Source of the DNA: Devosia sp. RR2S18
GTDB lineage: Bacteria; Pseudomonadota; Alphaproteobacteria; Rhizobiales; Devosiaceae
NCBI RefSeq assembly: GCF_030177755.1
Contig: NZ_CP126539.1
Location: 2,690,001 to 2,754,000 of the forward strand
Reading direction: 5' to 3'
DNA length: 64,000 bases
Shown in pieces: positions 1-64,000 of the stretch. The notes under the pieces were generated by a model. That model was given only the letters and a program-made list of their open reading frames with translations, was not told where the DNA came from and ran no database searches. Position numbers and translations under genes: made by a program. The number at the start of each line of letters is the position of its first letter. Position 1 is the stretch's first letter.

Positions 1-1354
1 GAGCGCGTTCTTCCGGTTCAGCGCGATCGGGCGGATGGTCCGCTCAACGGTATTGTTGTCGAGCTCGATGCGGCCATCGGTGAGGAACAGCACTAACCCC
101 GACCAGTATTTGGCGATGTAGCTCAAGGCCTCCCCAAGCGGCGCTTTCGCGGAGACGCGGGCGCGATGAAGGTCGAGCCAAGCCTTTGTCCGGGCGACGG
201 CTGGTCCGGATCGTTCCTGGCGAGCAGCGAGACGCTGTTCGGGGCCCAGGCCTCGGATCTCGGCTTCGATGGTATAGAGCTCGCCGATGAGCCGCACACC
301 CTCTTCCGCAATCGGGGCGGTGCCGGCGCGCGTGATCTCGATCAGCTTGCGACGGGCATGGGCCCAGCAATAGGCGAGTTGGATACCCGCGCCGACGCGG
401 GGGCGCGATCAGTCGGTTGTAGCCGGCATAGCCATCCACCTGCAGGATGCCGCCAAAGCCCTGCAATATCTGTTCGGCATGAAGACCACCTCGGCCCGGG
501 GCATAGGTGAAGGCAACACCGGGTGGTGCGGTGCCATTCCAGGGACGATCATCGCGGGCCAGGGCCCAGAAGTATCCGGTCTTGGTTTTGCGGGCACCGG
601 GATCGAGCACTGGCGCGCGAGTTTCATCCATGAACAGCTTGGATGAGCGCTTCAGATCCGCCATTAGGGCAGCATAGACCGGACGCAACTCGAAGGCGGC
701 CCGACCAACCCAGTCGGCCAGCGTTGAGCGGTCCAGATCAACACCCTGACGACTGAAGATCTGCGCCTGGCGATAGAGCGGGAGGTGGTCCGCATACTTG
801 CTGACCAGGACATGGGCGACCGTGGCCTCGGTCGGCAGCCCGCCAGGGATCAGCCGAGCGGGCGCCGGCGCCTGCACCACGCCGTCGGTGCAGGACCGGC
901 AGGCATATTTGGGGCGACGGGTCACGATCACGCGGAACTGGGCCGGGATCACGTCGAGCCGCTCGGAGACGTCCTCGCCGATGCAGTGCAGCCCGCCGCC
1001 ACAGCCACAGACCAGGCTTTCGGGTTCGATGATCTCTTCGATCCGCGGCAGGTGTTTGGGGAGTGAACCACGATTGGTACTGCGCGGCTTGGCCGGACGT
1101 CGGGCCAGCCGGTCCTCGGCGTCCTCCGCGGCCTGGACAACCGCGATTGCCATTTCCAGATCCTCCAGCGCCAGCTCGAACTGGTCCGGGTCGCTCTTTT
1201 CCGATCGACGCCCGAAGGCCGCCTGCTTGAACGCGGCAACCAGCTTTTCCAGTTGAGCGATCCGCTCGTCCTTGCGCTGATCACGCACCTCCGCTGCGAT
1301 CAGCATCGCCTTGAGGGCAGCAATGTCATCGGGAAGTTCGGCGGCATCGAGCAT
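1..1354 (-). pseudogene. tnpC: IS66 TnpC transposase, frameshifted and running off the window
   Basis: IS66 DDE transposase. The N-terminal part has the usual coiled-coil leader (DDIAALKAMLIAAEVRDQR), a zinc-finger-like CGCGGG region, and the core motif ILQVDGYAGYNRL. Just after that motif, at about 395-405, the frame is lost. The following coding sequence (GIQLAYCWAHARRKL on the minus strand) continues in another frame towards position 1. A one-base change in the run of Cs there is the simplest cause. The end of the gene is outside the window. Confidence 0.85.
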
Positions 1355-1423
1355 GGCCAGAATCTACCAGATCAGGCGCCGCCGATCCCGCAAAAAGACC
1401 AGCCCTGAGTCATCCTGCCGCAG

Positions 1424-1777
1424 TTATTCGACCGCTTCTGGTGCCCGCGCTTCTACCGCCCGAACCCGCCGCCAGTCGAGCCCAGAGAACAGCGCCTCGA
1501 ACTGCGCGTGGCTCAACGTCATCAGGCCGTCCTTCACCGCAGGCCAGCTGAAGTTGTGCTCTTCGAGGCGCTTGTAGGCCATGACGAGACCCGTGCCATC
1601 CCAGTAGAGCAACTTCAGCCGATCGCTTTTGCGAGCACGGAACACGAAGACCGTGCCGGTGAACGGGTCCTCGTGCAACACGTTCTTGACCAGCGCAGCC
1701 AGGCTGTCGTGACCTTTGCGGAAGTCGATCGGCTTGGTGGCTACCATGATCCGCACCCGGTTCGAGGGGAAGATCAT
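1424..1777 (-). CDS. tnpB: IS66 accessory protein TnpB
   Basis: 117 residues, the usual size for IS66 Orf2. It shows the family signatures KPIDFRKGHDSLAALV, DPFTGTVFVFRARKSDRLKLLYWDGTGL and YKRLEEHNFSWP. The protein is needed for transposition of IS66 elements, but its biochemical role is not settled. Its start overlaps the tnpA stop by four bases (ATGA), so the two are translationally coupled. The frame is intact. Confidence 0.92.
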   Translation of the reverse strand: MIFPSNRVRIMVATKPIDFRKGHDSLAALVKNVLHEDPFTGTVFVFRARKSDRLKLLYWDGTGLVMAYKRLEEHNFSWPAVKDGLMTLSHAQFEALFSGLDWRRVRAVEARAPEAVE

Positions 1778-2166
1778 GTGATCGCCGTCAGTGCACGAAC
1801 GACCGAAGCAATCCGGCGCGCGGAGGCACCTGGCTCCAGCCGGATGACCACCGATCCCAGCACGATCTCCGGCCCGACCGCCGCCACTGGTTCCGCCGCC
1901 GTTACATCCTCAACGACTGGAGCGACCATCAACGTCGCGAACTCCATCTGGTCCTTTGGCGCCGGTAGCACCAGCTTCCCGTTTCTAGCCATCGTCCGCC
2001 ACGAGGAGACATGGTTGGCCTTCAGACCATGCCGCAGCGCGACCTCGCCCACCGTGGTCCCAGGTCGAAGTGTCTCGGCGACAATCCGAGCCTTCTCATC
2101 ATCGGGCCATTGCCGGTTGCGGCGGCGCCTACCGCCACTTGTGAGAAACTCCAATGGAGCGTCCAT
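1774..2166 (-). CDS. tnpA: IS66 accessory protein TnpA
   Basis: 130 residues, IS66 Orf1. The N-terminal part carries a helix-turn-helix of the transposase-8 type (RQWPDDEKARIVAETLRPG, VGEVALRHGLKANHVSSWR) that probably binds the element's ends. The C-terminal half is the variable region ending in ASARRIASVVRAL, typical of the family. It is coupled to tnpB. No defect is visible. Confidence 0.9.
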   Translation of the reverse strand: MDAPLEFLTSGGRRRRNRQWPDDEKARIVAETLRPGTTVGEVALRHGLKANHVSSWRTMARNGKLVLPAPKDQMEFATLMVAPVVEDVTAAEPVAAVGPEIVLGSVVIRLEPGASARRIASVVRALTAIT

Positions 2167-2250
2167 GGAGAACCTCCCGCACCAACTTCAATCCGTGCGG
2201 AATCTCATGGCTGACAAAAGAACGGAAGGTGGGGCGGGAACACCGCTTAC

Positions 2251-2878
2251 GGCGCAGTAGCGCACCCTCCACAATCTTTGTTACCTCAAGCCAGTGGCGA
2301 ACTCGCTCCGAAGTTTTCGTCGAAAGCGGCGCCATCCGCCCCTCGCCGGTCGGATCGTTCTTTGCGCGTCTGATGAGAATTGAGAGATTACCTCGCTGGT
2401 TTTCTGTCAGGTCGTCGGCACGGAGGGCCACCAGTTCTCCTCTTCTGCATAAGGTGTCGAAGCCCACCCGAACCAGTATCTCGTCGCGCAGACCGATAAG
2501 ATCTGACGTACACTCCTCGATCAGGCGGTCCCGGATCTTGGCGGTGACCCCCAGTGCCTGGCCCGGGCGGGCGGGTTTCTTGCGACGCGCCCGCCGGACT
2601 GCGAGCTTCACGTCCTCATCCTTGCTGGGATCGGGGTGCCGCAGCAGGCGGTGAATGCGGGCGACGCCGCAAAGGCGGCGCCCTAATGTGGAGGGCAGCC
2701 GATGCTGCGCCTCCTTGTTCACATACTCCACCACGGTCTCTGGAGTGGCTGGAAGAGCGATGTGGCCATGGCTGATGCACCAAGCCTCAAAATGCTCCAT
2801 ATCCGCTGCATAGCCGCGCAGAGTATGATCGCTATAGGCGCCTTCGAGCCGCTCGAGTTCCTTGCGCCAGTCGCTCAT
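2251..2878 (-). pseudogene. Tyrosine recombinase (phage-type integrase), 3' end removed by IS66
   Basis: About 209 residues remain. The N-terminal SAM-like core-binding domain (1-85) is complete. The catalytic domain begins and has the first catalytic arginine (R146 in CRRGELVAL) and the beta-hairpin lysine region (RAKND, K173). It stops where IS66 begins at 2250/2251, so the HxxR box and the catalytic tyrosine are missing. The remaining open frame down to 2129 is IS66 sequence. The ATG overlaps the stop of the upstream protease gene by four bases (ATGA), so the recombinase belongs to that operon. As it stands it cannot recombine DNA. Confidence 0.85.
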
Positions 2879-4791
2879 GTCAGCTGCCCTGATTCAGCAG
2901 GTTCAACCGCCGAGTCCTGCTCCGTGCCGGCGATGTGGCGCAGTTCTTCGCCCGAGACTACGCGGCGCGCCACCAGGCGCTGAACCAAAGCCTCGATCAG
3001 GTGACGGTTCTCCAGAACAAGTCCGCGCGAGCGCAGCATGAGCTGCTGCAAGCGTTTCTCGAGACCACTTCTGGTGGCTAGATCGAGCTCATGAAGGCGG
3101 GAGACATCGAGATCGAACGACAGCAGCTGATCGAACAGGCCGGACCGGAACTGCGCTTCGACCAAGAGTTGGGTTGCCATGGCCAAATCGGTGCGAGCCC
3201 CGGCATCGCACCGTCCAAGCAGTTCCAGATCTGCCGCGCGGCCGGCCAGAGCAATGGTCACCAGATCCTCGATCCGGGCCCGGTCCAGGTAGAGCGCGCT
3301 GAGGTCGCTCACCATGGATCCGGCAGATCCGCCATTCTTCAGCAGCGAAACTGCACTTACCGGCACACCGAGGACCGCCGCCACGATGGCGTGGCCGGCT
3401 TCGTGCACCGCGACACGGCGGAGCTCGGCATAAGTACGATCGTCAGTGCCGACCATTGCATGTTCGAGGTCCTGGACGGTCAGCTGACGCGAACCGGCCA
3501 CGGCGCTCGACTTCGCCATTCCTACCCAACCGGCAATTGCAGCCGGCGTTGGCAAGCCGAAAGCGAAGGCGATGTCGACGACACGCTCCAGCTCCGAGGC
3601 TGCAAGATGGCTTCCCACGTAGAACCGAAAGAGATCGGCGACTTCCTCGCGGTTGCCCGGCGGGCTCACTGTCAAGGTCTGCCCGATGCGGCCCGCCCGC
3701 AGCACGGCCGCATCGACCCGCTCGGGATAGTTGCTGGCAGCGAGCAACACCAGCGGTTTGCTGGACCGCCGCAGCTTATCGATGTTGAGCAGCACGCCCG
3801 TGACGACAGTATTCCACCACTCGCGGTGCTCCGGTGCGAGCGTCCGCCGATCGGGCAAGGCTTCAAGCTCATCGATGAACCCAATCGTTTGACCGTTTTC
3901 TTCGACCTGGCGGAAGAACTCGGCAGCGGCCCGGGTGACCCCACCAAGATGCCCATCCGACAACTCAAACCATTCCTTGACGCTGGTCCCGACGAACCGC
4001 CACCCGGCAGCGCGGGCGATGGCTTGCGCCAGAAGGGTTTTGCCGGTTCCGGGCGGCCCCGCAAGAAGCGCGAAGGGGGCGTCACGCGAGGTGAGCTCAC
4101 CTATTTCGAGCTGCTGGAGACGGACGAGCAGCTCCGCGCTCCAGGCCCGTACCCGAGGCGAGAGCGGAAGTTCGGAAACCGGCGGGATAGTGCTGTCTGG
4201 GACCAGAGCGATCTCTTGGCGCTTGGCTGCAAGGCGGAGGCGGCGCAGACAATCGGCGGGCTGTGAGCGCGGACGGAGAGCCGCACAGAGTTCAGGAAGA
4301 TCAAGTGCGGCATCTTCGGCGCGGATCCCGCGGGCTCGCTTGCCGGTGACCTCTGAAATGGCTTTACGCAGCGAGCGCCGGCTCAAACCTGAAAATTTGA
4401 GGCTCACGTCGGCGGCGGTGCGGAGCGGCACCGGCACCAGCCCTTCCACGTCAGTGGAGATGGCGATGACCGCACTGCCGCCGCGCTGGGCAACGATCAG
4501 ACTGTCTTCTTCCTGGGCGGTGCTGCTGGCGCGTTTGCCGGGGCGATAGCCTTGCACAACGACATCTGTATAGTCGCGGTTCAATTGGCGGCGAAGGGCT
4601 GTGACCCAGCTGTCGCTCGGCACCTCGATCAGGACGACCATTCCGGGCTGGTGCTCCAGCGCATGGTCGAGTTTCTTGCCAATCAGTTGGTTTACCGCTT
4701 GCTGTGCCAGAATGCCTGCAACATCGATGACTTCGCGCAGCGGCGCTTCGTCGTCCTGGCCCTGGGCCTGGATCTGTGGAAATTTACGCAT
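2875..4791 (-). CDS. Soluble FtsH-like AAA+ protease, peptidase M41 family
   Basis: 638 residues. An N-terminal region of about 230 residues is unlike FtsH and has no membrane segment. It is followed by an AAA+ module: Walker A GPPGTGKT at 245-252, Walker B IGFIDE at 303-308, sensor-1 in AASN near 351-354 and the arginine region RAGRIG near 365-370. Then comes an M41 zinc peptidase: HEAGH at 463-467 and a likely third zinc ligand in TDLAMAT near D535. Family knowledge says such enzymes unfold and degrade proteins using ATP; lack of transmembrane helices implies a cytosolic enzyme. The start is supported by GAGGAG just upstream. It lies 74 bases after the GIY-YIG gene and overlaps the recombinase by ATGA, so the three form an operon. 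The substrate is unknown. Confidence 0.88.
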   Translation of the reverse strand: MRKFPQIQAQGQDDEAPLREVIDVAGILAQQAVNQLIGKKLDHALEHQPGMVVLIEVPSDSWVTALRRQLNRDYTDVVVQGYRPGKRASSTAQEEDSLIVAQRGGSAVIAISTDVEGLVPVPLRTAADVSLKFSGLSRRSLRKAISEVTGKRARGIRAEDAALDLPELCAALRPRSQPADCLRRLRLAAKRQEIALVPDSTIPPVSELPLSPRVRAWSAELLVRLQQLEIGELTSRDAPFALLAGPPGTGKTLLAQAIARAAGWRFVGTSVKEWFELSDGHLGGVTRAAAEFFRQVEENGQTIGFIDELEALPDRRTLAPEHREWWNTVVTGVLLNIDKLRRSSKPLVLLAASNYPERVDAAVLRAGRIGQTLTVSPPGNREEVADLFRFYVGSHLAASELERVVDIAFAFGLPTPAAIAGWVGMAKSSAVAGSRQLTVQDLEHAMVGTDDRTYAELRRVAVHEAGHAIVAAVLGVPVSAVSLLKNGGSAGSMVSDLSALYLDRARIEDLVTIALAGRAADLELLGRCDAGARTDLAMATQLLVEAQFRSGLFDQLLSFDLDVSRLHELDLATRSGLEKRLQQLMLRSRGLVLENRHLIEALVQRLVARRVVSGEELRHIAGTEQDSAVEPAESGQLT

Positions 4792-4865
4792 GAGTTCTCC
4801 TCGGCGCTCCGCTTGGGAGCTCCTGGATTGAAAAAGGTGGGGTGGGGTGATTGGGCTCGCCGGTG

Positions 4866-6089
4866 CTAGGCCGCGGGTGACAGAGAGTCCGGATCGTCTG
4901 CTGGAGGTCGGGTCCAGGCCGAGAGGTTCGGGCCTTTCGATCCGATAAGGAAATTGGCGGCGCCGCTACCGGAGCCAAAGCAAAGCGGTTCGTTCAGGCG
5001 AAAGCGTCCATTGTCCTCGGCCAAGACGCCGGAAAAGAGCCATTCGTGGCGACGGGTCATGGGCGCCGAACCGCTCGAACGGGTTACGCGCGAGCGAACT
5101 TCGCTGCCCGCGTGCACGATCCACTCGCCCTCATGTTCGGTTGCCTCAGCATTTATGCCTGCGGCATAGAGGTGGTAGGCGGTGCCGTCCGCGGGGCGCC
5201 TTCCGGCAAAAACCGGATATTCTGGATCGCCCTCCGCTCCAACGACGAAATGGAGGACGGGAATATCGGCGAAGCCGAACCCGGCAGCCTTGGCGAGACA
5301 GAGGGCCTGGGCCACGAAAAGGCGCAGCTCAAGATATTCCGCAAAGTCGCCGCGATCGCCATTTGGCAGGTGGTGGGCGAGCTTGTACCCCGGCAGCCCG
5401 TTTACAATGAGGCCCAGTATTCGTTCGGCAACGCCGGCCTGTTCCTCGGACATGTGCCCGGCAGCGTCCCGGATCACCACGAGCCGGTCAAAGCCGCTGA
5501 GATGACCATCAACGATACGCTGGCGGCCCTTGAAAGACTTGCCGGTGTAAGCCTTCTTGCCGGTGAGCGCGCAATAGATGATCGGGCCGTTGATCCCGTG
5601 GGAGAGATCAGTGCAGTCGGCGACATCGACGATGAAAATCTCGGGGACAAAGCCGATTGCACTGGAATGGCTGACCGAGGAGCGGAGCTCAACCACATTA
5701 GTGTGGCGAAAACCCTGCTTGGCGCCTGGGGTCAGCGAAGGCGAACTGGTCCCCCCTGCCCCCTTCCCGGACGTACCCGATGGCATGCTGATGCGCGTGT
5801 GCGGCCCGATCTCGCCAGGTTCACGCTGGAGAACGCCCGCCTCGATCATGGCCATGATCGCCTCGACCGGTGCGGGATGGCCGGGCAGAACAACGATCAA
5901 TTCGGCGATGCTCGCCGAGCCGGTCTCGAGCACGGTGGCGAGGACGCGCACCTGGACGTCGAAGGTTATGGCCCAGTGCCGCACGAGGCCCGGCGCATCA
6001 ATGCCGGACCCGGTCGGATCGATTGTGTTGAAGAACGAAGAAACGCACTTGCCCGCGATAGCGCAGGCGTCGAAAATAGACGCAGCCAT
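4866..6089 (-). CDS. GIY-YIG-like nuclease protein with C-terminal DUF4357
   Basis: 407 residues. Residues 35-95 look like a winged-helix (transcription-regulator-like) segment. Residues 95-130 are a Gly/Ser linker. Residues 165-270 resemble a GIY-YIG nuclease domain: IIYCAL, then KAYTGKS in place of the YIG motif, then GRQRIVDGH holding the conserved Arg and His, and AERILGLI with a candidate metal-binding Glu (E222). The C-terminal ~110 residues match the DUF4357 pattern, ending FGSGSGAANFLIGSKGPNLSAW. Proteins with this GIY-YIG plus DUF4357 architecture are often found in defence or mobile-element settings (family knowledge). The start has GAGG upstream. It is the first gene of the protease-recombinase operon. 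The YTG variant leaves catalytic activity unproven. Confidence 0.72.
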   Translation of the reverse strand: MAASIFDACAIAGKCVSSFFNTIDPTGSGIDAPGLVRHWAITFDVQVRVLATVLETGSASIAELIVVLPGHPAPVEAIMAMIEAGVLQREPGEIGPHTRISMPSGTSGKGAGGTSSPSLTPGAKQGFRHTNVVELRSSVSHSSAIGFVPEIFIVDVADCTDLSHGINGPIIYCALTGKKAYTGKSFKGRQRIVDGHLSGFDRLVVIRDAAGHMSEEQAGVAERILGLIVNGLPGYKLAHHLPNGDRGDFAEYLELRLFVAQALCLAKAAGFGFADIPVLHFVVGAEGDPEYPVFAGRRPADGTAYHLYAAGINAEATEHEGEWIVHAGSEVRSRVTRSSGSAPMTRRHEWLFSGVLAEDNGRFRLNEPLCFGSGSGAANFLIGSKGPNLSAWTRPPADDPDSLSPAA

Positions 6090-7396
6090 TGTAACCTCTA
6101 CTACAGGTTGTGATGGTCAGGCTGCCGGAAACCCGTTGGCGCGGGTCCGGTAGCCGCTCTTTCGAACGGAACCTGGCCAAAAGACACCATCATTGGCGCC
6201 TTCTGCAGTGAAGATGGGAGAGGTTTTCCGAACCGTCAACCCAGCATCGAATCAGATGTTGGATGTGGTTAACGCGAGCCTAATTGCGTCTATGCCGCCT
6301 GTACAATCAACTGCTTAGTCGGAAGAGTTCATCTGGTACGGCGGGCAACGTCTCGTCATCATACGATGCCTAGGTGTCGGCGGATCGAGGGCAGGCTGAA
6401 TTTCTGAGGCCAACCGCAGTGGCCGCCCTGGTGCAGCAGCCCCCCTGATTCGACATGCTCACCCCTTGGCCGCCACTCCCATGCGCGGCTCTTTTTCGAC
6501 CGCTCAGTCTGTTCAGCTTCACCCCGGGAAGCTGGGCAAATGTTTGGTAACGGCGATTGTCAATCGTGCAACCTCGGTCCGGCGAGTCCAATCGCTCGGG
6601 TGGCAGTGCCAGTGTGCCGCCTTCTCATCACCAGCTAAACCGCTTGTCCGGTCAGTTCATGGCGGAGTGTCTTAGGCTCTCGATTTGGGGAAGGTGTTGT
6701 TGCCCATCCACCCTGCCCCTTTTTCCCGCTGACTGACATGTACGCCCCCATCCGCGGCTACGCTTTCCACGATCACCTCGCCCTCCCTGCCCGCAGGAAT
6801 GTGCCGGCAGGAAGGGAGGCACAGGTCGGGCGCCCCAGGGCAGCTCCGGCATTTCCACTGGTCATTCTACTGCAATGAGTTCGCCATTGCTTTCAGATCA
6901 GGTACGACAGTGTTCCGAGCATCGGCTTCGGGAGATCGGGTGAGCCGCGCTCTGTGCCAGCAGGTTGGCACCGGGCGCCTCAGCACTGCGTCCATTAGTA
7001 TGGGAATGCATGCTGTCGCCGCGGTAGCGTATCGCCGATCCTGCCGCAGCCCCCTACTTCAAGGCTACATGTTCGACTGTACACGTTATCGCACTAATGT
7101 CAGTAACGCCTGACCTCAACCCCGTCCCCCAATCCTTCCAAAGATGCGCCGATCCTGCCCCCTCGCGGCCGAGCGGGAACCCGCCGGTGCACGACAGCAG
7201 CCTCGACCGACACCGCACCATGCCGTCACCGAGGCCCACTTCTGACGTGCGAGAAAGGGTAGATGGGCGGGCCGAGCAATCGGTGGGCCCTGCGGGTCAT
7301 CACCAGCCTGCCCGTCCCTCTCGAGCCCCGCCGCTCATGACGCCGCTTGCAAGATCAGAGAGGAACGAAAAAACTGAACCAACAATCCTATCGGTG
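6090..7396. other. 1.3 kb without a recognisable gene
   Basis: Neither strand offers a reading frame with recognisable motifs; the short open frames here have atypical composition. The left part must hold the promoter of the GIY-YIG operon. The right part holds the 3' region of the sugar permease gene. No clear terminator hairpin with a T run was seen. It may be decayed DNA between two acquired modules. Confidence 0.5.
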
Positions 7397-8359
7397 CTAT
7401 CGCCTATTCAGCGACAAGGAGCTTGCGGCAACCGCAAGCAGGATCAACCCGCCCACTAGGACCTGACGCACATAGCTGTCCACACTCATCTGAGTGAGGC
7501 CATTGTCGAGCACCCCAAGGACAAGCACCCCCACCACGGTGGCGAGGATCCTCGGTTCGCCGTGGCGTGCCATGGTAGTTCCGAGAAAGACCGCGGCGAT
7601 GGCGTTGAGCATGAGCCCGCTCCCCTGCACCGGATTCGCCGAAGCAACGCGGCTGGCGTACATAAGGCCACCGGCTGCCGCCGCGAGGCCGGTCAGGGCA
7701 AAGGCGGTCAGCCGCAGCCGCTTGACGGCAATTCCGCTCAAATGGGCGGCCTCCATATTGCCCCCGATGGCATAAAGCCGCCGACCCAGCGTCGTCTGCT
7801 CCAGCAGGATCCAAACCGCCAGCACGACCACAATGGCGATAATCGAGAGGTTGGGTAGGCTTATCGCCACCCCGCCCCACTCGCCAAGCGACACCCCGCC
7901 ACGGGCAAAATTGCCGAACGCCTCGGGGATGGACCGACCCGAAATGGTCCTGCCACCGCTGACCACAAAAGCGATGCCGGAGAACATGGTCATGGTGGCT
8001 AGGGTCGCTATAAAGGGTAGGATACCGACCAGGCTGACCATGGCGCCGTTGAAAACGCCGCCGAGCAGGCCAATCGCCAGGGCCAGCAGCAGGGCGATCC
8101 AGACCGGCTGGTCGGCCGCCATGGCCAGAGCTGCCACGATGCCCGCCAGGCTCGCCATGGAGCCGACACTGAGATCGAAGTCGCCCATCACCATCACAAT
8201 GGTCATGCCCGCAGCCACGACCATGAGCATGGACACCTGCTGGGTGATGTTCAGCCAGTTGCGCGCCGTGGGAAAGGTGTTCGGCAGCATGATCGAGAAA
8301 AAGACGATGATTGCTGCAAAGCCGACAAGCGTGCCGTAACGGCGGATGAAAACCTGCAT
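7397..8359 (-). CDS. Sugar ABC transporter permease, RbsC/XylH type
   Basis: 320 residues, almost entirely hydrophobic, consistent with 8-10 transmembrane helices of the branched-chain/ribose permease family (BPD_transp_2). Typical stretches are TQQVSMLMVVAAGMTIVMV, DLSVGSM and YAIGGNMEAAHLSGI, the last being the loop that docks with the ATPase. It forms the inner-membrane channel for a monosaccharide. It begins two bases after the ATPase stop, in one operon with the ATPase and binding protein. Substrate identity cannot be read from the permease alone. Confidence 0.92.
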   Translation of the reverse strand: MQVFIRRYGTLVGFAAIIVFFSIMLPNTFPTARNWLNITQQVSMLMVVAAGMTIVMVMGDFDLSVGSMASLAGIVAALAMAADQPVWIALLLALAIGLLGGVFNGAMVSLVGILPFIATLATMTMFSGIAFVVSGGRTISGRSIPEAFGNFARGGVSLGEWGGVAISLPNLSIIAIVVVLAVWILLEQTTLGRRLYAIGGNMEAAHLSGIAVKRLRLTAFALTGLAAAAGGLMYASRVASANPVQGSGLMLNAIAAVFLGTTMARHGEPRILATVVGVLVLGVLDNGLTQMSVDSYVRQVLVGGLILLAVAASSLSLNRR

Positions 8360-8361
8360 GG

Positions 8362-9885
8362 TCAGGAGACCCCGATGGTTGAATTACGGCCGTAGCACAG
8401 ATTGATGAGGGTCCCCTCCGCCAGACCTGCCGCCGCGGTGATCGTTGTAAAGCGGCCCTGCCGCATCACCCCGATGCGGTCGCTGAGCGCCAGAATTTCC
8501 GGCAAGTCCGAAGACACCAGAATGATTGCCGTCCCCCGGGCAGTGAGTTCTCTCAGCATGGAGTAGATATCGTACCTGGCCCCTATATCGACACCGCGCG
8601 TTGGCTCCTCGAGCAGGAGCAGTTTAGGAGATCCGGCCAAGGCCCGACCAAAGACGACTTTCTGCTGATTGCCGCCGCTCAGTTCCAGGACCGGCTGCCG
8701 CGGCCCCGACGCCTTGAGCCGAATGGCGCGGCCAATGTCATCGGCGAGACGCTGCTCCCGTCGTGGTGTCAGCCAGGTGCCCAGAACGCTGTGGCGCTTG
8801 AGATGGGCAAGGGTGATGTTTTCGTAGATGGGACGCGCCATCACCAATCCCTGGCCACGGCGTTCGCGTGGAACATAGGCAACCCCGGCCTGCCAGGCCG
8901 CGGCTGGGCGATGGGGACTGTAGGCTGCGCCGTCAACGGCCATGCGACCGCCACTGGGCCGAAGGTCACCAAGAAGCGTGCGGATCAGTTCGGTCTGACC
9001 CGACCCGGACAGTCCGGCGATGCCCAGGATCTCGCCTTTCCGGACAGCGAAATCGAGTGGGCCGATGTTCTCCGCCCGCAGTCCTTCGGCGCCGAAGGCC
9101 TGCTGACTTGCGGGAGGGGCGATCGGCTTGGGATAGGCTTCCGCCACCGTGCGACCGATCATCACGGCGACCAGGTCGTCATGGGTGATCTCGGCCATGC
9201 GTCCACTGTCGATGGAACGGCCATCCCGCAGCACCGTGGCCCGATCGCACAGAGCCATGATCTCGTCCAGCCGGTGGGACACATAGAGCACCGAGCTGCC
9301 GATGGCCCGGATTTCCCGCAAAACCCCGAACAGGCGTTCACTCTCGTCCCGCGTCAGCGCGGCCGTCGGCTCGTCCATCACATAAAGCCGGGCGTCCTCA
9401 AGCAGCGCGGCAGAGATGCGTACCAGCATCTGGTCGCCCAGCGACAACGCCCCCAAAGTTGTTTTAGGATCGATGTGATCGATGCCCAGCCGCTCCAATG
9501 CGCGTCCCGCCGCGGCATTGAGCTGGCGCCAGTCGACCAGAACACCCGCCCGCTGGGGATAGCGTCGCCCCATGAGGATGTTCTCGGCCACCGAGAGGGT
9601 CGAAACAACGTTGAACTCCTGGTGGATGAAGCGCAGGCCCAGGCGATAGGCGGTCTTGGTGCTATTGATGTGAACCGGCGAACCATCGACCGCAATCTGG
9701 GCAGTATCGGGGGTAACCACTCCGGCCAGAATCTTGATCAGGGTGGACTTGCCGGCGCCGTTCTCGCCCATCAGGGCGTGGATTTCACCCCGTGAAATGA
9801 CCAGATCGGCGCCACGAAGCGCCGGCACACCCGCATAGGACTTGCTGACCCCGGTGGCGGAAAGAAGCGGAGTGGGAGGGACCAT
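8362..9885 (-). CDS. Sugar ABC transporter ATPase with two nucleotide-binding domains, RbsA/MglA/XylG type
   Basis: 507 residues, the normal length for this class. The first ABC domain has Walker A GENGAGKSTLIK, signature ALSLGDQ and Walker B LYVMDEPTAAL. The second has the usual degenerate Walker A (GLSGSGQTELIR), signature LSGGNQQKV and Walker B LLLLEEPTRGVD. It powers uptake of a pentose or hexose through the permease encoded immediately downstream. The binding-protein gene lies 40 bases upstream on the same strand, so the three are co-transcribed. Confidence 0.94.
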   Translation of the reverse strand: MVPPTPLLSATGVSKSYAGVPALRGADLVISRGEIHALMGENGAGKSTLIKILAGVVTPDTAQIAVDGSPVHINSTKTAYRLGLRFIHQEFNVVSTLSVAENILMGRRYPQRAGVLVDWRQLNAAAGRALERLGIDHIDPKTTLGALSLGDQMLVRISAALLEDARLYVMDEPTAALTRDESERLFGVLREIRAIGSSVLYVSHRLDEIMALCDRATVLRDGRSIDSGRMAEITHDDLVAVMIGRTVAEAYPKPIAPPASQQAFGAEGLRAENIGPLDFAVRKGEILGIAGLSGSGQTELIRTLLGDLRPSGGRMAVDGAAYSPHRPAAAWQAGVAYVPRERRGQGLVMARPIYENITLAHLKRHSVLGTWLTPRREQRLADDIGRAIRLKASGPRQPVLELSGGNQQKVVFGRALAGSPKLLLLEEPTRGVDIGARYDIYSMLRELTARGTAIILVSSDLPEILALSDRIGVMRQGRFTTITAAAGLAEGTLINLCYGRNSTIGVS

Positions 9886-9925
9886 GATCGGCCCTTCCCT
9901 ACTCTCTTGTCGTGCACAAGCGCAA

Positions 9926-10870
9926 CTATTGGTTTGCGTTGGCGACGGTGATCAGCTTGGTGGGCACGTAAATCACCGATTGCCGGATTTCTTCACCGTC
10001 GAGGTAGCGGGCAACCGCGTCCGCCGTTGCGGTGCCGATCCCGGCAAAATCCTGGGCAACAGTCGCCTCGAAATTCCCGCCAGCCGCCACGGCCTCCCGG
10101 GCCTGGGGATTGGCGTCGATGCCGGTGATGACGATGCCTTCTCCTTCACGGCCTGCCGCCTCGATAGCCTGCAAGGCGCCGAGCGCCGGCTGGTCCCATG
10201 CAGCCCAGACGGCCTTGATGCTGCCGGGCTCGGGATTGGCGGCAAGGATCGCTTCCATCTTGGCGCGACTGTCGGCAATGCCGCCATCAGCAACGTCGGG
10301 CGTAACGCTGTCGAGAACGGTGATGTCGGGATAATTGCCAAAAACGGCATCGGCGACTACCCCGCGGACCTGCACCGGGGGGAAAGCATCAAAGACGAAC
10401 ATCACCACATTGCCCTCGCCATTGATGCGATTGGCAACGTAGGCTGAGGTCTCAGCGGCCATGGCATAGCCGTTGCTGGTGACATTGGTGACCAGCAACG
10501 GATCGGAACCGGCATCCATGCCGAACACCGGAATTTCATTATCGCGCGCGGTCTGCAGACCCGCCGTCACCTGCGAGGGATCCACATTGATGACGATGGC
10601 GTCGACATCCTGGACGACCAGGTCCTCGATGCGGGCAATAACGGCAGCCACATCACCGGCAGTGTCGATAACATTGACCTCCCACCCCTTTTCAGCCGCA
10701 ACTTCCTCGAAAGCCTCAACGTAGAACTGAGTTCCGGGCTGGGCCATGTAGGGTGTGACAATCGCCACCCTCGACTGGGCATAGGCAGCACCGATCGGGA
10801 GCATGGTAACCCCGATGACCAGAGTCGAAACGACTAGTTTGATGTTGGCAGGCAAGGGAACACTCCTCAT
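9926..10870 (-). CDS. Periplasmic sugar-binding protein of the ABC transporter, RbsB type
   Basis: 314 residues from the ATG at 10870. A signal peptide is visible (MRSVPLPANIKLVVSTLVIG, then cleavage near AAYAQS). The mature part is a Peripla_BP_4/RbsB fold: VAIVTPYMAQPGTQFYVEAF, VDAIVINVDPSQV, PVFGMDAGSDP and VITGIDANPQA. It captures the sugar in the periplasm. A start seven codons upstream at 10891 is also possible, since AAAGGA lies before it. The open frame extends further upstream, but without a signal-peptide-compatible start. It is the first gene of the transporter operon and is divergent from the kinase. Confidence 0.92.
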   Translation of the reverse strand: MRSVPLPANIKLVVSTLVIGVTMLPIGAAYAQSRVAIVTPYMAQPGTQFYVEAFEEVAAEKGWEVNVIDTAGDVAAVIARIEDLVVQDVDAIVINVDPSQVTAGLQTARDNEIPVFGMDAGSDPLLVTNVTSNGYAMAAETSAYVANRINGEGNVVMFVFDAFPPVQVRGVVADAVFGNYPDITVLDSVTPDVADGGIADSRAKMEAILAANPEPGSIKAVWAAWDQPALGALQAIEAAGREGEGIVITGIDANPQAREAVAAGGNFEATVAQDFAGIGTATADAVARYLDGEEIRQSVIYVPTKLITVANANQ

Positions 10871-10975
10871 GAACTCCCGAGGGCAAGCCATGCGGGAGCA
10901 ATTGTTTTCCTTTTTCTTCAAGGCACTATATGGCCGATCGGGAGATCGGCAAGTCATATCGAGGGGAAGCCTGGC
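10871..10975. promoter_or_regulatory. Divergent intergenic region between sugar transporter and kinase
   Basis: The 105 bases between the binding-protein start and the kinase start must contain promoters for both directions. A palindromic stretch, GCCGATCGGGAGATCGGC at about 10933-10950, lies in it and could be an operator for a sugar-responsive regulator. No regulator gene is present nearby. The kinase ribosome-binding site GAGGGG is at 10961-10966. Function is inferred from position only. Confidence 0.45.
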
Positions 10976-12427
10976 GTGAATTTCACTTTGATCGGTATCG
11001 ATGTGGGGACAACAGCCACCAAGGCGACCCTGATCGATGCACAGGGCCGAGAACTCGCCAGCTTCAGCCGTCCGCACGGTACCGATCGGTCCGGTCCGGG
11101 CAAGGCCGAGCAGTCCGCCGGCGTCTGGATGCAAAGCGTTCTGGCGGCACTGCAGCACTTTGCCGATCATGCCGACCTGTCGAACCTTGCCGGCATCGGG
11201 CTCACCTCGCAGGTCAACACCCATCTATTTGTCGACAGCGCAGGCGCACCTCTGCGCCCGGCCATTACCTGGCAGGACACCCGATCTGCAGCAGATGCAG
11301 CACACCTCGATCATGCGGTCACCGCCGAACAGAAGACCGCCTGGTTCGGCGGCCCTGTCCCCATTGATGCCAGCCATGCCCTGTCGCGCATGGCTTTCAT
11401 GGCTCGCACCGAGCCCGAGAGATGGGCGAGAACTCGGCACGTGCTCTTGCCCAAGGACTTCTGTGCCTTTCAGCTGACCGGCGAGCTGGCTTCCGATCCG
11501 GTGTCGGCGACCGGGCTCGTCGATAGCAAGGGAAGTTACGTCAATGCCCTGCTCGAGCTCGTTCCCGGGGCCAGGCAACGCCTACCCCCGCTGTTCCCCT
11601 TCCATCATGCTGTGGGTCGCGTCAAAGCGGGGCTGCCGTGTGCGGGCACGCCCGTCATGGTGGGGGCAATGGACGCCTGGGCCGGCATGTTCGGGTGCGG
11701 AGTGATCGAGGAAGGGGACATGATGTACCAGTCCGGCACCAGCGAGGTTGCCGGGATCGTATCGTCCCAGGTCGTACCAACGCCGGGCGTGATCCTGTTT
11801 CCGCCTTATCAGGGCATTCGCATGCATGCCGCCCCGACGCAGGCCGGCGGTGCCTCGATAGCCTGGCTGTCCGCTCTCTTGGGACGGTCGCCGCAGGACC
11901 TTTCCCTTTTGGCTGAAAGGCTGAACCGCTCCGAGACGATCCCCTTCTTTCTGCCGCACCTGGCCGGCGAGCGGGCACCGGTCTGGGATGCGGCGTCGCG
12001 CGGCGTCTTTGCGCGGCTCGATGAGAGTGCGGGTCCGGGACATCTGGCCCATGCAGTGATGGAGGGCGTTGCGCACTCGGTTCGCTGGGCCTTCGCAGCA
12101 CTCGAAAAATCGGCTGACCTGCCGCTGGGGAACGTACGGATCGGCGGCGGCGGCTCGCGATCCAACGTCTGGTGCCAGATACGCGCTGACGTATTGGGGA
12201 CGGGAATGCAACGAGCTGCGGTGCCTGCTGCAGCTGCTCTGGGCGCGGCGATCATTGCCGGCGTGGGATGCGGTGCGTTTAGCTCACTTACCAATGCCGT
12301 TCGGCAACTGGTGCAGTATGACCGCGAGTTTCTACCAGATGCCGGCAGAATTGAGTACTACAAGGAGCGGCACGGACATTTCCTTGCTCTATATGAAAGC
12401 ATAGCACCGTTCAATCAGCGCTTCTGA
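10976..12427 (+). CDS. FGGY-family carbohydrate kinase (xylulokinase-like)
   Basis: 483 residues from a GTG start at 10976 with GAGGGG ten bases upstream. The N-terminal phosphate-binding loop is GIDVGTTATKATLID (7-21). The WQDTRS motif sits near residue 98 and the catalytic Asp in GAMDAWAGMFGCG. The C-terminal FGGY box is GGGSRSNVWCQIRADVLG. It phosphorylates a ketose or polyol with ATP. Sitting divergent from a sugar importer, it probably traps the imported sugar. No isomerase or dehydrogenase is alongside, so xylulose is only one possible substrate. Confidence 0.88.
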   Translation: MNFTLIGIDVGTTATKATLIDAQGRELASFSRPHGTDRSGPGKAEQSAGVWMQSVLAALQHFADHADLSNLAGIGLTSQVNTHLFVDSAGAPLRPAITWQDTRSAADAAHLDHAVTAEQKTAWFGGPVPIDASHALSRMAFMARTEPERWARTRHVLLPKDFCAFQLTGELASDPVSATGLVDSKGSYVNALLELVPGARQRLPPLFPFHHAVGRVKAGLPCAGTPVMVGAMDAWAGMFGCGVIEEGDMMYQSGTSEVAGIVSSQVVPTPGVILFPPYQGIRMHAAPTQAGGASIAWLSALLGRSPQDLSLLAERLNRSETIPFFLPHLAGERAPVWDAASRGVFARLDESAGPGHLAHAVMEGVAHSVRWAFAALEKSADLPLGNVRIGGGGSRSNVWCQIRADVLGTGMQRAAVPAAAALGAAIIAGVGCGAFSSLTNAVRQLVQYDREFLPDAGRIEYYKERHGHFLALYESIAPFNQRF

Positions 12428-12539
12428 GTGTTAGTTTTGCTGCCGTCGCTCGCCGTCGGGAGTTCGGTGCTGTTCACGGCTCAATTGAGCTGCGTTCGGA
12501 ACTTGGAGCGGGTCTGGAGGCCCCGCTATCAGGGTACGG

Positions 12540-12809
12540 CAAGCGCAACCAGATGCCCGCAGGCTGCGCTTGCGCGTGCTGGTGTTAGTCCTGCTTGGCG
12601 TTTTGAACGTAGCCGTGCCCGGGTATGCAGTCCTCAACGGGCTCATTGACTCCAAGGTCATGCAGTTGGGTACTCTCTTCGCCGAGAAACAGGTGCTCCA
12701 TGCCCCCTTCCGCGGTCTTGAGAAGCTGATGCGACGTGGCTCGGCGGAGACGTTTGGGAACAGGCCGGTGCCGTCATTCCTGCGCTGCTCATGCTGCTCA
12801 CACCGATAG
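12540..12809 (+). pseudogene. N-terminal fragment of a membrane sensor-like protein
   Basis: A frame running through RLRLRVLVLVLLGVLNVAVP and then a periplasmic-looking stretch with AEKQVLHAPFRGLEKLMR resembles the first transmembrane helix and start of the sensor region of a diguanylate cyclase or chemoreceptor. The similarity is lost after RRGSAETFG and the frame stops at 12809. No signalling domain follows. It looks like a truncated remnant; family assignment is tentative. Confidence 0.35.
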
Positions 12810-13192
12810 CATTATCGCAGCGACTCTCTATCGTGCTCTGTGGCAACAGAGTCCGTTAAACCACGAATAGCTGAGAACGGCGGCCCAGCGATTGAATTGG
12901 TTCGAGCCACCTCGCCCGTGCACATGCTTTCGGGGCGTGCACAAATTTCATCGCGCCACGGCCGTTATGTTGGAGAATGTACACCTAACGAACCTTGGTC
13001 GTTTCACGCGGACCGTCCTTTCCCTGCCGTGCGCCGAACAGCCGGGAGACCGTCGACGTGACCGTTATCCGGTGGGCTCACTCGCGACCCTGCCTCTGCT
13101 GGCCTCTGAGGACCGGCGATTAGTTAAAGCTTTATCTATCCTCCTATTTGGACGTGGAGAGGAGCCGGACGAAGGCATGCTTTAAGCAATGC
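12810..13192. other. No gene seen
   Basis: No supported reading frame on either strand. The right part should contain the promoter of the three-gene ParA-like cluster that follows. Confidence 0.5.
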
Positions 13193-13684
13193 ATGAACCT
13201 TGAAGTCGAAGACGAAATCATTGGCAGATTTGACCAGGCGCTGCAGGGACGCTTTGAAACGCTCAAGCCAGCGCGGGCTATTGAGCGTAGCATCGATTTC
13301 ATCGCTGCTTTGCGTGCTGACTATGTTCCTTGGACGGACATCGAGCGCCTCTTCAATCGCGCGTTGTCTGCGCGCGGTAAGCCTGAGCTCGCCTATGGTT
13401 CGGTAGCTCGCCTCTACCATCTCGCTCGTGGGAACACTGGAAGTACCGGTTCCGGAGCTTCGCTCCAGGCTGGATCCACTCCGCTCCCACAGGCGGCTTC
13501 CGCACCCGAAAGCGCAATCGAATCGACCGTCACCAGCACCGCGGCCGAGGTCGATGCACCAGGAGGTCCACCTGATCAGGTCTTAACCACAGCGGATTCG
13601 GCGACCGACCGCGGTTCGGCAGATCCTCACCTTGAGCGCATCCAGGCGCGGCGCAGGGCAAAGAGGGAGATGAACCAACAATGA
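13193..13684 (+). CDS. Hypothetical protein with HTH-like segment, upstream of ParA-like gene
   Basis: 163 residues from the ATG at 13193 (the open frame extends 45 bases upstream to a TTG). Residues 1-80 are helical and charged. Within them, AALRADYVPWTDIERLFNRA followed by GKPELAYGSVARLY resembles a helix-turn-helix pattern seen in plasmid mobilisation and recombination accessory proteins. The rest is a low-complexity Ser/Thr/Ala/Pro tail with a basic end (ERIQARRRAKREM). Its stop overlaps the next small ORF by ATGA, so the genes form an operon with the ParA-like ATPase. Exact function is unknown. Confidence 0.6.
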   Translation: MNLEVEDEIIGRFDQALQGRFETLKPARAIERSIDFIAALRADYVPWTDIERLFNRALSARGKPELAYGSVARLYHLARGNTGSTGSGASLQAGSTPLPQAASAPESAIESTVTSTAAEVDAPGGPPDQVLTTADSATDRGSADPHLERIQARRRAKREMNQQ

Positions 13685-13827
13685 GCAAGCAGACCAATAG
13701 TCACGTTGTTGAACCCACCAGCGTCTCTTTGCCTCCCGCTCGAGCGGGCCCATCTGCACAAGAGTTGAGGCGATCAACCACCACCGGTCGCCCGCGGTCG
13801 CCCGGGCGAACACAACAACAGCAATAG
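13681..13827 (+). CDS. Small ORF of 48 residues, coupled to upstream gene
   Basis: Starts at an ATGA overlap with the preceding gene and stops 10 bases before the ParA-like gene. The product is MSKQTNSHVV followed by a Pro/Ser/Arg-rich, probably disordered sequence ending GRTQQQQ. The tight spacing suggests translation. No family recognised. Confidence 0.45.
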   Translation: MSKQTNSHVVEPTSVSLPPARAGPSAQELRRSTTTGRPRSPGRTQQQQ

Positions 13828-13837
13828 AAAGTTACAA

Positions 13838-14749
13838 ATGTCCAATAGCAATCGGGGCGCCATACTACCGCCCACCTTTTTCGCCGACTACGACGTCTTT
13901 ATCGCCGCCAACCGTAAGGGCGGCATCGGCAAGACCACGATCATTCTGTTCCTGATTGCCTGTGCGCTCCTGCGCAAGGCCGTCTTGCGGGCCTTTGAAA
14001 TCGATCGTCAGAGCCGTCTCCAGCGCATGTATCCGGGCATCGTTGAACAAGTGGATCTGCCGAGCACGGACCAGTTGATCGAGGACGATCTTTCGGAGGG
14101 TCGTGCTTTGGCCCGCGTCTGGCACGCCTTGCGTTCAGCAAAGGAGACAGGCCTCGTATTCCTCGACATCGGTGCAAATTACGAAGAACGAGTGGCCGAG
14201 GGGATGCTCCGGGCACGCATTCACAAGAGCATGGCCGCTGCAGGACGGCGGGTTTGTGTGCTCATTCCCTTAGACGGCGCTTCCGACACCATCACGGCCG
14301 CTGCCACGGCGGTTCGGCACTTCGGAACCGCCGTTCCGGAAGCGGAATTCGTGTTCGTTCAACGTCAGGCAGAACTCACCATCGACAGTGGTGCACAATC
14401 ACTGCTCTCGGATGCAGCCAGGAAGGCTTATGTTGAGGTCATCGCACCGCTGCGGGTGCCCGAACGCACTCTCAACATGGGACAGATGAGACAGGGCATA
14501 CACAGGGCGTTCGTTGCTCTTGCGAAAAACCCGCTGGACTTCATGGAGAGCAGCCCGGCATTGCTTGGAGCTGCAGCAGCTGGTGCGGCTGGCGATCCGC
14601 TCCAGGACGAATTTGCGGGGATGGAGATACTGGCCTACTTCGATGATTTCGTCGGCCAGATCGATGAGGAGGCCCAGCGCGTGCTTGGCTTTCGCACCGC
14701 CACCGGTGCGCCCGGGAAGAACTCAGGGCCGTCTTCAAAGCCTGCTTGA
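13838..14749 (+). CDS. ParA/MinD-type P-loop ATPase
   Basis: 303 residues. The deviant Walker A is KGGIGKTT (31-38 of VFIAANRKGGIGKTTIILF), with the signature lysine of the ParA/MinD/TraL group. A Walker B-like LVFLDIGANYEE follows, and AEFVFVQRQ may mark a later strand. The C-terminal ~70 residues are helical. Such ATPases position plasmids, relaxosomes or membrane complexes. It is the third gene of a coupled cluster, and a relaxase gene lies 7.8 kb away beyond IS elements, which points to plasmid partition or mobilisation. The end may be altered: an adjacent frame continues with protein-like sequence to 14966. Confidence 0.75.
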   Translation: MSNSNRGAILPPTFFADYDVFIAANRKGGIGKTTIILFLIACALLRKAVLRAFEIDRQSRLQRMYPGIVEQVDLPSTDQLIEDDLSEGRALARVWHALRSAKETGLVFLDIGANYEERVAEGMLRARIHKSMAAAGRRVCVLIPLDGASDTITAAATAVRHFGTAVPEAEFVFVQRQAELTIDSGAQSLLSDAARKAYVEVIAPLRVPERTLNMGQMRQGIHRAFVALAKNPLDFMESSPALLGAAAAGAAGDPLQDEFAGMEILAYFDDFVGQIDEEAQRVLGFRTATGAPGKNSGPSSKPA

Positions 14750-14801
14750 TCTTCTCGCTACCCGCCATCCTGATGGCCTGGAGAAGTCGTTGCGCGGCAT
14801 C

Positions 14802-14966
14802 ATGGACCTCCTGCAAGCAGGCGACGTGGCGTGGTTAGTGAATAAGGTTCGAGAGAACACGGAACTGTCTGCCTCTCAAAGCCAGGCGTACTCCGGGTAT
14901 GCCGAAACCTGGAGTGATCTTGTGCGCCTTTTCTGCAGGCTCGTTGAGAAGCTGTTCGGCCGCTGA
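14802..14966 (+). CDS. Possible small helical ORF, or frameshifted tail of the ParA-like gene
   Basis: 54 residues starting MDLLQAGDVAWLVNKVREN and ending RLFCRLVEKLFGR. The frame is open upstream as far as 14514, and protein-like sequence (LLATRHPDGLEKSLRGIMDL) precedes the ATG. It could therefore be the original C-terminus of the ParA-like protein after a frameshift near 14700, or a separate small gene. The sequence does not decide. Confidence 0.35.
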   Translation: MDLLQAGDVAWLVNKVRENTELSASQSQAYSGYAETWSDLVRLFCRLVEKLFGR

Positions 14967-14968
14967 GT

Positions 14969-16274
14969 TTAATCTATTGGCGGCTGAGCCTTCATCACTA
15001 TGGGAACATTATAGAGCCCATCACCCAAGCAAAGCGGCGGCGGAAGTGGTTCTTCGCCGCCTCTTCTCTGAGGTTGCAAGTGGCGACGGAGCTCGTCCCT
15101 GGCCTCTTTTAAATCGGTGAAGCAAGCAAGATCGAAGCGTGTTCCCGCGAGGCCTCGAAGTCCCCATTGCTCGAGATCCGTTTCCTTCGTACCTACCCCC
15201 CGCCTTCTCCTCCCGATTGCGCACGCAGCAGCAAGGTGCAGTCTAAGTGGACCCAGAGCAGGGTAAATCTGAGCCGCGTTGAAATCGAAAGCCAAGGCGA
15301 TGTTCGTTAGGACCTGCAAGCTTGGCATCCGGTCCTCATGCCCGAGACGGCCGAAATCAAGTAGTTCCTCCGCAGCATTGTTGCGCAGGAGCATAACCGG
15401 ATCATCGGCCCGCTTGAGTCCAGACAGATCGATATTGCGGTCGACGAAATTATGCATTCGGTTGGCGCGGTGACATAGAACAAGCAAACTCTGGAGCATT
15501 CTAATTTCACGGCTTAACGCTGGCACTTCCCTTTCCCAACCCTCTTTCCGCCTGACGGGAACTTCGATCGCACGGCCCTGCTGCTCAAGGCTATCCGCAA
15601 ACTGGCGCAATGAGGCTGCGCCATAGAGAGTTTTTAGCCGTTTTGGGCCCAATTGCTCTCGCAATCGTCTAAGTGCATATTCGGCATTCGTTGAACGCTT
15701 CATTTTTCCACGGGCGGCACTCTTGAAGTCTGACAAATAGCCGAGCAATATGGCTCGAGCATGTACCGCAGGATCTCCCTCCACCTTACCCGCCATGGCA
15801 CCCACAAGTAGCCGCTCTAGTCGGTAGACCTGCGCCCCCACATTTTCCTGGACCGCGAGTTCATCTTCGGAATAAGGCTTGGCACCTCGGTCGAGCGGCC
15901 CCCCCCCTCAGTCCCCATTTATCATTTAGAACCACCGGGACTTCGAGAAACCTCCGCTTGTCTTCTGGTAAGAGAATAGTGCCCGTGTTCTCGTACATTT
16001 GCGCTGTGCCATAGCTCAGACACCAATCCTGGTGAAATTTATCACTACCCAACGCTGCGACAGTCGCCACGTAGCCCCGGACAGCATTGGCAACATCACG
16101 CAGCCGATAGCCGAACGAGCGGGAGTACTTCTCCTTCAGTATCGTGATGTGCAGGACGTGCGGACTGGAGAGGGCAACTGGCATATTGTTGATCGGCCCA
16201 AAGTACAGGGGGCACTTCTGGAAGAGCTCTGGGAGATCGCTGCTGACGCTCGCTTGGTATGCCCCCATCCCCAT
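14969..16274 (-). pseudogene. Unknown protein of ~430 residues, frame broken in a G9 tract (or phase-variable)
   Basis: Two adjacent leftward frames, 16274-15861 (137 residues) and up to 15841-14969 (290 residues), join into one protein if one G is removed from a run of nine at 15899-15907. The joined reading is KWGLRGGPLDRGAKPYSEDE, then LAVQENVGAQVYRLERLL, with no stop between. The N-terminal part has a compact domain (ALSSPHVLHITILKEKYSRS). The C-terminal part is helical and Arg-rich, with FDFNAAQIYPALGPLRLHLA. No family is recognised. Position next to the ParA-like and relaxase genes fits a plasmid replication or maintenance role, but this is only a guess. An IS256 element sits 166 bases upstream of the start. 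Confidence 0.65.
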
Positions 16275-16439
16275 CTGCGGTCTCCTATTCCGATTGTCTC
16301 CTAGCGGAGAGAGACGACGTCGATCCTCGGCAGATCAGCCGATGCAGTCGCCCCTTCCCTCCTTAGCCGTCAAAGCTAACCGACAGGTTGACGAGGGTAT
16401 TGCCCCTGTACTGAGGGCAGTGGCTACCACTGGAAATAA

Positions 16440-16447
16440 GACCCGTG
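16440..16447. repeat. 8-bp target duplication, left copy (GACCCGTG)
   Basis: GACCCGTG at 16440-16447 is repeated exactly at 19257-19264, immediately outside the two ends of the IS256 element. An 8-bp duplication is characteristic of this family. Confidence 0.85.
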
Positions 16448-16989
16448 GGTCGTGTCCCGGGACGTGGTGTAACTGAGGTGGTCAAGCCGCTCGCGAGCGC
16501 GCCATTACGAGCGCCGTAGTGAGCGAGCGGCTGGGTGGTCATCGACGGATTTCCGGTAAGGTCTGGTTGCTTACCCCAACCCTGCACCTGAAGGACCACC
16601 GATGACCGACACGATGATGAACCTGCGCACGCTGGTAGAGAAGACCCCCGACGCCGATATTCTACGTGAGATGATTGGCTTTGCTGCCGAGCGGTTGATG
16701 GAGCTGGAAGTGGGTGCTGCCACTGGCGCCAGCTATGGCGAGAAGAGCGTCGAGCGGCGGGTCCAGCGCAATGGCTACCGCGAGCGGGACTGGGAGACGC
16801 GGGCCGGCACAGTCGAGCTGCGCATCCCCAAGCTGCGCAAGGGCAGCTACTTCCCGGGTTTTCTGGAACCTCGGCGGTTGGCCGAGAAGGCTCTGACGGC
16901 GGTGATCCAGGAGGCCTACATTCAGGGCATCTCCACCCGGTCAGTGGACGACCTGGTCAAAGCCATGGGCATGAGTGGCATCTCCAAGA

Positions 16990-18373
16990 GATGGGGTGGA
17001 TGCCAGCCTTCACCGACGGCATCGCAATGTGCCAATTTCGTGGTGTTAGCGCCACGCAAAGGAGAGGCAGGCATCCATGAAGAAGGTTACCATCATCGGG
17101 GTAGATTTGGCAAAGAACGTCTTTCAGCTGCATGGGGCAGCAGCTGACGGATCTGTCGTATTCCGGAAGAAGTTCTCGCGATTACAGTTCCAGAAGTTCA
17201 TGGCGGCCCAGCCAGCTTGTATCGTGGCAATGGAGGCATGCGGCGGTGCTCACTATTGGGCTCGGGAGATGGCTCGACTTGGACATGACCCGAAACTCAT
17301 CGCACCCCACTACGTGAAGCCATTTGTAAAGCGGCAGAAGAACGACGCAGCGGATGCGGAAGCTATCGTGGAGGCCGCTCAGCGGCCAACCATGCGGTTC
17401 GTCGAACCCAAAACCGAGGAGCAACAGTCCCGCGCCATTGTGTTCCGCAGCCGGGAGCAACTGGTCAATCAGCGTACCGAGTTGATCAATGCCTTGCGCG
17501 CGCATCTGTATGAGTTTGGTTATGTCGCGCCCCAGGGGATTGGTCACCTGAGCCGACTTGCAGGGGTGATTGAAGACGAAACCCCCGCGCTGCCTGACCT
17601 CGTCCGCGATCTGTGCCGTGACCTCCTCGATCGGATCGATGAACTGACCTCACGGATCGATGGGCTGAAGAAGCGGATCGAGGCCCTGTCCAGGCAGGCT
17701 GAGGCGTCCAGGCGTCTGCAGACCATGCCGGGAGTGGGACCCATCACCGCCTTGGCGATCGAAACGTTCGCGCCGCCAATGGAGACGTTTAGATGCAGTC
17801 GTGACTTTGCCGCCTGGCTTGGCTTGGTGTCGCTGCAAAAATCGACAGGTGGCAAGCAGAGGCTGGGAAAAACATCGAAGATGGGTCAGCGTGATATTCG
17901 CCGGTTGCTCATCATTGGCGCCATGGCGGTAGTGCGATGGGCCTCCCGGAGGGGCGCACAACGATTCCTGGCTTAGTCGTATGCTGGGGACAAAGCCGCG
18001 AATACTCGTCGCAATCGCCCTGGCCAACAAAATGGCACGGGGGATTTGGGCGATGCTGACGAGACAGGAGGCCTACCGAGACCGAGTGTCGGCAACTGCA
18101 TAATATGTCAGTAGCGCACCTAATATCGGTACATCGGATGTGAGGAAGGCATGAACTGCATGGGCAAATGATCGACCAGATCTGGGTTGGGAGAACCAGT
18201 ACTTGGCATTGAGCATAGGTAGCTCGCCCAAGAGATTTGGACCTGACCCGCGCATCACCATACCGGCCTGCGGCCATGTGAACGGCGGCAAATGAAGGCC
18301 TGACACAAGACCGCACTCGATCACACGCTCAAAAAGTTCAAATTTTCCTTGCATAACGGCTGGCATCCACACA
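16990..18373 (+). mobile_element. IS110-family element, IS1111 subgroup, inside IS256 transposase
   Basis: Subterminal inverted repeats TGGATGCCAGCC (16997-17008) and GGCTGGCATCCA (18358-18369) are a hallmark of the IS1111 subgroup. The insertion splits the IS256 transposase after its GISK codons. Boundaries are accurate to a few bases. No target duplication is expected for this group. Confidence 0.85.
17077..18102 (+). pseudogene. IS1111-type transposase, frameshifted near its end
   Basis: The DEDD transposase N-terminus is complete ([30 protein letters not shown]), and so is the Transposase_20 domain (LQTMPGVGPITALAI, FAAWLGLVSLQKSTGGKQRL with its conserved serine region). At about 17950 the frame shifts. 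The natural tail continues in the next frame (WLSRMLGTKPRILVAIALAN to RDRVSATA, stop at 18102). Ending at 17976 the protein lacks about 45 residues. GGAGAGG lies upstream of the start at 17077. Confidence 0.85.
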
Positions 18374-19256
18374 AGCCAGGTCAGCCGGCTGTGGGAGGAG
18401 ATCGATGGCCGGGTGAAGGCCTTCCTCGAGCGGCCGATCGAAGGGGACTGGCCGTACCTGTGGATCGACGCGACCTACCTCAAGGTGCGCAGGGGCGGCC
18501 GCATCGTCTCGGTAGCGGCCATCATGGCCGTTGGCGTCAATGCCGATGGCCGGCGCGAGGTGCTGGGCATGGAGATCGGCACCTCGGAGGCCGAGGCGAT
18601 CTGGACCGAGTTCCTGCGCAAGTTGACCCGCCGGGGCCTGCGAGGCGTGAAGCTGGTGATCTCCGATGCTCATGAGGGCATCAAGGCGGCTGTCACCAAG
18701 GTCCTCTGCGCCACCTGGCAACGCTGCCGCGTCCACTTCATGCGCAACGTCCTCGCCCATGCCGGCAAGAGCGGTCGCCGCGTGGCCAGTGCCTTTATCG
18801 CCACGGCCTTCGCCCAGGAGACGCCGGAGGCGGCCAGCACCCAGTGGCGCGCCGTTGCCGACCAAATTCGCCCTCGCGTGCCCAAGCTCGCCGCTATCAT
18901 GGACGAGGCCGAGCACGACGTCCTCGCCTACATGAGCTTCCCCAAGGAGCATCGGGCCAAGTTGCACAGCAACAACCCGATTGAACGGGCCAACGGCGAG
19001 GTGAAGCGCCGGACCGAGGTCGTGGGCATCTTCCCCAACGAGGACGCCATCACCCGGCTAGTCGGCGCGATCCTGCTCGAGCAAAATGATGAGTGGGCGG
19101 TTCAGCGCGCCAGATACATGACACTGGAATCTGTCGCGCCATTGAGCGATGATCCCCTCGTCAGCTTGCCGGCAGTTCCCGCACGCTGATCAACCCGGCC
19201 AAGCCGGATATACGTGGAGGCCTCGCCTCAGTTACACCACGCCAAGGGGCACGATC

Positions 19257-19264
19257 GACCCGTG
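19257..19264. repeat. 8-bp target duplication, right copy (GACCCGTG)
   Basis: Partner of 16440-16447; see that entry. Confidence 0.85.
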
Positions 19265-19689
19265 GATGTTGCCATAGATCGGGAGCGTTCGGGACGCACC
19301 CTTGTGCTTAGGCGCTTGGCCGGATCGACAGGGTCAGCGCTTGCCCTTCCTTCCTTGGTCCGGCTGCCCATCATCGGCTCTGCCTCTTGGGTGCCCACAT
19401 CGGGGACATCCCCGACCTGCTCCTGGCTCTGGAGTGCTCCCCTCTCGTGCAACGCAGTGTGCGAACCGCAAACACCTGGAAGTGCCGGTCTCCGACTCCC
19501 GGCCTCCGCATCCGTGTTGCCGAGGCAAAACCTGGGTAAAGGCAATCAGCTGGACGGCCGCAAAAACTATAGGTGTTTGAGCCTGGCGTTCTCGTGAGGG
19601 CGGGCTAAATCAGCATCTCGGGCGGCATTTGGGCCTTGGGTTTGATTTCTGCGGTGCTCGAAAAGGGCACTTCTCGCTTTCGGGCAGAC
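19265..19689. other. No gene seen between IS256 and IS5 remnants
   Basis: About 420 bases without a supported reading frame. Before the IS256 insertion this DNA was contiguous with the sequence ending at 16447, upstream of the G9-tract gene. The right part should include the 3' end of the IS5 element, whose exact terminus was not located. Confidence 0.5.
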
Positions 19690-20310
19690 TCATGCCCTGG
19701 CAACGCACCTTTCGTGGAGGATCAGGCGGTCGAAGTTGTAGGTAAGACTGGCCAAGGTGAGTTTGGCTTCGGCTCGGGCGATGCCGATGGTGCGGATGAA
19801 CAGGCCGAACCGGTTTTTCTGATGGGCAAAGACATGCTCGACCTTGGCACGTATCGCAGACTTGGCCGCATTGGCTCTGGCGGTCGCGATCGGCATCGGT
19901 TTACCCTTGGGCTTGCGCCCATGGATGCGGCTGGTCAGCATGCGGTCGGCCAACCAAGCCTCGTTGCTCTGTGAGCGGTAAGCGCTGTCGGCCCAGACTT
20001 CGCTGCCAGTGTTTTGCCGGTCGATGACCTGGCGCAGCGTGCGCCCATCGGGATGGTTGGCCGAGGTCACGGCAGCGGCCCGGATGAAGCCATAGCGCCG
20101 GTCGATGCTGATATGGCATTTTTATCCGAACACCGGCAGGGCGATCATGGGCAACGGTGTGCCATCTGGGCGATACCGCACCTTGCCGCCGATCTTGAGC
20201 GTACAGCGCGCGTCTGTATCTTTCTGCGCCGCCTTGGCCGGCTCGTCCGGCCAGATCTCCTCAGCCGTCTTGCCCGCTTTGATGGCCTGCTGCTCGCCAT
20301 CAGTGTTGCG

Positions 20311-21839
20311 CTCACATGGGAATGGACCTGTCAAGATTCATCATTGGTCCGGCATAGGCTTCCTCCAACTTGCACAGCTTGGGATCCAGGTTCCGAGCCT
20401 AGTTGCATGACACGGCTCGTTTGCCGAGCCTGGTCCAACTCACATACGGTCGCCGCTGATGCGGCCGCACCAACATCCCGCGTGCGGCGGGCAAGGCTCA
20501 GGACGATGTGACCATTCTGCTTAAGCGGCATTTCGCCAAGCGCAACATCGGTTCGCCGACCTGGATCCGTCAGGACTGATCTGGTCCTGATGGAACTCCA
20601 AATGCTTGCGAGCGGGTTCTACCCCGCCCGTTTCATGACCGCCCCCTCGATGACGACGCGCGCCACCAGAAGCTTACGCGCGAGTGCCACGATGGTCGAC
20701 TTCTTCAAACGACCTCGTCCGCCGAACACGATCCTTAAACCAATGGGTCAGTGTAGAATTCGTCTGATGTTGTAGCCAAAGCCAGGACATCTGGATCAGC
20801 GTGGCCCGCAGTGTTGGGTTGCCCCCGCTTTCGAGACGCCTTGTTCCCGATCGATGGAGCCGCTCTGCCATGGGGTGGGAGCTAATCCTGCATATGCGGC
20901 GACCTGGCGGCGGTTATCAAATTGCCGGAACAAGCATTCAGACGATATCACAGCAGCGAACTCGGCGCCGATGCCCTTGATCTCGAGCAGCATCTTGGCA
21001 GGCGGCGACTTCACCACTGTGGCTTGCGCCGCGATGAGTGCGTCCCGCTCATCTTCGACTGACGATCTGCTCAAGAAGAAGCTCAAGCCGATCCAACTTC
21101 CGACAAATCTGCGCTTTCATGTGTGGAGGCCAAACACGTCCATCGCCAGTCCGGAGTTCTTCAAACCGTTGTCGCCGATCCTTGCTCAACGGCGCATAAT
21201 CCGTGATGCCCTGCGAGAACAGGAGTCCCTTGATGCGGTTGACATGAGCGACACGCTCATTGGTTAGCGTCTTACGTTCGCGGCAAAGCCGGCGATGATC
21301 TTCTTCCTCGGTCGACGGCACCCGAACCATGGCACAGACCCGTGGTTCGCCGCGCTTGTAGGCCATCAAGGTTCGAAGAAGCGCCTCCCGTCAATGCGGT
21401 CCGTCTTGGCTCGTCGACGGCGGCGCGATACCGCAATCGAGGCGGGATCAACGACATGGCTTTCGATTCCGTCGTTCTCGAGCACTCGGTGTATCCAGAA
21501 GCCGTCGAGCCCGGCCTCCTGGATCGTGATGATCGGGTAGTCATGCCCGGTTTTGGACCGGCTTCGTCCGCGCAGTTTCGAAAATAGAGCAAATAGCCCG
21601 GCCATGTCTCCAGCTCGCACGGAATGCTTCGACATCTTCTCCCCGTTCCCCGGCGATATCCATGTTATCAACCACTTAGAACGGCTAAGTTCCATCGACA
21701 CGAAATTTGCGCCAAGATCAGTGCGGATGGCGGTTGGCTGGGTGGTTCGTGCTGTCATATGCATGGTCGCCTCACAGATTGAGTGGGAAGGACAACCTCA
21801 TTCTGCAAAAGCCGCAGGCCGCCATCCACCCCATAGGAT
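20311..21839 (-). mobile_element. IS110-family element inside the IS5 transposase
   Basis: Boundaries come from the split IS5 codons: the IS5 sequence stops at 21840 and resumes at 20310. The 1.53 kb insert has the size of an IS110 element. No strong inverted repeats were noticed at its ends, as expected for IS110 proper. Confidence 0.75.
20619..21764 (-). pseudogene. IS110-family transposase with several frameshifts
   Basis: Pieces in different frames read in order as an IS110 transposase. The first (21764-21366) has SMELSRSKWLITWISPGNGE and YPIITIQEAGLDGFWIHRVL. The second, from about 21369, has RERKTLTNERVAHVNRIKGL. The third has LLEIKGIGAEFAAVISSECL and RQVAAYAGLAPTPWQSGSID. The last pieces are LRATLIQMSWLWLQHQTNST and TIVALARKLLVARVVIEGAV, ending at 20619. 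At least three frame changes are needed, so it is dead. Confidence 0.8.
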
Positions 21840-22379
21840 CTGCTTGGGCGCCGGCACCAGGGAGGCATCGACGATCTGCCCCGACATGGGGATGTAGTCC
21901 TTCTTGTGCAGTTGCCAGTCGAACGCTTTCATCACCCGCTTGAGCGTGCCGGTCTCGGTCATCCGGTTGCGGAAATGGCGGATGGTGTTCTCATCGGGGG
22001 TGCGGTTACCCAGCGAGAAGCCCAGGAACCGCATCCAGCTGAGCCGATCCCGGATCATGAACTCCATGCGGGCATCGGACAGGTTGTGCTGGGCCTGCAG
22101 GATCAGGATCTTCACCATGGCTACCGGATCGAAGGGCGGGCGTCCGCCCTTGCTGCCATCGCCATAACCCAGCCCCTCGACAAGCCAGCCGCGGAAATAC
22201 TCGAAGTCCACCGTCCGCTCCAATACCTCGAGCGGATCGCCATGCTCGCTCAGCGCTTCAAGGTGATCGTTCAGGCTGAAAAGCGAATGCGGATCCATGA
22301 TGACGCTCCATGATCGGGCGCCATCAATGAATCATGGCTGCAGCAAAGGCGCGAGGGTTTTTGAGGGTCTCCAGACTGA

Positions 22380-22562
22380 GCCGCATCGGAATCAATCAGA
22401 GTAAATCGGAGCAGCTCAGAATACTCGCGAATAGAACAGATTATGTCATAATACTTGTTATTTGGATTGTTTTCGCATTTCGCAAAACTGACAGCATAGT
22501 CGGTCTAGACTATTGCATAATTCGCCGTTACAATTTGATCGTACGGTTGCAATGGCGGCACT
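22380..22562. other. AT-rich leader of the relaxase gene, candidate oriT region
   Basis: The bases before the relaxase start are clearly more AT-rich than the surroundings and contain small palindromic words such as TCTAGA (22505-22510) and ATTATGTCATAATA-like sequence near 22439-22453. MobV relaxases usually nick at an oriT just upstream of their own gene (family knowledge), so this is the natural place to look. No canonical nick site was identified. Confidence 0.3.
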
Positions 22563-23597
22563 ATGGCTTCGCAGTTCTTTCATGTCAGCATCTATGGTCG
22601 AAAGGCGCGAAAGGGCGCATCGCGCCACGAGACTGCCCAAGGTATGCTAAACGAGGCCGCGCGCGTGCCCTCGGCGACGGGTCACCTTAAATCGCCAGTG
22701 CCGCCGGTACACTTATACGGGCAATCGCTCCACGCCATAGGCAAGAAGGTGCAAGCACTCGGAGTTCTCGGTCGCGATTGTCGCGGACGCAGGCTGCGCT
22801 CCGACGCAGGCTTACTCATGTGCGCCGTAGCTTCCTATCCGGTGCCACTTCTCCAGATGGAGAAAGATTGCAGCGATTACCGGCGCTGGAAGGCGTATGT
22901 GGTTGCCTGGCTTCAGGAGCAATTCGGGCCACATCTGAGTGGCGTCTTGGAACATCAGGATGAGACCTACGGTCACGTCCATGCTTTTGTGCTGCCTCCA
23001 GTCGCTGAAGACGGGCAGTTGCAATGGGAGATTGTACATCCTGGCCGGCGAGCAAAAAAAGCGGCCGCCGCCGCCGGTGCTTCTTCGCGTGACCAGGACG
23101 CTGCGTACGTGGTGGCCATGCAGTCTTGCCAGGATAGCTTTCATAGCTCGGTGAGCGGCCATTTCGGCCATGTTCGTCTCGCAACGCTGCGCGATCGCCG
23201 GCCTCGCAAAGAGCATCTCTTGATCAGATCTCTTGAGGCGGAAAACGATCGCATCGCGCGTCAGGTCGCAGAGCTCCAAACAGAGCTAGCAAAACAAGCC
23301 AGCATACCGGCTGCCCCGGCACCGACACGCAACGCCGGGCAAGTTGTACCTGAAGCGCAAGAAGAAGCAGGAAGCTCCTTTGACGTGGATGACACCCGTG
23401 ACGATCATGACGCTTACGCCTCGGAGGTGGAGGCAGAAAGTGCCAACCGAATTGATTTCGCCGAAGCATCTGATGATCTCGGCCTGGAGGAACCGGAGGA
23501 GGCATGGGACGATCACCACGACGATAGCTGGGAAGAGAGTCTCGAAGCCGAGTTCGACGACCATTCCGCGCATGACCGCTCCGAGGCAGACGGGTGA
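22563..23597 (+). CDS. MobV/Pre-type relaxase with acidic C-terminal tail
   Basis: 344 residues. Residues 1-215 resemble the Mob_Pre domain. The metal-binding motif is EHQDETYGHVHAFVLP, giving HxDE...HxH at H131, D133, E134, H138 and H140. An N-terminal segment with SASRHETAQ-like spacing (KGASRHETAQGMLNEAAR) would correspond to motif I. Residues 219-250 are a coiled coil (EAENDRIARQVAELQTELAK). Residues 268-344 are extremely acidic (EEPEEAWDDHHDDSWEESLE). It should nick and lead-transfer one plasmid strand during mobilisation. The acidic tail is unusual and may be a partner-docking or DNA-mimic region. The short N-terminal domain makes activity uncertain. Confidence 0.7.
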   Translation: MASQFFHVSIYGRKARKGASRHETAQGMLNEAARVPSATGHLKSPVPPVHLYGQSLHAIGKKVQALGVLGRDCRGRRLRSDAGLLMCAVASYPVPLLQMEKDCSDYRRWKAYVVAWLQEQFGPHLSGVLEHQDETYGHVHAFVLPPVAEDGQLQWEIVHPGRRAKKAAAAAGASSRDQDAAYVVAMQSCQDSFHSSVSGHFGHVRLATLRDRRPRKEHLLIRSLEAENDRIARQVAELQTELAKQASIPAAPAPTRNAGQVVPEAQEEAGSSFDVDDTRDDHDAYASEVEAESANRIDFAEASDDLGLEEPEEAWDDHHDDSWEESLEAEFDDHSAHDRSEADG

Positions 23598-24121
23598 GCT
23601 GCCACAAATGGTCGGCCCGCAGTAACGCCCTGTGTTTTCGCGCTACCTGCTGGAGGGGAACGCTCTCCCGTCGCGCATTCCGTACACCCTGGAAGCACTT
23701 GCACGCGAGACGGTTCTGGGCCAGTCTCTCTTGCCAGGACGGGGCACCTTCTGGTCACCTGATGGAACTTGACCCTCTTTTTCCGCATCGTCAGACCAAC
23801 GAATTCAAACCCAGACCCGTGTTCACTGAGGAGCGGAAGCACGCAAACGAGCTGCTCGCGCAAAACCACTTCCCAAAGCGGGTTGGAGCAGATCACCAGC
23901 GCAGCAGTATCCCGCCATGCTTTTTCCTGGCAAAGGTCAAAAGCGCCGGCCGGGAGGAAAATTAGCGCCCTTGCCAGGCATGCCTGGTGACGAGATCAAG
24001 CGATCTTCTCCGCCATCGGACAGGATCCCAGCGCCATGTTCATGCAGCAAGGCACCTGCCAGTCCCAGCCCCCTTAGGTCAATCGGCCCGGAACATTGAC
24101 CCCTTATCGGCGTTCAGTACT
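23598..24121. other. About 520 bases without a supported gene
   Basis: An open frame from an ATG at 23761 to 23965 (67 residues, MELDPLFPHRQTNEFKPRPV onward) is possible, but nothing supports it beyond being open. The right edge abuts the ISL3 terminal repeat at 24122. Confidence 0.4.
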
Positions 24122-25771
24122 GGCTCTGACGCAGTTTTGGTGATCTGGAGCATCAGCGGGCACCGGTCAACCGGGCCTGCAGCAGGTCTAACTTCCCCCG
24201 CCGGTACATTTTCCGCTTCACCAACTTGAGCTTGGTGATCTGGCCCTCCGGCTGACCGTTCGACCACTTGGACACGATGGCAGCTCGGACGGCCTGGATA
24301 TCTCGGTCGACGCCGTTGGCGAACGATGCCACTAGGCTGGTGCGACCTCGCTCGATCCAGGGATTGAGATCGGCCTCGGTCGTGCGCCGTATTATGACGT
24401 GGAAGGCCCCCATAATCTCGCGCGCTTTGATCAGCGCGGGGACGCCTGCCTCGACGGCGGCGACCGTGACGGTCTCTGCCTTTGATAGTGTGTCCCCTGA
24501 GGTTGTCATCAGTCGCGCGATAGTTCGCGCCGATGGGCTGCGCCGCAAGGTATCGGCATCCATCCTATCGGCTCGCCGTCGGCGCGTTGCCCACTCGGAG
24601 ACGACCCGCAGCGAGCCGCAAAAAGCTTGGGCCTTTAGCTGTCGCCAAAGTTCGGCAGCGTTACGATGACCGGCGGCCCATTGGGCGTCGAGCCATGGCA
24701 GGTGGACCTCCAGAGAACTCTCACGAACCCTGAACACATCCTCACGCTGACCGCGAAGGATCTGCCGGACTAGACCACGGCTATGGCCGGTGCGACGGAC
24801 AATCTCCTTGATCGCCACGTTGTCCTTGGCCAATGCGAAGACGGCAGCGTTGGCCTCCTCGCGGCGCTGGTAGCCTTCGTATTGGATCCGCTCGGCAGCA
24901 GTTAGAAGCTCCGGGTTGATGGTAGCAGTGCCAATCGCGGCTCTGATGTGACGCATAGATTTGCGGACAGCGTCGAGGAAGGCGCGGCTGGCGTTCTCCA
25001 TCAGGTGCCATCGATCGGCAACTTGGACGGCGTGCGGCAGCGCCTTGCTTACCGCCAGGGAATAGGCACCGCCCCGGTCGCGCGCCACGATGGCTATCTG
25101 GGGTTGTTCGCTTAGCCAAGCCTGAGCGGTGGCAGGTTCACGCTCCCGGGAGCAGGCTTATTGGCCGCCGTCGCTCAAGGTCACAGACAATCGTCGCGCT
25201 GGTTACGTCGCCAGGCTCAATCGTCAATGCCAATCACCTCGGACGCGGGAATGCCGGGCAACCGTCGCCGAACCACCCGCAACAGTGTATCGTTGCTGAC
25301 AGGCAGCATCAGTCGCTTGGCGAAGACAGCTCCGGGGCGGCCGCCCAATGCCAGCCCAAGATGATGGACCAGGCCCTCCAGCCTGCCAGTGCGTCTGGAC
25401 CACGGCGCCAGCACCTGATGTTCGAACCGCTCCGTGAAGATGATCTGACCGCAGGTAACTACCTCACATCGAAACCGGCGGACGGTCGCGATCAGTCGTA
25501 CAGACCGCCCAGCCATCGGCAGATCGACAATGCGCCGGCGATAGCGGCTATGGACGCGGCCACTCTCGGCACCACAGCTGGGGCATCGACTGGTGGCACC
25601 GGTGCTGTGGATCTCCACCATCGTGGTATCGGCAGTCGATGTAGCGCTTGTGACCGCGAAGCCTCGCGGTACCAGAGACGAGAGGCGAAGCGGCCTTTGC
25701 ATGTAGCAATCCTAGCTGACGGGAATCACCGCCAGTCAGCTCGCCAACTTCACCAAAGCTGAGTCAGAGCC
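24122..25771 (-). mobile_element. ISL3-family element with matching terminal inverted repeats
   Basis: The left end GGCTCTGACGCAGTTTTGGT (from 24122) matches the reverse complement of the right end GGCTCTGACTCAGCTTTGGT (ending at 25771) with two mismatches. The starting GGCTCTG is typical of ISL3 elements. The 1.65 kb length is normal. Flanks do not show an obvious 8-bp direct repeat. Confidence 0.85.
24153..25702 (-). pseudogene. ISL3-family transposase, broken in the middle
   Basis: The N-terminal part (25702-25217) has the zinc ribbon CPSCGAESGRVHSRYRRRIV...CEVVTC and ends at IDD. The DDE core resumes at 25088 with ARDRGGAYSLAVSKALPHAV and ends at 24153. Between them, TIVCDLERRRP is legible, but stops and a frame change interrupt the join, where functional relatives continue through a WAWRR motif. 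The transposase is therefore inactive. Confidence 0.85.
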
Positions 25772-26103
25772 AAATTGCACGCCGAAACACACCCCTTGCT
25801 CTGGTCTGGTGGCGCCGCCACCTCTTATCATCTCCGGAACGCCCTCCCGACTCCCTGGATTGATGGAGAGTGTCCCCATGGCAGCAGTGTCCTTAGGCGA
25901 CGCCCGCTGGCAGAGGCCGCAATTCGAGCCGAATGGTCAATGATGTCCTCTATGGGACACTTGCCCCTTGTCGGGCGAATGCGCGATAACGCCTTTTGTC
26001 GAACAATGGCCAGCGCGCCAACTCGATCGATGATCGCACGCGCTCCACATTCACTTCTGGAAAGTGGCCGGCAAGGAGTGATGGGCAGCGTCAGCAATCC
26101 ACT
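25772..26103. other. No gene seen
   Basis: About 330 bases between the ISL3 end and the stop of the RTX protein; no supported reading frame. Confidence 0.5.
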
Positions 26104-27111
26104 TCAGTATAGCCAGATGCCATCGCTGATCTCGCCGATGGTCTGTGCCTTGTTCTCGTTGCTCTCCGAGAAGAATGCCAGCAGGTCGCGGCGGTTAGTT
26201 TCACCGGCGGCAAGTTTACCCACCCAGTAATTGTAGCCGCCTTGGTCGTAGTCGCGGCCGAGAGTGTGAGTGTATAGCAGGTCAACGAATTCGGCATCCG
26301 AGACCGTCTGCTCTGTACCGAAGGTACTTACGAACTCAGGCGAGTACAAGAAGCTGTCCGCAATATCGACCAGCGTGGTGTTTCCCTCGTCCATGCGGCC
26401 GATCCAGTACTTCAACCCCTCATTGTCTGGCGTGCGCTCGAACGCTGCTTGATACAATCTGTAGACCTGCCCCGCATTGCCATTGAGATCCAAGGCAAGC
26501 ACACCGTCATCGAACTGTAGGCGTTCAACACCGGTAAGGGTCGCGTCGATACGATCGGCGGCGCTGTACAAGTCGAGTTCAGCGCTGAACCTTTCCAGGC
26601 GGTAATTATTCCCCACCCCTTGGAGCACAACCCAGTCCAACCCTGCTCCACCGGCAACAGAGCTACTTCCGCTGCCGAGATAGATGACGTCGTCACCGCC
26701 GGCTCCGTTGATGTAGTCGTCACCTCCATTGCCGTAGATATAGTCGTTACCGTCATAACCCGAGATCCGGTCCGCATGTACGGATCCAAAAATTTCGTCG
26801 TCACCTGCCAACACAAGGCTGAACAGGTCGCCCAACCTGTTAGACGCGATGTAACCGTCCGCCAGGTGCGCTGGGATCTGGAAGTCGTAGGTTTCAGAGG
26901 CAAGCTGGTCGCCATCGTATTGCGAGTAGCCCGTTAGAACGCCGCCGGTCAGGTAGTAGTCGGCAGAGTACCGGAAATCGTACCCGTCATATACAGCGGT
27001 CAGAAAGCCGTCACTTACAACGAGGCGAGTGCTGCTGGCCTCATACACTTGCCCATACCAGGCGCTCGGGTCGATCGTGTTCAGCGAGACGTAAGAGTTA
27101 ACAACGGCCAT
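26104..27111 (-). CDS. Secreted RTX-repeat protein with C-terminal DUF4214
   Basis: 335 residues from the ATG at 27111, which has AAGGAG nine bases upstream; the open frame continues 15 codons further but without need. The N-terminal ~110 residues (MAVVNSYVSLNTIDPSAWYG onward) are a beta-rich region of unknown role. Then come calcium-binding nonapeptides (GYDGNDYIYGNGGDDYINGA, GGDDVIYLG) at about 120-160. A DUF4214 domain fills the last ~130 residues (YRLYQAAFERTPDNEGLKYW, ending SDGIWLY). RTX repeats near the C-terminus indicate type I secretion; no type I secretion genes are in the window. The tail is nearly the same as that of the metalloprotease at 41299-42546. Confidence 0.82.
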   Translation of the reverse strand: MAVVNSYVSLNTIDPSAWYGQVYEASSTRLVVSDGFLTAVYDGYDFRYSADYYLTGGVLTGYSQYDGDQLASETYDFQIPAHLADGYIASNRLGDLFSLVLAGDDEIFGSVHADRISGYDGNDYIYGNGGDDYINGAGGDDVIYLGSGSSSVAGGAGLDWVVLQGVGNNYRLERFSAELDLYSAADRIDATLTGVERLQFDDGVLALDLNGNAGQVYRLYQAAFERTPDNEGLKYWIGRMDEGNTTLVDIADSFLYSPEFVSTFGTEQTVSDAEFVDLLYTHTLGRDYDQGGYNYWVGKLAAGETNRRDLLAFFSESNENKAQTIGEISDGIWLY

Positions 27112-27609
27112 GGCGCTCTCCTTGAACAAATGTACTAGTCGACTGAACGTGATCAATCCACGGAGGTCAACGCCGATGTTGCGTTAACCTTTCTTTTACG
27201 GTGCAGCTTGATTGCCGAGATTCGGCAATTAGCTGATGGTCGGTGAAGGAGACAGCCTGGCCAATGGACTTCGGCTTGGCGCACCGGCTCGAGGTATAAT
27301 CTCCGCCATGATGCAACGCCAACGGCCCTCACCGATGCCGACTTCAGGAAAGAACATCACCGCTGTTGTTTCCCGAGGCTCTATCCTATTCGAGGATTAG
27401 AGTATCCCATCAAATCTCGAGGCATTTGGAGCATAGGCCCGTTAGGGAGGCCCCGGTCCGGTGGAGAAGATTTGTTCACAAGGTTCGTCTCCCAAACCTT
27501 CGGAGGCCGGATGTTCCTAGATAGCGAGTCACTTCCCGTGCCGGTCTAGGAAGTTGACCAAGCAATCAGGAGAGAAAAGTGGTACTACAGGTCCGGCGAG
27601 GCCTTCGCG
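27112..27609. other. Upstream region of the RTX gene, with an 8-bp inverted repeat
   Basis: ATTGCCGA (27211-27218) and TCGGCAAT (27222-27229), separated by three bases, form a perfect inverted repeat about 100 bases upstream of the RTX start. It could be a regulator-binding site or a small hairpin. No gene is supported in the rest of this ~500-base stretch. Confidence 0.4.
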
Positions 27610-27855
27610 GTGTCCAAGGAGTTTTGCAAATTGACGCTCCATCTTCGCTATAGCCGCGCCACGGCGGTAGTTTATGAGGCACCAGCCGGTTCGGCGTTGC
27701 CGCATCTAGCCGTTGTGCTGCTGGACGGGGAGGTCCTTGTTGCTCACCCGCTGAACGATCGTGACGCAGCGGCGCATTACGCCTCTGAAGCGCGCAAGGT
27801 GCTCCAAGCTTTGGAGCTCTCAGACCCTACGCTTGTGATCGACCAGGAAGTCTAA
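27610..27855 (+). CDS. Hypothetical protein of 81 residues
   Basis: Starts at a GTG; the composition is protein-like (VVYEAPAGSALPHLAVVLLD, HPLNDRDAAAHYASEARKVL). No family recognised. No close neighbours on the same strand apart from the IS66 element that begins 260 bases later. Confidence 0.45.
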   Translation: MSKEFCKLTLHLRYSRATAVVYEAPAGSALPHLAVVLLDGEVLVAHPLNDRDAAAHYASEARKVLQALELSDPTLVIDQEV

Positions 27856-28197
27856 CGGTTGCTGGTCGGTCATGGACTGCGCACCGCCCCGCCGCCTCCG
27901 GAAAAACTTGGAGATCGCCGCCGTCGGTTAGGCCTATGCCCAGTTTGCCCAGTCTTGCGCTGGCCCGAGGTAGTAGGAACGGCACTGCTGTCGTAGCTCC
28001 TGTGCCTACCGGTAGGCCCCGTGACGGGAGATATCTCAGCGTAAACGGAGGTGTGCTTCTTTCTATTTCGACCGCTCCGCGAGGGCCCCACACTATCTTT
28101 TCCATCCCAGTCTTCGTAAGCGCCAAGGCCATCCCGTCTGACGTGAAGGTGAGTGGCGAGGTATTGGCACCGTAGCTTGATGACGGTGTGAGTTCCT

Positions 28198-28575
28198 ATG
28201 ACTGCGCATATGCCCAGTGATAGAAGCTTCCAGTTGCTGGAGGTGGTGCCGAACCGAATAGAGAACAGTCCGGTAGTGGGACGGCGCAACTGGCCGGACG
28301 AGACCAAGGCGCGGATCGTCGAAGAGGCATTGGCCCCCGACGTGAACGTGTCGGCGATTGCGCGGCGCTACGGGATGTCGCCGTCCCAATTGTTCGGCTG
28401 GCGCCGCAAAGCCATAGCCAAGGGCCAGGTTGAACGGCATGAACGGCTTGGCGAAGACTCTGGCACCTCGGGCGGGGTCATCGAGATCGGCATCGCGGGT
28501 GCCACAGTCCGCGTTGGGCCGGCGGTGAGTGAGGACCATCTGCGCCGTGTTATCCGTGCCATCAGGTCGGCATGA
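28198..28575 (+). CDS. tnpA: IS66 accessory protein TnpA
   Basis: 125 residues with the IS66 Orf1 helix-turn-helix (RRNWPDETKARIVEEALAPD, VSAIARRYGMSPSQLFGWRR) and the usual C-terminal GATVRVGPAVSEDHLRRVIR. It overlaps tnpB by ATGA. The frame is intact. Confidence 0.9.
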   Translation: MTAHMPSDRSFQLLEVVPNRIENSPVVGRRNWPDETKARIVEEALAPDVNVSAIARRYGMSPSQLFGWRRKAIAKGQVERHERLGEDSGTSGGVIEIGIAGATVRVGPAVSEDHLRRVIRAIRSA

Positions 28576-28908
28576 TCCCCTCGAGCGTGAAGGTGTATCT
28601 AGCCAGCCAATCGGTCGACTTCAGGAAGGGACCTGAAGGTCTGATCGGGCTGGTGCGCGATGCCGGTGCCGATCCGTTCAACGGCTCGCTTTACGTGTTC
28701 CGCGCCAAACGTGCAGACCGGATCAAGATGGGACGGGACCGGCCTCTGCCTTTACGCCAAGCGGCTGGAGAAAGCGGCGTTCTGCTGGCCCAGGATCGGC
28801 AACAGCCGGGTCCAGCTGAGCCATGCCCAACTGCTGTCGCTGGTGGAGGGCATGGACTGGAAACGGGTGCGCGCGGTGCCGGTGAGCCGTTCGCAAACGG
28901 CTGGGTAA
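28572..28908 (+). pseudogene. tnpB: IS66 TnpB, frameshifted
   Basis: The first part (MIPSSVKVYLASQSVDFRKG to RADRIK) is in one frame to about 28730. The rest (WDGTGLCLYAKRLEKAAFCW to RSQTAG) is in the next frame. Compared with IS66 relatives, a base or a few bases around IKMGRDG have been lost. Confidence 0.85.
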
Positions 28909-30063
28909 AAGCCTGCGGCAGACTGACTCACTGACCCAAAACCCTCAGGCAATCTGGAGCCTTTTGTGCCATGATGCGCCTATGGTTCCAGCCGATCCGC
29001 AGCAGCTCCCGGATGACGTTGACGCCCTCAAGGCGATGATTGCTGCTGCCCATGCCCAGAAGGCGTCGGCCGATCAAGAGCGCCTGGCGCTGGAAGCCGA
29101 AATCGCCGAAGTCAAGCTCATCAACGCTACGGCCGACGAGCGCATCGCGCGCCTGACCTCGATCATCGCCATGCTGCAGCGCGCCCAATATGGCACACGC
29201 TCGGAACGCCTGCGTCACGACCCACTCGATGATGAGCAGATGGCCTTCGTGTTCGATGAAATCGAAACCGGCATCGGCGAGATCGAGGCCGGGCTGGCCG
29301 CGCGCGACAAACAAGCTGCAGCGCCGCGTGCTTCACGTCCGCGCAAGGGCTTTGCGCCGCACCTGGAACGCATCGAGCAGGTGATCGAGCCAGAGGTGCC
29401 AGCTGATTGCGTGGGCCTTGAAGCCGTGCGCATTGGCGAGGACGTCTCCGAGCGCCTCGATGTGATCCCGGCCACATTCCGCGTCATCATCACCCGCCGC
29501 CCTAAATACGCCTATCGCCTGGCTGACGGCGAAGACCGCATCGTGCAGGCGCCGGCGCCCGACCACCTGATTGCCGGTGGCATCCCCACCGAGGCGCTGC
29601 TGGCCCAAATCGCGGTCAGCAAATACGCCGACGGCTTGCCGCTTTACCGGCAGGAGGAGATCTATGCCCGGGACGGGGTGGAACTGGAACGCTCGCTGAT
29701 GGCCCAGTGGATGGGACGGCTCGGCTTCGAACTCGAGCCGTTGGCCCAATATGTGCTGCATACCATCAAACAGGGGGAGCGCGTCTTTGCCGACGAGCCC
29801 CGGTTACCGACGATGGCACCGGGATCCGGGAAGGTGAAGACGGCTTGGCTCTGGGCCTATGCCCGGGACGATCGACCGTTCGGCGGATCAGGACCACCTA
29901 TGGTGGCCTATCGCTTCGAGGACAGTCGATCGGGTGACTGCGTCGTCCGACATCTGGATGGCTATCGCGGGATCCTGCAGGTGGACGGGTACGCCGCCTA
30001 CGACCGACTGGGTAAGGATCGTGGCGCTAACGACGCTATGACCCTGGCCGGGTGCTGGGCGCA

Positions 30064-31436
30064 TCTATGGACGCCCCCGGTTTTGCAAGAACTTTTCACG
30101 CGTTTCTGGCGGAGCCTGCGGCTGCAGTCATCTATTCGGCCTCTCGTGTTGTGACGCACCCTGCGTCACCGGCCTTGATGGAATATCCGCGAACCAGACC
30201 CCAATCACACTGCGCGAACTCGAAGTTCGATGCGCCCAACGGGTTCACCTGGTCCCGGAACGCCCGGCTTGCCATCACACGCTTTTCTGTCCTCGCAACC
30301 GCTTCAGCCCGTTTCCAGGCAGAACTGCACTACCTCGGTGTCACGCGGCCCTTTGTACGGGCTGACCATAAATTCCGCCGAACCGCAGCAACGCCCAAAC
30401 TACTCGGGCTGTTTTATTGGCGATGGCAACTGCTGCGACATTCGCGGGTCGGCGATCACGTAGCTGAGCTAGCCATGTCCAGGAGCGACCCTTCCATCGC
30501 ATGATTGAGCGACTGCCATGAATTAGCAGTTTTCGCAGATATCCGTCGCCGCGCTTGCTGATCCCACCGAGCTGTTCTTTGCCCCCCGTTGAATGCTGTC
30601 TGGGCACGAGCCCAAGCCAAGCGGCAAAGTGGCGCCCTGATGCGAAGTCGCTTGGATCACGCATGGAAGCAACAAGGGCACTGGCCGTGATGACGCCGAC
30701 GCCAGGGATTGTCATCAAGCGGCGGCAAGCCTCAGAGGACTTCGCCACCAGAGCAAGATCGTCATCGATTTGGACTAGCTTGGTTTTGATCTCACGAAGC
30801 TGGCTGACAAGATATCGTAACGCATGTCGCGCCACCGACGGGATGCGGGTCTCGCTTTCATCTTCGATCATCACGGTCAACAAGCCGATGTTGTGAGCTC
30901 GGTTCGGCCCGATGACGCCAAATTCGGCCAGATGGCCTCGGATCGCATTGATGAGCTGGGTGCGTTGGCGGATGAGCATCTCCCGGACGCGGTGAATGAC
31001 CAGGACCTCCTGCTGCATCTCCTCCTTGATCGGAACAAAACGCATCGTGGGTCGCGTTACCGCTTCGCAGATGGCCTCCGCATCGGCGGCATCATTCTTG
31101 TTGGTCTTGACATAGGGCCGTACATATTGCGCAGGGATCAACCGCACATCGTGTCCAATGCTGCGCAACAGCCGGCCCCAATAATGTGCACCCGGGCAGG
31201 CCTCAAGAGCAACGAGGCAGGCTGGTAGAGCCTGGAAGAAAGGCTCGACCTGCTCGCGCTTGAGCTGGCGCCTGACTACCACTCTACCGCGCTCATCGGC
31301 GCAATGAACTTGAAAGACGGACTTGGCAATATCGAGGCCAACTACGTGAACTGCGTTTGGCATGGTACCCTCCTTCACTCTGATGAAGCCCTATGGTGCC
31401 CCTCTGCGCGATGCCGCGGAAGGGGGCGTCCATACC
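30064..31436 (-). mobile_element. IS1111-subgroup element inside IS66 tnpC
   Basis: Inverted repeats TATGGACGCCCCC (30066-30078) and its reverse complement (31422-31434) flank a complete transposase gene. The element sits exactly between the GCWAH and RR codons of the IS66 tnpC. It is different from the IS1111 at 16990-18373. Confidence 0.86.
30341..31363 (-). CDS. IS110-family (IS1111 subgroup) transposase, apparently intact
   Basis: 340 residues from the ATG at 31363, with GGAGG eight bases upstream. DEDD N-terminal domain: VVGLDIAKSVFQVHC and KNDAADAEAICEAV. Transposase_20 domain: LMTIPGVGVITASALVASM and FAAWLGLVPRQHSTGGKEQL. The length is normal and no defect is visible. It is one of only a few IS genes here that look functional. 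Confidence 0.92.
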   Translation of the reverse strand: MPNAVHVVGLDIAKSVFQVHCADERGRVVVRRQLKREQVEPFFQALPACLVALEACPGAHYWGRLLRSIGHDVRLIPAQYVRPYVKTNKNDAADAEAICEAVTRPTMRFVPIKEEMQQEVLVIHRVREMLIRQRTQLINAIRGHLAEFGVIGPNRAHNIGLLTVMIEDESETRIPSVARHALRYLVSQLREIKTKLVQIDDDLALVAKSSEACRRLMTIPGVGVITASALVASMRDPSDFASGRHFAAWLGLVPRQHSTGGKEQLGGISKRGDGYLRKLLIHGSRSIMRWKGRSWTWLAQLRDRRPANVAAVAIANKTARVVWALLRFGGIYGQPVQRAA

Positions 31437-31921
31437 ATCATTCGCGGCGCAGGTTCTTCGACCTGCATGCCAGCGATGGCTCGCCCTTTGCCGGTGTCGT
31501 AGTCAAGGCCATGGCGCCGCTCTGGGCCATTGAGGAGGACATCCGCGGGTATGGTGCCGAGGTTCGCGCCTGCCGAGCGATCACGCCCCATCGTGACCGA
31601 CCTGTTCGCCATGCTGGATCGGGAGCTGCCGCGCCTGTCGGGCAAGTCCAAACTGGCCGAGATCATCCGCTATACCGTCAGCCGCCGCGCCGCTCTCGAG
31701 CGCTTCCTTGCCGACGGTCGCATCGAGATCGACTCAAATATCGTCGAACGGGCAATCCGTCCGCAGACCATCACCCGCAAGAATGCGCTCTTCGCCGGCT
31801 CAGATGGTGGTGGCCGCGCTTGGGCGTACGCCTTCGGTGAAGGCCGCCTTGTCCGTTTAGGTGCTTCGGTCTGATGCTGCGCTCATGAGTATGCTCTTAC
31901 GAGCGCAGTTATGAGCACAGC

Positions 31922-32287
31922 ATGGGTCATGTGACGGTTATTTCTGGTCCCGAGCGTCGGCGGCAGTGGAGCGATGGGGAGCGCGAGGCGATCCTGATGG
32001 CGGCTTTCGCTCCCGGCGCTGTTGTTGCCAAGGTCGCGCGGCAGTTCGATGTTTCCACGAGCCTGATCTACAAGTGGCGCCGTGAGGCTCTCAAGGGTGA
32101 GGAGCCGGCGTTTGTACCAGCGGTGTTGCAGCAGGATGCCCCTCATCCTGCGCAGCGGGGTTGGGCTGACCAGCCAACTGCGATCTCGCCCGCCATCATC
32201 GTAGATCTGGCGCCTGGCCGAAGCGTACGTATTTCGCCCCAGGCGCCCGAAGGGCTGGTGACTTCGGTACTGCGGGCACTGCGATGA
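31922..32287 (+). CDS. tnpA: IS66 accessory protein TnpA
   Basis: 121 residues. HTH region QWSDGEREAILMAAFAPGAV, KVARQFDVSTSLIYKWRREA, and C-terminus GRSVRISPQAPEGLVTSVLR. Overlaps tnpB by four bases. Confidence 0.9.
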   Translation: MGHVTVISGPERRRQWSDGEREAILMAAFAPGAVVAKVARQFDVSTSLIYKWRREALKGEEPAFVPAVLQQDAPHPAQRGWADQPTAISPAIIVDLAPGRSVRISPQAPEGLVTSVLRALR

Positions 32288-32631
32288 TCCCGGTTCGCTC
32301 CGATGTGCGCGTGTGGCTGGCCAGCGGCTATACCGATATGCGCAAGGGTATGGGTGGCTTGGCACGCCTGATCCAGGAAGGATTGGGACGGGACCCGTTT
32401 GCCGGAGACGTGTTCGTGTTTCGGGGGCGCAGCGGAACACTGATCAAGGCCCTCTGGCACGACGGTGTGGGCCTGTCGCTCTATGCCAAGCGCCTGGAAC
32501 GTGGGCGCTTCATCTGGCCCTCCACGGAGGGTGGTGTCGTCCATTTGAGCTGCGGTCAGATGAGCTATCTGCTCGAGGGGATCGACTGGCGTAACCCGCA
32601 GCAGAGCTGGCGTCCCACGCGCGCGGGGTAG
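32284..32631 (+). CDS. tnpB: IS66 accessory protein TnpB
   Basis: 115 residues with the family pattern VWLASGYTDMRKGMGGLARL, DPFAGDVFVFRGRSGTLIKA and YAKRLERGRFIWPS. The last ~12 residues (RNPQQSWRPTRAG) match the family less closely. Intact. Confidence 0.9.
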   Translation: MIPVRSDVRVWLASGYTDMRKGMGGLARLIQEGLGRDPFAGDVFVFRGRSGTLIKALWHDGVGLSLYAKRLERGRFIWPSTEGGVVHLSCGQMSYLLEGIDWRNPQQSWRPTRAG

Positions 32632-32695
32632 ACCCTTTTCTTTTCGTCTTGGCGCAATTTTCTGCTTCACGCCTGAGCATGGCTATGATTCCATC

Positions 32696-33788
32696 ATGGC
32701 CATGCAGTCCAGTGTTTCGCCCCTGCCCGATGATGTGGAAGCCCTCAAAACGGCCTTGGCAGCGGCCACCATGCGGGCCGACCAAGCTGAGGCGGCACTG
32801 CTGGGCGCTCGGGCCGAGCGGTCCGATGACCAGGCACTGATCGCGCATCTCAAGCTGCAGATCGAGAAGCTCAAGCACCAGCTTTTCGGCGCCAGGTCGG
32901 AGCGGAGCAGCCGCCTGCTGGACCAACTCGAGCTTCAGCTCGAGGAGTTGGAAGCCACGGCCAGCCAGGACGAGGCAATGGCTCAGCTGGCGGCCCGCAA
33001 GGCCGCCGCTGCAACCGGCTTTGAACGGCGCCGACCATCCCGCCAGCCGTTTCCTGAGCATCTGCCGCGCGAGCGCGTCGTCATTCCTGCGCCTTGTACT
33101 TGTTCAGCTTGCGGCGGCACCCGCTTGAGCCGGATCGGTGAAGATGTCACCGAGACGCTCGAAGTCATTCCGCGCCGCTGGAAGGTCATTCAGACGGTGC
33201 GTGAGAAGTTCGCTTGTCGGGACTGCGAGAAGATCAGCCAGCCACCGGCACCATTTCATGTGGTTGCCCGCGGCTGGGCGGGCCCCGGCTTACTGGCAAT
33301 GATGCTGTTCGAGAAGTTCGGCCAGCATCAACCGCTTAACCGGCAGGTGGAACGCTATGGTCGCGAGGGCGTGCCGCTCAGCCTCTCGACCCTTGCCGAT
33401 CAGGTCGGAGCGGCCGCGGCGGTGCTCGAACCTTTGCATCATAGGCTGGCGGCTCACGTCATGGGTGCCGAACGGCTGCACGGCGATGATACCACCGTGC
33501 CGGTGCTTGCCAGAGGCAAGGCCGCAACGGGCCGGATCTGGACCTATGTCCGCGATGACCGACCCTTTGGCGGACCGGCGCCACCAGCAGCGCTGTTCTA
33601 CTATTCGCCCAATCGCGCCGGTGAGCATCCAAGGCAACACCTGGCGGATTGGTCCGGTATTCTGCAGGCCGACGCCTATGGCGGCTATGCCCGGCTCTAT
33701 GATGCTGGTCGCCAACCCGGTCCGGTCCTGGAGGAGCCACGCGCGCCGCGCCTTCTTCACGCTGGCCGATATCGAGGCGAGCGCCGGA
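32696..33788 (+). pseudogene. tnpC: IS66 TnpC transposase, truncated by IS5
   Basis: From MAMQSSVSPLPDDVEALKTA through the zinc finger CTCSACGGTRLSRIGEDVTE and core GILQADAYGGYARLYD. A frameshift follows near 33735 (HARRAFFTLADIEAS continues in another frame). The coding sequence ends where the IS5 element begins at about 33789. The open frame that runs on to 34465 is antisense IS5 sequence. Confidence 0.85.
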
Positions 33789-34876
33789 TCTCCGCAATCA
33801 TTCTTTGGCAACCGCACCAGATTGTAGGCAGCGAAGGTGAAGGCCCAGCCAACCCGTTCGAGCCCCTTGAACCTAGTCTTGCGCTGTCCGGCCACGGTCT
33901 TGATCCAGCCGAAGGCCTCTTCAATCCGCTTTCTGATGCGCAGGCTCACGGCGTAGCCGGAATGGCGTGCCGTGCGTCCATCGATCGCGGAGCGGCGGCC
34001 GCTGATGTTGCGGGCGACATGCGGCGTCACCTGCATCGAGCGCAGCTCGTTGATGAAGTCCTCAGCGTCATATCCTTTGTCGGCGCCCAGCGTAATCGTC
34101 CGCGGCCGATCGGCATGGGGCTCAATCATATGCAGCGCCGCCACTCGTTCGGCATGGCCGTCCGCCTGCGTCAGGCAGGCATCGACCAAAAGTCCGTGGC
34201 GGTTCTCCATCAGTCCGTGCCCCATAAAGCAGAGCTTGGCCTCTTTGTCCGCACCCTTCTTGTACAATCGGGCTTGCGGGTCGGTGCTCGATGCATGGGT
34301 GGCGTTCGACCGCTTCTGACCATGAAAGCTCGCATCCGGGTTGCGCCCACCACTGCTCCCAGGCGGCTCATCCGCGTTGTCCTCCGGGCACCTGGGCCGG
34401 ACACTCTTCATCGACGCCCACGCCTCGATCAGCGTGCCATCGACCGAGAAGTGCTCCGTGGATAGCAGCTTCTTGACTGGGGGCTGTGCCAGGACCGCTG
34501 CCAGGAACTTGGCCGCGATATCGCCCTCGAGCAGCCGGTCGCGGTTCTTCGAGAAACTCGAATGGTCCCAAACAGCATCATCGATCCCGAGGCCCACGAA
34601 CCAGCGGAACAGCAGGTCAAACTCCAGCCGCTCCATCAACTGGCGCTCCGAACGGATCGAATAGAATGCCTGCAGCAGCATCGCCCGCAGCAGCTTCTCG
34701 GGCGCGATGGAGGGCCGCCCCAAACCCGAATATAGCGAAGAAAACTCACCTTCCAGCGCCAGCAGCGCCTCATTCACCAGCCGACGGATCGTACGCAGCG
34801 GGTGATCCTTCCGCACCCGTGACTCCAGATCCACATAGCTGAACAAGGCACCAGTTCTCTCGTCCGATCCCCGCAA
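33290..34876 (-). CDS. IS5-family transposase with a foreign fused tail
   Basis: Residues 1-360 form a near-complete IS5 transposase: DUF772 region (HPLRTIRRLVNEALLALEGE, IRSERQLMERLEFDLLFRWF), FSVDGTLIEAWAS, TLGADKGYDAEDFI and RIEEAFGWIKTVAGQRKTRF. The natural C-terminus is cut just after YNLVRLPK. The frame then runs about 168 residues into the antisense of IS66 tnpC, giving a 528-residue open frame. Activity is doubtful because one IS end is also gone. Confidence 0.82.
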   Translation of the reverse strand: MRGSDERTGALFSYVDLESRVRKDHPLRTIRRLVNEALLALEGEFSSLYSGLGRPSIAPEKLLRAMLLQAFYSIRSERQLMERLEFDLLFRWFVGLGIDDAVWDHSSFSKNRDRLLEGDIAAKFLAAVLAQPPVKKLLSTEHFSVDGTLIEAWASMKSVRPRCPEDNADEPPGSSGGRNPDASFHGQKRSNATHASSTDPQARLYKKGADKEAKLCFMGHGLMENRHGLLVDACLTQADGHAERVAALHMIEPHADRPRTITLGADKGYDAEDFINELRSMQVTPHVARNISGRRSAIDGRTARHSGYAVSLRIRKRIEEAFGWIKTVAGQRKTRFKGLERVGWAFTFAAYNLVRLPKNDCGDPALASISASVKKARRAWLLQDRTGLATSIIEPGIAAIGVGLQNTGPIRQVLPWMLTGAIGRIVEQRCWWRRSAKGSVIADIGPDPARCGLASGKHRHGGIIAVQPFGTHDVSRQPMMQRFEHRRGRSDLIGKGREAERHALATIAFHLPVKRLMLAELLEQHHCQ

Positions 34877-34954
34877 TCCCGCCTCCCCAAATCAGCGGAC
34901 ACCATTGAATCACGCGACAGCCGATCCGACGAGCGACTTCTTCAACACCCTGCT
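33789..34954 (-). mobile_element. IS5-family element (second type), left end missing
   Basis: The right end TTCAACACCCTGCTAG at about 34939-34954 is the common terminus of one IS5 group. The matching end is not found at 33789, where the sequence passes directly into IS66 tnpC, so a short piece was deleted. Confidence 0.72.
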
Positions 34955-34991
34955 AGATGTGAGACGAAGGTGGCTTAGAGCTTTTCACCTA

Positions 34992-36302
34992 TCAACGCGC
35001 TCCAGAGCCGAACAGCACCGTTTTGACTGTTTTGAAGAGCACGAGCAGATCGAGATCCAGCGAGAGATGCTTGATGTAGTATAGGTCAAAAGAGAGCTTC
35101 TCGAGCTCCTCCTGCGTGGTTCCGGCGTAACCCGACGTCACTTGTGCCCAGCCGGTGATGCCGGGCAAGACTAGTGACCGCAAGGCGTATTTAGGCTCGA
35201 CCTCCTCAACCGCTCGAGAGACGTATTCCGCAACAGGTCTGGGGCCGATCAGGCTCATATCGCCGCGCAATATGTTGACGATCTGAGGCAGCTCATCGAA
35301 ACGCAACTTCCGGATCAGTTCACAACCTGGAATGATCCGCTTATCGCCGATACTGGTCGATCCGCCCCCACTACCCCGGTACATAGTTCGGAACTTGTAC
35401 ATGCGGAAGCGGCGCCCACCATATCCGCGACGGATCTGAACAAAGACCACCGGGCTGCCATCTCGTGCAAATATGTAAAGCGCGACAAGCGCCGCGATAG
35501 GCACCGTCAGTGGCAGGCTCAGAAGCACACCGGCTAGATCAAAGAAGCGCTTTGTACGCGCATAGAGCATCTGGCCGGGTGCGTACGACAGGTGCGATGT
35601 GTCGAAACTCGAAACGTCCAATCTCCCCCGCTTTATTTCCAGATAGCGCATCCACGGCATGACCTCGATGCCGCCCAGATAACAGGCCGCCAACAGCGGA
35701 GACCATGCTTCGCTGTGGTGCTCCGTGGGGTCAATCAACAGGATCTCGGTGCCCCCGAGTTCAGCTTCCGGCCCAGCGAGCAAAGGCAGTTCGCCGATTT
35801 CACGCATGACGTGGTCTGAACCAGAAAAGCCTGCCAGAGCCACTCTTTCATCCAGCTGGCGGTGAAAGCGGACATTGGCAAACGCCATACAGAACACAGT
35901 AATGGGAAGACACAGCGCCAGCCCCGAATAGCTCACCGGGACCCGCAGAGCCGATAGAACGCTAACAGCGACGCTGAAGAGCGCGGCAGTCACCACACTG
36001 GAGATAACAATGGGCGCCTCATGGCGCCGAAACGCCGTCAGAATTGCCGCAGATATCAAAGGAACGAAGGAGAGGGCGAGAATCGCGGCGCTGATATTGA
36101 GCCAGTCTGTTCGCCCCGGAAGCGTGATAATGTAGAGGTAGCACAGCGCCTGCAGGATCACCGCCACGCCTACGGCGAAGGAAAAAGACTGTATCTCGCG
36201 AGCGAAGCGGTGACGTCGCGTGCGCCCACCTTGTGTTTGAACATAGGAGAGATCACGCACCGGATAGCTCGGGCCGGATCGACGTCGAGAGCGCTTTAGC
36301 AT
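34992..36302 (-). CDS. Polyprenyl-phosphate sugar-1-phosphate transferase (WbaP/ExoY/WcaJ type)
   Basis: 436 residues. Four to five N-terminal transmembrane helices (50-150) are followed by a degenerate CoA-binding-like segment. The C-terminal bacterial sugar transferase domain starts at about 245: KRFFDLAGVLLSLPLTVPIA, QIRRGYGGRRFRMYKFRTM, KLRFDELPQIVNILRGDMSL and IGPRPV. It loads the first sugar phosphate onto undecaprenyl phosphate at the inner membrane, starting polysaccharide assembly. It lies 28 bases after a GT4 gene on the same strand. Sugar specificity (galactose, glucose or an amino sugar) cannot be told. Confidence 0.92.
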   Translation of the reverse strand: MLKRSRRRSGPSYPVRDLSYVQTQGGRTRRHRFAREIQSFSFAVGVAVILQALCYLYIITLPGRTDWLNISAAILALSFVPLISAAILTAFRRHEAPIVISSVVTAALFSVAVSVLSALRVPVSYSGLALCLPITVFCMAFANVRFHRQLDERVALAGFSGSDHVMREIGELPLLAGPEAELGGTEILLIDPTEHHSEAWSPLLAACYLGGIEVMPWMRYLEIKRGRLDVSSFDTSHLSYAPGQMLYARTKRFFDLAGVLLSLPLTVPIAALVALYIFARDGSPVVFVQIRRGYGGRRFRMYKFRTMYRGSGGGSTSIGDKRIIPGCELIRKLRFDELPQIVNILRGDMSLIGPRPVAEYVSRAVEEVEPKYALRSLVLPGITGWAQVTSGYAGTTQEELEKLSFDLYYIKHLSLDLDLLVLFKTVKTVLFGSGAR

Positions 36303-36330
36303 GAGGCTGTGCCTTGGCGGTGGCGCTGCA

Positions 36331-37461
36331 CTAGAGCCCCATGGTTTCGATCATTTGTGCGTTAATCGTACGCACGTCGAACTTCTGTTCGGCGAGACGC
36401 CGGCTCTGGCGACCCATCTCCGACACTAGGCTTGGCTCATCGATAAACTTTTGCATCGCTTCAGCCAGAGCAGCGGGGTTTCGGGGCGGCACGAAGAACC
36501 CGTTAACACCTTCTACCACCGTTTCCCTACACCCCGGTGTGTCGGCGGTGATTACCGGACGGCCACTCGCCATCGCCTCCTGGATTGAACGCGGAAGCCC
36601 TTCCCTATAGTAGGACGGAAGGACATACACCCCGCTTTGGGCAAGCCACGGGCGGACGTCGACATGGCCGGGCCACTCTATGATCTTGTTCTCTGCCCAC
36701 TGCTTAATGTGAGCAAGAGCAATCGCGTCGGGGTTGGAATCAACTCCGCCGAGGAGAACGAAGCGCACCTCAGGAAATTTGGCCTTAATGATCTTCGCCG
36801 CTTCCACGTAGTCGACAATCCCCTTTGCAGCTAATAGCCGCGCGGCGAGTACGAAGGTGATTGGCTTGTTTGCTGGAGGGAGAAGGGGCCACGCGGAGAG
36901 ATCTACGCCTGTTCCATTAACGCGCACGATCTGGTCACCCTTGACCATCCCCATGGCTTGCAGTTCACGAGCGTCGTCAGGATTCTGAACGAATACTTTT
37001 TCAGCTCGGCTAAGCGCGAGGGTATAAAGCAACCGCGCTACACAGTGGATCGACGCGCCGGGCAGACGTTCGCGAGCCCGCATGTCAAAGGCGTAGCCCA
37101 ACCCAGCGACAAGAGCGTATCGTTGCGGAACTCCTGCCATTGCCGCTGCCAAAGTGCCATAAATCACGGGCTTAATTGCAAAGCTTAGAACCGCATCCAG
37201 AGAGAGGCCTGCCAGGACGTGGCGCAGTTGGAGCAAATCTGTGACATCACGCACCGGATTAAGCCCCGTGCGCGATAAGGAAATTTCGACCGCCTCGACG
37301 CCTATGTTGGCTAGTGCCTTCCGCTTCGTCGCATCAATGCCTGGGGCAAGGGCGAATACCTGATGCCCCCGCCGCGCGATGTCTTCAAGAAGCGGTGCGC
37401 GGAAGTTTAGTAGCGAGAAGGCATCATTGCTGATGATTGCGAATCGTACCTTGCGTATCAA
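36331..37461 (-). CDS. GT4 glycosyltransferase, PglA-like
   Basis: 376 residues from a TTG start that overlaps the stop of a preceding small frame (TTGA). N-terminal GT4 acceptor domain with FAIISNDAFSLLNFRAPLLE; C-terminal domain with FVLAARLLAAKGIVDYVEAA, RFVLLGGVDSN, and the donor-site motif YREGLPRSIQEAMASGRPVI. The sequence style resembles enzymes adding the second sugar to a lipid-linked acceptor. Acting on the product of the adjacent phosphoglycosyl transferase is a plausible inference. Confidence 0.88.
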   Translation of the reverse strand: MIRKVRFAIISNDAFSLLNFRAPLLEDIARRGHQVFALAPGIDATKRKALANIGVEAVEISLSRTGLNPVRDVTDLLQLRHVLAGLSLDAVLSFAIKPVIYGTLAAAMAGVPQRYALVAGLGYAFDMRARERLPGASIHCVARLLYTLALSRAEKVFVQNPDDARELQAMGMVKGDQIVRVNGTGVDLSAWPLLPPANKPITFVLAARLLAAKGIVDYVEAAKIIKAKFPEVRFVLLGGVDSNPDAIALAHIKQWAENKIIEWPGHVDVRPWLAQSGVYVLPSYYREGLPRSIQEAMASGRPVITADTPGCRETVVEGVNGFFVPPRNPAALAEAMQKFIDEPSLVSEMGRQSRRLAEQKFDVRTINAQMIETMGL

Positions 37462-37769
37462 GGTGAACTGGCCAAAAGGTTTTCTGGAGCAGGAACCTGT
37501 GCATCATAACGAAGGAGGCGGCGCACATAGTCAAGGCTACGACTTGGATTGAGCCTACGGGCCGGATACAAAACTGACAGACCAGTTGCTCGTCCGTACC
37601 GGTGAGGTGAATTCACTCGGTTTCCCTCCGTGGGCACAACGATGCGAACTTTCCTCGAGCGGGCTAGTGGAAGGGACCGTGCCAGCATGCCCTCTACGAA
37701 TGAGTGCTGGAGTGGGTTGGACCTACCGAGGATGGCTACAACGGTTTGCAAAGTCACCCACACCCACAA
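37458..37769 (-). CDS. Possible small ORF coupled to the GT4 gene
   Basis: 103 residues without an ATG (first codon TTG after an in-frame stop). Its stop overlaps the TTG start of the glycosyltransferase by TTGA. The sequence has a plausible middle (ARSRKVRIVVPTEGNRVNSP) but no family match. It may be the remnant of a gene whose only remaining role, if any, is coupling. Low confidence. Confidence 0.25.
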   Translation of the reverse strand: MWVWVTLQTVVAILGRSNPLQHSFVEGMLARSLPLARSRKVRIVVPTEGNRVNSPHRYGRATGLSVLYPARRLNPSRSLDYVRRLLRYDAQVPAPENLLASSP

Positions 37770-38206
37770 AGGTCGTCACCTACAACAATACTGGTAGAGG
37801 TGTCGAGGCACTCCGCTACCGCGAACCCGCCCTGAAGGTGGTGAGTCAGCCCGTTTCTATATCGCTTCCATGGCGGCCTGCAAAGGACGGCAGATAGAGT
37901 TTGCGAGTGACGAGCAACTCTTCTATGTCTGATTTGCGAGGAAGCGCAGGTGGAGCGGCGGATTAGCCCACTGAGCGGATTACTGGCTTGTCCGTTGAAG
38001 TAGAGTGACCCTGAAGGAACTTGGCAGAACCCAGCTCCGGCTACCGATTCCAAGCTGTAGCAGCCCACGCGTCGTTCCAAGCGCGAGAACAACACCGAAT
38101 TCTCCTTAGGCGCTGTTGTCGCTCGGTTGCGGGTGATAGGAACTAACTGCTTCAGTTCGAGGCAGGGTTATTGATGGAGTGCTCTGGCGAGCTAAAGCCC
38201 ACAAAG
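37770..38206. other. Divergent intergenic region, no gene seen
   Basis: About 400 bases between leftward and rightward glycosyltransferase genes. It probably holds promoters in both directions; no clear elements were identified. Confidence 0.4.
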
Positions 38207-39313
38207 ATGCGCATTCTCCACGTGTTCAAAACCTATCTGCCCGAGAGCTTCGCCGGTGTTGAACGGGTTATCTGGCAGATCGCTGAAGGATGTGCCGATC
38301 TGGGCATCGAAAGCGAAGTTCTGTCCCTTAGCCGCCACCCAGCCGAAAACTCCGTCGATGTAGGTCGGCATTTTGCTCGGAAATCAAGGCTGCTGATCAA
38401 CTACGCTTCGACGGGGCTATCACTTGATCTGGTCGGCGCCCTACGTGAGCAGTCCCGCGCCGCGGATGTGGTGCATTATCATTACCCTTGGCCCATGATG
38501 GACCTTGCACACTTTCTCGCTCGCCCCGCTCGCCCGACCCTTCTGACTTATCATTCAGACATCGTCCGCCAGAAGGGGCTGGAGAAGTTCTACTCACCGC
38601 TACGCAGGGTTTTCTTGGAACAGGTTGACCACATCGTGGCGACCTCTCCCAACTATATGCAAACCAGCCCCATTCTTGAGCGCTATCTTGGCAAGACCAG
38701 CGTCATACCCATCGGCTTGGATCCAGCTTTGCAACCCGCACCTACACCGGAACGGTTGCGGAGTTGGAGTGAGCGCCTCGGCAGTCGGTTCTTTCTCTTC
38801 GTAGGTGCGCTGCGGTACTACAAGGGAATTCAGTTCCTGATCGATGCAGCCAAGGCGAGTGGATTGCCGCTGGTCATTGTCGGCGATGGGGAAATGCACC
38901 GAAACATCGCTTCGGCTGACCTGCCAAATATCACCATGGTGGGACCCGTAGCCGACGAGGACAAGGCGGCACTACTTCACCTGTGCACCGCCTTTGTATT
39001 TCCCTCACACCTTCGCTCTGAAGCTTTTGGCGTGGCCCTACTGGAGGCGGCGTTTACAGGCAAGGCCATGATAAGCTGCGAACTGGGAACAGGGACCAGC
39101 TATGTCAATGTTGATGGAGAGACCGGGATTGTGGTTCCGCCGGCGGATGCAGAGGCCCTCACATATGCCATGAACAGCCTCTGGAACGATCAAGAGCGGT
39201 GCGCAAGCTACGGCCGCGCTGCGGCGGAACGGGCTCATCGTCTCTTTACAGCCCAGGATATGACGAAGGGCTATGTTGAGCTTTACAGAAGCCTCGACGC
39301 GAAAGAGCGCTAG
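38207..39313 (+). CDS. GT4 glycosyltransferase
   Basis: 368 residues from MRILHVFKTYLPESFAGVER, the conserved family start; ATG and TTG codons lie 33-36 bases upstream in frame. Acceptor domain to about 190, with HYHYPWPMMDLAHF and LTYHSDIVRQKGLEKFY. Donor domain: FFLFVGALRYYKGIQFLIDA, LPLVIVGDGEM and FPSHLRSEAFGVALLEAAFT. It adds a sugar (often mannose in this subgroup) during polysaccharide synthesis. The next gene on the strand makes GDP-mannose. Confidence 0.88.
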   Translation: MRILHVFKTYLPESFAGVERVIWQIAEGCADLGIESEVLSLSRHPAENSVDVGRHFARKSRLLINYASTGLSLDLVGALREQSRAADVVHYHYPWPMMDLAHFLARPARPTLLTYHSDIVRQKGLEKFYSPLRRVFLEQVDHIVATSPNYMQTSPILERYLGKTSVIPIGLDPALQPAPTPERLRSWSERLGSRFFLFVGALRYYKGIQFLIDAAKASGLPLVIVGDGEMHRNIASADLPNITMVGPVADEDKAALLHLCTAFVFPSHLRSEAFGVALLEAAFTGKAMISCELGTGTSYVNVDGETGIVVPPADAEALTYAMNSLWNDQERCASYGRAAAERAHRLFTAQDMTKGYVELYRSLDAKER

Positions 39314-39570
39314 CAGCTCGGTCAAATCTCGCTACTAACAAACATTCCGTCCGACGCCTGCGTGGATGGTATCATCAACGCCATCAAAGCTAGAGAGATC
39401 CGCAGCCTTTGCACGCGCTGTCTCTGCATTCTGTGATCGAGAAATACGTACCCACCTTGAACAGTGCGCTCTAGACAATTACCAGTACCCATCGTTCAGA
39501 AGCCACTCAGATTCCAAGCTGTCTGAGCCGAAGCGCGTAGACTCCAATCTGGTTTAGGTCAGCAAACCTT

Positions 39571-40989
39571 ATGATTACACCCGTTCTTCTCTCCGGCGGT
39601 TTCGGTACGCGCTTGTGGCCTGCCTCCCGGAAAGCCTTCCCCAAACAGTTCGTGTCGCTCCTCGGCGAGGAGACGCTGTTTCAAGCTTCGGCACTGCGCC
39701 TTTCCGGTGCAGGATATGGATCACCGCTGGTACTTACCAATGCGGACTTCCGTTTTGTCGTCACCGAACAGCTCCAAAAGGTCGGCATAGACCCAGGTGC
39801 TATTCTCATCGAGCCGGAGGCTCGCAACACAGCACCAGCGGTGCTTGCGGCAGCGCTCTGGCTGCAGCGCAGCAATCCAGAGAGTTTCATGCTGATCGCA
39901 CCTTCGGATCATGCAATTCCGGATCCTGACGCGTTTCGAGCGGCAGTTGAGACCGGCCTTCCGGCGGCAACTGAAGGCAAGATCGTCACGTTCGGCATCA
40001 TTCCAGACCGTGTTGAGACTGGCTATGGCTATCTTGAACTAGCGCAGCAACCGAGTGGCACATCCGCTCCAATTGACTTGGTACGCTTCGTTGAGAAGCC
40101 AAGTTACCAAGGCGCTGAAGAGATGATAGCCTCGGGTACCTATCTCTGGAATTCCGGGATCTTCCTGGCCTCAGTTGCAACCATGGTAGATGCTTTCCGT
40201 CAGCACGCCCCTGCCTTGGTGAACCAGGTGGGAGCCGCACTGGCAGATGCCAGGACAGACCTGGGTTTCCTGAGACTTGACCCGAAAGCCTGGAGCACGG
40301 CTGAGGATATTTCGATCGACTATGCAGTCATGGAGAAGAGCGACAATCTTGCCGTGGTCCCTCTCGCCGCCGGATGGTCAGACCTAGGCAGCTGGGACGC
40401 GGTATTGCGAGCCTCATCGGTCGACCCAGACGGGGTGGCGCTCAATGGCAATGCCACTGCCATTGAGTGCTCCGATACACTGCTGCGTTCAGAAGACGAG
40501 CGGCTAGAGGTCGTTGGGATCGGGTTAAAAAACATTGTTGCCATTGCAACGTCCGACGCTGTTCTCATAGCGGACCTGGCACGCAGCCAAGACGTTAAGC
40601 TAGCGGTGTCAGCGCTGAAAGTGAAGGGCGCCCGCCAAGCAGAAGCCTCACCCCGTGACCACCGGCCATGGGGCTGGTATGAGACAGTCGCCCGTTCAGG
40701 CCGGTTTCAGGTCAAACGCATCGTGGTAAATGCAGGAGGTGTATTGAGCCTCCAGTCCCATCACCACCGCTCAGAGCACTGGATCGTGGTCGAAGGCACA
40801 GCTCGAGTGACAATCGAAGATGAGGTCAAACTCGTCACGGAAAATCAGTCCGTTTATATTCCGCTTGGGTCGAAGCACCGGCTGGAAAATCCAGGCAAGT
40901 TGCCCATGACGCTGATCGAGGTGCAGACAGGTCCGTATCTGGGTGAAGACGATATCGTTCGATACGAGGATGTGTACGCTCGCGTTTGA
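39571..40989 (+). CDS. manC: Mannose-1-phosphate guanylyltransferase / mannose-6-phosphate isomerase
   Basis: 472 residues, the normal size of the bifunctional type II PMI/GMP. The nucleotidyltransferase domain starts with PVLLSGGFGTRLWPASRKAF and KQF. It has LIAPSDHAI near 110-120, FGIIPDRVETGYGYLE, and VRFVEKP near 170. The C-terminal cupin isomerase domain has RPWGWYETV, HHHRSEHWIVVEGTARVT and IPLGSKHRLENPGKLPM. It makes GDP-mannose for the neighbouring mannosyltransferases. Complete, and preceded by a 257-base gap with no supported gene. Confidence 0.95.
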   Translation: MITPVLLSGGFGTRLWPASRKAFPKQFVSLLGEETLFQASALRLSGAGYGSPLVLTNADFRFVVTEQLQKVGIDPGAILIEPEARNTAPAVLAAALWLQRSNPESFMLIAPSDHAIPDPDAFRAAVETGLPAATEGKIVTFGIIPDRVETGYGYLELAQQPSGTSAPIDLVRFVEKPSYQGAEEMIASGTYLWNSGIFLASVATMVDAFRQHAPALVNQVGAALADARTDLGFLRLDPKAWSTAEDISIDYAVMEKSDNLAVVPLAAGWSDLGSWDAVLRASSVDPDGVALNGNATAIECSDTLLRSEDERLEVVGIGLKNIVAIATSDAVLIADLARSQDVKLAVSALKVKGARQAEASPRDHRPWGWYETVARSGRFQVKRIVVNAGGVLSLQSHHHRSEHWIVVEGTARVTIEDEVKLVTENQSVYIPLGSKHRLENPGKLPMTLIEVQTGPYLGEDDIVRYEDVYARV

Positions 40990-41298
40990 TCAGTCGCGTC
41001 CAGAAGCCATCTTGCGGCGCGGGCAACCAGCATCTGAAGCGTCGGCACAAGTCGAAGGAACGGCAACTGGTGTGGTCGATCACCTCCCAGCAAGCGGGGC
41101 CCTGCCCCACCCCACCGCGCCCGACATCAGGCGCCAGCAGTCCATTGCGCCGTAACGTCAACGTGATGAAGCTCCGAGGCTCGTGATTTGAAAAGGAGCG
41201 CGAACGCCCGCATTTGCGGCGCCGTCGTTGCCGGCTCTTAACGAATTCATGCGGCAATAGCGACCTTCGCTGCAACTTCGAGGCCCCCGGAACTGAAC
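40990..41298. other. Intergenic, no gene seen
   Basis: About 310 bases; the promoter of the metalloprotease gene is expected here. No supported reading frame. Confidence 0.45.
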
Positions 41299-42546
41299 AT
41301 GTCTGATTACGAATTTACAGGCGCCAAATGGGGTGCTCCATCGCTAGGAGCGAGCGGCGGCCAAGTCACCTGGAGTTTCGCCAAGCTGGCAGGCGCCTTC
41401 TACAGCTTCGACGCTGCCATTACGCAGGTGACATACCAGAACCTGATTAGGGACGCCTTCCAAGCATGGGAAGATGTTGCCAACATCGATTTTGTGGAGG
41501 TCGCCGATAGCTCAACTTCGAAGATCCGTCTCGGTTGGGATGCGATAGACGGGCGATACAACACCATTGGTGAAGCAACCTACAGCTACTGGCATGGGAG
41601 CGAATTCAATCAGCTCGCCAAATCAGAAATCCGCTTTGACACGGCGGAAGTTTGGTCAACAGCCAAGCACTACGTCGCCGGAACTATCAACTTCTACGCC
41701 GTTGCGGTACATGAGATTGGTCATGCTTTGGGCTTGGGGCACACCGATGAGCGGGACACAATTATGTTCCCAACCGTTGGGACACGGGTCGCTCTGTCAT
41801 CCGGTGACATAGCCGGCGCACAGGCTCTTTACGGACCAAGTCTGGCAGCCACAGCGCCGACAGCAGCAGCGTTCAACGGGTCGGCTGCCGCTGATGTTTA
41901 TGTTGGCACAGGTGCCAACGAAATCATCCTTGGCGATGGCGGCAATGATCGGCTAACCGGCGGCGGCGGCAATGACCACATCGACGGCGGGGCGGGTGTA
42001 GACACCGCCGTTTACGGCGGCAGAATGAACCAGTTTCGATTGTCGTCTGACAACGGTGGTGGCGTGACTATAGTGGATTTGCGGACCGGTTCTCCTGAGG
42101 GAACGGACACGCTGCTGGGTGTAGAGCGAATTGAGTTCAGCGATGGAACGCTGGCTTTAGATATCAGCGGCATCGCTGGCCAAGCGTATCGGTTGTACCA
42201 AGCATCCTTTGAGCGTACGCCTGATAATGAGGGCCTTAAGTACTGGATCGGCCGCATGGATGAGGGGAACACCACCCTCATCGATATTGCAGATAGTTTC
42301 CTTCACTCGCCGGAGTTCGTGAGGACCTACGGTACAGAGCAGACCGTTCCCAGCGGGGAATTCGTTGATCTGCTCTACACCCACACCTTGGGACGCGAGT
42401 ACGATCAGGGTGGATACGATTACTGGGTGGACAAACTCGAAGCAGGAACCACCAACCGTCGAGACCTCCTGGCCTTCTTCTCGGAGAGTGATGAGAACAA
42501 GGCCCAGGTTGCGGACGCAATCAGTGACGGCATTTGGCTCTACTAA
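41299..42546 (+). CDS. Secreted metzincin metalloprotease with RTX repeats and DUF4214
   Basis: 415 residues. Residues 1-175 are a matrixin/serralysin-like zinc protease: HEIGHALGLGH at 138-148 gives all three zinc histidines and the catalytic Glu, and the Met-turn is at IMFP (M156). Residues 193-235 hold RTX nonapeptides (GDGGNDRLTGGGGNDHIDGG). Residues 285-415 are DUF4214, ending SDGIWLY, nearly identical to the tail of the protein at 26104-27111. No N-terminal signal peptide; RTX repeats imply type I export. It may process or release surface polysaccharide-associated proteins, which is an inference from location. Confidence 0.86.
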   Translation: MSDYEFTGAKWGAPSLGASGGQVTWSFAKLAGAFYSFDAAITQVTYQNLIRDAFQAWEDVANIDFVEVADSSTSKIRLGWDAIDGRYNTIGEATYSYWHGSEFNQLAKSEIRFDTAEVWSTAKHYVAGTINFYAVAVHEIGHALGLGHTDERDTIMFPTVGTRVALSSGDIAGAQALYGPSLAATAPTAAAFNGSAAADVYVGTGANEIILGDGGNDRLTGGGGNDHIDGGAGVDTAVYGGRMNQFRLSSDNGGGVTIVDLRTGSPEGTDTLLGVERIEFSDGTLALDISGIAGQAYRLYQASFERTPDNEGLKYWIGRMDEGNTTLIDIADSFLHSPEFVRTYGTEQTVPSGEFVDLLYTHTLGREYDQGGYDYWVDKLEAGTTNRRDLLAFFSESDENKAQVADAISDGIWLY

Positions 42547-42666
42547 GGACGGCTTCGCCATGGCAGCGCCCCTTACAGCATAGTCTATCGAGTTCTCTGA
42601 TGGTTGAATTGCGCCGCCTGCCCGGTTGTGGCTCTATGCGTACGGGCTAGGAGACTAAGACCAGAG

Positions 42667-42888
42667 ATGCAGGTGAACGTATTTATTGGGCACCGCTCCG
42701 GCGAGCAGCCAGAGCTGCTGGTACTGCCGTATGGGCCGATGGCTGCCATCCCGCCTCACCTGCAGACACTCGAATGGCGGCACATGGCAACGACCGGAGC
42801 AGGCGATAGACTGCTCGGAGCGACCGAAGACAAGATCAAGGCCGAGATAGCAATCAGCGGGTATGCCGTAGTAAGACCGACCGGCTAG
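42667..42888 (+). CDS. Hypothetical protein of 73 residues
   Basis: MQVNVFIGHRSGEQPELLVL onward, ending YAVVRPTG. The composition is protein-like, but no family is recognised. Its stop overlaps the end of a convergent small membrane ORF. Confidence 0.45.
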   Translation: MQVNVFIGHRSGEQPELLVLPYGPMAAIPPHLQTLEWRHMATTGAGDRLLGATEDKIKAEIAISGYAVVRPTG

Positions 42889-43118
42889 TTTGATCCGAAT
42901 GGTACGGCGATAAGCGGCACTTTCGCCAGGGCAGCTGATCGTTCCTGCTCACGGTGAAGGTCTACAGCTGCGCTGAAGGTCATTCCTGACACCAGCAAGG
43001 CAAACGCGCCCAAACTCAACTGCGCCCATCGCCGTTTTAAGCCCTCTGGCCACGCTAGCACCACTTGGAGAGCGCCAACCACCAACAGCAAAAAGGACAT
43101 GAGTAGAAGAACGATCAT
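42885..43118 (-). CDS. Small membrane protein of 77 residues
   Basis: Two hydrophobic segments (MIVLLLMSFLLLVVGALQVV and LSLGAFALLVSGMTFSAAVD) separated by a basic loop, with a charged C-terminus. No family recognised. The upstream side abuts the IS3 remnant, so its promoter or N-terminus may have been lost. Confidence 0.4.
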   Translation of the reverse strand: MIVLLLMSFLLLVVGALQVVLAWPEGLKRRWAQLSLGAFALLVSGMTFSAAVDLHREQERSAALAKVPLIAVPFGSN

Positions 43119-43201
43119 GGATGCCGGCCAGAACTCTGAGGTGGTCCCGGTTTCTGAGACAGGGTCATAAGGTGATCTTCCGACGAAAGGGGCGATCCAG
43201 C

Positions 43202-43469
43202 ATGAAGACACGTAGACGGTTTACGGCCGAGTTCAAGGCCAAGGTGGCGCCTGAGGCGATCCGCGGCGAGCGGACGATTTCGGAATTGGCGACGAACACC
43301 AGCTTCACCCCAACCAGATCATGCGGAGGAAACGGCAGGCCACCGAGAACCTGGCCAAGGCTTCGACGAGAAGGTAACGGATGCACAGGTGGGCCGAGAG
43401 GCGGAGGTGATGAAGCTGCACGCCAAGATCGGGCAGCTTGTCGTTGAGCGAGATTTTTGCCAAAGCCTT
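43202..43469 (+). pseudogene. IS3-family OrfA, frameshifted and cut
   Basis: MKTRRRFTAEFKAKVAPEAI and RGERTISELATN are in one frame. Later pieces typical of the family, such as REAEVMKLHAKIGQLVVERD, appear in another frame. The gene is cut at 43469 by the IS256 insertion. Confidence 0.8.
43462..43469. repeat. 8-bp target duplication AAAGCCTT, left copy
   Basis: AAAGCCTT at 43462-43469 is repeated at 44789-44796, directly outside the IS256-family element. Confidence 0.88.
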
Positions 43470-44788
43470 GGGAGTGTCAGTAATTTCGTGTGCGGGCGGT
43501 CGGTTAAACATTACGCCGCCATGGCCCTGATGAAGCGCTCGCCAAAGATGACAGCAAACTGCGCCTTGGCCATTGACCACTCACGTGGCGGCATTTTCCA
43601 CTCTTTCTCTGATCGGTTCAAGATCAGGTAAAGCAGCTTGGTGGCGGCATCATCGCTGGGGAAGTGTCCCCTGGCCCTGACCGCCCGCCGGAGCTTTGAG
43701 TTTAGCGCCTCTATGGCGTTGGTGGTGTAGACGATCCTGCGGACCTCGTCAGGGAAGGCAAAGAACGGGATGACCTCGCTCCAGGCGCGCCGCCAGCTCT
43801 GGCCGATGGCGGGATAGCGCTGCCCCCAAGAGCCGGCATCGAAGTCCGCGAGCGCCTTTTCGGCAGCATCGGCATCGGTCGCGCGGTAGATGTCCTTGAG
43901 CGCCGTTGCCAGTCCCTTGCGGTCTTTCCAGGAGACAAAGTCCATCGAGTTGCGCAGGAGATGGACGATGCAGGTCTGAACCACGGTCTCGGGGAATACG
44001 GCGGTAATTGCCTCGGGGAAGCCCTTGAGCCCATCAACAACGGCCAAGAGGATGTCCTCGGTGCCGCGGTTCCTGAGCTCGTTCATCACCCGCAGCCAGA
44101 ACTTGGCACCTTCATTCTGCTCGAGCCAGAGGCCGAGCACTTCCTTGGCGCCATCGGCGCGCACTCCCAGAGCAATATGGATCGCCTTGTTACGCACCAT
44201 GCCTTCGTCGCGGATCTTGACCCGGATCGCATCGAAGAAGATCAGCGGATAAACCGGGTCAAGCGGCCGTTGCTGCCAGGTGGCGACTTCATCAAGCACA
44301 GCGTCCGTCACGGTGCTGATCAGGTCCGCTGATACATCGATGCCATACAGATCGCGCAGGTGCCCGGCGATCTCCCTGGTGCTCATGCCGCGGGCGTACA
44401 TCGACACGATCTTGTCGTCGAACCCTGGGAAGCGGCGCTGGTACTTGGCGATCAGTTGCGGATCAAAGCTCGACTGCCGGTCGCGCGGCACATCGATCTC
44501 CAACTTGCCGGTCTCGGTCGTCACGGTTTTGCGGCCATAGCCGTTCCGCATGTTGCCAGCGCCCTCACCACTGGCGAGGTGGTGGTCCATCTCTGCGTTC
44601 AGGGCACGCTCAGTCAGCGCCTTCTTCAGCGAATCCAGCAGACCGCCTTGTTCAAACGCCATGGCCGCACCGCCAGCCAGGAGCTGGTCGAGAAGTTCGT
44701 TCGGTATGGCAGGTTCTTTGCGTCGCGACATAGGGGAGACTCCTTCTTACCCATTATGCCGCCTACACACGGAAATCCCGACACTCCC
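43470..44788 (-). mobile_element. IS256-family element, complete
   Basis: 1319 bp with terminal inverted repeats beginning GGGAGTGTC at both ends, bounded by the 8-bp direct repeat AAAGCCTT. It contains one intact transposase and interrupts IS3 orfA/orfB. It is a different element from the pair at 16448 and 62466. It looks transposition-competent. Confidence 0.92.
43511..44731 (-). CDS. IS256-family transposase, intact
   Basis: 406 residues. Mutator-type DDE: PLIFFDAIRVKIRDEGMV (first Asp), ILLAVVDGLKGFPEAITAVF (second Asp), and IVYTTNAIEALNSKLRRAVR near the catalytic Glu. GRKTVTTETGKLEIDVPRDR lies in the N-terminal part. Length and motifs are normal. AGGGGAG precedes the start. Confidence 0.93.
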   Translation of the reverse strand: MSRRKEPAIPNELLDQLLAGGAAMAFEQGGLLDSLKKALTERALNAEMDHHLASGEGAGNMRNGYGRKTVTTETGKLEIDVPRDRQSSFDPQLIAKYQRRFPGFDDKIVSMYARGMSTREIAGHLRDLYGIDVSADLISTVTDAVLDEVATWQQRPLDPVYPLIFFDAIRVKIRDEGMVRNKAIHIALGVRADGAKEVLGLWLEQNEGAKFWLRVMNELRNRGTEDILLAVVDGLKGFPEAITAVFPETVVQTCIVHLLRNSMDFVSWKDRKGLATALKDIYRATDADAAEKALADFDAGSWGQRYPAIGQSWRRAWSEVIPFFAFPDEVRRIVYTTNAIEALNSKLRRAVRARGHFPSDDAATKLLYLILNRSEKEWKMPPREWSMAKAQFAVIFGERFIRAMAA

Positions 44789-44796
44789 AAAGCCTT
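44789..44796. repeat. 8-bp target duplication AAAGCCTT, right copy
   Basis: Partner of 43462-43469; see that entry. Confidence 0.88.
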
Positions 44797-45040
44797 CGAT
44801 CGCTGAGCCTCGATCGGAGGAGAATGATGATCGATTCTGATCTCAACCGGCTCTCGATCCGCCGCCAATGCGAACTGGTTTCGATCTCGCGGGCCTCGTT
44901 ATCGGCAACCGGCGGGAGAGACGCCCGAGAACCTCGAACTGATGCGCATCATCGACGAGGCCTTCATGGAAATTCCCTGGGTATGGCTCCCGACAGATGG
45001 CGCGGCACCTATGCCGTCAGGGCTGGTGCGTCGGCCGCAA
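44797..45040 (+). pseudogene. IS3-family OrfB N-terminal fragment
   Basis: After the IS256 element, DSDLNRLSIRRQCELVSISR and NLELMRIIDEAFMEIPW are readable across a frame change. These are typical of the start of IS3 orfB. The sequence passes into IS66 at about 45041, so the catalytic DDE region is missing. Confidence 0.75.
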
Positions 45041-45651
45041 GCGGATCGTGGCGCCAATGATACCATGACCCTGGCCGGGTGCTGGGCACACGCACGGCGC
45101 AAGTTTTTCGACCTGCATGCCAGCGATGGCTCGCCCTTACCAGTGCCGTGGTCAGGGCCATGGCGCCGCTCTGGGCCATCGAGGAGGACATCCGCGGCTA
45201 TGGCGCCGGACTGCGCGCCAGCATCCGGGCCGAACGTTCCCGCCCCATCGTCACCGAGCTGTTCGCCATGCTGGAGCGGGAGCTGCCGCGCCTGTCGGGC
45301 AAATCCAAACTGGCTGAGATCATCCGCTACACCCTGAGCCGCAGGACGTCCTTCCAGCGCTTCCTTGCCGACGGTCGTATCGAGATCGACTCCAACATCG
45401 TCGAGCGGGCAATCCGCCCGCAGACCATCACCCGCAAAAACGCGCTCTTCGCCAGATGGTGGTGGCCGGGCCTGGGCTACGATCGCAACGCTGCTGACGA
45501 CGGCGAAAATGAACGGTATCGATCCGCACGCGTGGCTGACCCAAACCCTCCAGCGCATCGCCGGCGGCTGGCCAAACAGCCAGATCGCCGACCTCATGCC
45601 ATGGAACTTCAGGCCGTAACGGCCTCGCCTACTTCTCCGCTTACCGCTTAC
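45041..45651 (+). pseudogene. IS66 TnpC C-terminal remnant
   Basis: Begins GANDTMTLAGCWAHARRKFF and continues, after a frameshift near 45140, with AERSRPIVTELFAMLERELP and IEIDSNIVERAIRPQTITRK. After another shift it ends HAWLTQTLQRIAGGWPNSQI and ADLMPWNF. The right terminus of the element (CGCTTAC) is at about 45651. It is very close to the tnpC piece at 31437-31830, in the same orientation. Confidence 0.82.
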
Positions 45652-45767
45652 ACGTCAAACCCCACTATGCACCAATAATCGCCCTGGATCGCCAATGCGG
45701 GGACCACTCGACGACCGGAGGATCATCAAGCAAGCGGAGCTGCACTCGCTGGTTCGACTGAGATGCT

Positions 45768-46910
45768 TCAAACGGAAGCGACGCTAGAGTAGAGCTTTCG
45801 TGCCTCAGCTTGGGCGATCGCCGCACTCATGCCGGACAGAAACCGCTCCCGGGTAAACAGTTGCGCCCGTTGTTCACACGCTACTCGCATTTCCAGTGCG
45901 CGATCTGGTGTAAGCATACGGACCGCTCCCTGAAGGTCCCCTGCAGAAGGCTCGGCCGGAAGAAGGAAGCCGGTTTGACCTGGTACAACAGTTTCCAAGA
46001 GCCCGCCTTCGGCCACCCCAATCACCGGCTTGCCCGCTGCCATAGACTCGACCGGTGACATACCAAAATCTTCCTCGACCGGGATATAGATGGTCGCGAC
46101 GGCCCGTGCGACCAGTAGCTTAAGCTCAGCATCCTCAGTCCAGCCCGTGAAGCGGATATTCGGCACCCCCGCAGCTAAAGCTTTCAGCTCATCTTCCTGT
46201 TCTCCCCCGGAGGCGACAACAAGATGCAGGTCAGGCATGGCTTTGAAAGCCTCTACAATAGTGCGGATACGCTTAAGTGGGGTAAGCCGCGCAGTGGAAA
46301 GGTAATAACCCTGCGACTGTTCCCACCTAAATCCTTCCGTATCTACTGGAGGATAGACGACGACGCTGTCTCGTCCCAGATATCTCTTGATACGCCTCCT
46401 GATATTCTCGGAGTTGGCAACAATCATGTCCATGCGCCCGACCGAACGCTCATACCCCCGTTGGAACCAGGCACCGGCCATCGAGAGCCCAAGTCGGCGT
46501 CCCACCCCGCCAGTGGCCTCGTAGAACGATTTCTGATCATAGAGGAACCGGGGAGGCGTATGGCAGTAGAAGATGTTGACCCCGGACCCATCTTGCTTGG
46601 GCGCGGCGAAAGGAGCCGCTACTCCACTAAAGATGCGCACAGGATAATTGACAGAACGGCGCCTCTCCATAGCGAACGACATCGCCAGAGCTATCGTGGC
46701 CAAGCCCGGGGTCTTGATCACCTTGCCCGACATCAGGCTACGGGAGTCAGCTGGAAAGTTCTCCTCGCCGTAGCTGAGTTCCGTTCGATAACCGTATACA
46801 AGTTCAGCATCGAGCGCGCAGGCGAGTTCAAGTGCTAAGCGCTCACCACCGCCACGAATTGCGAAGTAATCGTGGTACAGTGAGGTGGTAGAATTACCTT
46901 CGCGCAACAT
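45768..46910 (-). CDS. GT4 glycosyltransferase
   Basis: 380 residues; AGGAG lies eight bases before the ATG. N-terminal HDYFAIRGGGERLALELACA and FYCHTPPRFLYD. Donor domain: YYLSTARLTPLKRIRTIVEA, LHLVVASGGEQEDELK and YIPVEEDFGMSPVESMAAGK. The style resembles WbdB/WbaZ-like mannosyltransferases of O-antigen loci. It lies downstream of the large glycosyltransferase gene on the same strand, as the probable last gene of the Wzm/Wzt operon. Confidence 0.9.
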   Translation of the reverse strand: MLREGNSTTSLYHDYFAIRGGGERLALELACALDAELVYGYRTELSYGEENFPADSRSLMSGKVIKTPGLATIALAMSFAMERRRSVNYPVRIFSGVAAPFAAPKQDGSGVNIFYCHTPPRFLYDQKSFYEATGGVGRRLGLSMAGAWFQRGYERSVGRMDMIVANSENIRRRIKRYLGRDSVVVYPPVDTEGFRWEQSQGYYLSTARLTPLKRIRTIVEAFKAMPDLHLVVASGGEQEDELKALAAGVPNIRFTGWTEDAELKLLVARAVATIYIPVEEDFGMSPVESMAAGKPVIGVAEGGLLETVVPGQTGFLLPAEPSAGDLQGAVRMLTPDRALEMRVACEQRAQLFTRERFLSGMSAAIAQAEARKLYSSVASV

Positions 46911-47066
46911 TTAGCTCCTACTGACATTCCCACCTGAGCGTCGTCCACTTCTGCCAACTCAGCCGAAGGCATTCACCGGCTATATAGTCTCGTGCTAACC
47001 GACTTCCGGGAGTTCTCGGCCAACGCGCACCAACACTGTTCCCTATTCCGACCCAAGCAGATCAGA

Positions 47067-50000
47067 CTACGACGGTAGGGAGCTTGATGCGTGCCCAGTT
47101 CGCACATCTCGTAGGCGTTGGCGATTTAAACCGCGGAGCGTGCCTGCAAGGCGGCGGCCCAGAACCGGATACGCGTGAATTTCTCGCCACTCGGCAGCGC
47201 GTGCAAGGACACTGCTCACCAACGGGGTGTTTGCCCGCAGGTCATAGGCCAGCTTCTTCAAGCCGTCAGCAAGCTCTCTCGGCGTGGCTCCGGGTAAGGC
47301 AAATACGACTTGCGATACGTCGTCAAAAATCGGCGAAGGAGTTACGGCTACAGCCTTCCCTACGGCCAGACCGTAGCGCACGGCGCCGCTCGCGGACTCG
47401 GCCGTGGCTTGATATGGATAGACGATGATTTCGCTAGTAGACAGCAGCTTCAAGCTTTCCGCATCGGACAAAAACTCCGTTGTAAGCCGAACCTGGTCTG
47501 AGAGGTTGTAGCGCGCGACCAGAGAGTGCGCCTCTTCGATAAGCTGATACGAGACCGCGGCAGGAAAAGCTGCGTTGACGAGATCGAGTTCGAAGCGGAA
47601 CCCCTCCTCCTTCAAGAGGCGAGCTGCTTCGATCAACTCGATTAGACCTTTGTTTGGAAGGAAGAAACCGTAGCTGGCTAGGCGCACTGGATCGCTCGGC
47701 AAGCGCTTCTTTGCCTTTACCTCAGGTGCTGCGAGGACGCCGTGAGGAAAGAGAGCAACATTATCGATGAGACCATGGGCCTTTAGCTGATTAAGATCCT
47801 TCACTGAGTGCACTAGTAGCCGATCGCAACGCATCAACGACTGTACAATGGCGGCTAGTCGCTTGTTTGGGTCATGCTGCGGATCGATGGTGGCGTGAAG
47901 CGTTACGACGACTGTCTTATCGGCGTCCTTCAGGCGCTTGATCAGCAAAGCAAATTGGTCCAGATCGAAAAACGCGTAGTTGAACTGAATGACGATGGTG
48001 TCGAGGCCGAACTCATCCACCGCTTGCATCAAGCGTGAAAAGTCGTCGACCTTTCCTTCACGCCAGCAGCGGCAAACATTATCCGGATCGTCGTCGGGTT
48101 CTTCATCTGGATCATCGGCAAGAATAAGCACCGGAATGTCCAGGCCTTCTAACAGATGTTCCGAATAGGTGGCGATACCGCACCGCTTGCGGAACGTGGT
48201 AACCCAACCAAGGCGAGGCTCGGCGATGAGGTCGTCGGTTGTTATGGAGCGCACCGCCTCAAGAGTGCGGGAGGCTACGTCGTCCCACGACCAATGACTT
48301 AGCAAGTCGAAGGTCTTCTTCGGACGCTTTTGCGCGACCGCTTCTTGCATCAGTTCCGCCAAGTGGTCGGGGTTTGGCTCTGCCCATGCGCTGATCGAAT
48401 TGCCAGCCTGATGGGTGGTGGCCGCGGCGAACGAATAGTCGATCAGCGAGGCGTTGTCTGAGGTGCAGAAGTCGAGGTGGCCACTCCATCCGGTAGCAAT
48501 TACATGTAGGCCGGCGAGCATGGCCTCGGCGATGGGCAGTCCAAAGCCTTCCGCTCGGCTCGGTGCGACTAACGTATCGCACTGCTCGTAAAGCCTCTTC
48601 AGCTGCGCGTCGGATAGGTCGTCCATAATGAGGGTAACAGGGGGGTAGTTCGGATTGGCGGACCGCAACTCCGACAGCTGCTGCTCTATGGTGTTGTGGG
48701 GATTCTGAAAGGTCTTGATGACAAGCAGAACATCATCAGCGCGAGTGAATGCCTCGCCGTAGCTCTTGAGTAGCACATCTGCCCCCTTGCGCGGAAAGCA
48801 AGAAGAGACATGAAGGAAAGTGTGCGCGGCGGTTTTGATTGTGTAGCTGGGATCGGCAACAACGCGGGCCCAATGATCCACACCATTGCCAACCACTGTG
48901 GCCGGCACCGACACGCCAGCATCGATCATGACCTTGCGAACGTGTTCGGAAGTGGCGGTGACGAACTGGAGATATTCGTTGAACCCCTCGGCATATGAGA
49001 AGGGAAACCCCGTCTCCTCCCACGCATAGCAGCTGAAGCCGTTGAGCTGTCCGGCCATGTCGGAAATACGCGGAGGATACATGTTGCGGGAAACTATTTC
49101 GGCCGCACGATCGGCCCCGTTTCGTGCGTGCAATGCTGCTACATCAGCATTATTGCGAAGGAACGTAGCATCGGCCTCGTAGTCGCCGGGCCCCTCTGAA
49201 GCGAATAGGGAGGCTCCAACGCCCTTTCGATCAAGGGCCAGGCCGAGTTCGCGGTTGACCAGCGCCAAACTGTAACTGCTGTCGAATGGCCCTTCTATGC
49301 GCCAACTCGGCTGAGCAGAAACGTTGATGGGACGTAGGCGATTTTCGACTGCCGTGCGGTTGGCAGCGGCAGCCTGAGCAAACTCTGCCAAGTCGGCGGA
49401 GCTTGGCGGTGAAAACTGGCTAGCGAGCCCTCTAACCCGTTCGATGAGACTGTGCTCTACGCGCTCGAGGCGAGCAACCGTCTTCGCCCAATCTTCAGGA
49501 TTAGCCGCTGGAAGCGCTGTGGCCCGCAGCTGGGTAAGCGCCTTTTCAGCACTGGAGGCCCAGGAGAAACGTTTCGCCTGCGACTTTCCTCGTTCAATCA
49601 GGCTGGCACGAAACGCCGCGTCGGTGAGGACACGCTCAAGACTGCTCCTGATGGCGTCCACCGAACGGGGATCAAACAGCGCGTCCGGATTGCCTATAAT
49701 CTCCGGTATGCTCGAGGCATTGGCACCAATGGTCGGTGCACCGCACTGCATTGCCTCTAGACACGGCAGCCCGAACCCTTCGTAGAGCGAAGGGAAAACG
49801 AAAGCGTCACAGATGTTGAGCAGTTTGATTAGCTCTGCGTCGGGGATAAAGCCCAACAGCTTGAGTGCATCCGGTGGCAGACCAGCTTGGCGGGCCTTAT
49901 CCTCAAGTTGCTGGCGCTCTCCTGCGGAAATCCCGCCGGCGAATACCAGCTGACGCCCCTGGCGCGTTACAAGTGGCAGGCGCGCGAACGCTTCTATCAG

Positions 50001-50720
50001 CCGATCAAGGTTCTTCCTTGGATCTGCACCACCCGTGTAGAATACGAAACGGCCAATAATACCATGGCGCCGTTTTACAGCGTCCCGCGCATCGGCAGAG
50101 AGGTTAAGCGGACGGAATTCGGGCTCAGCGCCTTCCGATGCGTTGATGACACGTTCGGCAGGGTATCGAGCGCGTTCTAAAAATTCACTCGATGTGTAGT
50201 TGGAGATCGTTATCACCGCCGCGGCGTCACTAATCTCGTTGAGCTTGGCATGGTAGTGCCGGCTGTAGTCAGGGCTTAGATAGCGTTCCGGGAGCGCGAG
50301 GGGTATAAGATCATGCACTGCCACTACGGTGGGTACAGTCGCAAGCCGCCCAATACTCAGCGTAGCATCATCACCATAACCCTCAAAAAAACTGGGAATG
50401 AACACCACGTCCGGTGCCAACATTTCAATATAGGCTTCACGCAGCAGTGCCGCGGCGCTGTAGCGCCAGCGGTGTTGTGGATCGACATCCCCTGCTTCGC
50501 CGAGCATACGCACGATGTGAAGATTTTGCTGCGGCACGGCCGCGAATCTCTGGCGCAATGGAATAAGCGTTTGGTCGAACTGGTCGTTAAGCAGAAGATG
50601 GACGTTGTCAGCTTCAGCTTGTCGTACGATTTCGCTCGCAATGTTGGAAGCGTATCGGCCCAGTCCCCGGAACCGACTCTCGTTCTGGCAGGCCTGCAAA
50701 TCGATCAGAATACGCGTCAT
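47067..50720 (-). CDS. Large glycosyltransferase with three GT-B (GT4-type) domains
   Basis: 1217 residues from an ATG that overlaps the methyltransferase stop (ATGA at 50717-50720); the open frame extends further upstream but only through that gene. Domain 1 (about 1-400) has RFVFYTGGADPRKNLDRLIE and FPSLYEGFGLPCLEAMQCGA. Domain 2 (about 460-820) has FLHVSSCFPRKGADVLLKSY and VAPSRAEGFGLPIAEAMLAG. Domain 3 (about 830-1200) starts RLGWVTTFRKRCGIATYSEH and has LASYGFFLPNKGLIELIEAA. The first two keep the E-x7-E donor motif; the third has a weaker one. Such chains act as polymerising mannosyltransferases (WbdA-like) in ABC-dependent O-antigen synthesis. It is probably a cytosolic, membrane-attached polymerase. 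Confidence 0.9.
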   Translation of the reverse strand: MTRILIDLQACQNESRFRGLGRYASNIASEIVRQAEADNVHLLLNDQFDQTLIPLRQRFAAVPQQNLHIVRMLGEAGDVDPQHRWRYSAAALLREAYIEMLAPDVVFIPSFFEGYGDDATLSIGRLATVPTVVAVHDLIPLALPERYLSPDYSRHYHAKLNEISDAAAVITISNYTSSEFLERARYPAERVINASEGAEPEFRPLNLSADARDAVKRRHGIIGRFVFYTGGADPRKNLDRLIEAFARLPLVTRQGRQLVFAGGISAGERQQLEDKARQAGLPPDALKLLGFIPDAELIKLLNICDAFVFPSLYEGFGLPCLEAMQCGAPTIGANASSIPEIIGNPDALFDPRSVDAIRSSLERVLTDAAFRASLIERGKSQAKRFSWASSAEKALTQLRATALPAANPEDWAKTVARLERVEHSLIERVRGLASQFSPPSSADLAEFAQAAAANRTAVENRLRPINVSAQPSWRIEGPFDSSYSLALVNRELGLALDRKGVGASLFASEGPGDYEADATFLRNNADVAALHARNGADRAAEIVSRNMYPPRISDMAGQLNGFSCYAWEETGFPFSYAEGFNEYLQFVTATSEHVRKVMIDAGVSVPATVVGNGVDHWARVVADPSYTIKTAAHTFLHVSSCFPRKGADVLLKSYGEAFTRADDVLLVIKTFQNPHNTIEQQLSELRSANPNYPPVTLIMDDLSDAQLKRLYEQCDTLVAPSRAEGFGLPIAEAMLAGLHVIATGWSGHLDFCTSDNASLIDYSFAAATTHQAGNSISAWAEPNPDHLAELMQEAVAQKRPKKTFDLLSHWSWDDVASRTLEAVRSITTDDLIAEPRLGWVTTFRKRCGIATYSEHLLEGLDIPVLILADDPDEEPDDDPDNVCRCWREGKVDDFSRLMQAVDEFGLDTIVIQFNYAFFDLDQFALLIKRLKDADKTVVVTLHATIDPQHDPNKRLAAIVQSLMRCDRLLVHSVKDLNQLKAHGLIDNVALFPHGVLAAPEVKAKKRLPSDPVRLASYGFFLPNKGLIELIEAARLLKEEGFRFELDLVNAAFPAAVSYQLIEEAHSLVARYNLSDQVRLTTEFLSDAESLKLLSTSEIIVYPYQATAESASGAVRYGLAVGKAVAVTPSPIFDDVSQVVFALPGATPRELADGLKKLAYDLRANTPLVSSVLARAAEWREIHAYPVLGRRLAGTLRGLNRQRLRDVRTGHASSSLPS

Positions 50721-51910
50721 CGAATTCCACTGTCCGGCTTCTCGGAGAGCCGAAGGTAAATGCTGGTCGCTCGGGGCGACAGCAGGCGCTCGTCGAGAAG
50801 TTGATGATAAGGAAGCCCAGCAGACTGCGCAGCCCGCAAATCTCCATAAATCAGTCGCTGAGCGCGCGTAAAGAGCCCCGGAAAATGGAGCTTGAGCTTC
50901 CGAGCGAGCCAACGCGTATGTGGCAGCTTAAGAGCCGACTGTACGGACTCGCGTAGAATTCGGCGGGTGAAGCTTCGGCCCCGCTGAACCAATGTTCCAG
51001 CAGCTCGGACGGGGGCGCTCACCCGCCAGGAAGTGCTTTCGTAAACCGCCCGGAGTTCCGCAGCTTGATCTTCCAGCCTGCGCTCCATCGCATGTTGTGC
51101 TGACCGTAGCTCCGCGAGATCATCGCGCAACTCGCGCTTTGCCCTCTCGACAGAACGATCTTCAATCGAGGCTTCGAACCGGCTCGATAGAGTATCGAGG
51201 GTGAGGCCCCGATCCACGGCGAACACTACACTGGCTGAGGCCATGACGTGCTCCGGACCACTCTTCTGAGCCACAAGAGCATAGTCCGGACTGACCCCGC
51301 CGAGAACGTCGAGCAGGCGGGCGGTATCCCTCTCACTCAAGCCAGGACTCTCTTGCAGGCGCAATATCTCTGCGCGGGCAAAACCATAATAGCGCGCCAG
51401 GAAGGACATTAGGCCAGGCGGCAACGGCTTATTGTGAGTTGGATCCATGTGGAAGCTTAAGCTGCCGACATGGAGATTCTCGGCGTTAGGCGTTTCGAGG
51501 ATCAATAAGCCTCCAGGCCGCAGAGCGCGCATGGCCTGACGAAACACCTCTTGCAAAACGTCGAAAGGCAAGTGCTCGGCGATATGAAATCCGGACACAA
51601 TCGAGAGACTGTCGTCCGGCTCCCCAGCAAGATATGCGATCGCATCGCCATTTGTAGCGGGGAGCCCACGTACAAAGCATTCGGCCAACATGCCCTCGTC
51701 GAGGTCCACGCCATGCGCTGAAAAACCATAGGACAGGGCCAGCTCAAGCCACTCACCGCGCCCGCACCCCAGGTCCAGAACCCTGCCCCCAGGCGCCTCC
51801 TTGGCGATGACGCGCAAAAAGGCCCCATAGCCTCGCTCCAGCCGACCGGCAATCTCTTCGCGGCTGCCGCGAAAAGCTTGTTCGAAAGCATGATAGAAGT
51901 TCTGGCTCAC
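50717..51910 (-). CDS. SAM-dependent methyltransferase, probable O-chain terminator (WbdD-like N-terminal part)
   Basis: 397 residues from a GTG at 51910 that overlaps the wzt stop as GTGA, with GGAG just upstream; an ATG at 51940 would overlap wzt by 34 bases. Class I methyltransferase fold: VLDLGCGRGEWLELALSYGF (SAM motif I), HGVDLDEGM, and PGGLLILETPNAENLHVGSL. A coiled coil at about 250-290 (ERAKRELRDDLAELRSAQHA) leads to YESTSWRVSAPVRA. In WbdD-type systems a methyl group caps the polymannose chain and sets its length, and the coiled coil measures or tethers. The kinase domain of WbdD is absent. Confidence 0.82.
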   Translation of the reverse strand: MSQNFYHAFEQAFRGSREEIAGRLERGYGAFLRVIAKEAPGGRVLDLGCGRGEWLELALSYGFSAHGVDLDEGMLAECFVRGLPATNGDAIAYLAGEPDDSLSIVSGFHIAEHLPFDVLQEVFRQAMRALRPGGLLILETPNAENLHVGSLSFHMDPTHNKPLPPGLMSFLARYYGFARAEILRLQESPGLSERDTARLLDVLGGVSPDYALVAQKSGPEHVMASASVVFAVDRGLTLDTLSSRFEASIEDRSVERAKRELRDDLAELRSAQHAMERRLEDQAAELRAVYESTSWRVSAPVRAAGTLVQRGRSFTRRILRESVQSALKLPHTRWLARKLKLHFPGLFTRAQRLIYGDLRAAQSAGLPYHQLLDERLLSPRATSIYLRLSEKPDSGIR

Positions 51911-53124
51911 CGCTCCATCTCCAAAGTTGGTGGTATCCACGCGATGCCAACAAACTCGGAGTGCCTGAGGTTAACCACACTGAAAGTGACCGCTAGATCC
52001 TGCCACTGATAGTTACGGGAAATGTGGGTATCTTTATCGTGAAGCGCCACGGCAATGGAGTAATTGCCATATCCGATGTTCACAGGGAATCGGAACTTGA
52101 AGGTGACTTTTTCGCCGGCGGCAACGTTAGTGAGCGGTTGACCCAATTGGTAGGTGTTGGTGCCAAAGATCGGCGTTCCGAGTCGGTCCTTCAGCATGTA
52201 GCCGGCGACAAGTTCTCCGACGGGCTGGTTAGCTCTCGCGACCACTCGCAACACCGCCTCGCTTCCGACGGTGAGCATCTCCGTTGGGCGACCCTCATCA
52301 TCAAGCAGGGTCACGTCCTCGATTGTGACTTCCCCCGAGCCGGATCGGGTTCGAACCCTACCCTTCTCGTCGGTGGTCTGCTCGAGCAGATGCCCCTCCT
52401 TCTGTGCCACCAGAGCATTGTATAGGTCGAGCACTTCCTCGGGCGCTCCATCGCTACGGACCTGGCCAGAGTCGATGAGGATCGCCCGATTGCAGAGCGA
52501 AATGATAGACGCTCTGTCGTGAGATACCAGCAGCAGGGTGGTCCCTGCCGTTCGAAACTCTCGTATGCGATTGAAGCTCTTGTGCTGAAAATAAGCGTCG
52601 CCGACGGATAGGGCCTCGTCCACAATCAAGATTTCGGGGCGAACCGCGGTCGCGACGGCGAATGCCAGGCGAACCTGCATGCCACTCGAATACACCCGGA
52701 TCGGCTGATCGAAGTAGCTGCCAATCTCAGCGAATGCTTCGATTCCACCGATCAGGCTATCAATCTGCTCCTGCGAAAACCCCATGAGCCCGGCTGAATT
52801 GTAGACGTTTTGACGCCCTGTCATATCGGGATTGAAGCCCATCCCCAGTTCAAGCAGGGCCGCGACGCGCCCGTTCAGCGACACCGATCCCTTGGTGGGC
52901 TGCATGGTACCCGTGATGATCTTGAGGAGGGTACTCTTGCCCGCGCCGTTTTGACCAACAATTCCAACAGCTTCTCCAGGCTCAATGTCAAATTTGATCC
53001 CCTTCAGAATGTCAGTTTGGCCACGCAGCCGGGGTGCAGCGCCGAACCATGACAGGATGCGTCCCCATTCACTGCGATAGGTGAAAAAGCTCTTGTGGAC
53101 GTCGTCCACGCGGATTGCAGTCAT
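51907..53124 (-). CDS. wzt: Polysaccharide ABC exporter ATPase with glycan-binding C-terminal domain
   Basis: 405 residues. The ABC domain (1-240) has Walker A GQNGAGKST at 57-65, signature YSSGMQVRLAFA and Walker B ILIVDEALSVGD. Residues 265-395 match the Wzt C-terminal beta-sandwich that reads the modified chain end (VTIEDVTLLDDEGRPTEMLT, KFRFPVNIGYGNYSIAVALH). With Wzm it moves the lipid-linked polysaccharide across the inner membrane. It overlaps wzm and the methyltransferase by four bases each, so export and capping are made together. Confidence 0.95.
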   Translation of the reverse strand: MTAIRVDDVHKSFFTYRSEWGRILSWFGAAPRLRGQTDILKGIKFDIEPGEAVGIVGQNGAGKSTLLKIITGTMQPTKGSVSLNGRVAALLELGMGFNPDMTGRQNVYNSAGLMGFSQEQIDSLIGGIEAFAEIGSYFDQPIRVYSSGMQVRLAFAVATAVRPEILIVDEALSVGDAYFQHKSFNRIREFRTAGTTLLLVSHDRASIISLCNRAILIDSGQVRSDGAPEEVLDLYNALVAQKEGHLLEQTTDEKGRVRTRSGSGEVTIEDVTLLDDEGRPTEMLTVGSEAVLRVVARANQPVGELVAGYMLKDRLGTPIFGTNTYQLGQPLTNVAAGEKVTFKFRFPVNIGYGNYSIAVALHDKDTHISRNYQWQDLAVTFSVVNLRHSEFVGIAWIPPTLEMER

Positions 53125-53915
53125 AGTACGTCCACGATGTCAGAATTGGCACGGCGGAACACAAACAGGGCGACAAAACAAAGGGTTAGCGCGAGGAGAG
53201 CGATGGCGGCGATGGCGGGGAGGTTGGGAGGTTGGTGGTAGAGGACAATGCTGTGATAGCTCTCGACCAGAATATAGAGCGGGTTGAGGGCTAGTATCCG
53301 CCGATAGGTTTCGGGCACAACATTGGCGGGATAGACGATAGGCGTGAACCAGAACAGCAACTGGATAATAATGGGGACGACCTGTTCGACATCGCGCACG
53401 AAGACATTGATGACGCCCAGTATCAGACCGGTTCCGGCAGCGAGTGCGGCGATGATGGGGACCAGGAGAAAGTAGTACATCAGGTATGGCGTGACGAAAT
53501 GCCCGAGAAACAGGAAAATCACGTTCATCACCAGAAACAATGCGAGATTATTCACCAAGGCCGAACCAATGGCGATGATGGGCAAAGTCATGCGCGGGAA
53601 GTTCACCTTCTTGAGCGCATTGGCGTTGTTGATGAAGATCTTGAGGCAGCGGTCGAGGATTTCTACGAACAGGTTCCACGCCAGTAGACCCGCCATGAGA
53701 TAGACGGCGTAACCATAGGTGGAATCAACACCTGGCAGCCGCGAGGACAGGAGATTGGAGAGGATGAAGGCATAGATCAGAACTTGAGACAGTGGCTGAA
53801 GAACCACCCACAAACCCCCGAGCCGGCTGCGAATGAAGCGCGTCAGGAAGTCGTTGCGGATCGAGGTCAGTATGAAAAACCGGTACTGCCAAAGGCTGCG
53901 GAGCAGACCGTTCAT
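53121..53915 (-). CDS. wzm: Polysaccharide ABC exporter permease
   Basis: 264 residues, six predicted transmembrane helices of the ABC-2 type (LWVVLQPLSQVLIYAFILSN, LFLVMNVIFLFLGHFV, IIIQLLFWFTPIVYP). The family features LGGLWVVLQP and ALNPLYILVESYHSIVLYHQ are present. It forms the membrane channel with Wzt. Coupled by ATGA overlaps at both ends. Confidence 0.94.
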   Translation of the reverse strand: MNGLLRSLWQYRFFILTSIRNDFLTRFIRSRLGGLWVVLQPLSQVLIYAFILSNLLSSRLPGVDSTYGYAVYLMAGLLAWNLFVEILDRCLKIFINNANALKKVNFPRMTLPIIAIGSALVNNLALFLVMNVIFLFLGHFVTPYLMYYFLLVPIIAALAAGTGLILGVINVFVRDVEQVVPIIIQLLFWFTPIVYPANVVPETYRRILALNPLYILVESYHSIVLYHQPPNLPAIAAIALLALTLCFVALFVFRRANSDIVDVL

Positions 53916-55585
53916 GTGGATCTTCCGAGAAATACCGGGCCCCGTATAGGCCCGCCGATAGCACTTTGCAAGTTTAGCCTTGCCGTGCCGATTGTCACAC
54001 CGCCCTTGGTTGCGGGCCTCAAAGCGGGAACAAATGCTAACGGAACGTGCACAGTGAGGGCCTGAACTGCTGTCAAACCGCTAAAGCACGAGGTCGGGGG
54101 AAACTGGCGCTGGTAGATCCACACCTGGTGGTCTCCCGGACACGCCATGATCTCATCGGGGGTGCCGAACCGCTCGAGATAGTCGGCGGGCAGGTTTGCG
54201 GTCAGCACGAAGTTGGGGCGGAAGGGTTCGCCATCGGTGCGCCGGTCGCGCCAGCGCGCGGTGAAGTTGATATGAGTGTTGAGCCCGGCCTGGGAGAGGT
54301 GGATGGCGCCGCCCGACAGGAAGATGACGGATTTGGCGTAGTCGTAATCGGCATAACCGTCGGTGAGGCCACGCTGCTCGAGACAGGCAATCAGTGGCGC
54401 GTGCTGGCCGGTGCGGAATGCAGTGAGGAGGCTCGGCGACAACCAGAGGGCCAGAACGCCGAGAGCCAGCCCGACGCCACCAGCCAGCAGGCGGAGGCGC
54501 CCTGCCCGCAGCAGCCGCAGTGGTGGCGGCAAGAGGAGCAGCGGCGCTAAATACACAATGGCGATCATGTAGCGCAGCTTGGAGGGGTGATCGATGGCCC
54601 CGACCAGTATGGGCAGCACGAGGACGGCCAGGGTCGACAGGGTGAGAAGAAGCGTCTGCACCTGGCGCTCGCTGACGCTGCGGCGCGCGAACAGCTCGCC
54701 GATGGTGGCCAGCAGGAGGACGATGCTGACGAGCGCAGCAAGGCTATAGGCAAAGAGCGCGCCGTCGCCATCGGCCAGCCCCTCCCCCAGCACGCGGAAG
54801 AACTCGCGGGCCGCATCGAGGGGGCTCACGGCAAAGAGCTCCGCCTGGGAGCTGGGGAAGGGCTTGACCCGTTCGGCCAGGTAAGCGGCGACGCCGAGGA
54901 GGCTGACGAGACCGGGCGCCAGGAGGCGGCGCGGCTGGCGCGCCACGAGGGCGAGAAGCCCGGCTGTCGCGGCCAGAGGCGCGACAAACCAAACGAGGAA
55001 GATGGGATCGGAATAGACGGTCGCCACGGTGATGGCGCAGAGGACCGGGAGGGCAATCGGCGCCCTGCCCCGCACCAGGACTTGGGCGGCCAATCCAATC
55101 GCGACCAGCAGCATCAGCGTCGCGCCGGTGTGGATATAGATCGAGGCGGCGTAGTTGAGGAGCCATTGGATGGGCCGCCCGGCTACAAGGGTGATGAGGA
55201 CGAGCCCGGCGCCGTAAAGGATAATTGCGGGCGTCGGAGTGAGGCCGAGCGCAGTGCCGAGCAGCAAACCGCCGGCAAGGGCGAAGGCCCCGAGTAGGAG
55301 GAGGCTCGCCAGCACGATGGCGACCCGGCCGTCGATGGGCAACAGCGCGGTCAGCGCAAAAAGCCAATCGGGAAAGGCGTAGAGCGCGGCCGAACTCACC
55401 CAATCGAACAAGGAGCCGCCCGTAGCGAGGTCCCGCACCAGCAGGAAGGGATGGACGAAATCGCCATCGAAGAGGCGGTAGGGATATTCGCCCGCAGACA
55501 TCAGGGCCGTGGCATAGGCGAGCGCCACCAGGGTGGCGGCGAGGAGCGCGGTGACGGCGGCGGTTATGGGCTTGGACGCGGACAT
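53912..55585 (-). CDS. Polytopic membrane protein, GT-C-like, first gene of the export operon
   Basis: 557 residues with about ten hydrophobic segments over 1-395 and a soluble C-terminal part of about 160 residues. An acidic motif after the first helix (YRLFDGDFVHPFLLVRDL) is in the position of the catalytic Asp of GT-C glycosyltransferases, but the family is not certain. Overlap with wzm (ATGA) ties it to export. It could transfer a side-group sugar in the periplasm. Its coding sequence looks richer in G+C than the neighbouring sugar-transferase genes. Confidence 0.6.
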   Translation of the reverse strand: MSASKPITAAVTALLAATLVALAYATALMSAGEYPYRLFDGDFVHPFLLVRDLATGGSLFDWVSSAALYAFPDWLFALTALLPIDGRVAIVLASLLLLGAFALAGGLLLGTALGLTPTPAIILYGAGLVLITLVAGRPIQWLLNYAASIYIHTGATLMLLVAIGLAAQVLVRGRAPIALPVLCAITVATVYSDPIFLVWFVAPLAATAGLLALVARQPRRLLAPGLVSLLGVAAYLAERVKPFPSSQAELFAVSPLDAAREFFRVLGEGLADGDGALFAYSLAALVSIVLLLATIGELFARRSVSERQVQTLLLTLSTLAVLVLPILVGAIDHPSKLRYMIAIVYLAPLLLLPPPLRLLRAGRLRLLAGGVGLALGVLALWLSPSLLTAFRTGQHAPLIACLEQRGLTDGYADYDYAKSVIFLSGGAIHLSQAGLNTHINFTARWRDRRTDGEPFRPNFVLTANLPADYLERFGTPDEIMACPGDHQVWIYQRQFPPTSCFSGLTAVQALTVHVPLAFVPALRPATKGGVTIGTARLNLQSAIGGPIRGPVFLGRST

Positions 55586-55801
55586 GGCTGCGGCGGGTGA
55601 GCGATAGGACCTCTATAGGGGAGGCTCGGGGGCACGGCAAACATTTGGTGAGCGGGGGAGTGGAAACAGGGGTCCCGCTGCGCGGGAATGACATGGTGGG
55701 TGGAGGGGGCTGCGGGTCACCCCACTCTAGCTTTGCTACGGCCTGGGAGGCCGAGCGGCGCTACCCTCCCCTTCATGGGGAGGGTCAAAAAGTGCGCGTG
55801 G

Positions 55802-56035
55802 CTACTTGGTGCGGACCAGGCAATCGCGTTCGCCGACCAGTCCATAATTCTCCCGAAGCACCGTTTCGGCTTCGGCAGCGGAGAGCTCGGGCAGCGAGTG
55901 ACTTCCCCCGCGGGGCAAGTGGAGCGTCGAACCCTCCAAACGATAGCCGCGCTCGCCGCCCTGCTCGGGATAGGTGCAGGGGGCTGCGGACACACCGGGC
56001 ACGGCAAGGGTGAGGACAATAAGGGGGATCAGCAT
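55802..56035 (-). CDS. Small secreted protein of 77 residues
   Basis: ATG at 56035 with AAGGAG at good spacing. Signal peptide MLIPLIVLTLAVPGVSA, then a short mature domain with two cysteines (APCTYPEQ, GERDCLVRTK) that could form a disulfide. No family recognised. It lies upstream of the export operon on the same strand. Confidence 0.6.
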   Translation of the reverse strand: MLIPLIVLTLAVPGVSAAPCTYPEQGGERGYRLEGSTLHLPRGGSHSLPELSAAEAETVLRENYGLVGERDCLVRTK

Positions 56036-56148
56036 GGCGGATAGCTCCTTGTGGGATGGCACGCAAAGCATGGCGATGCGGCAATCTCGTGACCCCTTCC
56101 CAGGCCACCGGGATCGGCTTGGCAGCTGGTGGGCAGCAAGCTTGCGCC

Positions 56149-56346
56149 CTATTGCTCCTGGGCCGGCATAGCCGCCTGCAAGGCTCTCGCATAGGCCGCG
56201 CGAGCAGTCTGGAGAATGGCAAGGGTCTGCTGGGCTTCGGCGATCTTTTAATCGACCACCTGCAGATTGGTGATCTGGCTCCGTGCCTCTTCGGACAAGG
56301 CAGCGAGATCGAATTGCTTGCCGTCGATGGTGATGGTTGCGCCTGT
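56149..56346 (-). pseudogene. DUF6447-like small protein, nonsense codon and lost start
   Basis: The minus strand reads ATITIDGKQFDLAALSEEAR, then SQITNLQVVD, a TAA at 56248-56250, then KIAEAQQTLAILQTARAAYA and RALQAAMPAQEQ with stop at 56149. This is the pattern of short DUF6447 proteins found in polysaccharide loci, which normally have a Gln at the TAA position. An IS3 element begins at 56347, right at the start codon. Confidence 0.6.
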
Positions 56347-56593
56347 TGTGAATAGCCCCTAGATTTGTAGACGCCTTCTTCCCTAATTTTGAGGCAAGGA
56401 GGCCTACATGGGCAGAGGCAATTTTAGCGACGAGTTCAAACGGGACGCGGTGCGTCAGATCACCGAGCGGGGGTATCCCGTTTCGGAGGTGTCGCAGCGT
56501 CTGGGCGTGAGTGCCCATTCGCTCTACGAGTGGCGCAAGAAATATGCATCGGATATTCTTTCATCCCAAGTTGCGCTAAGTCGGGAGGATTGA
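56347..56593 (+). mobile_element. IS3-family 5' fragment with partial OrfA
   Basis: The left end TGTGAATAGCCCC begins at about 56347. An orfA starts at 56408 behind AGGAGG and encodes 61 residues (GNFSDEFKRDAVRQITERGY, VSQRLGVSAHSLYEWRKKY) before the sequence leaves the family. The right part of the element is missing; 56594-56738 holds nothing recognisable. Confidence 0.75.
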
Positions 56594-56738
56594 TCCCGCC
56601 TAGAGCGCTTGAACCGGGTGTCCCGATCAATGTAGATTTGTTCAGCCGGACTCAAGGGGAGCTTCGGCAATGCATCCCAGGCCGAAGTTTTTTATCAACG
56701 ACCGTCCGGTTTGATCCACGGCATGGTCACAGTGACCG

Positions 56739-57500
56739 TTAGCCCAACACCTTCCGATACAAGGCCCGGCCACCGCTGATCCCGTTGTCCAGGGTCTCCC
56801 GCTGAAAAGCTTGATCGTTATCGAAAAACAACTCGCAGATCATCTGGACATGGGGAATTGCCGTTTGCGCGGCCGGATACCAGTCTCGAACAGCGGCATT
56901 GCTTGCGGGGTTCATTGTGGGCGACCGATCAAAGGTCCAATGGAGGTCATCAAACAGGATGAAACCGCCCGGCTTGACGAGCTCCTTAAGCAGTATGGCG
57001 GCAGGTGCATCGTGCACAAAGCTGTGCGCGCCGTCGAGATAAGCGAAGTCGAGCATCGGTCCAGACCCTTCCCTGCGCTTTTTGAGGGCGATCTGTGCCA
57101 GGTTCCAGCTGTAACTGTCATAGGTTTTTCGCGAATTACCATAGGCTTCAATGTTGCTGAAGCCCTCGTTCAGTAGATCACGCGCGAGCTCGTCGACGGA
57201 CACCTCGAAATCGAACAGCAGCAGCTTGCCGCGGCCATTGAGCCGCTTGGCAATTGCAAAAGTGGTAGCGCCAACCCCTACGCCAATCTCCGCAACAACG
57301 GGAGCAAGGCATCCGGAGCCAAGAACATTATCAAGCACCAGGAGAGCATCCGCGGAAGGGGCGGAAATGCCTTGGTAGTGCGCCGTCCCGATCTTCTCTA
57401 GCATCGCCGGATTTCCCCGCAGATGAGCATAGTGCGATGGTAACGCAGTCGCGGAGCTTATGCATAAGTCGGGGCCCAGATTAGAAACCCAGACTTCCAT
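56739..57500 (-). CDS. SAM-dependent methyltransferase (Methyltransf_24 type)
   Basis: 253 residues from the ATG at 57500; the open frame continues upstream to a TTG overlapping the previous gene. Motif I VVAEIGVGVGATTFAIAK; acidic loop LLLFDFEVS. FAYLDGAHSFVHDAPAAILL with PGGFILFDDLHW is typical of Methyltransf_24/CmcI-like enzymes that methylate sugars or small molecules. It is the last gene of a three-gene run with an unknown protein and a GT2 enzyme, so a sugar O-methyltransferase is likely. Confidence 0.75.
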   Translation of the reverse strand: MEVWVSNLGPDLCISSATALPSHYAHLRGNPAMLEKIGTAHYQGISAPSADALLVLDNVLGSGCLAPVVAEIGVGVGATTFAIAKRLNGRGKLLLFDFEVSVDELARDLLNEGFSNIEAYGNSRKTYDSYSWNLAQIALKKRREGSGPMLDFAYLDGAHSFVHDAPAAILLKELVKPGGFILFDDLHWTFDRSPTMNPASNAAVRDWYPAAQTAIPHVQMICELFFDNDQAFQRETLDNGISGGRALYRKVLG

Positions 57501-57540
57501 AAAAGCAGCACAGTTATACCAAGCCAGTAGTGGGGCCAGA

Positions 57541-58185
57541 TCACGCCCCCCGAAGCAGCTCCAACCCAATCGCCACTGTGCTCAACGAAGAAGCGATCGG
57601 CTTTAAATCCGTAGCGTCGTTCGATGGACATTCAACGTATATGTTGCGGACGCGATCACGTCCATGCAGCAGGGCGAGGGCAGTCGAGACCGTCGCCTGA
57701 TCGGCAAAGAACTCGGCATTGGTGTGCATCTGACCGAAGGCGTGGTTGGTCGAGCTGCGCGTGGAGCGGGCAACGAAGTCACCGGACCAGTCAACACGCG
57801 TAAGCGGCACGGTATCCCGCAGCCGGTTGGCAATCGGGGCATGGCCATCGGCACGAGCCTTCTCGCAGACGATGTCGACGTCACCGGTCGAAATCGTCCG
57901 GAAGTGACCATCAACGCCGTTGATGTTGACGCCCGGGCGCAGCACCATGCGGATGGCTTCGGCATAATCTCCGCCTATCTTTATGCCATCGAACTCAAAA
58001 ACCTCGCCGCAATATCGGGCAGTCAGGATCGCACAGGCCAGAGCAAGGCTTTGCGATTTAAGATCCACTTCCTGCTTGCGGAAGATGATCGTAGACAAGA
58101 GGGGAAGGGCGTCGGTGTAGCAGTTGCTGGTGAGTTCAACGCAGGTTTCGCCGAGCGCGGCGTCGTAGGTTGCAGTGTAGCGCAT
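57541..58185 (-). CDS. Unknown protein of 214 residues in the glycan operon
   Basis: Begins MRYTATYDAALGETCVELTS one base after the stop of the GT2 gene. It contains GIKIGGDYAEAIRMVLRPGV and GDVDIVCEKARADG, and ends KPIASSLSTVAIGLELLRGA. Mixed alpha/beta in appearance, no membrane segment, no family recognised. Its place between a GT2 and a methyltransferase suggests a role in sugar modification or in coordinating those enzymes. Confidence 0.6.
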   Translation of the reverse strand: MRYTATYDAALGETCVELTSNCYTDALPLLSTIIFRKQEVDLKSQSLALACAILTARYCGEVFEFDGIKIGGDYAEAIRMVLRPGVNINGVDGHFRTISTGDVDIVCEKARADGHAPIANRLRDTVPLTRVDWSGDFVARSTRSSTNHAFGQMHTNAEFFADQATVSTALALLHGRDRVRNIYVECPSNDATDLKPIASSLSTVAIGLELLRGA

Positions 58186-58186
58186 C

Positions 58187-60493
58187 TTAGTGAACCCTGG
58201 AATTGAGCGTGAGCTCGCAAGCTTCACCGTTCGCCGCGATCTGATGGAAGGTCATCCCCGTCTGCAGTTCCAGGCTGAACTGTGATTGCTGAATGGCCTC
58301 GTGGCCACGGATAGACGGAGACACGAGGCTGTAGACCTGACCGTCTTCATTGAAGTCGGCGACGATCTTAAGGGCATGCCCCATCAGGGACTGTGCATTC
58401 ACCCGATTCAGGCGGGCCATGAGTGATGAGAGATCGTCGAATGTCTCGGACCTGAGAGCGCGCTCACCCGACTGCAGGTTGAGATCTTTCCAGTTGAATG
58501 GAACTTCGCGGTCGATCTTACTTTGCTGCACGGAGCTCATCTGGACGGGTATCCCGAGCAGGGCTTCGATTTCCTTCTTGATCTTGCGTGCTTTTTTTAA
58601 GCTCTTGATCGCCGCCGAGCGGAAGTAGATCGGCTGATTAAGGCCAGCGTTGCGGGTGCAGAAGTCACCGGGAGTGACTCCGAACACTGCTTCGAGCATA
58701 CCAGCGTTCATTTTGATGATGGTGCTGGACGGATCTGCTTGTGTTAACGGCTCCTCGGTCGGCTCGTGAGCATCAAGCAAGTTCTGCTGCAGATGCTCAG
58801 TGAATTCTTCCGAGGCTTCCGCCGGAGCCACCTGGATTGGCTCGGCAACCTGCTGCGCTTTGAAGGCGGTGATCGGGATGTAGATCTGCCAAACGCCGGC
58901 ATAGTCCGGAAGCTTGGAGACTATCGTATCGAAAGACATCTGGTTGCGGCAGTAGACCTCCTTGTCGATTTCCTTGGCCCGCTCGCGCAGACCGGCATCC
59001 TTATTCCAACAGTAGGTGTTGAGGGCGCGGGTTCGGGCCGTCTGCCCGTTTGACGCTTGGTTAGCCGTGCCCGTGATGGTCACGTTGCTCGAGTGATAGC
59101 GTCGTAGCGTCACGTAGCTGCCGGTGTGCTCGATCCTGAAGCCCATGAGAGCCATTCGCAAGGCAAGGTCGAGATCCGAACCGAGCGCAAACGCCTCGTC
59201 ATAGGGAACCGTTTGCATAACGTCCTTGCGGTAGAAACAGGCGGGATGAGCTGTTATCTTGCCGGTGCCGCGCAGCAAGGTGGCTGCGGTACGCTGCTTG
59301 CCGCTGTTGCGCTCGATCACGCCAGTGGTTTCGTCCCAGTCGATCCAGCCTCCATGCGAACCGTGGATCTGACCATCCTTCTGGAAGGCGCGTAGATGGT
59401 CGGCAAGACGGTTGGGCAAAGCCGTGTCGTCATCATCCACGACGCAGATATATTTGCCGCGAGCGTTTTCCGTAACCAGGTTGCGAGCGCCCGGAATGGA
59501 GGCCCGGCTTGTGCTTTCAAGTCGGATTAGCCCCTTAGCCCATTGTATTTTGTTGAGCGAAGCGCGCAAGTTTTCGACAGCTTGCTCGCTGGAGCCATTG
59601 TCCACCACCATGATCTCGAAGTCATGGTCGATCTGCCCGCGAAAGCTGTCGATCGCTTCACGCACCATGCGGAGATGATTTGGGCGCTCCGTCGTTGCGA
59701 TCCCGAGCGTAACCAGCGGTGCAATTCGCTTCTGGATCTGGGGAGATGCGATTTCAGCGAAATTCGAATACAGGAAAGACATGGAGCGCAGCACGCTCTT
59801 GTCCGTATGAGCAATCTTTTGGTTCTGCTGACGAAGCTTCAGAATGCCGTTCATGGAGATCGATGGCTTATGCCACACATGGAAGAGCTGGAGGGCAGCA
59901 TTGTCCGCCCAATAAAGAGTGCGACCCGAACGGCGAACACGCTCAGCGAAATCTCCGTCCTCATTGCCCCATCCGGTAAAGCGTGAATCCACGCCGCCCA
60001 CGGCTTCCCAGGTCTTGCGCGAGAAGATTACAAGTCCACCCTGACCCCACTTGGCGCGGAGCCGACCTTTTGGCTTTCCGCCATTCAGCACCACCTTCAA
60101 GGCGTCCTGCACGGAAAGTTCCTCGTGCAGGTCTGTGGCCTGAGCAATGCCGATACCCAGACGACCGGCGGCTGCATCGGCAACCATGCGTTCCAGTTCG
60201 CCTCTGCTGCAGTTGGAAATCAACATGTCAGCGTCGGCTTTGGCGATCACGTCATTGGACGCAAGCAGCACCCCGGCATTTATGGCTTCACCGCAGCTCC
60301 ATATTTCCGCTTCGAGGCGTACAACTGTCGCGATGGAGGGCACGTGTTCGCTAAGAACAATTGGCTCAGCGGAGCCGAAATCGACCACAATTATTTCGTT
60401 GAGGTAGGGTGAACCCAGCGCCGCAAAGCTTTGGATACAAGCATCGACACGTTCACTGGGCCAATTCCGGACAGGCAAGACAAGCGTGAGCAC
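58187..60493 (-). CDS. Glycosyltransferase with two GT2 (GT-A) domains
   Basis: 768 residues. Domain 1 (1-235): LTLVLPVRNWPSERVDACIQ, DADMLIS as the DxD site, and VGGVDSRFTGWGNEDGDFAE. Domain 2 (about 262-480): VTLGIATTERPNHLRMVREA, VVDDDDTALPNRLADHLRAF (DxD) and YDEAFALGSDLDLALRMAL. The C-terminal ~290 residues are of unknown fold and include a basic helix (KSLKKARKIKKEIEALLG). Two GT-A modules in one chain resemble chondroitin/hyaluronan-type or repeat-making enzymes. Probably adds two residues or builds a repeat. Confidence 0.87.
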   Translation of the reverse strand: MLTLVLPVRNWPSERVDACIQSFAALGSPYLNEIIVVDFGSAEPIVLSEHVPSIATVVRLEAEIWSCGEAINAGVLLASNDVIAKADADMLISNCSRGELERMVADAAAGRLGIGIAQATDLHEELSVQDALKVVLNGGKPKGRLRAKWGQGGLVIFSRKTWEAVGGVDSRFTGWGNEDGDFAERVRRSGRTLYWADNAALQLFHVWHKPSISMNGILKLRQQNQKIAHTDKSVLRSMSFLYSNFAEIASPQIQKRIAPLVTLGIATTERPNHLRMVREAIDSFRGQIDHDFEIMVVDNGSSEQAVENLRASLNKIQWAKGLIRLESTSRASIPGARNLVTENARGKYICVVDDDDTALPNRLADHLRAFQKDGQIHGSHGGWIDWDETTGVIERNSGKQRTAATLLRGTGKITAHPACFYRKDVMQTVPYDEAFALGSDLDLALRMALMGFRIEHTGSYVTLRRYHSSNVTITGTANQASNGQTARTRALNTYCWNKDAGLRERAKEIDKEVYCRNQMSFDTIVSKLPDYAGVWQIYIPITAFKAQQVAEPIQVAPAEASEEFTEHLQQNLLDAHEPTEEPLTQADPSSTIIKMNAGMLEAVFGVTPGDFCTRNAGLNQPIYFRSAAIKSLKKARKIKKEIEALLGIPVQMSSVQQSKIDREVPFNWKDLNLQSGERALRSETFDDLSSLMARLNRVNAQSLMGHALKIVADFNEDGQVYSLVSPSIRGHEAIQQSQFSLELQTGMTFHQIAANGEACELTLNSRVH

Positions 60494-60570
60494 AGTTGAT
60501 TCCTCAGAAGTTGGGTTGATCGCTACCCAACTCCCGAAGCTTAGCGACGGTATGGTTACTCGTACGTTAA

Positions 60571-60969
60571 TCAGCCCGCGGAGCTAGTCGGGAAATTGTC
60601 CAGCGTCTCCGAACCAATTGCTGTAATTATTCTATTGCCAACGCCGAAACCGACATCGCCGCTGCGCGCTGCAATAGCCAAATCACGCAATACTATAGTT
60701 GATCCACCAGTCGTATCTAAAAGCATTGCGTTGAGCTGCTCCAGAGATAGGCGGTTATTTCCAACTACAATGAAGCGTACACCCATGTCTTGAAGACGTT
60801 TAACCAGAACTTGCGCATTGGATACGTCTCCCTGCGCTGCCTGTTGTTGAACCATGTTCAGGAACATGGATGGGTCAACATCATAGCTCAGGGTAGGTGT
60901 CACCGAAGTTGCTACAATAGCTGTAGCTGCTAGGGCGGCGGTGAGCTTCTTCAAGTCGAATTTACGCAT
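60571..60969 (-). CDS. Secreted hypothetical protein of 132 residues
   Basis: Signal peptide (MRKFDLKKLTAALAATAIVA, cleavage near TLS) with GGAG ahead of the ATG. The mature part has QQQAAQGDVSNAQVLVKRLQ and VRFIVVGNNRLSLEQLNAML. No family recognised. It lies just upstream of the GT2 operon on the same strand. Confidence 0.65.
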   Translation of the reverse strand: MRKFDLKKLTAALAATAIVATSVTPTLSYDVDPSMFLNMVQQQAAQGDVSNAQVLVKRLQDMGVRFIVVGNNRLSLEQLNAMLLDTTGGSTIVLRDLAIAARSGDVGFGVGNRIITAIGSETLDNFPTSSAG

Positions 60970-61052
60970 CTCAAACTCCGTATTTATACGGCAATATGGA
61001 GCGGATCCGTTTCGGTACGATTAACGTCCTATGGACGTTTTGCTCCTGTCCA

Positions 61053-61373
61053 TTAGTTGTGCTGACAGCCATTCAAGTGGGCCTTCTCGTGGGCCAGGAC
61101 GAGTTCAGACATCCGGGGACTCATTCTTTCTTCTAAGAGGATCACTCTGCCTTCTAGCGTGCACGCCTTCCTACCTCCGCACCAGAAGTTCGTCTCGAAC
61201 GAGGCAACCCGCTCGACCGTATAGTTCTGCGTAGGTTCTGCGAGGCACCTCAGCGAGTTAGGCACACTGAATTTCCAGCCATCAACCTCGACATAGCGCC
61301 ACTCCGCTGCCTCCGTCGTAAGCGGTGCAGCAAGCAGACACGCTGCAATTGCAAGAGAGTGGAAATTCGGCAC
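61053..61373 (-). CDS. Small secreted protein with a metzincin-like HExxHxxGxxH motif
   Basis: 106 residues from a GTG at 61373 with GGAGG upstream; a TTG nine codons earlier is the alternative. Signal peptide with LAIAACLLAAPLTTEA. The mature part has four cysteines (RCLA, FWCGG, ACTL, GCQH). It ends LAHEKAHLNGCQHN, a full HExxHxxGxxH zinc signature placed at the extreme C-terminus, so no Met-turn follows. Small proteins with HExxHxNG endings are known in alphaproteobacteria, but their activity is not established to my knowledge. Confidence 0.65.
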   Translation of the reverse strand: MPNFHSLAIAACLLAAPLTTEAAEWRYVEVDGWKFSVPNSLRCLAEPTQNYTVERVASFETNFWCGGRKACTLEGRVILLEERMSPRMSELVLAHEKAHLNGCQHN

Positions 61374-62116
61374 TGATGTCCTCCACGACTGAAGGACCAA
61401 TAATGTTGTCTGCCGAGTGAATTACCATGTTTACCGATGATTAACGTTACCGGCGATGCGAATCCACTTGATCGGATATTGCGGTGGTGCGAACTCAGAA
61501 GCCTGGCAGCGGACTAGCAAGCAACTACAAAGCGATGACGATCGCCCGGCGGAGCTCCGTACCCGCCCACTTTTTGCTGACGAGTAGCGAGGTGATGCTG
61601 CTACTAGGTCGAACTCGGGGGTGAAAGAAACACTACGTCCATCATGCAGTTCCAGGGGCCTCTCTCAGAGCGGTAGATGGATTTGATCCCACGAGCTTTC
61701 TGTCGAAGGGGAAGAGGACCTCAAGTCCATAGAAGGGTCGTTTCCTTAGAAGTGATTGGCCTCCAACAGGGGGAGTGTTCTTTCTATCTCTCTAAAGAAA
61801 ACCACACACACCCACATTCTCTCTATCCATACCTTTATGCATTACCAGAACGTTTATTATTCCTGCATATCGGTGCTGCCCCCGCCTGAATGAGCATCTG
61901 TAAAGTCAGCTAATTTCGGTGTTGGCGGGGTATAGCCCGACTAAGTTGACACTGATTTCCCCTCAAAATAGGTCGAGCCCGTACACGATATCCGGGTAGG
62001 TGGGGCGGTCCTCGCCTGGGGGGCTAAACGGTTGTCAGTGAGCTTCTCTGCTCATCCTAGACAGGAGTGGACCCCGCCCTGCAGCAGGACAGTGGATCTC
62101 AAAGACGTCGGAAGAA
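61374..62116. other. About 740 bases without a supported gene
   Basis: Between the small secreted protein and the stop of the integrase. No tRNA gene, attachment-site repeat or convincing reading frame was seen. An attachment site would be expected close to the integrase gene, but it could not be recognised without its partner. Confidence 0.45.
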
Positions 62117-62457
62117 TCAGCTAGTCGGAAGGCAGACGTCCTCTGCAACACTCAAGTACGCTCGCTCAACGACGGCTGCGGCTTTTTCTGCAGCATCTCT
62201 CCGAGTACCGTCACTTAGATGTGCATAGCGTTGGGTGGTTCGGAGTTGGGTATGCCCCAAGAGATCTTGCACTACATAGATGGACACGCCGGTGTTCACC
62301 AGGAAGCTTGCAAACGAGTGCCGCAGATCATGCAGTCGGACATCGGGAAGCCCTGCTCGTTTTCTGATGCGGTGCCACGGTCCATACAGCGATGATGGGG
62401 GACGTCCGGTCTCGGGCGATGGGAAGATGTAGGGATTGCCTTTGGTGCGCTTGATTG

Positions 62458-62465
62458 CCTTCAAC
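62458..62465. repeat. 8-bp target duplication CCTTCAAC, left copy
   Basis: CCTTCAAC at 62458-62465 is repeated at 63892-63899, directly outside the IS256 copy. Confidence 0.88.
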
Positions 62466-63891
62466 GATCGTGTCCTTCGGCGTGGTGTAACTGAGGCAGG
62501 GCCTCCACGCATATCCGGCTTGGCCGGGTTGGTCAGCGTGCGGGGACTGCCGGCAGGCTGACGAGGGGATCATCGCTCAAATGGGCAACGGATTCCAGCG
62601 ACATGTATCTGGCGCGCTGCACAGCCCACTCATCGTTTTGCTCGAGCAGGATGGCGCCCACGAGCCGGACGATGGCATCCTCGTTGGGGAAGATGCCCAC
62701 CACCTCGGTCCGGCGCTTCACCTCGCCATTGACCCGTTTTATCGGGTTGTTCGAGTGAAGCTTGGCCCGATGCTCCTTGGGGAAGCTCATATAGGCGAGG
62801 ACGTCGTGCTCGGCCTCATCCATGATGGTGGCGAGCTTGGGCACGCGAGTGCGGATCTGGTCGGCAACGGCGCGCCATTGGATACTTGCGGCCTCAGGGG
62901 TCTCCTGGGCGAAGGCTGTAGCGATAAAGGCGCTGGCCACCCGGCGACCGCTCTTGCCAGCATGAGCAAGGACGTTGCGCATGAAGTGAACCCGGCAGCG
63001 TTGCCAGGTTGCACAAAGGACCTTGGTGACAGCCGCCTTGATGCCTTATCATGAGCATCGGAGATGACCAGCTTCACGCCTCGTAGGCCGCGGCGGGTCA
63101 GCTTGCGCAGGAACTCGGTCCAGATCGCCTCGGCTTCCGAGGTGCCGATCTCCATGCCCAGCACCTCGCGTCTACCATCGGCGTTGACGCCGATAGCCAT
63201 GATGGCAGCCACCGAGACAATGCGGCCACCCCGGCGCACCTTGAGGTAGGTGGCGTCGATCCACAGATAGGGCCAATCGCCCTCGATCGGTCGGTCCAGG
63301 AACGCTTTAACCTTACCGTCGATCTCCTCGCATAGCCGGCTCACCTGGCTTTTGGAGATGCCGCTCATGCCCATGGCCTTGACCAGGTCATCTACCGAGC
63401 GGGTGGAAATGCCTTGGATGTAGGCTTCTTGGATCACTGCCGTCAGCGCCTTCTCCGCCATCCGGCGCGGCTCAAGAAAGCCAGGGAAGTAGCTGCCCTT
63501 GCGCAGCTTGGGGATGCGCAGCTCGACTGTGCCGGCTCGTGTCTCCCAGTCCCGTTCGCGGTAGCCATTGCGCTGGACCCGCCGCTCAGTGCTCTTCTCG
63601 CCATAAGCGGCGCCGGTGGCAGCGCTAACCTCCAGCTCCATCAACCGTTCAGCAGCAAAGCCAATCATCTCGCGCAGAATATCGGCGTCGGGGGTCTTCT
63701 CTACCAGCGTGCGCAGGTTCATCATCGAGTCGGTCATCGGTGGTCCTTCAGGTGCAGGGTTGGGGTAAGCAACCAGACCTTACCGGAAATCCGTCGATGA
63801 CCACCCAGCCGCTCGCTCGCTACGGCGCTCGTAATGGCGCGCTCGCGAGCGGCTTGACCAGCTCAGTTACACCACGTCCCGGGACACGACC
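62466..63891 (-). mobile_element. IS256-family element, copy 2, inside integrase
   Basis: 1426 bp, in the opposite orientation to copy 1 (16448-19256). The same inner repeats GTGGTGTAACTGAG (62482-62495) and its complement (63862-63875) are present, and the outer repeats start GATCGTGTCC and GGTCGTGTCC. The 8-bp duplication outside proves simple insertion. Confidence 0.9.
62533..63737 (-). pseudogene. IS256-family transposase, frameshifted (copy 2)
   Basis: Same protein as the copy-1 transposase ([20 protein letters not shown] onward). At about 63049 the codons after VISDAH read GATAAGG where copy 1 has GAGGG. This two-base gain shifts the frame. The rest of the protein ([20 protein letters not shown] to LVSLPAVPAR) continues in the other frame to 62533. 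With copy 1 split by IS1111, neither copy encodes an intact transposase. Confidence 0.88.
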
Positions 63892-63899
63892 CCTTCAAC
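63892..63899. repeat. 8-bp target duplication CCTTCAAC, right copy
   Basis: Partner of 62458-62465; see that entry. Confidence 0.88.
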
Positions 63900-64000
63900 A
63901 GCGTAATCGCCTGCCCGCTTAACGTAATCTTCCGAGGCTTGCCGGACTTCGAGCGAGGGACCAGCAGTGTCCTCTTGCGCCAGTCAATCTGCTTCCACTC

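Follow-up and report, generated by a model that had tools for sequence, protein, structure and literature searches.

Comparison with described systems

Repressor/metalloprotease switches of ICEs are a precedent for proteolytic control. In the ICEBs1-type ImmR/ImmA/Int switch, a DNA-binding protein, a metalloprotease (ImmA, a small non-AAA peptidase), and a tyrosine integrase are found in one element. In addition, host AAA+ enzymes such as ClpX control transposition complexes. The locus analyzed here, from a Devosia-type soil bacterium, encodes a GIY-YIG/DUF4357-like protein, an AAA+/M41 protease, and a tyrosine recombinase in this order (hereinafter referred to as the trio). If the first protein binds DNA, as predicted, the trio has the same three-part make-up as ImmR/ImmA/Int, but its protease is an AAA+/M41 enzyme.

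No described system of this kind was found in a literature search, the nearest precedent being Tsy. Tsy contains YRec, HTH, and a TnsF with zinc fingers and targets comM; it depends on its two tyrosine recombinases and is aided by a GIY-YIG nuclease that it can do without (PMC10293859). The ends of Tsy are asymmetric, 135 bp of one and 20 bp of the other having sufficed (Faure et al., 2023; PMC10293859). As far as the Tsy sections of that paper go, Tsy and the trio are alike in combining a tyrosine recombinase with a GIY-YIG or GIY-YIG-like protein, in the absence of inverted repeats or canonical ends, and in the asymmetry of the ends. Whereas section 13 of the paper mentions no protease for Tsy, the trio has one recombinase and an AAA+/M41 protease (PMC10293859). 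Neither a second recombinase nor a separate HTH gene was seen in the trio unit, and no common target gene of the trios was found, unlike comM, which the same sections give for Tsy.

FtsH (TIGR01241/PF01434) resembles the trio protease in that an AAA+ domain is fused to an M41 peptidase with the same catalytic residues, but in the trio protease the membrane N-terminus is replaced by a family-specific region of about 235 aa, which gave no significant match in a PDB search. The same protease family also occurs beside genes of Tn7-like (TnsABC-TniQ) transposons, on the same strand upstream of TnsB in at least 14 of 27 TnsB places in Devosiaceae, one of them in the host genome (L045); the family therefore accompanies two unrelated recombination machineries. 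The 19-kb surroundings of the window trio (L044) gave no match to TnsA, TnsB, TnsC, or TniQ. A word search for protease, peptidase, and FtsH in the main text of a Tn7 cargo survey (PMC8649781) returned nothing. The defence system IetAS, in which an AAA protein works with a separate serine protease, was rejected as a counterpart, as IetA matched the AAA part alone (1.4e-14) and no serine protease model matched any of the three proteins.

Gene organization of the window trio

In the window (the whole 64,000-nucleotide stretch of DNA analyzed), the trio is encoded on the reverse strand by a first gene of 407 aa (4866..6089), the gene for the AAA+/M41 zinc protease of 638 aa (2875..4791), and a third ORF of 249 aa (2129..2878), which contains the 5' part of the recombinase gene and a non-native tail. 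The ORF coordinates confirmed the three leftward genes with a 74-base gap and then an ATGA overlap given in the preliminary description: the gap separates the first gene from the protease gene, and the protease stop and recombinase start codons share the four bases. Upstream of the first gene (6090..6224, reverse strand), similarity to the closest relative (L046) stops near 6224, which may correspond to the left end of the window unit with a degenerate terminal motif.

The recombinase gene is split by an insertion sequence of 2,635 bp, flanked by an 8-bp target-site duplication (GGCGCAGT, 2251..2258). The right 2,250 bp of the insertion (1..2250, reverse strand) contain ORFs at 1774-2166, 1424-1777, and 44-1354, from which we read the inserted element as IS66-type. 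Since 2251-2258 is the duplication and 1-2250 the insert, the 249-aa ORF closes with ~40 residues that are non-native. The recombinase half previously noted as normal is native over the N-terminal ~209 residues (2251..2878, reverse strand), is XerC/D-like, and ends at the insertion, the remaining half being located left of the window (L044, 9349-9588). The window copy of the unit is thus broken by the insertion; the recombinase gene of the nearest relative, L046, is broken too.

Sequence features of the trio proteins

The active-site set of GIY-YIG domains consists of Y..YxG, Arg, His, Glu, and Asn. In an alignment of 27 GIY proteins of the first-protein family, Y172, Y181, G183, R191, and E222 were kept in all 27, and the Asn position was occupied by N in 23 and by His in the window protein. 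A His located 5-6 residues past R191 (five in the window protein) was present in 7/27, every one from a trio, corresponding to 7/12 trio proteins versus 0/15 proteins without a recombinase. Nuclease activity is therefore doubtful in the 20 proteins without the usual His, including all 15 recombinase-less ones. In Pfam, the first protein matched DUF4357 alone (E 8e-4, under Pfam's cut-off), and none of the 27 family members matched GIY-YIG (PF01541) at E 0.01. The profile of the first protein matched a Bosea homologue annotated as GIY-YIG (97.5%); the Bosea homologue reached E 0.02 at best against PF01541. A PDB search with the GIY profile gave no significant match, and the predicted structure had a pLDDT of 77.4. 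Support for GIY-YIG in the earlier assignment comes from the five conserved residues, the His of the window protein, and the profile match to the Bosea homologue. The first protein is read as a divergent GIY-YIG domain (about 150-240) followed by a DUF4357-like C-terminus; on our reading, the N-terminus is predicted to bind DNA.

The protease matched AAA (4.8e-20) and Peptidase_M41 (1.4e-11) in Pfam. The Walker A/B and HEAGH motifs reported earlier were confirmed, and the full AAA+/M41 feature set, including the sensor N, Arg residues, and HExxH plus Asp, was present: G248, G250, K251, E308, N354, R365, R368, H463, E464, H467, and D535 were kept in 37/37 aligned relatives and D307 in 36/37. 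Against the FtsH equivalog TIGR01241 it scored 113.1 bits, the cut-off of 600 not being reached. The three highest 19-mer hydropathy values of the window protease lie at 465-467, and those of the host's own FtsH peak at 8 and 105-106. The protease is probably soluble, although 11/37 relatives have an N-terminal 19-mer of hydropathy 1.6 or more. A single-protein query with the protease against genome contigs gave no match. In phage records, 31 had a match to the protease, none spanning 80% of the query; the best 10 of the 31 extend over about half its length, two of them carry the annotation ftsH, and these ten were therefore read as ordinary FtsH.

The R-K-H-R-(H/W)-Y set of tyrosine recombinases (R139, K166, H243, R246, W269, Y278) was found in 12/12 intact recombinase relatives. 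A search of genome contigs with the recombinase alignment gave 12 named loci. Viral contigs contained no recombinase match. Apart from G296 (50% and 43%), no genome had a pair of recombinase matches similar in identity, and there is thus no sign of recent within-genome spread.

Recurrence and partner genes in Devosiaceae

Among 42 Devosiaceae loci, the gene directly upstream of the protease encoded a GIY protein in 33 and a PD-(D/E)xK-like protein in 4, and the downstream partner was a recombinase in 15, DUF6634 in 11, Tns genes in 5, and none of these in 11. The loci represent proteases of >500 aa in 40 retrieved stretches, a non-random sample of high-scoring places with some left out, which also holds further copies from the host genome and G154 and one from G005. 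Partners were counted within 400 bp upstream and, downstream, within 300 bp for the recombinase, 1.5 kb for DUF6634, and 4.5 kb for TnsB. The TnsB and recombinase place counts refer to at least 114 protease places, down to E 6.7e-30; for recombinase places, 36 of 40 rows were used, four second pieces having been dropped. Because the genome search scores only some candidates per genome, the tallies are lower bounds. The tree of 71 rows includes some loci picked for carrying a recombinase.

The order protease-recombinase was the same in 16 retrieved loci, and the junction overlapped by 4-17 bases in 15/16, so that the overlap is the rule rather than unique to the window. Further, identities of the three proteins co-varied among 10 trios (Mantel test, 3 and 1 of 2,000 permutations). 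In the PD-(D/E)xK-like proteins, E66, D124, E139, and K141 were invariant (6/6). The coupled operon of the preliminary description is therefore recurrent, with a first-gene partner as the usual state, but the trio is not obligate, as the recombinase is only one of several downstream partners. Related recombinases were found without a protease among the matches listed at 20/36 places, including one (G233) where part of a protease lies immediately upstream (L123); the nuclease-like/protease pair thus appears dispensable. Other neighbor genes overlap related recombinases by 4-8 bases (L100, L120, L121), indicating that coupling to the recombinase is not special to the protease. The gap between protease and tns genes, inspected in seven loci, showed no clear TnsB-site-like repeats.

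Ends of the unit

Five trios in two groups, with differing surroundings, were 72-92% identical within group: L055/L058 shared 91.5% identity over 4.7 kb, and L061/L063 and L061/L068 shared 78% and 72%, respectively, over about 4.4 kb. The similarity of all five had the stop codon of the recombinase gene as one limit; the other was the motif TTATCGnnCAT, which precedes the first gene by about 236-340 bp. Protease genes aside, no further similarity of >150 bp was found between the compared trio loci. Since the trios recur with the same two end points in differing flanks, we consider it likely that the trio forms a small mobile element of some 4.3-4.7 kb, inactivated in the window by the insertion, with the recombinase acting at both ends.

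The motif was present within 700 bp upstream of the GIY gene in 8/13 loci with a recombinase versus 0/19 without (Fisher 1e-4), or 3/8 versus 0/19 (p 0.019) without the five defining loci. It was missing in 5/13 GIY trios, including that of the window, and in 3/3 PD-(D/E)xK trios. Near protease-less recombinase relatives, it was found at L118 and L100, and the L115/L116 boundary carries a degenerate version. For L047, L051, and L065, the left end was placed from the motif alone. Exact motif copies also occur away from the unit at L044, L046, L051, L068, L071, and L124.

The excision/integration machine proposed earlier gains support from a unit that has the same two ends at different locations, but the att repeats sought at the ends did not appear, with no direct repeat of ≥6 bp in 8/8 units, and no empty site of L058, the single locus searched, was found in 75 genomes. 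In 4/8 loci, the junction of the joined flanks is spanned by short ORFs.

On our reading of the sequences, many trios are located beside polysaccharide genes. A count (≥2 matches in 5/15 recombinase loci versus 1/39 others) was not relied on, being circular because the query set came mostly from recombinase loci.

Possible role of the nuclease-like protein and protease

The XerC/D-like recombinase would act on the TTATCGnnCAT end and the recombinase-stop end, a step deduced from the compared end points. The first two genes, for the nuclease-like protein and the AAA+/M41 protease, would form an accessory pair, in which the protease may unfold or degrade the recombinase or the nuclease-like protein and so license or end recombination. 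Given a mobile unit, such a role in mobility control has about an even chance, and the explanation as a whole, mobile unit plus control by the pair, somewhat less than that. If the element brings its own AAA+ protease in step with its recombinase, and the protease family recurs beside Tn7-like genes, proteolytic mobility control would be testable in ~4.5 kb. More speculatively, the protease family might be a dedicated control part common to unrelated DNA-mobility machines of Alphaproteobacteria, namely tyrosine-recombinase micro-elements, Tn7-like transposons, and DUF6634-bearing islands, and might, like a private ClpXP, remodel or destroy the recombination complex or its repressor; we regard this wider reading as rather unlikely.

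Alternatively, the pair may be defence or inter-element-competition cargo of many kinds of mobile DNA, with proteolysis switching the nuclease on or off and the recombinase as a mere vehicle, a reading that we hold possible but short of probable. Consistent with cargo are the two exchangeable nuclease-type first genes, the several third partners, the patchy occurrence, and a match of the PADLOC candidate PDC-S14 to the DUF4357 end of the first protein (9e-12). The neighbors also fit, including HamA and a DEAD-box helicase (L082) and, on a Bosea plasmid, a RES-type protein, an Xre/MbcA/ParS antitoxin-like gene, and an ABC-three-component system. In contrast, most GIY proteins lack the usual His, the five Tns-linked loci have neither first gene, and a steady place upstream of tns genes would be unusual for plain cargo. 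We lean slightly to mobility control over cargo; as cargo, the pair would be a nuclease-protease combination with exchangeable nucleases, of which the literature searched held no description.

It is unlikely that the trio is instead an accessory operon stably located at integration hot spots, the motif being a recombinase-bound operator and movement occurring by homologous recombination or inside larger islands. The missing att repeats and empty site, the polysaccharide surroundings, and a 6.9-kb neighbor block common to the different trios of L058 and L066 (82%) would suit such an operon. A mobile unit is favored over it because five loci that differ in their flanks lose similarity at the same two positions, and because the motif tracks the recombinase rather than the GIY-protease pair and is seen again beside recombinases that have other gene partners. 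Finally, an accident of IS-driven rearrangement or decay, as the split window copy and the broken recombinase gene of L046 might suggest, is hardly credible, being refuted by the recurrence of the upstream partners and of the same gene order and junction overlap.

Recurrence and gene order

As placed in the preliminary description, the three minus-strand genes, encoding a GIY-YIG/DUF4357-like first protein (4866-6089), an AAA+/M41 protease (2875-4791), and a tyrosine recombinase (2251-2878), were confirmed by ORFs and domain matches. The trio recurs as a predicted operon with overlapping genes. When the genes adjoining 42 proteases in 40 stretches were examined, the pairing of the first two genes proved common, with the GIY gene directly upstream of the protease in 33 (4 others had a PD-(D/E)xK-like gene there and 5 had neither), whereas the recombinase followed in just 15; downstream of the others were DUF6634 with or without additional small genes (11), Tn7-like genes (5), or none of these (11). 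The recombinase followed the protease in 16 fetched loci, one of which (L066) was decayed. The 4-base ATGA/GTGA overlap was not unique to the window, being found in 9/16, and 6/16 had an overlap of 8-17 bases, taking the nearest ATG. Protein identities of the three partners co-varied across 10 GIY trios. On a 71-row tree, the recombinase label was strongly clustered and required at least four changes, indicating several gains or losses rather than a single frozen operon.

Outside Devosiaceae the protease N-terminus was rare, being detected in 7/385 sampled genomes of the class and 12/398 of the phylum, the own genome being included in both. On a Bosea plasmid, the order was GIY-YIG, AAA, and Xre/MbcA/ParS-type genes, with a RES-type protein and DUF6634 encoded upstream.

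Ends of the unit

Two groups of related trios were found in differing surroundings: L055/L058 (91.5% identity) and L061/L063/L068 (72-78%, with one 429-bp piece at 88%). In all five loci, the right-hand limit of similarity fell within a base of the recombinase stop codon and the left-hand limit within a few bases of the motif [AG]TTATCGnnCAT. The unit has two fixed points within different flanks. The motif preceded the GIY start used by 236-340 bp, one copy having C for T. Using a relaxed pattern within 700 bp upstream of GIY, it was detected in 8/13 loci with the recombinase versus 0/19 without; five of these eight served to define it, and the remaining three versus 0/19 gave p = 0.019. The exact motif occurred 18 times in the 2.07 million strand-bases of the fetched loci. 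It was absent upstream of the PD-(D/E)xK-like gene in 3/3 such trios, and was present upstream of related recombinases with other neighbour genes (L118, L100) and, in degenerate form, at the left boundary common to L115 and L116, which ties the motif to the recombinase rather than to the GIY-protease pair. In the window copy, only a degenerate counterpart was found, near 6224-6240.

The eight motif-bearing units were 4,342-4,710 bp long; the att repeats sought at the ends of uninterrupted homologous loci did not appear, as no direct repeats of at least 6 bp were found there, and no empty site was found in the one locus tried. In L068 (oriented), the left end had two motif copies (6911 and 7012) separated by about 100 bp, and an inverted copy lay at 11606, about 150 bp past the recombinase stop; these copies may be left over from earlier insertions. 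In L100, L117, L120, and L121, relatives of the trio recombinase had other small genes upstream, which in L100, L120, and L121 overlapped the recombinase by 4-8 bases; these loci may represent further mobile units that use the same recombinase.

The recombinase active site is intact in relatives. In the window, a 2,635-bp insertion with an 8-bp duplication (GGCGCAGT), IS66-type on a reading of its ORFs, split the gene after about 209 residues; the remaining half was located outside the window, about 0.4-0.65 kb to its left (9349-9588 of L044, the trio locus with flanks). In the same genome, a copy with 99.9% identity to this insertion was found just upstream of the second protease (L045).

Features of the protease and the first protein

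As described from Walker A/B and HEAGH, the window protease had the full ATPase and zinc-site residues, which were kept in 37/37 aligned relatives, except D307 (36/37). Because it scored 113 bits against an FtsH model cut-off of 600 and its N-terminal region had no significant PDB match, it is not FtsH. The description as soluble suited the window protein, in which no FtsH-like hydrophobic peaks were found at the N-terminus, but 11/37 relatives carried one N-terminal stretch of such strength, so solubility is only likely.

No Pfam model reached its cut-off in the first protein of the window; DUF4357, reported to occur with GIY-YIG domains (PMC4619093), was sub-threshold there and was matched at E 0.01 by 24/27 relatives. 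Assignment to the GIY-YIG type was based on the invariant Y, Y, G, R, and E in the alignment of relatives, a secondary-structure order in the predicted model that was judged compatible, and a profile match (97.5%) to a Bosea protein annotated as GIY-YIG nuclease family. The usual His, 5-6 residues past the Arg, was kept in 7/27 proteins, including that of the window, and all seven were trio members (7/12 trios versus 0/15 without recombinase; alignment A2), so that an active nuclease is a likelier prediction for these trios than for the other pairs. In L053, L054, L071, L074, L124, and L125, the GIY protein was replaced by the PD-(D/E)xK-like protein, with invariant E66, D124, E139, and K141.

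Proteases adjacent to Tn7-like genes

From gene neighbourhoods, the protease adjoins two other kinds of mobile context. Downstream of the second protease of the own genome (L045, C1:5000-24900), TnsB, TniB/TnsC-type ATPase, and TniQ-like genes lay in the same orientation, and the five proteases lacking a first gene were the five Tn7-linked ones. In a TnsB back-search of 136 Devosiaceae genomes, 14/27 places had a listed same-strand protease within 6 kb upstream and one further place had it on the opposite strand; the rough chance expectation was far below one. The order recurred outside Devosiaceae (L171, L177, L181, L182, L183). In seven loci, the gap between the protease and the tns genes held no clear TnsB-site-like repeats that would place the protease inside or outside the transposon.

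L049 contained a 283-aa tyrosine-recombinase-like ORF (10654-11505), reminiscent of TnsF, flanked by the protease gene and the TnsA-like gene belonging to a Tn7-like element. In L082 (10933-15205), HamA (PF08878) and a DEAD-box helicase, probably a Hachiman-type pair, lay next to the protease and a Tn7-like gene set. A third protease relative, broken and containing an internal stop, was present in the own genome (L189; C1:3721441-3722700).

Possible role of the trio

The tyrosine recombinase would move the unit, and our leading view is that the nuclease-like/protease pair may control this mobility, since the protease is found with two recombination machineries that are unrelated to each other and the GIY His is retained solely in trios. 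Tsy, described (PMC10293859) as an element run by tyrosine recombinases and helped by a GIY-YIG nuclease, likewise combines both protein types in one element and favours control. That the pair is cargo, such as a defence pair, fits nearly as well: related recombinases occurred without a listed protease in 20/36 places and the pair occurred with many partners, both of which count against control. In open-licence literature, no description was found of a unit of AAA+/M41 protease, GIY-YIG/DUF4357 protein, and tyrosine recombinase, of an AAA+ protease or metalloprotease with a tyrosine recombinase in the excision of a mobile element, of an AAA+ protease as a Tn7-like partner, of an FtsH-like anti-phage protease, of DUF6634, or of DUF4357 with FtsH; for a metalloprotease with Tn7-like TniQ, the literature gave a paper on Vibrio parahaemolyticus genomics.

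Many trio recombinases elsewhere seem to border polysaccharide genes. The window also contained a polysaccharide-type locus with IS elements (34992-60226), in which a WcaJ-like gene was identified by homology search and the other assignments were read from sequences only.
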